From assembly GCA_015058275.1 (NCBI GenBank), contig SVCQ01000022.1, positions 1-37,499 on the forward strand: DNA of 37,499 nucleotides, in the 5' to 3' direction. The notes beneath the pieces were generated by a model. The model ran no database searches. It saw only the letters and a program-made list of their open reading frames with translations, and had not been told where the DNA came from. Every line of letters begins with the position of its first letter. Position 1 is the first letter of the stretch. Positions 1-37,499 of this stretch are shown here, piece by piece. Both the position numbers and the translations under genes were made by a program. The stretch comes from Clostridiales bacterium. Its GTDB lineage: Bacteria; Bacillota; Clostridia; Peptostreptococcales; Anaerovoracaceae.

Positions 1-21
1 CAAAAATTTGACAATAAAAAA

Positions 22-51
22 CAAGGCGTTGCAAGGCCTTGAGCGATTTTT
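22..51 (+). terminator. Possible terminator of the gene upstream of the window
   Basis: A 6-bp stem (CAAGGC, 8-nt loop, GCCTTG) is followed 5 nt later by TTTTT. The stem is short and the U-tract is offset, so this is weak. It would fit the end of a gene left of the window. The rest of 1–197 shows no convincing gene; it is the mnmE leader. Confidence 0.3.
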
Positions 52-197
52 GCTATGCACGAAGTGTTAAACTACCGATTCCATACACAATAATTCTACA
101 TCGCCATTCCTTAGAATGCTATAAGAAATATAGCCGTCAGCCGCGCGAAATAGTACAATGCAGTATATATGTATTTTACGAGTTCAGGAGAAGCGAT

Positions 198-1643
198 ATG
201 GCAGATACGATTGCGGCGATATCCACAGCCCCGGGTGAAGGCGGCATTGGCATAGTAAGGGTGAGCGGACCGGCGAGCGAAGGCATCATGAGAAGCCTCA
301 TGCGTTCATGTCCGGACGAGATCGAGCCGCGCCACGCATATACAGGCAAGGTCGTAAGAGACAGCAGTGACAGCTCAGCGGAAGTGATCGATGAGGCTGT
401 CTTCATATACATGAAAGCTCCGGCTTCTTATACCGGTGAGGACATGGTCGAGATACAGGGCCACGGCAGCAATGTCTCCCTCAAGGCCATACTCTCAGCC
501 GTGCTTGCGCTCGACGGCAGGATCAGCTACGAGGGCGAGACCGGGACCGAAAGCTACTCGGTCCGCATGGCGGATCCCGGCGAATTCACCAAGCTCGCCT
601 TCCTCAACGGCAAGATGGACCTCTCGCAGGCCGAGGCAGTTATAGATATCATCAAGGCCAAGACAGACTTCTCGCTTGAGATCGCGGAGGGCCAGAGGGC
701 CGGACGCCTCAGCGACGCCATCAGGGAGATCAGAAGCGGGCTTCTCGATACACTCGCCCAGATGGCAGTGGACATAGACTATCCGGATGAGGATTATGGA
801 GATGATTCGGCCGCATACAGCGAGACGATCAATCAGCTCAGATGGGCTCTTTCGGAAGTGACCGAGCTGCTTGATACAGCTTCGATCGGCAGGATCGCGC
901 GCGAGGGCGTGAGGGCCGTCATCGCCGGAAAGCCAAATGCCGGCAAGAGTTCCCTCATGAACGCAATTCTCGGCGAGGGCCGCGTCATAGTGACTGACGT
1001 GCCGGGCACGACAAGGGACACGGTCGAGGAGAGCGCTTCTCTCGGAGGCATTCCTATCGTGCTGACTGACACGGCGGGGCTCAGGGATTCGGACGACAAG
1101 GTCGAGCAGATCGGCATCGAGAGGACGACCCGCGCGATAGCCGCGGCTGACTTCCTCATACTGGTCCTTGACGGCAGCAAGGCGCTTGACGAAGAGGACG
1201 AGAAGGTCCTCTCATACATACAAAAGATGAACACAGACCACATGCTGGTCGTCATAAATAAAGAAGACCTCGGTCATTCGATAACCGAGGATGAGGTGCT
1301 TGAGAGGCTGCCGGGAGTCAGGATCATCTCCACTTCTCTAGTCGGCAGGGGCGCTCTTGAAGCGGCCGCCAAGGTCTCCGAGACAGTCGCGGAGATGTTC
1401 GACTTCGGAGGCATACGCGCAAGCGAGGCCAATATAATCACGAACGAGAGACACGTCCATATGCTGCGCAATGCCGAGATGAATCTGGACGAAGCTATTA
1501 CGATGCTCCAGAACGGCGAGCCGATGGAGGTCGCCGAGCTCTCGGCACACTACGCCTACGACGCCCTCGGCCAAATCATCGGCGAGGAGGTCGGCGACGA
1601 AGTACTCAACACAGTATTCAGCAAATTCTGTTTGGGGAAATAG
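198..1643 (+). CDS. mnmE: tRNA modification GTPase MnmE (TrmE)
   Basis: With MnmG, MnmE installs the carboxymethylaminomethyl group on U34 of tRNAs that read split codon boxes, acting in the cytoplasm as a GTP- and K+-dependent dimer. The product is 481 aa. It has an N-terminal folate-binding domain beginning MADTIAAISTAPGEGG, a helical domain, and an inserted GTPase domain with a P-loop (GKPNAGKSS, about residue 245), TTRDT, DTAGL and NKED. The C-terminal FCLGK corresponds to the family's C-(I/L/V)-G-K end with the catalytic cysteine. The reading frame is open from 39, but ATG 198 is chosen because it matches the family start and has CAGGAG seven bases upstream. MnmE usually sits directly before mnmG; here a minus-strand toxin–antitoxin pair separates them, and the toxin gene converges on mnmE with only 7 nt between the stop codons. 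Confidence 0.97.
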   Translation: MADTIAAISTAPGEGGIGIVRVSGPASEGIMRSLMRSCPDEIEPRHAYTGKVVRDSSDSSAEVIDEAVFIYMKAPASYTGEDMVEIQGHGSNVSLKAILSAVLALDGRISYEGETGTESYSVRMADPGEFTKLAFLNGKMDLSQAEAVIDIIKAKTDFSLEIAEGQRAGRLSDAIREIRSGLLDTLAQMAVDIDYPDEDYGDDSAAYSETINQLRWALSEVTELLDTASIGRIAREGVRAVIAGKPNAGKSSLMNAILGEGRVIVTDVPGTTRDTVEESASLGGIPIVLTDTAGLRDSDDKVEQIGIERTTRAIAAADFLILVLDGSKALDEEDEKVLSYIQKMNTDHMLVVINKEDLGHSITEDEVLERLPGVRIISTSLVGRGALEAAAKVSETVAEMFDFGGIRASEANIITNERHVHMLRNAEMNLDEAITMLQNGEPMEVAELSAHYAYDALGQIIGEEVGDEVLNTVFSKFCLGK

Positions 1644-1650
1644 TGGTCCG

Positions 1651-2091
1651 TTACAGAGATAATTCTTTTATCAGCTCGTGTGGAAGCAAAGTCTCCACCG
1701 GGCTTTTTTTAAACAACTCACTGTCTCGTGTGACGAAGTATTCACAATCGGCATCGAGAGCGCACTGGATCTGAAGAGAGTCTTCGACATCCCGCGTGTA
1801 ATTCGCAGTGATAGCCTTCTCGATGTTCTCAGCCGTGATCGGCATCACATTACAGATCGCACAAAGATTGAGGAGGGTCAAATCACGCTCCGCGGGGGTA
1901 AGATCTTTACGGACACTATAATAAAGGTTGGTCAGAGAATGTGCTGCGATATATATTGAGATAACAGAATTCATCGCCGATTCAAAGATGTACTCAGCAG
2001 CCGGTGCTTCCTCTCCACGGAATAGGACGTAATCAATAAGAATATTTGTATCTAGAAATACTCTTGGAGTTTTACCTTCCGTACTTTTCAT
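1651..2091 (-). CDS. PIN-domain toxin, VapC-type ribonuclease
   Basis: This 146-aa protein has the PIN fold signature: FLDTNILIDY near the N terminus (first catalytic Asp), a central acidic segment, and DVEDSLQIQCAL followed by YFVTRD near the C terminus, supplying the later metal-binding acidic residues. PIN toxins cleave RNA, often tRNA or rRNA, with Mg2+ or Mn2+, and are neutralised by a cognate antitoxin. The start overlaps the end of the antitoxin gene by 20 bp, which indicates translational coupling. It is transcribed against mnmE and mnmG. The RNA target cannot be predicted from sequence. The VapC family label is well supported; activity is inferred. Confidence 0.85.
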   Translation of the reverse strand: MKSTEGKTPRVFLDTNILIDYVLFRGEEAPAAEYIFESAMNSVISIYIAAHSLTNLYYSVRKDLTPAERDLTLLNLCAICNVMPITAENIEKAITANYTRDVEDSLQIQCALDADCEYFVTRDSELFKKSPVETLLPHELIKELSL

Positions 2092-2347
2092 CTAAATACT
2101 CGTTCCTTTCCTTTCTGTAATCATCGCTGCTGAGAATTTGTCTCTCCTTATGGGCGCTTCGTATCGCCTGCAGAGATTCCCAAGCTCTGCGTTTTACATC
2201 GGAGGTTTCATCCTTACGTATTAGAATTGTATTACCGGATACACTTATTTCCACAGCATCATTGACCTGAAGATTTACTTCATTTAATAGTTTTTTTGGT
2301 ATGTACAGCCCCTGACTGTTGCCCCATGAACGGATGCTTGAAATCAT
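2072..2347 (-). CDS. AbrB/MazE-fold antitoxin, VapB-type
   Basis: This 91-aa protein starts MISSIRSWGNSQGLYIPKKL, the classic swapped-hairpin AbrB/MazE DNA-binding fold. It is followed by a charged, probably disordered C-terminal tail (residues about 50–91) of the kind that wraps around the toxin. It precedes and overlaps the PIN toxin gene. ATG 2347 has AAAAGGAG upstream (2357–2364). An antitoxin of this type normally binds its own promoter, and a 14-bp perfect inverted repeat lies immediately upstream (2364–2396). Pairing with the toxin is inferred from overlap and fold. Confidence 0.85.
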   Translation of the reverse strand: MISSIRSWGNSQGLYIPKKLLNEVNLQVNDAVEISVSGNTILIRKDETSDVKRRAWESLQAIRSAHKERQILSSDDYRKERNEYLDEKYGR

Positions 2348-2363
2348 AGTATAATTCTCCTTT

Positions 2364-2418
2364 TACAATGTATATACATCTTGTATATACATTGTACTGA
2401 TTATGCAGGTTTTGTCAA
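2364..2418 (-). promoter_or_regulatory. Toxin–antitoxin promoter with palindromic operator
   Basis: On the minus strand, TTGACA (2413–2418) and TACAAT (2391–2396) are separated by 16 bp. The -10 is part of a perfect 14-bp inverted repeat, arms 2364–2377 and 2383–2396 with a 5-bp spacer (TACAATGTATATAC and its complement). Antitoxin bound here would cover the -10, the start point and the edge of the ribosome-binding site, as expected for autoregulation. The sequence match is direct; occupancy is inferred. Confidence 0.8.
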
Positions 2419-2438
2419 TTCTTTTTTTGTGTTAGAAT
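2412..2438 (+). promoter_or_regulatory. Candidate mnmG promoter
   Basis: TTGTCA (2412–2417) lies 15 bp upstream of TAGAAT (2433–2438), with a TG one base before the -10 (extended -10). The spacer is T-rich. It overlaps the divergent toxin–antitoxin -35, so the two promoters share DNA. The short spacing lowers confidence. Confidence 0.4.
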
Positions 2439-2473
2439 TCCGTTAGTTTATTTTGAGGTCTAGATGAGAAGAA

Positions 2474-4510
2474 ATGTCTGAAGTCGAATCAGGTAATAAT
2501 AAGTTTGATGTAATAGTGATTGGGGCCGGGCACGCGGGATGCGAAGCCGGGCTCGTTTGTGCGCGCATGGGAATGCGGACCGCGATGTTCTGTACGGATA
2601 TCGAGTCCGTTGCGATGATGCCGTGCAATCCCTCGATAGGCGGCACGGGCAAGGGCCACCTCGTGCGAGAGGTCGATGCTCTCGGCGGAGAGATGGGCCT
2701 CAATATAGACAAGACCTTTATCCAGTCCAAGATGCTCAACACATCCAAGGGGCCGGCGGTCCACTCTCTGAGGGCTCAGGCCGACAAGCAGAAGTATCAT
2801 CTTGAGATGCTCGGTACGATAAGGGAGCAGGAGAAGCTTGATCTTATTGAAGATGAGGTTACAGAGCTTATCGTGGAGAATGAGGGTCAGAACGGCCGGA
2901 TTTCTGAAGAAGATAACAATAATCGCAATAATCTTACAGGAATCAGCCTGGGTACTGTAGTTGGCGTCAGGACTTCAGACGGCAGTGAGTACAGCTGCAG
3001 GGCGGTCATCGTGTGCACGGGGACCTTCCTTGCGGGCAAGATATTCATCGGAGACGATGTCAGGATCTCCGGTCCGTCAGGCCTCAGGCCGTCGACTGAG
3101 CTAGGCAGGCAGCTCCGCGAGATGGGCTTCCCTGTCCGCCGCTTCAAGACGGGTACACCGGCGAGGATGCACAAGGATACGCTCGACTATGAGGTCATGA
3201 CAGAGCAGCTCGGCGACGAGCATATAGTCCCGTTCAGCTTTATGAACGAGGATAAGCAATTCGATATCGACCAGATATCCTGCTGGCTCTCGTATACCAA
3301 CGAGGAGACCCACAGGATCATCATGGATAATATAGAGAAGTCGGCCATGTACTCCGGAAATATCGTCGGAGTCGGGCCGAGATACTGTCCGTCTATCGAG
3401 GACAAAGTATCGCGATTCAGAGACAGGAAGAGACACCAGCTTTTCGTCGAGCCGGAGGGTCTGGACACCGATCTGATGTACATACAGGGCATGAGTTCGA
3501 GTCTGCCGGAGGATGTCCAGCACGAATTCTACGCGACCATAAAAGGGCTTGAACATGCTGAAATTCTAAGCCCCGCGTACGCGATCGAGTACGACTGCAT
3601 CGATCCTCTATCGCTTCGACCGAGCCTCGAGAGCAAGCTGATGGATGGCCTCTTTTGCGCCGGACAGTTCAACGGTAGCTCTGGCTATGAGGAGGCTGCG
3701 GCTCAGGGACTGATCGCGGGCATCAATACGGTCAGGAAGCTCAGGGGAGAGTCCCCTCTCATCCTGAGGCGCGACCAGGCTTATATAGGAGTCCTCATAG
3801 ACGACCTTGTCACCAAGGGCACAAACGAGCCGTACAGGATCATGACCTCCAGGGCCGAGTACAGACTCCTGCTGAGGCAGGACAATGCCGACCGCAGACT
3901 GACTGAGATCGGTTATGAGTTCGGTTCGGTCAGCGAGGAGAGGTATCAGAGATATCTGGCCAAGAAGGCTGCTGTCGATGCCGAGGTCGAGAGGCTCAGG
4001 AAGAAGAGAGTGGATATAGATGTCTTCAGAGGATTCCTCTTAAAGCATGAGGTGGATGAGCCGCTTGAGAGGGCAGCCTCGGATGATGAGATAAGGCTGC
4101 TTGAGAGGAAGAGACTTGAGATCGGCGAGACCGCCAATCAGAGCTTCGCGGATATGCTCAAAAGACCTGCGATCTCTTATGAGGATCTGGCGGAGATAGA
4201 TGATGAGTCCCGCCCGGCTCTCAGCCAGAACGAAAAGACTGAGGTCGAGGTAATGCTCAAGTATGAGGGATATATACGCAAGCAGATCGGAGAGGTCGAA
4301 AAGCTCAGAAATCTCGAGGACAAAAAATTGTCTGATGAACTCGACTATAATTCCATCGGAGGACTCAGGCTTGAGGCCAGGCAGAAGCTCTCTGAGATCA
4401 GGCCGGTGACGGTCGGTCAGGCGAGCCGCATATCCGGAGTATCGCCGGCGGATATAAATGTGCTGCTGGTATATCTCGAAAAGGAAATGAGGTCAAAGAA
4501 GCAAGCCTGA
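2474..4510 (+). CDS. mnmG: tRNA uridine-5-carboxymethylaminomethyl modification enzyme MnmG (GidA)
   Basis: MnmG is the FAD-dependent partner of MnmE in wobble-uridine modification. The 678-aa product has the FAD-binding GAGHAGCEAG motif at residues 17–26, MMPCNPSIGGTGKGH near 48, KTGTPARM, and the cysteine in DQISCWLSYTNEETH that matches a catalytic position of the family. The C-terminal helical domain that contacts MnmE includes LKYEGYIRKQ. The family is usually about 620–640 aa. The extra length comes from a short N-terminal extension and a hydrophilic Asn/Glu-rich insertion at about residues 136–158, between two strands. ATG 2474 has only a weak Shine–Dalgarno (GAGGT about 13 nt upstream); the in-frame ATG-like triplets upstream run into stops. 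rsmG follows 42 bp later. Confidence 0.96.
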   Translation: MSEVESGNNKFDVIVIGAGHAGCEAGLVCARMGMRTAMFCTDIESVAMMPCNPSIGGTGKGHLVREVDALGGEMGLNIDKTFIQSKMLNTSKGPAVHSLRAQADKQKYHLEMLGTIREQEKLDLIEDEVTELIVENEGQNGRISEEDNNNRNNLTGISLGTVVGVRTSDGSEYSCRAVIVCTGTFLAGKIFIGDDVRISGPSGLRPSTELGRQLREMGFPVRRFKTGTPARMHKDTLDYEVMTEQLGDEHIVPFSFMNEDKQFDIDQISCWLSYTNEETHRIIMDNIEKSAMYSGNIVGVGPRYCPSIEDKVSRFRDRKRHQLFVEPEGLDTDLMYIQGMSSSLPEDVQHEFYATIKGLEHAEILSPAYAIEYDCIDPLSLRPSLESKLMDGLFCAGQFNGSSGYEEAAAQGLIAGINTVRKLRGESPLILRRDQAYIGVLIDDLVTKGTNEPYRIMTSRAEYRLLLRQDNADRRLTEIGYEFGSVSEERYQRYLAKKAAVDAEVERLRKKRVDIDVFRGFLLKHEVDEPLERAASDDEIRLLERKRLEIGETANQSFADMLKRPAISYEDLAEIDDESRPALSQNEKTEVEVMLKYEGYIRKQIGEVEKLRNLEDKKLSDELDYNSIGGLRLEARQKLSEIRPVTVGQASRISGVSPADINVLLVYLEKEMRSKKQA

Positions 4511-4552
4511 ACTTTAACTGAGGAATGACGAACTGAACATATTCAACATATT

Positions 4553-5209
4553 ATGAAAGAAGATAGTAAGCGGATAATAGAACAGCTCAACAACAAGTAT
4601 GGGGAGGATAAGACTGACCGGCTTCTCTCCTATCTTGATATGGTCCTCGAACGCAACGAGCATATCAATCTTACTGCGGTCAGAGACAGGAACGAAGCTC
4701 TTGTAAAGCACGTAGCCGACTCGCTTGCTGTGACCGATCTGCCGGAGTATGTCCAAGCAAAGAGAATTATAGATATAGGTACCGGCGCGGGATTCCCCGG
4801 AGCGCTGCTCGCAATAGTCAGCCCGGATAAGGAATTCGTCCTGCTGGATTCGACGCTCAAAAGACTCAAAGTCATTGATGAGTTTGCGGAAACTTTGGGG
4901 CTAAAAAATATAACTACCGTTCACACCAGAGCGGAGGAGATCTCAAAGAAGCCGGAGTATAAGGAAGGCTTTGATCTCTGCGTCTCGAGAGCTGTTGCAA
5001 GTCTCGATAAGCTCGCCGGATGGTGCCTGCCGTTCGTTAAGAAGGGAGGCTCGTTTGTCTCCTACAAAGGCGAGAATTATCTTACCGAAATCGAAGAAGC
5101 CGGCAAGGCCCTGAAGCGATTCAAGGGAAGCGTTGATCGCGTTGCTGCATACCCTGCCGACTCCCCTGCTGACATCTCCGGACACGTACTGATTGTGATC
5201 GGGAAGTAG
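4553..5209 (+). CDS. rsmG: 16S rRNA (guanine527-N7)-methyltransferase RsmG (GidB)
   Basis: RsmG methylates G527 in the 530 loop of 16S rRNA using S-adenosylmethionine. The 218-aa protein shows the expected EHINLTAV segment (about residue 36), the SAM-binding motif IIDIGTGAGFPGALLA and the later VSRAVASL and VSYKG segments. Length is normal. ATG 4553 is the only standard start after an in-frame TGA at 4526–4528, and no clear Shine–Dalgarno precedes it, so initiation may depend on coupling with mnmG. It is followed by the parS-containing non-coding stretch rather than directly by parA. Confidence 0.95.
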   Translation: MKEDSKRIIEQLNNKYGEDKTDRLLSYLDMVLERNEHINLTAVRDRNEALVKHVADSLAVTDLPEYVQAKRIIDIGTGAGFPGALLAIVSPDKEFVLLDSTLKRLKVIDEFAETLGLKNITTVHTRAEEISKKPEYKEGFDLCVSRAVASLDKLAGWCLPFVKKGGSFVSYKGENYLTEIEEAGKALKRFKGSVDRVAAYPADSPADISGHVLIVIGK

Positions 5210-5228
5210 GGTTAAGGAACGATTCGGG

Positions 5229-5263
5229 GCGATGTTTCACAAGAAACATCGCTCTGGTTTTTT
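5229..5263 (+). terminator. Probable rsmG terminator built on a parS-like palindrome
   Basis: GCGATGTTTC and GAAACATCGC form a perfect 10-bp stem (5229–5238 / 5243–5252) with loop ACAA, followed by TCTGG and TTTTTT (5258–5263). The offset U-run makes it a moderate terminator candidate. The same bases contain the first parS-like site. Confidence 0.5.
5233..5248. promoter_or_regulatory. parS-like centromere site 1
   Basis: TGTTTCACAAGAAACA differs from the widespread bacterial parS consensus TGTTTCACGTGAAACA only at the two central bases. Such sites are loaded by the ParB encoded about 1.2 kb downstream. This copy lies inside the rsmG terminator-like hairpin. Confidence 0.7.
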
Positions 5264-5348
5264 ATACCGGGAACAGGGGATGTAGGGACGTCCCCGATTG
5301 AGGGGCATATCGTTTCAGAGCTCAGCGGAGGAGTGAGAGAGTTCAAAA

Positions 5349-5364
5349 TGTTTCACAAGAAACA
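5349..5364. promoter_or_regulatory. parS-like centromere site 2
   Basis: This is an identical 16-mer to site 1 (TGTTTCACAAGAAACA), about 116 bp further on, and also followed by TCGC. The repeated use of a central AA suggests it may be a functional variant in this lineage rather than decay. Confidence 0.7.
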
Positions 5365-5418
5365 TCGCACGAGGGCGTCATTTGAGCCAGATTAATGAGC
5401 TGGCCGAAAATTGCAAAT

Positions 5419-5434
5419 TGTTTCACATGAAACG
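5419..5434. promoter_or_regulatory. parS-like centromere site 3
   Basis: TGTTTCACATGAAACG is the third match to parS, with one central and one terminal mismatch to the consensus. With sites 1 and 2 it forms a cluster within about 200 bp upstream of parA. Nothing else coding was seen in 5210–5625. Confidence 0.7.
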
Positions 5435-5573
5435 TTGCCGAGACCTCAATATGTTGTGGTAATAAAACCGAATCGATACTAGGTGTGCGATGCATTGGAT
5501 AAAGGCCACAAAAACCACGGAAACGTCACATAAATATGCATATATAAAGTAGAAAAGGGAACACATTTTGTCG

Positions 5574-5620
5574 TATAATACGCTGAAGTGTTTAATCGGG
5601 CACTGCGCCCGAAGGAGGTG
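5574..5620 (+). promoter_or_regulatory. parAB -10 element, leader hairpin and strong ribosome-binding site
   Basis: TATAAT at 5574–5579 is a perfect -10; no good -35 is visible at the right distance. A small GGGC/GCCC hairpin lies near 5598–5610, and AAGGAGGTG (5612–5620) sits six bases before the parA ATG, the strongest Shine–Dalgarno in this part of the window. Confidence 0.5.
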
Positions 5621-5625
5621 TATCA

Positions 5626-6420
5626 ATGGGCAAAGCAATTGCTATATTCAATCAGAAGGGCGGCGTCGGCAAGACGACTACAAATATCAATCTTGCGGCC
5701 TGCCTGGCATACAGGGGCAAGAAAGTCCTGATGGTGGACATCGATCCGCAGGGGAACACGACCAGCGGTATCGGCATCCGCAAACGGACTTTAAAACTCA
5801 CTGTTTATGATGCTCTGATAGATACGACTTTTGACGTCAGGAAGGCAGTGCTGCCGACCAATACGGAGAACCTCTTCCTCCTCCCTGCCAGCGTTGATCT
5901 GGCCGGAGCCGAGGTCGAGCTTGCCCAGCTTGAGGGCCGCGAGGGACGACTAAAGAGAGTTATAGATTCAGTCAAGGACGAGTACGACTACATCCTCGTC
6001 GACTGCCCTCCTTCACTGGGAATATTGACGATCAATTCTCTGACCGCTGTCGACAGCGTGCTCATCCCTATCCAGTGCGAGTTCTATGCGCTCGAGGGAG
6101 TAAGCCAGCTGATCAGCACGATTGAAATGGTCAAGAAGAGGATGAACCCGGATCTCTATGTCGACGGAGTAATCCTCTCGATGTTCGATGGGAGGACCAA
6201 TCTTTCGCAGGCCGTAGTCGAGGACGTAAGGAACTTCTTCGGCCCTGCAATGTACGATACCATTATCCCGCGGAACGTGAGACTCGCCGAGGCGCCGAGC
6301 TACGGCAAACCGATCATCGATTATGATCCGACCGCACAGGGAGCTAAGGCATACCAGGATTTCACCAAGGAGTTCCTGGCAAGAGATAAAGCAAGAAAGA
6401 AAGCGAAGAAAAATGGCTAA
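5626..6420 (+). CDS. parA: Chromosome-partitioning ATPase ParA (Soj)
   Basis: ParA/Soj is a Walker-type ATPase that binds DNA non-specifically as an ATP dimer, is stimulated by ParB, and in Firmicutes also influences DnaA activity. The 264-aa protein has the deviant Walker A KGGVGKTTTN (residues 11–20), the DIDPQGNTTSG segment, and DYILVDCPPSLG as Walker B. There is no N-terminal helix-turn-helix, so it is the short chromosomal type. It overlaps parB by 8 bp. The C terminus is rich in Lys and Arg. Confidence 0.96.
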   Translation: MGKAIAIFNQKGGVGKTTTNINLAACLAYRGKKVLMVDIDPQGNTTSGIGIRKRTLKLTVYDALIDTTFDVRKAVLPTNTENLFLLPASVDLAGAEVELAQLEGREGRLKRVIDSVKDEYDYILVDCPPSLGILTINSLTAVDSVLIPIQCEFYALEGVSQLISTIEMVKKRMNPDLYVDGVILSMFDGRTNLSQAVVEDVRNFFGPAMYDTIIPRNVRLAEAPSYGKPIIDYDPTAQGAKAYQDFTKEFLARDKARKKAKKNG

Positions 6421-7447
6421 AAAAGCAGGACTTGGAAGGGGTCTCGACGCACTCTTTGCGGACGCCGCCCCTATATTCGAGGAGGAGCCGGCAGCTGAGG
6501 AGACCTCGGAAGATACTACGGGGGACGACAGTTCCCCTAAAAAAGCTGCTTCGAAAAAGGCTGCGCCAAAGAAAGCGGCTACGGCTAAAACCGGGGCTAA
6601 GACGGCCGGCACGAAGGACGACGTTCCCCCAGAGGAAGATGACAGGGTGCTGTACATAGATATCAACGATATCCGTCCCAACAGCGCTCAGCCTCGAAGG
6701 AACTTCGACGAAGAGAAGCTCAAGGAGCTCGCTTCGTCCATCAGGACCAACGGCGTCATTCAGCCGCTGATCGTGCGCGAGAGCACGGGCGGCTACGAGC
6801 TGGTTGCCGGCGAGAGACGCTGGCGTGCTTCACGCCAGGCGGGCCTTCGGACCGTCCCGTGCATCATAAGGAACTTTGACGACAAGCAGAATGCAATAGT
6901 CGCGATCATCGAGAACATGCAGAGGGAGGACCTCGATCCTATCGAGGAGGCTCTGGGTCTCAAGTCGATGACGGAGACATACGGCTTCACGCAGGAACAG
7001 GTGAGTGCTTCACTGGGACGTAGCCGTACATATATAACGAATACGATCAGGCTTCTCAAGCTTCCGGAGGAGATCCAGCATTACGTGTCCACCGGACAGA
7101 TGTCCGCGGCACACGGACGCACGATCATCAACATCCCGGACAAGAAGAGGCAGATGGAAGTCGCCGAAAAGATCATCAAAAATGATCTTTCCGTAAGGGC
7201 GACCGAAAAGCTCGCCGAGAAGGTCAAGGATGAGCTGAGGCCGGAGCGCAAGAAACGCAAGAAAAAAGTCGACTCAGCAACAGCCGCTTCGGCCGAGATC
7301 CAGGCTGTCGAGAGAGAGCTCATGTCGCTGACCGGGACCAAGGTCCGCATTGCGGGCAATGAGGCGATGGGCAAGATCGAGCTCGAGTACTACAGCCTCG
7401 AGGAATTAAACCGTCTTATAGAGGTATTCAGGGACGCATTCAAGTAA
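6413..7447 (+). CDS. parB: Chromosome-partitioning CTPase ParB (Spo0J)
   Basis: ParB binds parS and spreads as a CTP-dependent clamp. The frame extends upstream, but ATG 6413 gives the family start MAKKAGLGRGLDALF and an 8-bp overlap with parA, giving 344 aa. After about 20 residues comes an Ala/Lys/Glu-rich linker (residues about 20–75) with repeated KKAA units resembling histone H1-like tails. The ParB/Sulfiredoxin domain follows with LYIDINDIRPNSAQPRR, GERRWRA (about residue 132, the CTP-binding motif) and IIENMQREDLDPIEEA. The helix-turn-helix is VSASLGRSRTYITN (about residue 195), and a C-terminal dimerisation domain closes the protein. The target sites are presumably the three upstream parS-like sequences. 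The long basic linker is unusual. Confidence 0.96.
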   Translation: MAKKAGLGRGLDALFADAAPIFEEEPAAEETSEDTTGDDSSPKKAASKKAAPKKAATAKTGAKTAGTKDDVPPEEDDRVLYIDINDIRPNSAQPRRNFDEEKLKELASSIRTNGVIQPLIVRESTGGYELVAGERRWRASRQAGLRTVPCIIRNFDDKQNAIVAIIENMQREDLDPIEEALGLKSMTETYGFTQEQVSASLGRSRTYITNTIRLLKLPEEIQHYVSTGQMSAAHGRTIINIPDKKRQMEVAEKIIKNDLSVRATEKLAEKVKDELRPERKKRKKKVDSATAASAEIQAVERELMSLTGTKVRIAGNEAMGKIELEYYSLEELNRLIEVFRDAFK

Positions 7448-7532
7448 AGATATCGGGGAGATATCAGTATAAGGTATCTTGACCGGATGTCTTTACGGAG
7501 ATATCGGGACGGGATATCAGTTCAGAGGTATC
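7447..7532 (+). repeat. Tandem GATATC-containing repeat in the gdpP leader
   Basis: Two imperfect copies (7447–7478 and 7498–7532) each contain two GATATC palindromes followed by GGTATC. GATATC occurs at 7449, 7460, 7500 and 7513. The second copy includes AGAGGT, the ribosome-binding site of the next gene. Role unknown; it could be an operator or a duplicated initiation region. Confidence 0.6.
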
Positions 7533-7538
7533 AATTAT

Positions 7539-9335
7539 ATGGATAACAGTTATATCGCGTCGCTGCCTATACCGGCGTGCACGGTCGATCCGGACGGGAT
7601 CGTAGTTGCGGCCAACCCGCTCATGAAGAACGTCTTCGTCTACGAGGACATCATAGGGAACAATTTCTTTACGCTCACGGGCGTCAAGAGAGAGCAGCTT
7701 CTGACGGCCAACGTTGAGGAGATCATCGTCGACCGTAACGACAAGTACTTCAAGCTCTGGGTCAACGAGGACGCTACCGAGGATACGGATCTGGTCGTCT
7801 TCTTTGACGAAGCCACGGCCAGGGAGTCCTACAGGACCCAGCTCGAGAGCGACAAGGCAGCAATCGTATACATCAGCATTGACAACTATGACGAGCTCAT
7901 CGCGAGCGCGCCGGAGGACTACAGGAGGGTCATCCCTTCCCAGATCGACGGCATCGTGCGTAAGTGGGGCGACAGCTATGAGTCGCCGGTCACAAGCACG
8001 GGCGATGACACATACATAATGTACACAAGGCAGGCAAAGCTCTCCGAGATGATCGAGGACAACTTCAGTGTCCTCGATGAAGTCAGGAAGATCGAGTCAC
8101 AGATCGACTTCCCGGCTTCGATCAGTATCGGAGCCGGCATCTCGTCGATATCCCTCATCGAGTCTTCGGAGCTCGCTGAGGCGGCGCTCGAGCTGGCGCT
8201 CGGACGCGGAGGCGACCAGGCCGTCGTCAAGGATGACGAGGGCACGCGCTACTACGGGGGCACTCTTCAGTCCCTCGAGAAGAACAACCGCGCCAAGGCC
8301 AAGGTCATCGCCCACGCGATGAAGAACCTCATCAGTGAGGCAGACAAGGTCTTCATCATGGGACACAGGTGGCCGGACATGGACTCCTTCGGAGCCGCAG
8401 TCGGAGCCAGCGCCGTGTGTACTTACATGGACAAGGATTCGTATATAGTCATCGACAAGCACAATTACGCTCTGGATACCATATACGAGCAGGTCATGGA
8501 CACTGAGGACTACAACATCATCAAGCCGGAGAGGGCTCTTCGGATGGTGACAGACAAGTCGCTTCTCATCATAGTGGACACCAACCGCCCGGTGCTTGTA
8601 GAGAGCCCGGAGCTGGTGGATGCCTGCAACACAAAGGTCATCATCGACCACCACAGGCTGACCGACGATTCGTACCAGAACGTGGCTGTCGCATACATCG
8701 AGTCGTACGCCTCATCGGCAAGTGAGCTTCTCACGGAGCTGATGCAGCACTTCTCGCAGAAGAGATTCATCAACAAGCTCGAGGCCGAGGCGATGCTGGC
8801 GGGCATCATGGTCGACTCCAACAACTTCTCCGGAAGGACGGGAGTCAGGACCTTCGAGGCGGCTTCGTGGCTTAAAAGAGGCGGCGCGGATACGACAGAG
8901 GTCAAGCGCTTCTTCCAGGTAAGGAGGGAGGACTTCAAGGCCAAGGCCGACGCCATAGCTCACGCGGAGTTTGCCGACGATGATGTGGCCTATGCGATCA
9001 GCGAGGGCACGACCAGCAACACCCAGATCATCAACGCCCAGGTGGCGGATGAGCTGATGACCGTCAAGGGGACAAAGGCTTCGTTCGCACTCGGACGAAA
9101 CGAGCGCGGCCAGACGGTGGTGAGTGCGAGGTCCCTGGGGGAACTCAACGTGCAGACCCTCATGGAGAAGCTCGGAGGAGGCGGCCATTTCACATCGGCG
9201 GCTGTCCAGACGGATGAGCCTCTCGCCGAGGTGCTCGCCCAGATCAAGAAGCTCGTCAAGGAAGCTTTCGAGCGCGAGGAGGAAGAGCGCCGCAAAACAA
9301 TGAGCAAAACACAGGAGATAGAACTGATCCGATAG
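7539..9335 (+). CDS. gdpP: c-di-AMP phosphodiesterase, GdpP/YybT-like, without membrane segments
   Basis: GdpP hydrolyses cyclic di-AMP to pApA through a DHH–DHHA1 domain and helps control osmotic and cell-wall homeostasis. From ATG 7539 (AGAGGT nine bases upstream) the protein is 598 aa. Residues 1–95 look like a PAS domain (IPACTVDPDGIVVAANPLM) and about 100–240 a degenerate GGDEF-like domain lacking a GGDEF signature. The DHH domain carries GHRWPDMDSFGAAVG (about residue 273) and IIDHHR (about 366). DHHA1 has GGGGHFTSAA near 545. Typical GdpP is about 650 aa with two N-terminal transmembrane helices; none are present here, and the frame upstream offers only a TTG start adding 20 hydrophilic residues. 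The gene lies in its usual place before rplI and dnaB. Confidence 0.9.
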   Translation: MDNSYIASLPIPACTVDPDGIVVAANPLMKNVFVYEDIIGNNFFTLTGVKREQLLTANVEEIIVDRNDKYFKLWVNEDATEDTDLVVFFDEATARESYRTQLESDKAAIVYISIDNYDELIASAPEDYRRVIPSQIDGIVRKWGDSYESPVTSTGDDTYIMYTRQAKLSEMIEDNFSVLDEVRKIESQIDFPASISIGAGISSISLIESSELAEAALELALGRGGDQAVVKDDEGTRYYGGTLQSLEKNNRAKAKVIAHAMKNLISEADKVFIMGHRWPDMDSFGAAVGASAVCTYMDKDSYIVIDKHNYALDTIYEQVMDTEDYNIIKPERALRMVTDKSLLIIVDTNRPVLVESPELVDACNTKVIIDHHRLTDDSYQNVAVAYIESYASSASELLTELMQHFSQKRFINKLEAEAMLAGIMVDSNNFSGRTGVRTFEAASWLKRGGADTTEVKRFFQVRREDFKAKADAIAHAEFADDDVAYAISEGTTSNTQIINAQVADELMTVKGTKASFALGRNERGQTVVSARSLGELNVQTLMEKLGGGGHFTSAAVQTDEPLAEVLAQIKKLVKEAFEREEEERRKTMSKTQEIELIR

Positions 9336-9338
9336 AAT

Positions 9339-9418
9339 TGTCATCCTGAGCGCAGCGAAGGATCTCGAGGAATCGGATGGCTGAGATCCTTCGGTCGCTA
9401 CGCTCCCTCAGGATGACA
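9339..9418. repeat. Inverted pair of short intergenic repeats (REP-like)
   Basis: The left unit 9339–9366 begins TGTCATCCTGAGCG and ends GAAGGATCTC. The right unit 9383–9418 is its complement with a longer middle (GGTCGCTACGCTCC). Together they can fold into one long hairpin directly after the gdpP stop, which may also stabilise the mRNA end or terminate it. Confidence 0.8.
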
Positions 9419-9440
9419 AAACAGTATCGGATGACAGTAA

Positions 9441-9545
9441 TGTCGTCCTGAACAAAGTAGTTATCGAAGGAGCTCAGCCTCCGAAGATCAATGCTTTCAT
9501 CATTACGGCAACGCCGTTATGAACGAAGAAAGCATTTAGGATCTC
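9441..9545. repeat. Composite structured repeat, copy 1
   Basis: The ends match the short REP unit (TGTCGTCCTGAAC… at the left, TTTAGGATCTC at the right), but the middle carries about 75 extra bases. Those form a small hairpin (CGAAGG/CCTCCG, one mismatch), an outer stem AATGCTTTC/GAAAGCATT and an inner stem ACGGC/GCCGT. Two further copies flank the DnaD-like gene. Confidence 0.8.
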
Positions 9546-9557
9546 ACGGAGCAGTAC

Positions 9558-9585
9558 TGTCATCCTGAGCGCAGCGAAGGATCTC
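9558..9585. repeat. Short REP-like unit
   Basis: This is an exact repeat of the 28-bp unit at 9339–9366, including the CGCAGCG variant, in the same orientation. It lies 23 bp before the rplI start. Confidence 0.8.
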
Positions 9586-9608
9586 ATAGAGACATAGGAG
9601 ATATAGAT

Positions 9609-10052
9609 ATGGAAGTAATTCTCAAAAAGGACGTAAAAGGTACAGGCAAGGCAGGAGATACTGTCAAGGTTAGCGACGGCTTCGCAAGGAACAAACTGAT
9701 CCCGCAGGGGCTCGCTGTTGAGGCTACGGCTGCCAACGTAAAGGCCATCGAGAGAGAGAAGGCCAAGGCTGCCGAGAAGTACGCTGCCGACAGAGCCGAG
9801 GCTGAGGAGTTCGCAAAGAAGCTCGAGAGCAAGGAAGTCGTACTCAGGACCAAGGTCGGAGACAACGGCAAACTCTTTGGCTCGATCACTTCGATGGACA
9901 TCGCCAATGCCATCAAGGAGCAGACAGGCGAGGATATCGACAAGAGGAAGATCGTGCTCGACAAGCCGATCAAGGAGACAGGCGTGGTCAAGGTAGAGAT
10001 CAAGCTCTTCCAGGATGTGAGCGCCAACGTCGGTGTAAAGATCGAGGGCTAA
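9609..10052 (+). CDS. rplI: 50S ribosomal protein L9
   Basis: L9 binds 23S rRNA near the L1 stalk and helps maintain reading-frame fidelity. The 147-aa protein starts [17 protein letters not shown] and has the family signature [16 protein letters not shown], then the long connecting helix (residues about 45–75) and a C-terminal domain containing [16 protein letters not shown] 9609 has AGGAG seven bases upstream. The position between gdpP and dnaB is the standard Firmicutes arrangement, though repeats have expanded the gap upstream. Confidence 0.97.
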
Positions 10053-10092
10053 GGGACTTCTCATACTGATCACATATTAATTGGTAGACAAA

Positions 10093-11454
10093 ATGGACGA
10101 AGAAAGAAAAGAGGTGCTTCTGCCTCCAACAGACATAGACGCGGAGAAGGCGGTGCTGGGATCCATGCTCAAGAATCAGGATGCCAGGGCCGACGTCAGC
10201 GCGCTCTTGAGGGGCGAGGACTTCTATCTCAGAGAGCACAAAGAGATATTTGAGACCATGCTCGACATGGATCGCAAGGGCACGGGCATAGACATCACGA
10301 CCGTGTACTCCGCGCTCAAGCAGCGCAAGACCTCGGACATGGTCGGCGGCATGACATACTTAAGCCGCCTCATGGACGAAGCCATCGTGCCTTCGAATGC
10401 GCGCTACTACGCCGAGACCGTCTCGGACAAGTCCAAGATGAGACAGCTCATCAATGAGGCCGAGGTCATTCGCGATGCGGCCTACACTCAGGAGCTACCT
10501 CCGGAGGACATACTCGACAACGCCGAGCAGAGGATACTCGAGATCGCACACAAGGCCCAGCGCACGAGCTACGTCCCAGTAGGCGATGTACTAATCGAGA
10601 ACATCCGCCAGCTTCAGGAACTCGAAAAGAACGGCAACGACAAGGGCATCCCGACAGGCTTCAGGGACGTCGACAAGATACTCGGAGGCTTCCAGAAGAC
10701 AGACCTCATCATACTCGCGGCCCGTCCGGGCGTAGGCAAGACGGCCTGGGCCCTCAACGTGGCGGAGCATGCCGCATCGATAGGTAAAAAGGTAATGGTC
10801 TTCAGCCTTGAGATGGCCAACACTCAGCTCGGCGAGAGACTTCTCTCGATGACTTCGAGCGTTCCTCTCGAGCACATCCACAAGGGCGAGATCAGCGCTG
10901 ACGAGTGGGAGGATCTGAGCGAGGCCCAGGAGAGCTTCTACGGACTCGACATGGCGATCGACGAGACTTCCGTCATCACGCCTGTAGAGATGAAGAACAA
11001 ATGCCGCCGCTTCAAGCAGGAGAAGGGAGACCTCGACCTCGTGGTCATCGACTACCTCCAGCTGATGAGCATGGGCGGATACAGGATAGAGCAGAGAGAA
11101 AAGGAGATCGCGGCGATCACAAGGTCGATCAAGATCATGGCCAAGGAGCTCAACTGCGCGGTCATACTCCTCTCCCAGCTCTCAAGAGGACCGGAGCAGC
11201 GCGGAGGCGATCACATGCCGAAGCTCTCAGACCTGAGAGACTCCGGAGCGATCGAGCAGGACGCGGACGTCGTCATCTTCCTAAAGCGTGACGACTACTA
11301 CAGCTCGGAGGACGAGAGGGCCAACATCGACGACAGCACGGGACTTACCTGCGCGGTCAACATAGCCAAGCACAGGAACGGTCCTGTCGGCATAGCCAAC
11401 CTCACATGGATCCCGAGATACGTCAAGTTCGGCAACATGGCCCGCGAGCAGTAG
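10093..11454 (+). CDS. dnaB: Replicative DNA helicase DnaB (DnaC in Bacillus nomenclature)
   Basis: This hexameric helicase unwinds DNA at the fork. The 453-aa protein has the N-terminal domain (DIDAEKAVLGSML, DFYLREHKEIF), a linker helix, and a RecA-like domain with Walker A ARPGVGKTAWAL (about residue 209), VFSLEMA, Walker B DLVVIDYLQLM and the LSQLSRGPEQR and LSDLRDSGAIEQDAD motifs. Length is typical. TTG 10081 is possible, but ATG 10093 gives the usual N terminus; neither has a clear Shine–Dalgarno. The next gene encodes a DnaD-like, probably loader-related, protein. Confidence 0.97.
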   Translation: MDEERKEVLLPPTDIDAEKAVLGSMLKNQDARADVSALLRGEDFYLREHKEIFETMLDMDRKGTGIDITTVYSALKQRKTSDMVGGMTYLSRLMDEAIVPSNARYYAETVSDKSKMRQLINEAEVIRDAAYTQELPPEDILDNAEQRILEIAHKAQRTSYVPVGDVLIENIRQLQELEKNGNDKGIPTGFRDVDKILGGFQKTDLIILAARPGVGKTAWALNVAEHAASIGKKVMVFSLEMANTQLGERLLSMTSSVPLEHIHKGEISADEWEDLSEAQESFYGLDMAIDETSVITPVEMKNKCRRFKQEKGDLDLVVIDYLQLMSMGGYRIEQREKEIAAITRSIKIMAKELNCAVILLSQLSRGPEQRGGDHMPKLSDLRDSGAIEQDADVVIFLKRDDYYSSEDERANIDDSTGLTCAVNIAKHRNGPVGIANLTWIPRYVKFGNMAREQ

Positions 11455-11458
11455 AACC

Positions 11459-11560
11459 GTCATCCTGAACGAAGTAGTTATCGGAGGAGCTCAGCCTCCG
11501 AAGATCAATGCTTTCATCATTACGGCAACGCCGTTATGATTAGGAAAGCATTTAGGATCT
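11459..11560. repeat. Composite structured repeat, copy 2
   Basis: Same element as 9441–9545, beginning GTCATCCTGAACGAAG four bases after the dnaB stop. Here the first hairpin is perfect (TCGGAGG/CCTCCGA). The outer stem AATGCTTTC/GAAAGCATT and inner stem ACGGC/GCCGT are conserved. 11455–11773 holds only repeats and the next gene's leader. Confidence 0.8.
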
Positions 11561-11577
11561 AATAGAACCGGATGAAT

Positions 11578-11613
11578 GAGATCCTTCGGTCGCTACGCTC
11601 CCTCAGGATGACA
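11578..11613. repeat. Short REP-like unit, inverted
   Basis: Identical to the inverted unit at 9383–9418 (GAGATCCTTCGGTCGC … CTCAGGATGACA). It faces copy 2 of the composite repeat, as its twin faces 9339–9366, so the two ends can pair. Confidence 0.8.
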
Positions 11614-11635
11614 GAAGGGAGTAGGATGACAGCAC

Positions 11636-11739
11636 TGTCATTCTGAGCGAAGCAGTTATCGGAGGAGCTCAGCCTCCGAAGATCAATGCTTTCATCATTA
11701 CGGCAACGCCGTTATGACTAGGAAAGCATTTAGAATCTC
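11636..11739. repeat. Composite structured repeat, copy 3
   Basis: Third copy, same orientation as copies 1 and 2, with end variants TGTCATTCTGAGCG and TTTAGAATCTC. Its left end carries GAGCGAAGC as in the short unit, showing the short and composite forms are related. All internal stems are intact. Confidence 0.8.
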
Positions 11740-11773
11740 ACAGATCTCATAGAGTAATTAAGAAGAGAAGTGA

Positions 11774-13189
11774 ATGGCAAAAGTCATACTTTCAATAGAA
11801 AAAAAGAAGGACATCTTCCTGCATAAGAGTTCGATAGAGAATCTCTTCATCAGTGAGTACCTGCCGGATGCGCCGGGCGATTACGTCAAGGTGTACATCC
11901 TCGGCAGCATGTACGCGCAGTTCGATGAGGACATGGATTCGCGCAAGCTCGCGATCAGTCTCGGGCTCAGCGAGGACGAGATCGAGGAGGCCTGGATCTA
12001 CTGGGCATCGAGAGGAGCCATCCGCCGCCGCAAGGAGCTCACAGAGGACGGAGAGGAGATCGAGAGGATCGACTTCCTCAGCCTCATAGGCCAGCTCTAC
12101 GGCAGGGCGGCCGAGGAGCCTGCCGATGTCGATGTTGTCGCGGTCTCTGATGCAGAGGAAGCGGCCGAAGACCCAGGCGAGGATCTGTACGTTTCACTCG
12201 ATGATCCTGAGTATGACAATGAGGAGCCGGCGGTCAGGCTGACCGACACCAGGCTCAGAGAGATATACAGGAAGTACCAGGAGGTCACGGGCCGCACGGT
12301 ATCCAGGCAGGAGACAAGCAAGATCGCGGATGCAGTCAAGGTCTACGGCATAAAGCCGGAGATATTCGACTTCGCGATAGACTACTGTGCCGACCTCGAG
12401 AAGTACAGCATAGACTATATCTTCAAGGTCGCGCTCCGCTGGACGGAGGAGGGCTGCGAGACTGTCGAGGATGCAAAGCGTCTTCTCGACAAGCACAGCC
12501 TCAGGAACTCCTACTACAGCCAGGTCTTCAGGTCGCTCGGCTTCAACAGACTGGCGGCGCCGGCCGACAGGGAGATCATGGACCGCTGGTTCGACGAGAT
12601 GGGCTGCACCATAGCCGAGGTGCTCGATGCCTGCAGGGCTTCGGCCGGGCTCAGGGAGCCAAATCTGAGATACGTCAACAAGGTCCTGGAGAACCGCAGG
12701 CTCGAGGCGGGCGGAGTCAATACCAGACTCGAATCATCGAACGCGACGGGCGGTAATCAGTCAGGAGACAAGAGCAGTCAGGACGGCGGCAGCATGGTAA
12801 GCCGCAAGGTCCTAAACGACTACTTCGAATATATAAGGAATGAAGGCGAGGCCGAGCAGGATGCGAGGATCGCCGAGGTCAGAGCAAAGATCCCTGAGAT
12901 GGAGGAGATCTTTGAGGCCGAGAGCCGGATGAATCAGAGACTTCTCTCGATAAGGCCGGGAGCGGACGCAAGCGATGCGAGGAATGAGCTCCGGGCACAG
13001 AGGGCGGCTCTTGAGAAGAGAAGGAAGGACCTCCTGGATGCCAACGGCTATCCGGAGGATTACCTGAGCAGGCGCTATAGATGTTCCATCTGCAGAGACA
13101 CCGGATATACCGACGAGGGCATGGTGTGCAGCTGCTGCAGGGAGCGCGCCGAAGAAGCATATAAATGGATCGGAAATAACAAACAGTGA
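11774..13189 (+). CDS. DnaD-like primosomal protein fused to a DnaC/DnaI N-terminal region
   Basis: DnaD-type proteins remodel origin DNA and take part in helicase loading in Firmicutes. Residues about 1–115 form a winged-helix-like N domain (VKVYILGSMYAQF, LAISLGLSEDEIEEAWIYW). A DnaD-type C domain lies at about 155–240 (LREIYRKYQEVTGR, YSIDYIFKVALRW), apparently followed by a second related helical block at about 245–312. Residues about 345–471 resemble the N-terminal region of clostridial DnaC/DnaI loaders: charged helices, then NGYPEDYL and a probable zinc site with C437, C440, C452 and C454/C455 in the pattern CSICRDTG…CSCC. The AAA+ domain that should follow is absent; the protein stops 17 residues after the last cysteine and the next gene is unrelated. 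Family identity of the first two parts is solid; the loader resemblance rests on motif recognition. Confidence 0.85.
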   Translation: MAKVILSIEKKKDIFLHKSSIENLFISEYLPDAPGDYVKVYILGSMYAQFDEDMDSRKLAISLGLSEDEIEEAWIYWASRGAIRRRKELTEDGEEIERIDFLSLIGQLYGRAAEEPADVDVVAVSDAEEAAEDPGEDLYVSLDDPEYDNEEPAVRLTDTRLREIYRKYQEVTGRTVSRQETSKIADAVKVYGIKPEIFDFAIDYCADLEKYSIDYIFKVALRWTEEGCETVEDAKRLLDKHSLRNSYYSQVFRSLGFNRLAAPADREIMDRWFDEMGCTIAEVLDACRASAGLREPNLRYVNKVLENRRLEAGGVNTRLESSNATGGNQSGDKSSQDGGSMVSRKVLNDYFEYIRNEGEAEQDARIAEVRAKIPEMEEIFEAESRMNQRLLSIRPGADASDARNELRAQRAALEKRRKDLLDANGYPEDYLSRRYRCSICRDTGYTDEGMVCSCCRERAEEAYKWIGNNKQ

Positions 13190-15576
13190 GCGACAGGCAG
13201 GACAACAAACAGGACAGGAAGGGCAAGCGTACAGAGGTCTACTCGGAGGTAGCCGAGCCTAAGGCACCGGATCTTACAGCCGATGAGATGAAGACCCTGG
13301 CTCTCGCCTACGCCAAATACCTTAAGGATCAGAACTTAAGCCCCGGCGATGCCACATTCGTGGAGCCGGAGGATATTGGCTTGCCTGCATTCACAGAGCC
13401 TACCCACGAGGAGCCGGTCAAGCCTGTGGTCATACTTCAGGATGTGGTTGACGGCAAGCCTGTGGCTCCGGTAAAGCATACAGAAGCTGCGCAGCCTGCA
13501 GAGGAGGCAAAGCCGGAGGAGATCCCGGCAGAGCCGGCAGCAGATACTGCGGCAGAGGCTGATCTCGGTGATGCCGACATGAAGTCGGTCGCCCTGGCCT
13601 ATGCCAGATACTTAAAGGAACACAATCTCAATCCGGGAGATGCGACCAACATCGATCCGGAGGATCTCGGGATCGGGCTCAAGATAATGGAGCCTGAGAG
13701 AGCCCACGTGAAGATACTCGGCGACGAGGAGGCGGCTGCGGCGGCAGAGACGAGCACGGTAGCCGCAGCGGCAGCGGCATCAGAGCCGGTAGCTCCGCTG
13801 CCGGAAGCTACGGCCGCAGAAGCCGTTTCCCATGCAGAGACTGCGGCTGTAGTTCCGCCTGCGAGGGAGCCGATCGAAAAGGCTGCGACTACAGACAAGA
13901 CCGAGCGCAGCAGGAAGGCCGGCCAGCAGGCTAAGCGCAAGGCAAGGGCCCAGGCCAAGGCCGCAAAGGCTCAGGCAAAAGAGGAGAAGAAAGCCGCCAG
14001 GCAGGCGCTCAGGAAGGAAAAGTCCAAAGCCGGCATCAGGGGCAACGCAGGACAGAGCGCCAGCAGCGCTCCGGCCGAGAAGAGCCTGTACAAGATGAGC
14101 GGCTTCGGCGCTGCTCTCACATCGCTTCTCGATGCCCACGACAGGGCTCAGGACAGGGGCGATGAGAGGCTGGAGCGTCTCGGCACGGGCTTCGCCAAAG
14201 AGGCTCACAGCATCGCTTCCACATACAGGAACTCCAGGAGGCAGATCGGCATCGGACTTCTCGTAGTCGTCATGCTGGCCGCAGGCATCCTGGTCATATT
14301 CGATCGCTTCACGGTTTACGAGTACGCATACAACGGCAAGGTCCTCGGCTATGTCAAGGAGCAGGAGGAAGTCACAGACGTGCTCGAGATCGCCGGCGAC
14401 AAGCTCTCACAAAACAACAAGGGAGAGACCGGAGTTGAGTTCGTGGCCAACCAGAACGTCACATTCAACCTCGTCGACGCCAGGGGCAGGAGCACGGACG
14501 ATGCGGACACCGCGGTCAACAAGTTCATATACATGACGGATATCGAGACCGGGGCCTTCGCCGTATACGACGGCGACAAGGTCGTGGCCATCGTCAAGGA
14601 CGAGGCCGAGGCGGAGAGTCTTCTCAAGGATACGCTTGAGGTCCTGAGCCAGCCTGACAACGGCATGACTCTCGAGTCGGCCGAGTTCACCAACGAACTC
14701 AGCATCAAGCCTATCAATGTGCTTCTCAGCAGCGTGCAGAGCAGCGCCGAGGCGGGACGCATCATGGCCGAGGGCGGCAATATGGAGACCTTCCACATAG
14801 TTGAGGAGGGCGAGACCGTCACAAGCCTTGCCAAACAGTTCGGCGTCGAGGATGCCAATATATATAACGAAGACAACAGCCAGGTAGCGACAGAGGTCGA
14901 GCAGGGCGACAAGGTCTGCATCAGATCGTCGGTAGAGCCTGTATCAGTCAAGATGGTCGAGACGGGCAGACTCAAGGAGGTCATCGAGTACGAGACCATC
15001 AAGAAGGAATCCGATGAGTACTACCAGGGCGACACTCACCTCGAGCAGGAGGGCGAGAACGGCGTCCAGGTATTTGAGGGTACGCTCACCAAGGTTGCCG
15101 GAGAGGTCACCCAGAGGGATGAGATCAGCACCGAGGTCATAAGACCAAAGAAGGACAAGATCATCCTGGTAGGTACCAAGGAGAGACCTAAGACTGCTCC
15201 GACCGGCACATACATGCTGCCGCTCCAGAGTTACGTGGTCACATCCGAGTTCGGAGGACGCTGGGGCCGTATGCACGAGGGTATCGACCTCGGAGCATCG
15301 ACCGGTACACCGATCTACGCTGCCGACGGCGGCAAGGTCATCAGGGCGACCTGGTACTCCGGATACGGACTCTGCGTGGACATCGACCACGAGAACGGCC
15401 GCGTCACCAGATACGGTCACTGCAGCCGCCTGCTTGTAAGCGCGGGCGACAGGGTATACCAGGGACAGAACATCGCTTTGGTAGGTAATACAGGCAACAG
15501 CTTCGGAAGCCACCTGCACTTCGAGGTCAGACTCGACGGCACGGCTTACAACCCGAGGAAGTTCCTCGACTTCTGA
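13186..15576 (+). CDS. Membrane-anchored M23 peptidase with LysM and G5 domains and a long cytoplasmic half
   Basis: M23 (LytM) peptidases are zinc endopeptidases that cut peptidoglycan cross-bridges. The 796-aa protein starts at GTG 13186 inside the stop of the previous gene (GTGA overlap). One transmembrane helix lies at about 353–372. Outside come a LysM-like segment (HIVEEGETVTSLAKQFGV, about 535–580), a G5-like domain (about 585–660) and the M23 domain with H697, D701 and the HLH at 776–778, so all metal ligands are present. Inside, about 350 residues hold two copies of a motif around ALAYAKYLKDQNLSPGDAT (about 36–66 and 131–163), an Ala/Glu/Pro-rich linker and a Lys/Ala-rich tract (about 243–283) resembling histone H1 tails. 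divIC follows 20 bp downstream, suggesting a division or wall role. Confidence 0.9.
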   Translation: MSDRQDNKQDRKGKRTEVYSEVAEPKAPDLTADEMKTLALAYAKYLKDQNLSPGDATFVEPEDIGLPAFTEPTHEEPVKPVVILQDVVDGKPVAPVKHTEAAQPAEEAKPEEIPAEPAADTAAEADLGDADMKSVALAYARYLKEHNLNPGDATNIDPEDLGIGLKIMEPERAHVKILGDEEAAAAAETSTVAAAAAASEPVAPLPEATAAEAVSHAETAAVVPPAREPIEKAATTDKTERSRKAGQQAKRKARAQAKAAKAQAKEEKKAARQALRKEKSKAGIRGNAGQSASSAPAEKSLYKMSGFGAALTSLLDAHDRAQDRGDERLERLGTGFAKEAHSIASTYRNSRRQIGIGLLVVVMLAAGILVIFDRFTVYEYAYNGKVLGYVKEQEEVTDVLEIAGDKLSQNNKGETGVEFVANQNVTFNLVDARGRSTDDADTAVNKFIYMTDIETGAFAVYDGDKVVAIVKDEAEAESLLKDTLEVLSQPDNGMTLESAEFTNELSIKPINVLLSSVQSSAEAGRIMAEGGNMETFHIVEEGETVTSLAKQFGVEDANIYNEDNSQVATEVEQGDKVCIRSSVEPVSVKMVETGRLKEVIEYETIKKESDEYYQGDTHLEQEGENGVQVFEGTLTKVAGEVTQRDEISTEVIRPKKDKIILVGTKERPKTAPTGTYMLPLQSYVVTSEFGGRWGRMHEGIDLGASTGTPIYAADGGKVIRATWYSGYGLCVDIDHENGRVTRYGHCSRLLVSAGDRVYQGQNIALVGNTGNSFGSHLHFEVRLDGTAYNPRKFLDF

Positions 15577-15596
15577 TAACAAACGGAGGCAGTTAA

Positions 15597-16016
15597 TTGT
15601 CCGATCAATTCATACACAGTGCAGATACAAAGGAGCCTGATCTCGACTTCACCTACAGCGAGGAGGACCTCGCTGCGAGGATAGATGAGAGGCGCCGCTT
15701 CATGCAGGCGAGGAAGACACGCAACAAGAGGATCATGATCATCCTGCTCGTGCTGGCCTTCGCTTTGCTTGCGACCATGTGCGGCAAGGACATAGTCCGA
15801 CTCAAGGCCGAGAACAGAGCGCTCAAAAAGCAGCAGATCGCTCTCCAGAAGGAGCGCGATGAGCTCAAGGCCGAGCTCGAGAACACCAGCGAGCAGGAGT
15901 ACATAAGAGACCAGGCCCGCAGGCAGCTGAGGCTTTTAAATCCGGGAGAGCTGCTCTTCATCTTTGATGATGAGGGCGCGTCCGGCGCCGAAGGCGGTGA
16001 GAGCAGTGGACAGTAA
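15597..16016 (+). CDS. divIC: Septum formation initiator, DivIC/FtsL family
   Basis: DivIC-type proteins are bitopic membrane proteins of the divisome that pair with FtsL and FtsQ/DivIB. The 139-aa product has a short charged cytoplasmic N terminus, a transmembrane helix at about residues 44–62 (IMIILLVLAFALLATM), and an extracellular coiled coil (VRLKAENRALKKQQIALQKE). The family's conserved end follows: IRDQARRQLRLLNPGE. The start is TTG 15597 with GGAGG seven bases upstream; no better ATG exists. The gene overlaps the RNase M5 gene. FtsL versus DivIC cannot be separated with certainty by sequence alone. Confidence 0.85.
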   Translation: MSDQFIHSADTKEPDLDFTYSEEDLAARIDERRRFMQARKTRNKRIMIILLVLAFALLATMCGKDIVRLKAENRALKKQQIALQKERDELKAELENTSEQEYIRDQARRQLRLLNPGELLFIFDDEGASGAEGGESSGQ

Positions 16017-16650
16017 GCTCTCACTCAGCCGCGCGATAGTGGTCGAGGGCAGGGACGATGTGGACGCGGTATCGCGCGCTGCGGACGCGCTGATCATACC
16101 GACCCACGGCTACGGGATCACAGCGGAGACCTGGGCGGTCATAGCCAAGGCGTATGAGGAAAAGGGCCTGGTCATACTGACTGACCCCGACCATGCCGGA
16201 GAGCAGATCCGCCGCAAGCTGACAGAGAAGTTCCCGGATGCCGTGCAGGCGTATGTATCCCGAGAGGATGCGACACTCGCGGATGACATAGGAGTCGAGA
16301 ACGCATCGCCGGAAGTGATAAGAGAAGCACTCGAAAAGGCACTGGCAAGAGTAGCTGGCTCAGGGGACAGGTCCCTGGGCCAACCCGGATCATTTGGCCC
16401 AGGGACCTGTCCCCTGAGCCAGTCACGTCATCCTGAGCGAAGCGAAGGATCTCGGCTGGACATCAGGACTCTGACGGAGCTGGGGCTTGCCGGCAGCGAG
16501 GGAGCCTCGGAGCTGAGAGCCGCGGTCTGCAGGGAGCTCGGCATAGGCTACGGCAACGCCGGAGCGATGGTAAAGAAATTAAGAGGATTCGGTATAGATA
16601 CAGATGAGCTCAGGGAAGCGGTCAAAAAAGTCAAAAAGCAAACACGTTAA
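16006..16650 (+). CDS. rnmV: Ribonuclease M5 with an in-frame palindromic insertion
   Basis: RNase M5 makes the final cuts that mature 5S rRNA in Firmicutes. GTG 16006 is chosen because AAGGCGGTG lies six bases upstream and it gives a normal N terminus before VVEGRDD; earlier ATG codons at 15967 and 15970 lie within divIC. The TOPRIM domain has the catalytic Glu of VVEGRDD and the Asp pair of ILTDPDHAG. The C-terminal DUF4093-type domain is at about 151–214 (LGIGYGNAGAMVKKL). Residues 118–150 (GSGDRSLGQ…[10 protein letters not shown]) are encoded by a repeat element at 16355–16453. Removing these 33 residues leaves 181 aa, the usual family size, and the insertion falls in the interdomain linker. 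The gene overlaps rsmA by 47 nt, its normal partner. Confidence 0.92.
   Translation: MDSKLSLSRAIVVEGRDDVDAVSRAADALIIPTHGYGITAETWAVIAKAYEEKGLVILTDPDHAGEQIRRKLTEKFPDAVQAYVSREDATLADDIGVENASPEVIREALEKALARVAGSGDRSLGQPGSFGPGTCPLSQSRHPERSEGSRLDIRTLTELGLAGSEGASELRAAVCRELGIGYGNAGAMVKKLRGFGIDTDELREAVKKVKKQTR
16355..16453. repeat. Long perfect inverted repeat plus REP-like unit inside rnmV
   Basis: Arms 16355–16383 and 16394–16422 are a perfect 29-bp inverted repeat with a 10-bp spacer; each arm contains the smaller palindrome GGGAC-AG-GTCCC. A REP-like unit (16427–16453, GTCATCCTGAGCG … GGATCTC) follows, matching the intergenic copies elsewhere in the window. Together they add 99 bp without breaking the reading frame. 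Confidence 0.9.
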
Positions 16651-17500
16651 AAGGGAGTTCAGGGGCAGGCCTGCGAGCCTGGCCGGGGTCAGGCCCGACA
16701 AGAGGCTCGGACAGAACTTCCTCATAGACGATGAAGTTATCAATAGGATAATCGATGAGAGCGGAGTGACGGACAAGTCGCTCGTGCTCGAGATCGGGCC
16801 CGGGACGGGCGCCCTCACCCTGCCGCTGGCGGAGAGGGCCGGCTATGTAATAGCCGTCGATCTCGACCCCGAGATGATCGAGGGCCTCAGGATCAAGACC
16901 TTCGGCATGGACAATGTCGAGCTGATCCTCGGGGACATACTCGAGGAGGACATCCGGACCATAACGCATAACGCCATGGAGGAGCACGGCCTCGATGAGC
17001 TCCGCATCATCGGAAATCTACCTTACTATATAACCACCCCTATCATCATGAAGCTGCTCGAGGCCGGCACAGGCGCAAAGAGCATAACGGTGATGATGCA
17101 AAAGGAGGTCGCGGACCGCATAGCGGCTGAGCCGGGCACAAGAGCCTCGGGTGCGATCACCTATCAGGTTCACTACCACGCCACAGTCACAGAGATAATC
17201 GACGTACCACGCGAGTGCTTCTACCCGGTACCGGGTGTGGACTCGGCGGTACTGAGGCTCGATCTCAGAGACGAACCGGCCGTATCGGTCAGAGACGAGA
17301 AACTGCTCTTCGACTGCGTCAAGGCGGGGTTCTCGATGAGGCGCAAGACGCTGGGCAATTCGCTGGCGGCGCTTCACAACTACGACAAACAAACACTGTC
17401 TGAGGCGCTCGAGGCCGCGGGCATAGACCCGGGCCGCAGAGCCGAGACTCTGAGCCTCGAGGAATTCGCAAGGCTCGCAGACAGTTTGCAGGAGGCATGA
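16604..17500 (+). CDS. rsmA: 16S rRNA (adenine1518/1519-N6,N6)-dimethyltransferase RsmA (KsgA)
   Basis: RsmA dimethylates two adenines in helix 45 of 16S rRNA late in 30S assembly. The 298-aa protein has DKRLGQNFLIDDEVINRI near residue 32, the SAM motif LEIGPGTGALTLPLAE, VDLDPEM, the N6-adenine methylase motif NLPYYITTPI and the C-terminal helical domain (FSMRRKTLGNSL). ATG 16604 gives a basic N-terminal tail (KRSKKSKSKHVKRE) of about 30 residues and a 47-nt overlap with rnmV. No internal start gives a better fit. The stop overlaps the next ATG by 4 bp. Confidence 0.96.
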   Translation: MSSGKRSKKSKSKHVKREFRGRPASLAGVRPDKRLGQNFLIDDEVINRIIDESGVTDKSLVLEIGPGTGALTLPLAERAGYVIAVDLDPEMIEGLRIKTFGMDNVELILGDILEEDIRTITHNAMEEHGLDELRIIGNLPYYITTPIIMKLLEAGTGAKSITVMMQKEVADRIAAEPGTRASGAITYQVHYHATVTEIIDVPRECFYPVPGVDSAVLRLDLRDEPAVSVRDEKLLFDCVKAGFSMRRKTLGNSLAALHNYDKQTLSEALEAAGIDPGRRAETLSLEEFARLADSLQEA

Positions 17501-19629
17501 CTTTGCAGGACAACGAAAAAGAAGCTATCAAGAATACAGCGAGGAAGATAGGCGGCAGGCTGCTCGTGATACTCCAGAAGATAAAGCAGTTTGTACAGAA
17601 GATCTTCTATAAGATCTTCCCGAAGAGAGAGACGAAGTACTACGACGCCAGCCAGCACGAGGCCAAGTACCTCGGACTCATGGCGCTCTCGGCACTTCTG
17701 ATCAACCTGTACATGGAGATCTTCGCAAGGGTGACAACCGGTCCTTTTGAAGGCATCATCTGGGCGTTCACCCACCCTATAGTCTTCCTCTTCAACACAC
17801 TCCTTATCTTCTGCCCGATGACCCTGGCGCTGCTCTTCAAAAGGCGCAGGTTCGTGTGGTTCATCGTATCCCTTGTGTGGATAGCCATAGGAACGGTCAA
17901 CGGCGGTATACTGCTTTCGAGGATGACGCCGTTCACGCTCTACGATCTCCAGAACGTAGCGGACGGACTCACCATCGCCAGGACCTACTACAGCGGTACC
18001 CAGATCACGCTCGCTATCGTGGCAGTCAGCCTTGTGGCCATTGCGATCATCATGATCTTCATCAGGAGCCGCAAGTGGGAGAACATCAACTACAAAAAGA
18101 GCATAGCCGCCATACTGGTGACCGCCCTCATTACCGGAGGCGCGGTGCTGGGCGCTATCAGGACAGGTCTTGTGGCGACCTTCTTCGGTAACCTCAACTA
18201 CGCCTACAGGGACTACGGCCTTGCGTACTGCTTCCTCACGACCTCGGTCAGCGGAGGCATAGGCAAGCCTAAGGGCTACTCCGAGGACATGATCACGGGC
18301 ATACTCAAGGACAAGACCGAAAAGGGCACGGATACCATCCTGCCTGACAAGACAGACAGCCTCGATCACCCTAACATCATAGTCCTCCAGATGGAGTCCT
18401 TCACCGTGGCTCAGGACTACTCCAACATCAAGGTGTCGCAGGACCCGACTCCGGTATTCAATGATCTGTACAAGAACTACACTTCAGGCAGCTTCGAGGT
18501 GCCGGCCTGCGGAGCGGGCACGGCCAATACCGAGTTCGAGCTCCTGACCGGCATAAGCGCCAAGTTCTTCGGACCGGGCGAGTACCCGTACAAGGGCAAG
18601 CTGAGAGACAAGACTCTCGAGAGCATGGCATACGTCACGCGCAGCCACGGCTACGCGACGAGCGCGCTCCACGACCACAGGGCTCTCTTCTACAACCGCA
18701 ATGAGGTATACGCCAACCTCGGCTTCGATACCTTCACATCGGTCGAATACATGAACAACGTCTCCTTCACACCGACCAACTGGTGCAAGGACACCGTCCT
18801 CACGGGCGAGATCATGGACATCATGGAGAGCACCGAGGAGAGGGACTTCATGCACGTCATCTCCGTCGAGGGCCACGGCGCCTACCCGACAGAGAAGGTC
18901 TTCAAGAACCCGTACACGGAAGTCACCTGTGACGATGAAGAGACCAAGTGGAAGTACGAGTACTACCTCAACGAGTGCCACGAGATGGATACCTTTATAG
19001 GCGACCTGATCGAGGCCATCGAGGAGAGCGGCGAGCCGACCGTGATGATCATCTACGGCGACCACATACCGGCCCTCGATGTCAAGGAGGAGAACTACAA
19101 GCAAAAGGATCTGTACTGCACGCGCTATGTCATCTGGGACAACATGGGCCTGCCAAAGGAGGACAAGGACATCTACTCCTACCAGGCCGGCGGCATGCTG
19201 CTCGAGGACGCGGGCCTCGCTCACGAGGGCATACTCTTCGACTACCAGCAGAGCAACGACATGGAGGATGACAGCTCCTACCTCGAGGATCAGAGGGCCC
19301 TCGCCTATGACATGCTCTACGGCAAGGACTACGCGTACGGAGGCACGAACCCTTACGAGCCTATAGACCTGCAGATGGGTCACAAGAAGATATCCATCAA
19401 GGACGTCGTCAAGATCGGCGACAGATACTACCTGAGAGGCAAGAACTTCACAGAGCGCTCGATCATAAGTCTGGACGGCAAGCAGCTGTCGACTGTCTAC
19501 CTGTCGCCTACGCTGCTCGCGCTCAACGAAAAGATAGAGAACGAAGATATAGGAAGGCTCGAGGTAAGCCAGGTCGATAAATCCGAAAAGGAAGCCCTGA
19601 CCACCGTCGGCGCCAACGAAGAACTGTAA
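17497..19629 (+). CDS. LtaS-type phosphoglycerol transferase / sulfatase-fold membrane protein
   Basis: Members of this family polymerise glycerol phosphate from phosphatidylglycerol (lipoteichoic acid synthase) or transfer related headgroups at the outer membrane face. The 710-aa protein has about five transmembrane helices between residues 57 and 225 and then an extracellular sulfatase-fold domain. That domain carries NIIVLQMESF (metal-binding E300), the nucleophile T342 in GAGTANTEFELL, ISVEGHGAYP (about 456) and YGDHIPAL (about 520). After the catalytic domain, residues about 630–700 form a small β-rich extension (YYLRGKNFTERSIISLDGK) resembling an IPT/TIG-like Ig fold, unusual for LtaS. 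ATG 17497 overlaps the rsmA stop by 4 bp. Whether it makes lipoteichoic acid or another polymer cannot be told from sequence. Confidence 0.88.
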   Translation: MTLQDNEKEAIKNTARKIGGRLLVILQKIKQFVQKIFYKIFPKRETKYYDASQHEAKYLGLMALSALLINLYMEIFARVTTGPFEGIIWAFTHPIVFLFNTLLIFCPMTLALLFKRRRFVWFIVSLVWIAIGTVNGGILLSRMTPFTLYDLQNVADGLTIARTYYSGTQITLAIVAVSLVAIAIIMIFIRSRKWENINYKKSIAAILVTALITGGAVLGAIRTGLVATFFGNLNYAYRDYGLAYCFLTTSVSGGIGKPKGYSEDMITGILKDKTEKGTDTILPDKTDSLDHPNIIVLQMESFTVAQDYSNIKVSQDPTPVFNDLYKNYTSGSFEVPACGAGTANTEFELLTGISAKFFGPGEYPYKGKLRDKTLESMAYVTRSHGYATSALHDHRALFYNRNEVYANLGFDTFTSVEYMNNVSFTPTNWCKDTVLTGEIMDIMESTEERDFMHVISVEGHGAYPTEKVFKNPYTEVTCDDEETKWKYEYYLNECHEMDTFIGDLIEAIEESGEPTVMIIYGDHIPALDVKEENYKQKDLYCTRYVIWDNMGLPKEDKDIYSYQAGGMLLEDAGLAHEGILFDYQQSNDMEDDSSYLEDQRALAYDMLYGKDYAYGGTNPYEPIDLQMGHKKISIKDVVKIGDRYYLRGKNFTERSIISLDGKQLSTVYLSPTLLALNEKIENEDIGRLEVSQVDKSEKEALTTVGANEEL

Positions 19630-19648
19630 CACCCCTGTCATCCACCCC

Positions 19649-19676
19649 TGTCATCCTGAGCGAAGCGAAGGATCTC
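19649..19676. repeat. Short REP-like unit
   Basis: 28-bp copy in the GAGCGAAGCG variant, 20 bp after the stop of the preceding gene. A partial copy of its first eight bases (TGTCATCC) lies just before, at 19636–19643. Confidence 0.8.
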
Positions 19677-19703
19677 AAAAGGCGCTTACGGGCATATCCC
19701 TCC

Positions 19704-19803
19704 CGTATTTTGCATCGCCGTTTGCAGGCTGTGTTACGCTTAAGGGCAGTGAGTGTGTAGTAATGCGGGAGATAAAGCTCAGTCGTACTTCGTGCAAAAT
19801 ACG
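19704..19803. repeat. Inverted repeat between two REP-like units
   Basis: CGTATTTTGCA (19704–19714) and TGCAAAATACG (19793–19803) are perfect 11-bp complements enclosing about 80 bp. Smaller stems are nested at each end (TACGGG/CCCGTA and GTCGTA/TACGAC). REP-like units flank the whole on both sides in the same orientation. No gene is seen in 19630–19887. Confidence 0.55.
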
Positions 19804-19834
19804 ACCCGGGACATGACCCTCCGCGCACTACCCG

Positions 19835-19862
19835 TGTCATCCTGAGCGAAGCGAAGGATCTC
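19835..19862. repeat. Short REP-like unit
   Basis: Same 28-bp sequence and orientation as 19649–19676, ending 25 bp before the rho start codon and just upstream of its ribosome-binding site. Confidence 0.8.
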
Positions 19863-19887
19863 AAAGTAATATAGAAGGAGACCAATA

Positions 19888-21096
19888 ATGGCCCAGACAG
19901 AAGAAAAAACGATCGAAGAACTTACAGAAGAAATACCGCAAACAGAGGAGGCTGCCCCTGAGGCTGAGATCCCCGAGGAGGAGCGCCCTGAGGTCGAGGG
20001 CATACTTGAGATAGCCGAGGACGGCTTCGGCTTCCTCCGCTTCGACAACTACCTGACCTCCAAGCAGGACATCTACGTATCCGTGACGCAGATCAGGAGG
20101 TTCGGCCTGAGGACGGGAGACAAGATACTCGGCATCACGAGGAAGCCGAGAGGCACCGAGAAGTTCGGCGCCCTGCTCTACGTAAAGGAAGTCAACGGCA
20201 TGGATCCGGCGGAGTCGAGGAAGAGACCTCACTTCGACAACCTCACACCGGTCTTCCCTGACGAAAAGATCGTGCTTGAGAATTCGAGCATCGACCTGTC
20301 GACCAGGGTCATGGACCTCGTCGCCCCTATCGGGCGCGGCCAGAGAGGACTCATAGTCGCCCAGCCAAAGGCGGGCAAGACCGTCCTCCTCAAAAAGATC
20401 GCCAACTCGATCGAGGACAAATATCCGGACATCGAGCTCATAGTGCTCCTCGTCGACGAGAGGCCGGAGGAGGTCACGGACATGAAGAGGAGCCTCCACC
20501 GCTCCGAGGTCATATACTCCACCTTTGATGAGGAGACACGTCACCACGTCAAGGTTGCACAGATGGTGCTCGAGAGAGCCAAGAGACTCGCGGAGACCGG
20601 CAGAGATGTCGTCATACTCCTCGACTCAATCACCAGGCTCGCAAGAGCCTACAACATGGAGGTGCCTGCATCCGGCAGGACGCTCTCGGGCGGTCTCGAC
20701 CCGGGTGCGCTGCACCCGCCGAAGAAATTCTTCGGTACAGCGCGCAAGCTCGAGGAGGGCGGCTCGGTGACCATACTCGCTACCGCGCTGGTCGACACCG
20801 GCTCGCGCATGGACGATGTCATCTACGAGGAGTTCAAGGGCACCGGCAACATGGAGCTCCACCTCGACAGGCAGCTCTCCGAGAGACGCATCTTCCCGGC
20901 CATCGACCTGTACAAGTCAGGCACGAGGAGGGAGGACCTCCTCCTCACCCAGGAGGAATACCAGGTGATGTACATGCTGCGCAGAGCCATGAGCTCCGGC
21001 AGCGTCATGGACGTCACAGAGGAGATCATCGACAACCTCTCCTCCACCAAAAGCAACAAAGACTTCATCAACTTCATGCTTAAGAAATTAAACTGA
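19888..21096 (+). CDS. rho: Transcription termination factor Rho
   Basis: Rho is the hexameric RNA helicase that terminates untranslated transcripts. The 402-aa protein has a short acidic N terminus, then the RNA-binding cold-shock-like domain (ILEIAEDGFGFLRFDNYL; IYVSVTQIRRFGLRTGD). The RecA-type ATPase has Walker A AQPKAGKTVLLK (about residue 158) and VDERPEEVTDM, plus the LDSITRLARAYN and Q-loop/R-loop regions. ATG 19888 has AGAAGGAGACC upstream. The stop and the next start share one base. In many Clostridia rpmE follows rho; it is absent here. Confidence 0.97.
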   Translation: MAQTEEKTIEELTEEIPQTEEAAPEAEIPEEERPEVEGILEIAEDGFGFLRFDNYLTSKQDIYVSVTQIRRFGLRTGDKILGITRKPRGTEKFGALLYVKEVNGMDPAESRKRPHFDNLTPVFPDEKIVLENSSIDLSTRVMDLVAPIGRGQRGLIVAQPKAGKTVLLKKIANSIEDKYPDIELIVLLVDERPEEVTDMKRSLHRSEVIYSTFDEETRHHVKVAQMVLERAKRLAETGRDVVILLDSITRLARAYNMEVPASGRTLSGGLDPGALHPPKKFFGTARKLEEGGSVTILATALVDTGSRMDDVIYEEFKGTGNMELHLDRQLSERRIFPAIDLYKSGTRREDLLLTQEEYQVMYMLRRAMSSGSVMDVTEEIIDNLSSTKSNKDFINFMLKKLN

Positions 21097-23264
21097 TGGC
21101 AAAACTGGATTACGACAAAATCTTTATAAAAGAAGCCTGCCCGACCAGCATAGGCGGCCAGGCGATAATGGAAGGCGTTATGATGCAGGGGCCTGACCGC
21201 ACGGCCATAGCCATGAGGCTGCCGTCGGGCGAGCTCTACCTGCGCACTAAAAAGAAAGCCCCTCAAACGAAAGTGATGAAGATCCCGTTCGTCAGAGGGA
21301 GCGTCGCCTTCGCGCGCTCGCTTGTAAGCGGCATGGGCACCCTGATGGAATCCGCAGACATACTCGAGGAGTACTCGCCTGAGTACGCAGAGGAGCCGGG
21401 CAGATTCGAGAAGTGGGTCAACTCAAAGTTCGGAGCGAAGGCCGCATGGAACATCCTCATGACCGCGGCGGTCATCTTCGCCGTAGTCATATCCATCGTC
21501 TTCTTCGTGATACTTCCGACCTGGCTGACCAATTTCCTCGGCAAGTGGGTAAGCAACGCGATCATCCTCAACCTCTTCGAGGGCATACTGAGGATAGCGA
21601 TGTTCATCGGCTACGTAGCGGCCATACGCAAGATGGAAGACATCAAGACGCTCTTCCGCTACCACGGAGCCGAGCACAAGACCATACACTGCTTCGAGAA
21701 CGACAGAGTTCTCTGCCCTGAGAACGCGGCGAAGTTCCCGACCCTCCACCCGAGGTGCGGCACGAGCTTCATGGTCTTCGTACTAATCATATCGCTGCTC
21801 CTCTTCAGCTTCCTCGGCTGGCCTAACCTGGCCCTCAGGATCGCATCGCGCATCCTCCTGATCCCGGTCATCGCCGGCATCAGCTACGAGCTCCTCAAAT
21901 GGGCCGGCAGATCAAACAGCGCTATCGTAAGAGTGCTGAGCTGGCCGGGCCTCATGCTCCAAAAGCTCACGACAGCCGAGCCGACCATGGAGCAGCTCGA
22001 GGTAGCCATACTCTCACTCAAGGCGGTCAACGTCGATCCGGGCGTGCCTGAGATAGACGGCTTCGTCGACAAGGACGGCAACATCGTAAGATCCTCCGCA
22101 GAGGAGGAGCAGGTGAGCCGCGAGATGGAGGAATGGGCCGCAGAGGTCGAAGCCCACAGCGAGCAGAACGCAAAGGCAGCCAAAGAGGCGCTCGCCCAAA
22201 AAGATACTACAATATTCGAAGAGCCGGATGTGCCTGCGACCGAAGAGGACATACAGGAAGCCATCAAGTTCCTCGAGGATCTCGACAACAACGAATATAC
22301 GATAGTAAAGCCCGAGGAGAACGACGGCCGCACTATCGCAAGACAGATCGCGGACATAGAGACCCAGGCCGCCAAGGCCAGGACCATGGCCCGCAGATAC
22401 ACAAAGGATATAAAGACATACGAGAACGCGCTCGCCTGGGGCCAGGCGGCACTCGGCATGCTGGCAAACGGCAAGAACGAAGCGAGGATGATCATGTCCT
22501 ACGCGACGGGCCTCAGCCGCACCGAGCTCATCACAAGAGCGAGAGAGCTCATGCAGGACGACGACTTCGCAGAGTACGAGAAGAGGATCTATGCCAGGAT
22601 CGAAGGCATGCCTCTCCAGTACATAGTCGGCCTCCAGGAATTCATGGGACTTCCGTTCCGAGTGAACCCGTCCGTACTGATCCCGCGCATGGACACCGAA
22701 GTGCTGGCCGAAGAGGTCCTCAAAATCATCGACCGCAAGAACCTGCAGCACCCTGAGATCCTCGATCTCTGCACGGGAAGCGGAGCCATAGGCGTATCCA
22801 TCGCAGCTAAGGTACCCGGAGCAGTCATCACGATGACCGACGTCTCCGAGGAAGCCCTCCACACCGCGATAGGCAACGCCGGTCTCAACGGAGTCAACCG
22901 CCGCTGCATCTTTCTGCTCGGCGACATGTTTGACGCTATACCGGAGGACAAGACCTACGACATCATCGTATGCAACCCTCCGTACATCGAGAGCGATGTC
23001 ATCGAGACCCTCGATGTAGAAGTAAAGGACCACGAGCCGCGCCTCGCCCTCGACGGAGGACGTGACGGCCTCGACTACTACCGCATCATCGCAGATAACG
23101 CGAGCATGCACCTCCGCTCAGGCGGAACCCTAGCCCTCGAGATAGGCGCAGACCAGGCATCATCCGTCAAACGCCTCCTTACCAAGGCGAAGACCTACGA
23201 AGGCCTGCGGGTCGTACGCGACCTCGCCCACCTCGACCGGGTCATCACCGCAGAGCGGGTGTGA
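21096..23264 (+). CDS. prmC: Fusion of DUF1385 (YqhQ-like) membrane protein and release-factor methyltransferase PrmC
   Basis: Residues 1–315 are a DUF1385/YqhQ-type membrane protein: GGQAIMEGVMMQGPDR, hydrophobic segments at about 118–142, 155–178 and 225–265, and the family motif YHGAEHKTIHCFE (189–201) with HPRCGTSF (218–225). Residues about 320–440 are a charged linker. Residues 441–722 are a complete PrmC: N-terminal helical domain (YATGLSRTELI), IPRMDTEVL, SAM motif LDLCTGSGAIGVSIA (557–571) and the glutamine-binding NPPY at 627–630. PrmC N5-methylates the GGQ glutamine of release factors 1 and 2. In many Clostridia the two are adjacent separate genes; here they are one unbroken 722-codon frame with no internal stop. 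Downstream prfA, the usual neighbour, is missing. A separate start near residue 441 with its own initiation cannot be excluded. Confidence 0.93.
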   Translation: MAKLDYDKIFIKEACPTSIGGQAIMEGVMMQGPDRTAIAMRLPSGELYLRTKKKAPQTKVMKIPFVRGSVAFARSLVSGMGTLMESADILEEYSPEYAEEPGRFEKWVNSKFGAKAAWNILMTAAVIFAVVISIVFFVILPTWLTNFLGKWVSNAIILNLFEGILRIAMFIGYVAAIRKMEDIKTLFRYHGAEHKTIHCFENDRVLCPENAAKFPTLHPRCGTSFMVFVLIISLLLFSFLGWPNLALRIASRILLIPVIAGISYELLKWAGRSNSAIVRVLSWPGLMLQKLTTAEPTMEQLEVAILSLKAVNVDPGVPEIDGFVDKDGNIVRSSAEEEQVSREMEEWAAEVEAHSEQNAKAAKEALAQKDTTIFEEPDVPATEEDIQEAIKFLEDLDNNEYTIVKPEENDGRTIARQIADIETQAAKARTMARRYTKDIKTYENALAWGQAALGMLANGKNEARMIMSYATGLSRTELITRARELMQDDDFAEYEKRIYARIEGMPLQYIVGLQEFMGLPFRVNPSVLIPRMDTEVLAEEVLKIIDRKNLQHPEILDLCTGSGAIGVSIAAKVPGAVITMTDVSEEALHTAIGNAGLNGVNRRCIFLLGDMFDAIPEDKTYDIIVCNPPYIESDVIETLDVEVKDHEPRLALDGGRDGLDYYRIIADNASMHLRSGGTLALEIGADQASSVKRLLTKAKTYEGLRVVRDLAHLDRVITAERV

Positions 23265-23336
23265 CCCTACATAATGTGGCACACAAAAGAACAGCCACAA
23301 TTATTGAAATATCAACGATTATTAAATATTGTTTAC

Positions 23337-23365
23337 TTGCAAGTTCGCAAAAACAAGGTTATAAT
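23337..23365 (+). promoter_or_regulatory. Promoter of the first repeat-rich surface protein
   Basis: TTGCAA (23337–23342) and TATAAT (23360–23365) are separated by 17 bp, a near-consensus vegetative promoter in an AT-rich gap. It gives a leader of about 70 nt containing the hairpin at 23379–23413. Confidence 0.75.
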
Positions 23366-23378
23366 CCTTACGATTAGG

Positions 23379-23413
23379 CGAACTCGGCTCTTTTGTCGAG
23401 AGCCGACAATTCG
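23379..23413 (+). promoter_or_regulatory. Leader hairpin upstream of surface protein 1
   Basis: TCGGCTCT (23384–23391) and AGAGCCGA (23399–23406) form a perfect 8-bp stem with a 7-nt loop, extended by CGAA/TTCG. There is no U-run, so it is more likely an mRNA-stabilising or regulatory structure than a terminator. A comparable hairpin precedes surface protein 2. Confidence 0.5.
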
Positions 23414-23440
23414 TTAGAGGTATAAATGAAAGGAGAGAAC

Positions 23441-26400
23441 ATGAAGAAAGGAAAGAGACTGCTGGTCGTACTGCTGGCAACACTGGTCCTGGTGACCGGC
23501 GCAGTTAGTGCGGTGTATGCGGAAGCGCCGTATGATATAGTCCACCACCGCGCTTCGCACGGACCTGCATCAGTTACGGTCAACGACGGATCGCTGGACA
23601 TTAACTGCGATTACTCCAGTAGTGATCATTATTGCGAGTTAAAAAAAGCGAAGATCGAATTATCTGCCGAAACTGTTATATATGACGGGGCTGCGCATCC
23701 CGCTAGTGTAACATACAAGAATGATGGTACAAACTGTACAAAGTTTACCAGCGTCAATGTCGGAACGATCCATTACAAGGGAACGACTGCTGCCGGTACA
23801 GAATACGACAGCGATAGCGCTCCTATAGATGCCGGAAGCTATGTAGCAACAGTATCAGTCACAATCACTGACGAAGCCGGCGGACCTTATACTGTTAGAA
23901 AATCTTTCAAAATCAACCCACGCGCTGTATCAGCCAGCTGGAAAACCAGTTCGGCTACGGACGCAAGTACTACTTTAGAGTACACTTATGATGGAAACTC
24001 GCATGTTCCATACGCATACTTTGCTAATGATGTTATCAAGAGCAGAGGATCTGCCAAAGATGATGTTACTCTGACTGTAGACCAGAGCCAGGCCCAGACG
24101 AAGGCCGGTAATAACTATCCTGTTGTAGCAACTGTAAGCGGCGCACAGAAGGACAACTATACTGTATCCGGACTGAAAACAACATTTAAAATCAACCCGG
24201 CTACAGCAACGATTTCTGAAATTAAATGGAGCCCTTCTTCATTGACGCATGTTTACGATGGAGAGAACTGGGCGCCGACAGCGAAAGGAAAAATTGAGAA
24301 CACTGAAAAGTGGATTGACCTAAAAGTTGTTGTAATTGATGGACAAGCACATGAGCTTACAACTTACAAGGATGCTGGGGTTTACACTGCAAAAGCAACA
24401 GAGTCCAAAGATCCAGACTATAACAGTGTGCAGTTCGTGCAAGGCCTGAATCAGAGGGCGTCATACACAATCACACCATGCCCAGTAAGCATCAAGTGGA
24501 CATATGAGTCGCAGTATGTATATAACGGTCAGCCACAGGAACCTACAGCTACAGTTGAGGGCGTTGTGGAAGGAGAAACGGTCGCTCCAAAGGTGACAAT
24601 TGATGTGACTAACAAAACTACAAAAATGACTGTTGCAAAAGAAGGCGAGTATGCTGTTGGTGATATCAAGTCCATACATGCAGGAGATTACAAGGCAAGA
24701 GTTGTAAAGACTGGATTAAATCAAGAAGGATTGGTAGATACTAATGCGGGCCTCTTAGTGAACGGAGCGGCGAGCACGAACTACAAGCTCGTAGACGATT
24801 CAGTATCCGCCCTGTACACAATAAAGCAGAAGCTGGTAGATATCGATTGGTACAGACCGAATGTTGATAAATACGGAAATCTCATAACAACAGAAGGAAC
24901 AGAACCTGTTGTTAAAGTAGAAGATAACAGCACACCGCTGAACCTGGTATATAACGGCCAGCAGCAGGCTCCTACAGCCCAGCTCAAAGAGAAAGAGCTT
25001 ATTACAGACAGCGTCGCTGAGGGCGGAGCAGCAAAGGCTGATGTCTGCACAGTATCTGTTCAGGGCCCTACTGCCGCAGTAAAGGTTGGCAGATACGATG
25101 TCCAGAAGATCGGTCTTAGCAACAATGACTATGACTGTCTGGAAAAGGGCAGGTCATACAACATCGTACCTAGACCTGTTAAGCTGGCGTGGGATCACTA
25201 TCAGGATATCTACAATGGAAAAGAGCAGGGCACTACTGTAACTATCACAAACCCACAGTACAGAGACACAGTTACAGCAGAGACCCAGTATCCGGCTACA
25301 GACGTGGATAAACAAATCGTCAGAAAGCACTTCGGCGCAGATGGCACTGATGGAGACGAAACCGATCCTGTTACAAGCCTGACAGATGAAGAAAAGAAGA
25401 CTGCAGTTACAGATGCTCAGAAGAATAATGCGGCAGGCTCTAATATAGCTGATAACAGAACACCTGTCGATGCCGGATTGTACACGATCATTCCGGGAGA
25501 ACTGAGCGACCCGGATAACTACACATATCATACGCTTCTCATTGAGAACGCAGCAGATTCGGTGCTCAATCCAGAAGATTATGTAGACCTGTACAAGACT
25601 TCATACATGATCCACCAGTATGTCATCAAGAATATCGAGTGGTCGAAGACAACTACAACCTATAACGCTTCGTATCAGATCCCTACAGCTGTTGTCGCAG
25701 ACAAGCAGGGCCCAGATACAGATGAACAGGTTAAGCTTGTTCTCGAAGATCAGGAGATGCAGTACAGAGAGAATAACTATGAAGGAGAGGTCAACGCCGG
25801 AAATTACGAAGTCTTCATAGGAACATATCAGACTGGAAAGACCGGTGAGCGTGCTATGAACTATCTGATTGATGGAACAAAAGCACGTAAGCCTGATTCA
25901 ACCGTAACGCCTAAGGATGGATATGGAGTTCACATCTTCGTCATCAACAAGAGACCGCTGCAGGTGATCGCTAACAATAAGACCATCTGGTACAAGGATG
26001 CTCCGACCAACGCTGGTGTCACATACAAGGGCCTTATAAATGGCAACCCTAACGATAAGGATGACCTGGGTGGCGGAACGCCGGGATACTATTTCAAGAA
26101 TCCGGTCGAGAAAACAGACAAGACAGATGTTATTCTTGGATCGCTTAAGTATACATACAGCTATGCCAAGAATGGCAAGCCGGGAACTTACAAGATTTAC
26201 GTATCTGGAATTACTTCAGACAACTACGACATCCAGCCGGTAGCCGGCAACCTGACAGTTCTTGATAAGTATTCGTATCTGAATGCTAAGGGAACCAAGA
26301 AGGGCAAGAGGGGCATCCTCGTAAGCTGGAACGGCATTACAGGCGTTGCTTCGTACGACGTATACATGTCGCTGTGCAACACTAAGAAGAAAGTTTACAC

Positions 26401-26857
26401 ACCGGTATACGTTGGCAGCACTTCGGGCACAAGCCTCAAGGTTACCAAGATTGGTAAGAAGAAACTCAAAGCTAAGAAGGCTTACAAGTACTATGTAGTA
26501 GCTAAGAACGCTTCCGGCGCAGCTATCGCACAGAGTGATCTCGGCCACTTCATCACCAACAACGTGAAGGGCAAGAAGGTCAACGCCAAGAGCATGGCTG
26601 TCAATACTCACGTAGTATCGATCGGCAAGGGCGGCACTGCCGGACTCAGCGCAAGCTACACAAAGGCTAAGAAGGGCAAGAAGTACAAACTTCTGGATGC
26701 ATGGCATTCACCGCTGACTAGATATGCAACAGAGAACCCTGCAGTAGCTACAGTCGATGCTAACGGTACTGTTTACGGCGTTGGCAAGGGCTGGACAAGA
26801 GTATACGTCATCGGCGTATCCGGAATGTGGGAGACTGTTGAGGTCTACGTTAACTAG
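23441..26857 (+). CDS. Secreted repeat protein 1 (MBG/Ig-like repeats, FN3-like and Big2-like C terminus)
   Basis: ATG 23441 is chosen over 23426 because AAAGGAG lies between them. The 1138-aa protein begins with a signal peptide (MKKGKRLLVVLLATLVLVTG, probable cleavage after VYA). About seven repeats of roughly 90–140 residues follow, each opening with a Y-(D/N)-G-x-x-x-x-P motif (near nt 23682, 23986, 24253, 24520, 24949, 25211 and, as YNASYQIP, 25660) and ending in (D/N)AGxY. An MBG_2-like domain (VIANNKTIWYKDAP) comes next, then a Lys-rich C module of about 190 residues: an FN3-like part (ILVSWNGITGVASYDVYM) and a Big2-like part (NPAVATVDANGTVYGVGKG). No LPXTG motif or S-layer domain is seen. 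Base composition is more AT-rich than the neighbours. Likely an adhesin or surface layer component; function is inferred from architecture only. Confidence 0.85.
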   Translation: MKKGKRLLVVLLATLVLVTGAVSAVYAEAPYDIVHHRASHGPASVTVNDGSLDINCDYSSSDHYCELKKAKIELSAETVIYDGAAHPASVTYKNDGTNCTKFTSVNVGTIHYKGTTAAGTEYDSDSAPIDAGSYVATVSVTITDEAGGPYTVRKSFKINPRAVSASWKTSSATDASTTLEYTYDGNSHVPYAYFANDVIKSRGSAKDDVTLTVDQSQAQTKAGNNYPVVATVSGAQKDNYTVSGLKTTFKINPATATISEIKWSPSSLTHVYDGENWAPTAKGKIENTEKWIDLKVVVIDGQAHELTTYKDAGVYTAKATESKDPDYNSVQFVQGLNQRASYTITPCPVSIKWTYESQYVYNGQPQEPTATVEGVVEGETVAPKVTIDVTNKTTKMTVAKEGEYAVGDIKSIHAGDYKARVVKTGLNQEGLVDTNAGLLVNGAASTNYKLVDDSVSALYTIKQKLVDIDWYRPNVDKYGNLITTEGTEPVVKVEDNSTPLNLVYNGQQQAPTAQLKEKELITDSVAEGGAAKADVCTVSVQGPTAAVKVGRYDVQKIGLSNNDYDCLEKGRSYNIVPRPVKLAWDHYQDIYNGKEQGTTVTITNPQYRDTVTAETQYPATDVDKQIVRKHFGADGTDGDETDPVTSLTDEEKKTAVTDAQKNNAAGSNIADNRTPVDAGLYTIIPGELSDPDNYTYHTLLIENAADSVLNPEDYVDLYKTSYMIHQYVIKNIEWSKTTTTYNASYQIPTAVVADKQGPDTDEQVKLVLEDQEMQYRENNYEGEVNAGNYEVFIGTYQTGKTGERAMNYLIDGTKARKPDSTVTPKDGYGVHIFVINKRPLQVIANNKTIWYKDAPTNAGVTYKGLINGNPNDKDDLGGGTPGYYFKNPVEKTDKTDVILGSLKYTYSYAKNGKPGTYKIYVSGITSDNYDIQPVAGNLTVLDKYSYLNAKGTKKGKRGILVSWNGITGVASYDVYMSLCNTKKKVYTPVYVGSTSGTSLKVTKIGKKKLKAKKAYKYYVVAKNASGAAIAQSDLGHFITNNVKGKKVNAKSMAVNTHVVSIGKGGTAGLSASYTKAKKGKKYKLLDAWHSPLTRYATENPAVATVDANGTVYGVGKGWTRVYVIGVSGMWETVEVYVN

Positions 26858-26874
26858 TACTACAAACTAGCCTT

Positions 26875-26936
26875 GAGCAGACAACTGCTCAGACACAAAC
26901 GACAACGGGGAAATCGGACCATCCGATTTCCCTGTT
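26875..26936 (+). terminator. Tandem 3' hairpins of surface protein 1
   Basis: A small hairpin GAGCAG/CTGCTC (26875–26890) is followed by a 15-bp stem with a 3-nt loop (26904–26918 / 26922–26936, containing GGGAAATCGG and its complement), then TTCAA. The U-tract is short. A homologous pair follows surface protein 2. Confidence 0.7.
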
Positions 26937-27065
26937 TCAATTACCGGGATGGGTCTCCAAAAAAGTTTGGGGTTTTCCCAAAAACAATTGGGGTTTAAAT
27001 TTGGGGGCTCCAAAGAAAACTCCAAATAATCTTGGGGGCTGGTAAACAGCTTCGAAAAAAAGAAC

Positions 27066-27106
27066 AACGAGGAAATCAGACTATAAAAAACTGATTTCCT
27101 CGTTTT
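27066..27106 (+). terminator. Terminator-like hairpin
   Basis: AACGAGGAAATCAG (27066–27079) and CTGATTTCCTCGTT (27091–27104) form a perfect 14-bp stem with an 11-nt loop, followed by TTCTG. Its sequence is related to the 3' hairpins of both surface protein genes although no gene ends here, so it may mark a lost copy. Confidence 0.65.
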
Positions 27107-27122
27107 CTGATGGAGTAATAAT

Positions 27123-27160
27123 AGCTTGAAATGAGCTATTTATAAGGCTCATTTCAAGCT
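27123..27160. repeat. Perfect 14-bp inverted repeat
   Basis: AGCTTGAAATGAGC (27123–27136) and GCTCATTTCAAGCT (27147–27160) with a 10-bp AT-rich spacer. There is no U-tract. It sits near the centre of the region bounded by the imperfect terminal inverted repeats. Confidence 0.75.
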
Positions 27161-27504
27161 TAATGAAATCTATTGGACGTTGAATAGATACCAGATCAGA
27201 TGGATCGATTCACTTTAGTCCCCTAAAGTTCGCCCCCAAACTAGGTGTACGAAAAAGCCATCCCCCAAATTAGATTTCATTTTTTATCTGCCCCCAATTG
27301 TTTTTGGATACCCACCGGGATCTTTGACGAATGACCGGCAGAGTTTAGCGGATAATACAGGTTACTTGCGATTCAAAGCGGTAGCCCCAAAAGTCGGGGA
27401 TTTATTGTCGAAAAAGTGCATTTTTCGTTCGACAGTTTGGCGCAATTCCTTTAGCATCGTAGCAATCAGAATTATCTAAAGGAAACAGAAAGGAACGTAC
27501 TGGA

Positions 27505-28407
27505 ATGACTAACGTTAAACTCAACAGAGAAGACAAGGATGCTCTATTCAAGCTGGTGTTCGGGGACTACCCTGAAAATGCACTTTCGTTGTATAATGCA
27601 ATCAACGGTACAGACTATACAGACTGCGATGATCTGAAGATCACAACGCTCAGAGATTCGCTGTATATCGGGGTAAAGAACGATGTCTCGTTTCTCTTCA
27701 ACCACGATATGAATCTGTACGAACATCAATCGACATACTGTCCGAACATGCCGCTCAGAGGACTGGGGTACTTCGCAGACCTGTATATGGCGCATCTCGG
27801 CGGTGAGGCGGAGTCATACATCAGGATGTACGACAGCAAGCTGATCAGTATACCTGCTCCGAAGTACTATATCTTCTACAACGGCATAACAAACGAACCG
27901 GAGAAGCTTGATCTGCGCCTGAGCGACGCATATGAAGGCGATGGGGATATCGAGATCACAGCTCATATGCTGAACGTGAATGCAGGCAATAACACCGAGC
28001 TGATGGGTAACTGCAAACCGCTGTCAGACTATTCTGTATTCGTGGACAGAGTCAGAGAGTATCTGAAACAGGGTCTGAGCAAGGAGGAAGCTATCGAGAA
28101 AGCCATAGACAGCTGTATCGAGGATGGCATCCTGGAGAAGATCCTTAGAGAGGAGAGAGCCAAAGTGGAGAATTTACTTATAAGAGGCTTGACCGAAGAG
28201 GAACAGCAGATGCTGAAGGAACTGCAGATCAAAGATGCCCGTGAAGAGGGCATAGAGAAGGGCGTCGAGATTGGTGCTGCGGAAGCTAATATGGAAGCTG
28301 TAGAAAAAATGATTGAAAAGGGTCGTGCAAAAGATGCTGAGGATGCATGCGAGGTCCTTGGTGTGTCCATGGAAGACTATCTGAAATGGAAGGCAGCTAA
28401 AGCCTAA
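27505..28407 (+). CDS. Rpn-family PD-(D/E)XK nuclease / putative transposase-like protein
   Basis: Rpn (YhgA-like) proteins are Mg2+ or Ca2+-dependent DNA endonucleases that promote RecA-independent recombination; many are phase-variable or defence-linked. The 300-aa protein has the N-terminal FKLVFGDYPENALSLYNAING segment and a PD-(D/E)XK core with D60 (KNDVSF) and E73-H-Q75, followed by the family's NMPLRGLGYFADLY. The C-terminal third (about 180–300) is highly charged and helical, probably a coiled coil, with LTEEEQQMLKELQ. ATG 27505 has AAGGAA nine bases upstream. A 7-bp hairpin (TGTCGAA/TTCGACA, 27406–27434) lies in its leader; no convincing promoter was found. It stands alone between the two surface protein genes. 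Confidence 0.82.
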   Translation: MTNVKLNREDKDALFKLVFGDYPENALSLYNAINGTDYTDCDDLKITTLRDSLYIGVKNDVSFLFNHDMNLYEHQSTYCPNMPLRGLGYFADLYMAHLGGEAESYIRMYDSKLISIPAPKYYIFYNGITNEPEKLDLRLSDAYEGDGDIEITAHMLNVNAGNNTELMGNCKPLSDYSVFVDRVREYLKQGLSKEEAIEKAIDSCIEDGILEKILREERAKVENLLIRGLTEEEQQMLKELQIKDAREEGIEKGVEIGAAEANMEAVEKMIEKGRAKDAEDACEVLGVSMEDYLKWKAAKA

Positions 28408-28484
28408 GGTCGCGGGCCAGCTGCAGAAGCAATAAATACATTGTTCAGCAGAAATGTCAACCGCTAGATATATGGTTGTTGAGT

Positions 28485-28511
28485 GCAGAATCCGCAAGGT
28501 TCTGCTTTTTT
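28485..28511 (+). terminator. Rho-independent terminator of the Rpn gene
   Basis: GCAGAA-T-CC, GCAA tetraloop, GG-TTCTGC (28485–28505, one bulged T) is followed directly by TTTTTT. This is the cleanest intrinsic terminator in the accessory region. Confidence 0.85.
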
Positions 28512-28554
28512 GATGGTGCAAACAGTGCGATTTCTGGCGAAACCGCATTTTTTC

Positions 28555-28584
28555 TTGCGATTCTTCAGGCGCTTGGCTTATAAT
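28555..28584 (+). promoter_or_regulatory. Promoter of the second repeat-rich surface protein
   Basis: TTGCGA (28555–28560) and TATAAT (28579–28584) are 18 bp apart. The -35 context (CTTGCGATTC) resembles that of the first surface gene (CTTGCAAGTTC). A CCGACT/AGTCGG hairpin (28603–28627) lies in the leader. Confidence 0.7.
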
Positions 28585-28665
28585 ATCCATGTATGATTGG
28601 CTCCGACTATTATGAGATGGGAGTCGGCACTGATTAGTTATAGGTATTTAGAAAAGGAGAAAGTT

Positions 28666-31600
28666 ATGAGGAACAAAGGCAAGAACTTGTTAGTCCTGCT
28701 GATGTCAATGCTCATGGTTATCGGCGCATTCGGTGTAACGTCGTTTGCTGGGGTAGGTAGCTATGACTGGAAGTATTATTCGAAGTCAGATGATGATGTT
28801 TATACTTTCAAAACAGACGCAACAGGTAAAGAGAACTCTAGTATCACCATGACAATTACTGGTACTGGAAAGAAGGCATATACAGGTAAAAAACAAGAAA
28901 TTAAGGTGACTAATGCTGTCTATCATCATTCAGAAAACACAGATTATACCCTTTCGGTTGATGAAATAAGCTATACAGTCGGAAATGAGTTAAAAGATCC
29001 TATTGATGCAGGGGTATATGATGCAAAGATTAAATTGACCAATACTGCTGATACGGGAGCTGATAGGTCAGTTACCTTAAACCTGTCAGGTGCTATAACA
29101 ATCACAAAAAAAGTTGTCGAGCCAATAATCAAAAGCAATTTGATTTATAATGGAGATGATCAGGATCTTGTTTCCACAGACATCAAGGGAATGACATTTA
29201 GCGTTGCTCCTGGAGCTCCTGATACATCTTTTGATAATACTATTCCTCAGGGAAATGACGCAAAGACATATACTGTATACTATAAAGTTCCAGAAGATAG
29301 CAATTACACAACTAATCAAAAGGCTTCTAGCACAAGAAATATTGGACTAGTTGAGGTTACAATTGATAAAAAACAACTAGATGCACCAAGTCTGACAGCA
29401 ATTGATTCGATCTGTGATGGTGAATCAAAAGAACTGGTCGAGAAGATAACATCAGATAAAGGCAAGGCGTTATACAGTAAAGATGGTGGAAATACATACT
29501 CTGCAAGTGTTCCGACTGAAAAAGAGGCAGGAGAATACACCGTTACTGCATATATTAAGGCAGATGCTGACTCCAATTACAAAGATTCAGCTACATCAGA
29601 ACCTGTAACAGCTACAATATACGAAGAACTGACAATTGGTGCTGAAGTAACAATGGACAATCTCGTTTACGGAGATGGAGTTAAAAATGTTCCGAGTGTT
29701 GCTTATGACGAAACTACAGTAGATACCAGTGCCTTTACATATACTTATAACTACAGAGTGTATGGTCCTGGAAATGAATGGCAAGAGAACGACTTAACAG
29801 CTGATGAGCTGAAAGAGGCTCTGAAGACTCTTGATAGAGGACATTATTGGTTAAAGATCAATATTGGTACGGGTGTTTCTGGCCTTAATGTAAAAGACAA
29901 TAAAGGCAAGGATAGGGTTGGATATGTTTGTGATGATTTCAAGGTCACTAAGAGACCTATCACTGTCAGCGTAAATCCTACAACAAAGGTATACGATAAT
30001 AATCCAGGCAACCCTGAAAGTTTTGAGTACACAATTAGCAACCTTCCGGAAGGAGTTTCTAAAGAAGAGGTTATTGCTGGTTCTGTAGGAAGACTTGAAG
30101 GTGAGAATGTTGGAGACTACTCGTTTACTGGTCTTGAACTGACTGATGATGCAGAGAAAAACTACACCATTTCAAAAGCTGAAGGGTCAGAAAACTTCAC
30201 AATTACAAAAGCGACAGAGAATGAGGTGACAATATCTGTTGAAGGCTGGACATACGGAGATCCGGCTAATACACCTGAAGCGACTGCAGATTATGGTAAC
30301 CCGACTGTGCATTTCAGAAAAGCAGGTGAAAATGAGTGGGTCACATGGAACAAACAGAATGTTCCGACTTATGCCGGCACATATGAAGTCAGGGCTATAG
30401 TTGCTGGAACTGATAATTATGTTGGCGGAGAGGCAAGAGATACATTCGTAATTGCGCCAAAAACTGTAAGCCTCACATGGACTGACGCTAAGAGTCTTGT
30501 GTATGATGGCCAGTCAAAGGCTCCAACTGTTGCTACTGACGTTGAGGGTGTAACAGTCAATACAGTTGAGTATACAAAAGATGGAAAAGAGGTTGCAGTG
30601 GATGCTGTCAAAGATGCAGGTACATATACAGCAACTGCAAAGAGCCTGAACAATTCAAACTATGCTCTTCCTACAGATGGAACAGCCGTACACACATTTA
30701 CCATTACACAGAGACCGGTGAAACTCCACTGGCTTGATTCTGATAAAGATGAAGAGAAGTATGGCGATTTGGAAATGCTGTATACCGGAGATGATGCATA
30801 TCCAACTGCGGAAGTAGTTGACGGTGTTGTTGACGGAGATAAAGTTACTGTAGAAACTTATGCAAAGAGCGAGAAACAGGAAGACGGCTCATATAAGGGA
30901 GCCGATATGACCGTTGAACTTGGAGATTACCATATCACAGCAACAAAACTCTCCAATCCTAACTACAAAACTGTCAATGACAGCAACTACAAGAACGATA
31001 AGGGCAATTACAACAGAACAGTTGCTTACACTATCGCTAAGGGAGAAGCAGATCTCGAGGTTAGCGTAGATAATTGGATTTATGGAGAAGACCCTAGCGT
31101 TATTGACTGGGAGTCTGAGAATGAGAGCGAAATTGATCTGGATGATGTTGAATTAGGATACATCACCGAAGAACAGTACGAAGCCATAGTAGAAGAAGCT
31201 GACGGAAACTATAAGAAGTTCATCGAGGCTCTGTATGAGGTTGAGCTCAATAAGGGAATGCCAACTGATGCCGGATCTTACTATGCTATAGTAAGAACTC
31301 CTGAGACTACTCATTATGAAAGTGACATTGCCAGGGATGCGTTTACGGTACGCAGACGTCCTGTAACAATCACCTGGTCTGGAAATAGGCATGTTTACGA
31401 TGGTAAAGCATATGCGCCAACAGCAACAGTAGATCCAGGAGAAGTAGGAACAGGAAGAGGTCTTATTGATGGAGATGAGTGCACTGTAACAGTTACTGGA
31501 GAGCAGACAGACACAAACAGACTCACTGATAAGAGAAACTATACTGCAAGGGCAGCTTCTTTAAGCAATCCAAATTACAGATTCTCGAGACGCGCGGATA

Positions 31601-32946
31601 GAAGTTATAACTTCAGGATAACAAGAAGAGAAGTTGTCGTAAGCTTCACTGATCCTGCTAGTCTCGTCTATGATGGAACTGCAAAGGTTCCAACAGCTGA
31701 AGTTTCTAACAAGCAGAGGGATACTGACGATGTTAATGTTACTGTTACAGTAGATCCAGAAGAAGCGATCAATGTTGGCGACTATATTGCAACAGCAGTT
31801 GCGCTTACAGGTGAACAAGCAGATGATTATAAACTACCTAAACCAGCACCAACTCACGAGTACAGTATCGCTGCTCGCCCTGTAGTGATTCAGTGGGCTA
31901 ACACCGTTGGCCTTGTATACAACGGCAAAGACCAAAAGCCAGGATGCTATATAGAGAACCTCGTTGAGGGAGAAACTGAGCCAGCACTGACTATCGTAAC
32001 GAAGGATGCAAATGACAACGTCGTTGTTGAGGCTATAAATGCTGGAGATTACACTTCAACAGTAACCGCTGTTGATAGTACGAACTACACTATAACAGGC
32101 GGAGAGAACCTGACAAAGCAGTTCAGCATCTCACCTGCAGATGTCACCGTCACAGCTGACAACAAGACTGTAAGCTATGGTGATCCAGTGCCTAAGCTGA
32201 CATCCAAGACTAGTGGTGTTCCGGCTAAGGGTGATGAGGTCAAGGCAACTCTCACTACAGACTACTTCCAGAATGCTAAGGCCGGTGCATACACGATCAA
32301 GGTAACAGCCGGCGACAACCCTAACTACAACGTCAAGGTTGTTAATGGCACACTGACTGTTAATGACAAGGTCACCACTCTCGTTGCACAGGGTAAGGCC
32401 AGCGGCAAGAAGGCTGTAGTAGTCAGCTGGAACGGCGTTACAGGCGCTGCTAGCTACGATGTATACCTCGCTAAGTGCAACACCAAGAAGAAGACATATG
32501 CTCCTAAGTATAAGGGCACAACTTCTGGCAACAGCCTCAAGGTCAAGAAGCTCAAGAAGGGTACTTGCTACAAGTACTTCGTAGTTGCTAAGGCTGCTAA
32601 CGGTGCTGCTATCGCTCAGAGTGAGGTAGGTCACTTCATCGCAGGCAACGTAAAGGGCAAGAAGACCAACGCTAAGAGCATTACAGCAAGCACAAACGTT
32701 GTATCGCTCAACAAGGGTGGTTCGTACGTACTCACTACTTCCCAGGCTAAGGCTAAGGGCGGCAAGAAGTACAAACTGCTCAACGGCGGACACGCGTCTC
32801 TGACAAGATACATCAGCTCGAACCCGGCAGTAGCTACAGTCGGATACGACAACGGTGTTATCACTGCAGTAGGCGGCGGATACTGCAAGGTATACGCAAT
32901 CGCTGTAAACGGTATGTGGTCTGAGGTTGAGGTTTACGTCAACTAA
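28666..32946 (+). CDS. Secreted repeat protein 2 (MBG/Ig-like repeats with the same C-terminal module)
   Basis: The frame is open from 28597, but ATG 28666 has AAGGAG six bases upstream and begins a signal peptide (MRNKGKNLLVLLMSMLMVIG, cleavage probably after SFA). The mature part of the 1426-aa protein has roughly 13 Ig-like repeats. Canonical Y-(D/N/T)-G-x-x-x-x-P openings lie near nt 30501, 30781, 31396, 31671 and 31918, with variant YGD/YGE forms near 29670, 30252, 31079 and 32175. An MBG_2-like unit (VTVTADNKTVSYGDPVPKL) precedes the C module, which matches that of protein 1 almost position for position (VVVSWNGVTGAASYDVYL; HFIAGNVKGKK; NPAVATV; MWSEVEVYVN at the very end). No sortase motif. 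AT-rich in the repeats, less so in the C module. Probably the same export and retention route as protein 1. Confidence 0.85.
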   Translation: MRNKGKNLLVLLMSMLMVIGAFGVTSFAGVGSYDWKYYSKSDDDVYTFKTDATGKENSSITMTITGTGKKAYTGKKQEIKVTNAVYHHSENTDYTLSVDEISYTVGNELKDPIDAGVYDAKIKLTNTADTGADRSVTLNLSGAITITKKVVEPIIKSNLIYNGDDQDLVSTDIKGMTFSVAPGAPDTSFDNTIPQGNDAKTYTVYYKVPEDSNYTTNQKASSTRNIGLVEVTIDKKQLDAPSLTAIDSICDGESKELVEKITSDKGKALYSKDGGNTYSASVPTEKEAGEYTVTAYIKADADSNYKDSATSEPVTATIYEELTIGAEVTMDNLVYGDGVKNVPSVAYDETTVDTSAFTYTYNYRVYGPGNEWQENDLTADELKEALKTLDRGHYWLKINIGTGVSGLNVKDNKGKDRVGYVCDDFKVTKRPITVSVNPTTKVYDNNPGNPESFEYTISNLPEGVSKEEVIAGSVGRLEGENVGDYSFTGLELTDDAEKNYTISKAEGSENFTITKATENEVTISVEGWTYGDPANTPEATADYGNPTVHFRKAGENEWVTWNKQNVPTYAGTYEVRAIVAGTDNYVGGEARDTFVIAPKTVSLTWTDAKSLVYDGQSKAPTVATDVEGVTVNTVEYTKDGKEVAVDAVKDAGTYTATAKSLNNSNYALPTDGTAVHTFTITQRPVKLHWLDSDKDEEKYGDLEMLYTGDDAYPTAEVVDGVVDGDKVTVETYAKSEKQEDGSYKGADMTVELGDYHITATKLSNPNYKTVNDSNYKNDKGNYNRTVAYTIAKGEADLEVSVDNWIYGEDPSVIDWESENESEIDLDDVELGYITEEQYEAIVEEADGNYKKFIEALYEVELNKGMPTDAGSYYAIVRTPETTHYESDIARDAFTVRRRPVTITWSGNRHVYDGKAYAPTATVDPGEVGTGRGLIDGDECTVTVTGEQTDTNRLTDKRNYTARAASLSNPNYRFSRRADRSYNFRITRREVVVSFTDPASLVYDGTAKVPTAEVSNKQRDTDDVNVTVTVDPEEAINVGDYIATAVALTGEQADDYKLPKPAPTHEYSIAARPVVIQWANTVGLVYNGKDQKPGCYIENLVEGETEPALTIVTKDANDNVVVEAINAGDYTSTVTAVDSTNYTITGGENLTKQFSISPADVTVTADNKTVSYGDPVPKLTSKTSGVPAKGDEVKATLTTDYFQNAKAGAYTIKVTAGDNPNYNVKVVNGTLTVNDKVTTLVAQGKASGKKAVVVSWNGVTGAASYDVYLAKCNTKKKTYAPKYKGTTSGNSLKVKKLKKGTCYKYFVVAKAANGAAIAQSEVGHFIAGNVKGKKTNAKSITASTNVVSLNKGGSYVLTTSQAKAKGGKKYKLLNGGHASLTRYISSNPAVATVGYDNGVITAVGGGYCKVYAIAVNGMWSEVEVYVN

Positions 32947-32960
32947 TTAGCTACATGCTG

Positions 32961-33025
32961 AGGACTTGATACAGTCCTAAAACGAATGACAATGGGGAGA
33001 TCAGAGGAATCTGATTTCCCCATTT
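32961..33025 (+). terminator. Tandem 3' hairpins of surface protein 2
   Basis: AGGACT/AGTCCT (32961–32978) is followed by a 14-bp stem with one G·U pair (32992–33005 / 33010–33023, loop GGAA) and a short TTT. Spacing and sequence match the hairpin pair after surface protein 1. No separate promoter for the next gene is evident. Confidence 0.7.
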
Positions 33026-33058
33026 CAATAAGTGTAGATTTAAGGGAAGGTGACAGAT

Positions 33059-33247
33059 ATGTGTCTTTCGACTGTGTACAGGAATGAAGTAAACGACGCC
33101 AATCTGCTGGCAAAGAATGTAGCGGATATCAAGGTGGATAAGGGGCAGATCATATTCACCGATCTGATGGGCATCCGGACGACCTTCAACGGATCACTTG
33201 AGAAGGTCGACCTGATGGACAACTACGTCATAGTTAGGGAGGATTAG
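33059..33247 (+). CDS. CooT-family nickel-binding protein
   Basis: The 62-aa protein starts MCLSTVYRNE, the CooT signature in which Cys2 contributes to a dimeric Ni(II) site. The rest fits the family: VADIKVDKGQIIFTDLMG and VDLMDNYVIV. CooT was described with the nickel-dependent CO dehydrogenase system, but many homologues occur elsewhere with unknown roles. ATG 33059 is preferred over an upstream in-frame GTG because AAGGTG is six bases before it and the MCL start is invariant. It is two bases from the next gene, whose ribosome-binding site lies within its last codons, so the two are surely co-transcribed. Confidence 0.82.
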   Translation: MCLSTVYRNEVNDANLLAKNVADIKVDKGQIIFTDLMGIRTTFNGSLEKVDLMDNYVIVRED

Positions 33248-33249
33248 AT

Positions 33250-34392
33250 ATGTATTATAACGACTTTAAGGACATTAAGCTGTCGGGCCTGGGCCTTGGC
33301 TGCATGAGACTGCCGGTCGTGGGTGGAGACGATACAAAGCCTGATCAGGCCGCTGTGCAGGAGATGATCGACTATGCCATGGCTAACGGCATCAACTACT
33401 ATGACACAGCCTGGGGCTACCACGGAGGTAACAGCGAGACAGCTGTAGGCGAGGCACTGTCCAAATACGACAGAGAGAGCTACTACCTTGCGAGCAAGTT
33501 CCCGGGATATGATCTTTCGAACTTCGGTAAGCACGAGGAGATCTTCAACAAACAGCTCGAGAAATGTCAGACGGACTACTTCGACTTCTACCTCTACCAC
33601 AATGTGTGCGAGGCCAATATAGATAAGTATCTGAATGATGACGGCGGACTGACTGAATTCCTGCTAAAGATGAAGGACGAGGGCAAGATCAGGCATCTCG
33701 GATTCTCGTGCCACGGCAGCTTTGAGGTGATGCACTCGTTCATCAAGAAGTACTGGCGGCATCTCGAGTTCTGCCAGATCCAGCTCAACTATCTGGACTT
33801 CGAGTTCCAGAACGCCAAGGACAAGGTGGAGGAGCTCAACAACCTCGGCATGCCTATCTGGGTCATGGAGGGGCTGCGCGGCGGCAAGCTTGCGGGCTCT
33901 GTGCTCGGCGCCGAGAAGATACTCGAAAAGAGCAACCCTGACTGGACGCCGGTCAACTGGGCGTTCGGCTTCCTCGAGACAGTACCGGGCGTCACCATGA
34001 TACTCTCCGGCATGTCGGATATGGATCAGCTGAGGCAGAATATCGAGTTCTTTGATGAGAAGAAGACCATCTCCGATGACGATATAGCGGCGCTGCTGAC
34101 CGCGGCCCACTACGAGACTACGGGCAAGGCCGCCGGTACTGTACCGTGCACAGCCTGCAGATACTGCATGTCCAAGTGCCCGCAGGAGCTCGAGATACCT
34201 CGCCTGCTGTCGCTTTTCAACGAGCACGTATATACAGAGAACGGCTTCATCGCGCCTATGGCGCTGTCGGCTATCGACAAGGACAAATGGCCTTCGGCCT
34301 GCATCGGATGCGGCGCCTGCGCGGCTGTATGCCCTCAGAGGATAGATATACCGGGCACAATGAAGAAGTTCACTGAGATGCTCAGTAAATAG
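33250..34392 (+). CDS. Aldo/keto reductase with C-terminal 4Fe-4S dicluster domain
   Basis: This 380-aa protein joins an NAD(P)H-dependent TIM-barrel aldo/keto reductase to a bacterial ferredoxin-like domain. Barrel residues: GLGCMRLP, the tetrad D52 and Y57 (NYYDTAWGYHGG), K83 (LASKFPG), and a His in DFYLYHNV. Two CxxCxxCxxxCP clusters lie at about 300–311 (CTACRYCMSKCP) and 352–363 (CIGCGACAAVCP), each followed by an IP motif. Such proteins are common in strict anaerobes and probably exchange electrons with ferredoxin; the substrate is unknown. ATG 33250 has GGAGG seven bases upstream. It forms a two-gene unit with the CooT-type gene. Confidence 0.9.
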   Translation: MYYNDFKDIKLSGLGLGCMRLPVVGGDDTKPDQAAVQEMIDYAMANGINYYDTAWGYHGGNSETAVGEALSKYDRESYYLASKFPGYDLSNFGKHEEIFNKQLEKCQTDYFDFYLYHNVCEANIDKYLNDDGGLTEFLLKMKDEGKIRHLGFSCHGSFEVMHSFIKKYWRHLEFCQIQLNYLDFEFQNAKDKVEELNNLGMPIWVMEGLRGGKLAGSVLGAEKILEKSNPDWTPVNWAFGFLETVPGVTMILSGMSDMDQLRQNIEFFDEKKTISDDDIAALLTAAHYETTGKAAGTVPCTACRYCMSKCPQELEIPRLLSLFNEHVYTENGFIAPMALSAIDKDKWPSACIGCGACAAVCPQRIDIPGTMKKFTEMLSK

Positions 34393-34413
34393 CTAATGAT
34401 AACAGCTTAGTGC

Positions 34414-34442
34414 TTGAATTATTAAAGGCAGGGGGCTACACT
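34414..34442 (+). promoter_or_regulatory. Candidate promoter of the dehydratase genes
   Basis: TTGAAT (34414–34419) and TACACT (34437–34442) are 17 bp apart in the 101-bp gap before the dehydratase genes. Both hexamers deviate from consensus, so this is tentative. Confidence 0.4.
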
Positions 34443-34493
34443 TTAAACAAGAGGTTATATGCAAACTGAATATTGAGAGAGAGGGAAGTTTGT

Positions 34494-35696
34494 ATGAAGG
34501 ATCTGAAGCATCTTTTGTATTTTGAAAACCTCCTGCAGACCGCTGATAACGAACTGATAGAGCAGGCCAGAAAGGAAGGCCGGGTATGCGCCGCATTCAC
34601 ATGCGAGAACATACCTGAGCCTCTCCTGAATGTGGGCAATGCTTTCTCAGTTCGTCTTTTTGCGCCTAAAACCGGCTCGCTGGATATAGCTACATACTAC
34701 ATGACCAGCTTCCTGTGCGAGACTTCGAGGGCGCTGCTTGAAAGAGCGATAGAGGGGGGATTCAATTTCGCGGACTGCCTGGTAGCGGCAGACGGCTGCA
34801 CCATGATGAACCGCGCTGCCGAGAACATGGAGCTACTTCATACCATGGACGAGGGCAAGGACAAGTTCTTCTATGAGTTTATGGAGATCCCACTCAAGGC
34901 CACCGAGAACGGCGTTGAGCTGATGAAGCTCCAGGTACAAAACCACATCCTGAATCCACTTCATGAGAATTACGGGGTGGATATCTCCGAGGAGGCCATA
35001 CGCAAGGCTGTCGAGGAGCACAACGAAGTATGCCGCCTCATACGCGAGATCGGAGACTTCCGCAAGGAGGATGATCCCCGTATCACAGGGTACGAGTTCC
35101 ACGTGCTGACACTTGCGACCTATCTGGCGCCTAAGTATCTTGTCATCGACAAGCTGAGAGAGACGCTCGAGGAGATAAAGACCAGGGAGCCTGACGGACG
35201 CAAGTGGAGAGCCCGCGTTGTCGTAGTCGGATCTGAGATCGACGATATCGGCATGATCAAGCTCCTGGAGGAGTGCGGCACTTATGTATGTGCTGACAGA
35301 TTCTGCTTTGGCTCGCTGCCGGGCAGAATGCCTATCCCTATCGACGATGAGTCGGACGAGGATATACTCACTCAGGTATGCCGCCACTACACGATGCTGG
35401 GACAGTGCCCGCGCGTGATGAACATGGAGAAGGTCTACGGCCGCAAGCAGTACGTTGCGGACCTGGCCAAGGAGTACAGGGCCGACGGGGTCATCTACGA
35501 GCAGGTCAAGTTCTGCGATCCGTGGGCTTACGAGAGGATGCTGGGCTCGTACATGCTGCGTGAGGACTACGGCTATCCGGTACTCTCGGTCGACAGGCCG
35601 TACAATATCGACGCGGGCGCAGGACAGATGCGTACCCGTGTGCAGGCCTTCATCGAGAGCATAGAGATCAAGAAGCTGCAGGGAGGTGAGAGATAA
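34494..35696 (+). CDS. 2-hydroxyacyl-CoA dehydratase family subunit (HgdB-like)
   Basis: These enzymes remove water from (R)-2-hydroxyacyl-CoA by a ketyl-radical mechanism using 4Fe-4S clusters, in amino acid fermentation. ATG 34494 (GAGG ten bases upstream) gives 400 aa. Family features: CENIPEPLLNVGNAFSVRL near residue 40, a cysteine pair in FADCLVAADGC, GQCPRVMN, and ADGVIYEQVKFCDPWAYER near 345, then YPVLSVDRPY. These cysteines are the expected cluster ligands. It overlaps the next gene by one base. The specific substrate (hydroxyglutaryl, lactoyl, phenyllactyl or other) cannot be assigned. The activator ATPase (HgdC type) that starts catalysis is not in the window. Confidence 0.88.
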   Translation: MKDLKHLLYFENLLQTADNELIEQARKEGRVCAAFTCENIPEPLLNVGNAFSVRLFAPKTGSLDIATYYMTSFLCETSRALLERAIEGGFNFADCLVAADGCTMMNRAAENMELLHTMDEGKDKFFYEFMEIPLKATENGVELMKLQVQNHILNPLHENYGVDISEEAIRKAVEEHNEVCRLIREIGDFRKEDDPRITGYEFHVLTLATYLAPKYLVIDKLRETLEEIKTREPDGRKWRARVVVVGSEIDDIGMIKLLEECGTYVCADRFCFGSLPGRMPIPIDDESDEDILTQVCRHYTMLGQCPRVMNMEKVYGRKQYVADLAKEYRADGVIYEQVKFCDPWAYERMLGSYMLREDYGYPVLSVDRPYNIDAGAGQMRTRVQAFIESIEIKKLQGGER

Positions 35697-37300
35697 TGGC
35701 TTTCAAGCAGGTTAAGAAGATCACTAACCCTAATAAGAGAAAGGGAGAGCAGACCCTGGGACAGCTCTATCCGACCAACGGCAAGACAAAAGTATTCAGG
35801 CGCCGTGAGTGGAGGGGCGTCAAGGATACTCTCTACGATTACTCGAGATGGCTGTACATATGGTCCATCCTCATCCGCTTCACGTCGAAGCCGAGGAATA
35901 TCAAGGCTATGTTCCGCTACAGATGGATGGCCAACTACCTGGCAGTGCCGTACATGATGGACAAGTTCACACTGGGCCTTAGAGATGAGCCTCTGCGCAT
36001 CACCCATACCGCGATGAACTTCGTCATATACGACGTAGCCAAGACGATGGAGAACATTTTCAGGGGCGATATCCGTACGGGCAACGACAAGGAGTGGTCG
36101 AGCCATTGCGTGCTGACTGACGAGAACGCCATGACAGCATTCATGATGGGCTTCGACGAGACGAAGGCCATACTGCGTGAGGTACCGACCATGTTCGTCG
36201 CCAACCTCCTGACGCAGAATTCCACGACCCACTACCTCGATGTCGCTCAGGAATTCGGACTTCCGGGCGATGTGTGTCCGATGCCTGAGGCTGAAGCCGG
36301 CATCTCCATAGACGATGACTTTGCAGTGCTCGGATGCTGCGCCGTCCAGGTCAATACGACATGCGACGGATCGCTGATGGGCAACGGCATCATCGCGCAC
36401 AGGCTCGAGAGGGAGTACGGCATACCGACGTTCCAGCTCTCGGCTCCGATGCGCCACCGCGAGGAGGATGTGCAGACATATGCGGCCAACGATATAAAAG
36501 AGGCGATCAAATTCGTCGAGGACCACGCCCACGAGAAGTGGAACTGGAAGCGCTACTTCGAGAGCGCAGCGAGGGTAAACGATGCGACAAAGCATCGCGC
36601 CTTCTGGCTCGACAACAACAGCACCGACTACCCGCAGTTTGTGGGATCGGTATTCTCGCTGTATAACGATACCAACTACATGGGTAACTGCGGGCGCTCG
36701 CCGCTCTTCCCGCCGATCGACAAGAAGATCAGCAAGCTGGTGGAGCAGGGCTACAAGCGCAGGACCATGATGGCGCCTGAGTACAGGCACCGCTGCATCG
36801 TATGGGGCGTGCAGCCGCAGTACAACATCCACATGCTCTACTGGATGATCCACTGCTGGGGCGTGCTGCCGCTGACGGACATGCTGTCGATGGTCAATAC
36901 AGACATGATAGGCGAGGAGGACACTCCTGAGAATAGAGAGAAGGCCTACTACGACATGGCATGGCTCAACGAGAACATGATCATGCGTAACCGTACGCAC
37001 GGCGGATACAAGGTGCTCGTGGATGAGCTCTGGGAGTTCTGTGAGGTCATGAACGCCGACATGGTCATGATGTGGGAGCACATGAGCTGCAAGGCGCTCG
37101 ATGGTCTTCACGGCCAGTTCGAGGAGCAGGGCCGTGAGCGTGGCATCCACGTTGTCTGGGTATGCCACGATCTCTGCGATCCTCGCGTCTACACCAGGCA
37201 GTCCATCAGGGATCAGTTCAGCCAGTACATGCGCACTGTACTGCGCGAGGAGCCGCTCGATCCGACCATCGAGCACATCCCTGATGAGAATATGTGGTAA
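35696..37300 (+). CDS. 2-hydroxyacyl-CoA dehydratase family, large second subunit
   Basis: Partner of the preceding subunit: the ATG shares a base with its stop, after AGGGAGGTGAG. The family is recognised from GLPGDVCPMPEAEAG (C194), CCAVQVNTTCDGSLMGNG (C214, C215, C223), a GVQPQYN segment near 385, and late cysteines in MWEHMSCKALDG and VCHDLCDP. At 534 aa it is much longer than the usual 375–430 aa. About 120 extra residues at the N terminus are basic and aromatic (RRREWRGVKDTLYDYSRWLY) and not assigned to any domain. The subunit is clearly real, but homology is more remote than for the first one. Confidence 0.75.
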   Translation: MAFKQVKKITNPNKRKGEQTLGQLYPTNGKTKVFRRREWRGVKDTLYDYSRWLYIWSILIRFTSKPRNIKAMFRYRWMANYLAVPYMMDKFTLGLRDEPLRITHTAMNFVIYDVAKTMENIFRGDIRTGNDKEWSSHCVLTDENAMTAFMMGFDETKAILREVPTMFVANLLTQNSTTHYLDVAQEFGLPGDVCPMPEAEAGISIDDDFAVLGCCAVQVNTTCDGSLMGNGIIAHRLEREYGIPTFQLSAPMRHREEDVQTYAANDIKEAIKFVEDHAHEKWNWKRYFESAARVNDATKHRAFWLDNNSTDYPQFVGSVFSLYNDTNYMGNCGRSPLFPPIDKKISKLVEQGYKRRTMMAPEYRHRCIVWGVQPQYNIHMLYWMIHCWGVLPLTDMLSMVNTDMIGEEDTPENREKAYYDMAWLNENMIMRNRTHGGYKVLVDELWEFCEVMNADMVMMWEHMSCKALDGLHGQFEEQGRERGIHVVWVCHDLCDPRVYTRQSIRDQFSQYMRTVLREEPLDPTIEHIPDENMW

Positions 37301-37343
37301 GCATTGTTCACAAAACGAATACATAGTGTTCACTGAAAGCCGG

Positions 37344-37371
37344 TTGAAGAATCGAGATTTGTTGATATAAT
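37344..37371 (+). promoter_or_regulatory. Candidate promoter before the final terminator
   Basis: TTGAAG (37344–37349) and TATAAT (37366–37371) are 16 bp apart. The predicted start would lie only about 15 bp before the terminator hairpin, so it would yield a very short RNA unless transcription reads into the putative intron. Confidence 0.35.
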
Positions 37372-37391
37372 CGAGCCGATAAGAAAACAAG

Positions 37392-37421
37392 ACGGAGAGC
37401 CAGGCGCGGCTCTCCGTTTTT
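37392..37421 (+). terminator. Strong rho-independent terminator
   Basis: ACGGAGAGCC (37392–37401), loop AGGCGC, GGCTCTCCGT (37408–37417) form a perfect 10-bp stem followed by TTTTT (37417–37421). It ends the dehydratase operon region and borders the putative intron directly. Confidence 0.9.
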
Positions 37422-37499
37422 GTGTATGACGGGCATGCCGTCAGTCTGTGGTGAAAGTCCACAAGGGGCGTAGTTGCCGACGAACCCCATAGCGACTTG
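37422..37499 (+). ncRNA. Partial group II intron RNA, 5' end of domain I (runs off the window)
   Basis: Immediately after the terminator U-tract the sequence reads GTGTATGACGGGC, close to the GUGYG 5' boundary of group II introns. It continues with hairpins GACGG/CCGTC, TGTGG-TGAAAGT-CCACA and GGGG…CCCC around CGTAGTTGCCGACGAA, as in bacterial domain I sequences (GGTGAAAGTCC). Class C introns insert just downstream of intrinsic terminators, which is exactly the position here. The reverse transcriptase and 3' end lie outside the window, so the class and integrity are not confirmed. Confidence 0.7.

Follow-up and report, generated by a model that had tools for sequence, protein, structure and literature searches.

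The gene for RNase M5 (rnmV) in the window, by which we mean the whole stretch of 37,499 nucleotides that was analysed, carries within its reading frame a composite of two unrelated repeat families, namely an inverted pair of REP1 units and a REP2 unit. The best reading is, very probably, a neutral in-frame insertion of REP sequences comparable to the Rickettsia palindromic elements (RPEs). The window is contig C7 of a 1.82-Mb draft genome (36 contigs; 82.8% complete), referred to below as G000 and considered together with its congeners, 47 genus genomes in all. The features of the window are collected in Table 1.

A first-pass annotation had described a perfect 29-bp inverted repeat followed by a REP-like unit, lying in frame in the linker between the TOPRIM and C-terminal domains of RNase M5, and had added that their removal restores the usual length of the family. 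Most of this holds (the anatomy, the frame and the position in the linker); the restoration of family length does not. The arms of the inverted repeat (16355-16383 and 16394-16422) are 100% complementary and enclose a loop of 10 nt. It is the only perfect repeat among the 25 listed of 51 inverted pairs; three other listed pairs are 30-34 nt long, but their complementarity is just 71-74%. Folded as DNA, its 68 nt reach -40 kcal/mol, compared to -12.72 (sd 2.2) for 200 shuffles (z -12.4), and it far exceeds chance. Three bases separate it from the REP2 unit, 27 nt of which match the window copies at 19650 and 19836 at 100%. Rfam gave 0 matches in the window, and the 99-bp stretch had no match in plasmids and phages. 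A candidate target-site duplication seen by eye, GCTGG at 16354-16358 and 16455-16459, was discarded, its spacing of 101 not being divisible by 3, and inspection by eye around the insert revealed none compatible with the frame.

Table 1. Repeat units and genes of the window, with the evidence for each
Feature	Position	Strand	Basis
REP2 unit between genes	9340..9366	+	pattern match; gene calls
REP2 unit between genes	9559..9585	+	pattern match; gene calls
DivIC-type septum formation gene, upstream of rnmV	15597..16016	+	PF04977
rnmV, RNase M5, 214 aa	16006..16650	+	GTG 16006 start assumed; overlaps end of DivIC-type gene
Codons 117-150 of rnmV, repeat-encoded part of TOPRIM/C-terminal linker	16354..16455	+	ends approximate
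REP1 inverted pair, BIME-like	16355..16422		perfect 29-bp arms, 10-nt loop; fold
REP1 unit, left	16356..16382	+	alignment of 17 units
REP1 unit, right, inverted	16395..16421	-	alignment of 17 units
REP2 unit, CGTC end, core GCGAAGC	16426..16453	+	pattern match, fold, unit alignment
rsmA (ksgA)	16604..17500	+	TIGR00755, E 1.2e-73; ATG 16604 start
REP2 unit between genes	19650..19676	+	pattern match; gene calls
REP2 unit between genes	19836..19862	+	pattern match; gene calls

The rnmV product matches TIGR00334 in two stretches (E 3.1e-28; 99 bits). This score lies below the NCBIfam equivalog cut-off of 110.65, as do those of 10 of the 26 congeners with an RNase M5 match. Both domains of the enzyme are found, Toprim (residues 10-82) and DUF4093 (residues 146-206), with the insert located between the two matches. 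In the alignment to the solved RNase M5 6tpq, the aligned stretches stop at chain residue 111 and restart at 123, so that the insert sits in the interdomain linker. According to the ORF list, the frame stays open through the inverted repeat and the REP2 unit alike; only one of the three forward frames of the 99-bp stretch is open, and this is the frame in use. The end of rnmV overlaps rsmA by 47 nt, given the start of rsmA in Table 1.

The interdomain linker is the only junction of RNase M5 whose length varies by at least 5 residues among the 26 congeners, and its sequence diverges widely among them; the repeats are absent from all 26 linkers. In the window protein it measures 43 residues, compared to 15-31 (median 22.5) in the congeners. 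Without the 33 repeat-encoded residues only 10 would be left, fewer than in any of the 26, and the whole product would shrink to 181 aa, compared to 186-207 aa in the congeners (trimmed to the query start). It is here that the claim of a restored family length fails, 181 aa being usual only against more distant genomes (177-190 aa). Because the 10-residue remainder is shorter than all congener linkers, native codons were probably replaced, not just interrupted, and a clean insertion into the linker appears unlikely. As judged from these comparisons, the native linker may have been replaced in one event, or the linker of this lineage may already have been short. No empty site was found for the insert at the nucleotide level, and its length of 99 bp is approximate.

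The insert in rnmV is one of several. The palindromes were also found inside other genes of the same genome, at four further in-frame sites in three genes, so that 5 of the 31 REP sites of G000 lie in frame within four genes, with coding signal on both flanks. A rough gene caller, run on G000 only, places these 5 inside genes and the other 26 between genes, 22 of them between genes of the same direction. The window has four other REP2 units that match the 24-base pattern with 0 mismatches, and all of them lie between called genes, in line with the first-pass description. Besides rnmV, the host genes encode a nitrogenase-component-1-type oxidoreductase (PF00148), in which one REP2 and, separately, one REP1 pair are found; an ABC transporter (PF00005), which carries three REP1 units; and a hydrolase of the metallo-beta-lactamase fold (PF12706), presumably YycJ-like, which carries REP2. 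A longer inverted variant beside REP2, encoding DSSVATLPQND-like peptides, was noticed by eye in the hydrolase gene (L098 2902-2925), and the same type of variant occurs in non-genic stretches (L051 1994-2488; L053).

The codon models behind these assignments were trained on few genes, and the first run included parts of the tested genes in its training; a second run, with three untested window genes as the only G000 training material, returned the same five G000 sites. Seven other copy-spanning ORFs (131-604 aa) matched 0 Pfam families each, and the remaining copy-spanning ORFs were dropped as hosts on coding signal alone. Copies before the metK, PilT-like and DegT-like genes were taken, by eye, as lying upstream of the true start; the metK domains start at residue 52. 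Clear coding signal on both sides was seen at 0 of the 35 REP2 sites of congeners (31 in G033 and 4 in G021, some REP sites of both being close to contig ends). Under a laxer limit, one G021 site falls in an 81-aa ORF scoring 0.06 and 0.01, which was counted as non-coding. The contrast with the congeners is soft: 5/31 versus 0/35 gives p 0.019, or p 0.09 when the doubtful G021 ORF is counted, and REP2-bearing sites alone give 3/23 versus 0 or 1/35 (p 0.057 or 0.29). The idea that REP1 is intragenic more often than REP2 was rejected (3/9 versus 2/22 sites; p 0.13).

Each of the 5 inserts touches a junction whose length differs among congeners by at least 5 residues. Such junctions make up 0.6-1.5% of each protein (oxidoreductase 4, ABC transporter 6, hydrolase 4 and RNase M5 1), as defined on alignments that included the G000 row and, from fetched loci only, 19, 24, 29 and 26 congeners, respectively. 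The repeats are absent from the same linkers in the congeners aligned, i.e. 19 of the 37 matching ones for the oxidoreductase, 29 of 45 for the hydrolase and 24 of 46 for the ABC transporter; the REP1 pair of the oxidoreductase occupies the place of other sequence of similar length.

One may ask whether RNase M5 has put the peptide encoded by the repeats to use as a functional extension, as the in-frame position of the insert and the length of the linker would permit. This seems very improbable, not only in view of the diversity of congener linkers: forward REP1 starts in phase 0 in rnmV, in phase 1 in the oxidoreductase and in phase 2 in the ABC gene, while the peptide encoded by REP2 is HPERSEGS in both rnmV and the hydrolase but VILSEAKDH in the oxidoreductase. 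Three reading frames are thus used for REP1 in as many genes, and two for REP2, so that no common peptide has been conserved. The use of several REP1 frames, together with the use of the one open frame, is what the survival of harmless insertions predicts. That the insert is an artefact of assembly or binning is hardly credible. Hairpins are hard to assemble and the draft is fragmented, but each REP1 pair has its own loop, REP1 is spread over five contigs and the host frame is kept at five sites.

REP1 is a 27-nt palindrome, present in 17 units at 9 sites of the draft. Inverted pairs 2-14 nt apart are found at 5 of the 9 sites, and the members of a sixth pair are 57 nt apart; two pairs share arm sequence. 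REP2, a 28-nt hairpin with (C/T)GTC at one end, has 24 units in the draft (at most 3 mismatches). Reversed-pattern controls gave 0 matches for either family. REP1 occurs in 1 of the 47 genus genomes, being absent from the 46 congeners, and REP2 in 3 (at most 2 mismatches: 23 units in G000, 31 in G033 and 4 in G021). Stem, tag and tail of REP2 were counted over 61 units (at most 4 mismatches). TG or CG stands before the TC columns in 57 of the 61 (T in 59, C in 59), and the stem starts with a paired AT (A-T in 59, T-A in 61). One stem pair is C-G in 43 units and T-A in 18, both sides always being changed, and the other four pairs show three broken cells and one double change. This covariation fits a conserved hairpin, although the 18 T-A units may come from few events. 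The loop is GNA, where N is A in 29 units, C in 24 and T in 8, and the 3-nt tail is CTT in 32, CTC in 20, CTA in 4, CCT in 3, CAC in 1 and CCC in 1; none of the 61 ends in CCA. The window REP2 folds as DNA into 5 bp, a 2x2 G/A internal loop, 2 bp and a 3-nt loop, with an energy no better than that of shuffles (79 of 200 equally good); GCGAAGC is an unusually stable DNA mini-hairpin.

No consistent tag was found in REP1; GTAG, which adjoins the window copy and one unit of contig C35 among those listed, was set aside as inconsistent. Nor was a RAYT found in the draft, at its completeness of 82.8%. The only Y1 transposase match (L008 1252-2972, on contig C24 of G000) adjoins an OrfB_IS605 gene, forming an IS605-type pair, and RAYT was rejected as the mover on this ground. 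REP2 lies within 500 nt of 2 of the 9 REP1 sites, a number reached in 120 of 20,000 uniform placements. Such proximity is not expected from independent random insertion; the same few places may tolerate insertion, or one repeat may attract the other. Searched by exact match in IMG/VR, the REP1 19-mer gave 0 stretches and the REP2 24-mer 65 (L240-L304), which means that REP2 is spread far beyond the genus. A literature search with repeat and peptide strings gave no match.

A further repeat, about 110 nt long, is present in the window (9436-9549, 11453-11566 and 11631-11744; also L048 1394-1423). It has internal stem-loops and REP2-like ends, and REP2 may have arisen from this longer element. 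The ends of the long repeat are TCATCCTG/AGGATC and TCATTCTG/AGAATC, its RNA folds have z values of -2.3 to -4.4, it has no Rfam match in the window, and a 30-base piece of it recurs on contig C22.

An action at the RNA level was also considered: in the rnmV-rsmA message, the 29-bp hairpin might be a target of RNase III or an obstacle to ribosomes, so that one or both genes would be expressed less. As RNA, positions 16340-16470 fold at -84.8 kcal/mol, compared to -49.06 (sd 4.39) for shuffles. In B. subtilis, according to an excerpt of PMC3542257, rnmV is carried on one message with ksgA, and depletion of RNase Y raises the amount of this message about 8-fold. We hold such an action to be quite improbable as the explanation of the insert: REP1, the hairpin looked for in the 46 congeners, is found in none of them and is thus not a conserved control element.

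Of the 47 genomes of the genus, 27 have a detected RNase M5 (11 of 18 among the better genomes) and 20 do not. Among the latter are G026, G002, G065 and G024 (completeness 87, 79, 76 and 97%), which group with the window genome with support 0.98 in a three-protein tree limited to genomes with fetched loci (G033 and G021 are among those missing from it). A second group of 14 genomes in this tree is likewise devoid of detected RNase M5. With the window protein as query, 20 of the 24 genomes searched from other families yielded an RNase M5, the best segments being 39-54% identical, and divergence alone is therefore an unlikely reason for the misses within the genus; as 4 of these 24 genomes miss it too, its absence is not peculiar to the genus. 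On this tree, RNase M5 has apparently been lost more than once in the genus, and, since four grouping genomes lack a detectable enzyme, rnmV is probably under weak constraint. Excerpts of two reports bear on the need for the enzyme: a Listeria rnmV deletion has wild-type growth on plates at low temperature (PMC12774634), and RNase M5 is missing from many Mollicutes (PMC4014445).

The same distribution could mean that this lineage is losing rnmV: the repeats would have hit a gene no longer needed, and the copy that carries them would have little activity or would not be produced at all. We regard this as possible yet unlikely. The reading frame of rnmV is unbroken, conservation extends to the TOPRIM motifs EGRDD and TDPDHAG and to the C-terminal domain, the coding signal of the codon model persists on both sides of the insert (0.26 and 0.19), and three other genes likewise carry repeats in frame.

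Neutral in-frame insertion has precedents. Like the palindromic elements of Rickettsia (above all RPE-4, RPE-6 and RPE-7) and of Wolbachia, the repeats described here are multi-copy palindromes, some of them in frame in proteins, with orthologs that lack the repeat. According to an excerpt of PMC3767692, RPE-4, -6 and -7 share an ATGAC motif and sit at possible hotspots; the GTCAT end of REP2 is the complement of this motif, whereas REP1 is without it. The likeness to Rickettsia seen at first pass is borne out by the further in-frame sites, the repeat-free congener linkers and this GTCAT end. The repeats differ from RPEs in that 26 of the 31 sites lie between genes, and while the same excerpt describes insertions at the same places in orthologs, the aligned orthologs here are free of repeats.

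A second precedent is that of the intragenic GTAG- and CGTC-tagged REPs of Di Nocera et al. (2013), which likewise occur as singles and dimers inside ORFs. In the excerpt of that source (PMC3733652), over half of them are dimers or groups, by which 20-30 residues are added, and the insertions may be neutral where linkers are flexible; the CGTC families are assigned to five named phyla, Firmicutes not being one of them, and neither Firmicutes nor clostridia are mentioned in the excerpt; and repair genes hit in many species are doubted as chance targets, a kind of gene to which none of our four host genes belongs. The CGTC superfamily is characterised by a stem of 8-9 bp, a loop of 4-5 nt and a 3-nt tail that is mostly CCA. 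REP2 shares the (C/T)GTC tag and the AT start of the stem but not the tail and, because the tail is never CCA, we call it CGTC-like and do not place it in families 1-4. REP1, lacking a consistent tag, stands apart from GTAG and CGTC REPs; in its closely spaced inverted pairs it resembles BIMEs and REPINs, although no RAYT accompanies it in the draft as in REPIN-RAYT systems.

Neutral insertion can be pictured as follows. Two small hairpin repeat families without coding capacity inhabit the genome, mostly between genes, and may move by a transposition-like route, no transposase for it having been found. A REP1 pair and a REP2 unit would have settled in the interdomain linker, the sole place at which the length of RNase M5 varies, and some of the native codons there were probably lost in exchange. 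Translation of the gene probably continues, giving a protein of 214 residues, about 33 of them repeat-encoded, in which the insert would form a longer flexible tether between domains that presumably remain active. The insert would owe its persistence to the little harm that it does, given a linker tolerant of very different sequences, and presumably also to a weak need for RNase M5 in this lineage; its open frame would in addition spare the overlapping downstream rsmA, if the two genes are coupled.

The conversion of repetitive DNA into protein through in-frame hairpin repeats is an already known route. To it our data add a genome, presumably that of a clostridial Bacillota, outside the groups named in the excerpts of the literature cited on such repeats. 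A broader view is tentative and, in our opinion, improbable as a whole: that REPs without a transposase of their own land in length-variable linkers, or survive nowhere else in proteins, in a lineage outside the known ones, as a standing source of new linker sequence, the rnmV insert being a snapshot of RNase M5 decay in a clade with several losses. The four host genes, with five sites and 19-29 aligned orthologs per gene, offer a compact test set. The genus data also point to RNase M5 having been lost repeatedly within a single genus. Taken together, the alignments suggest that what decides the survival of an insert is the linker that it hits, not the peptide that the repeat happens to encode.
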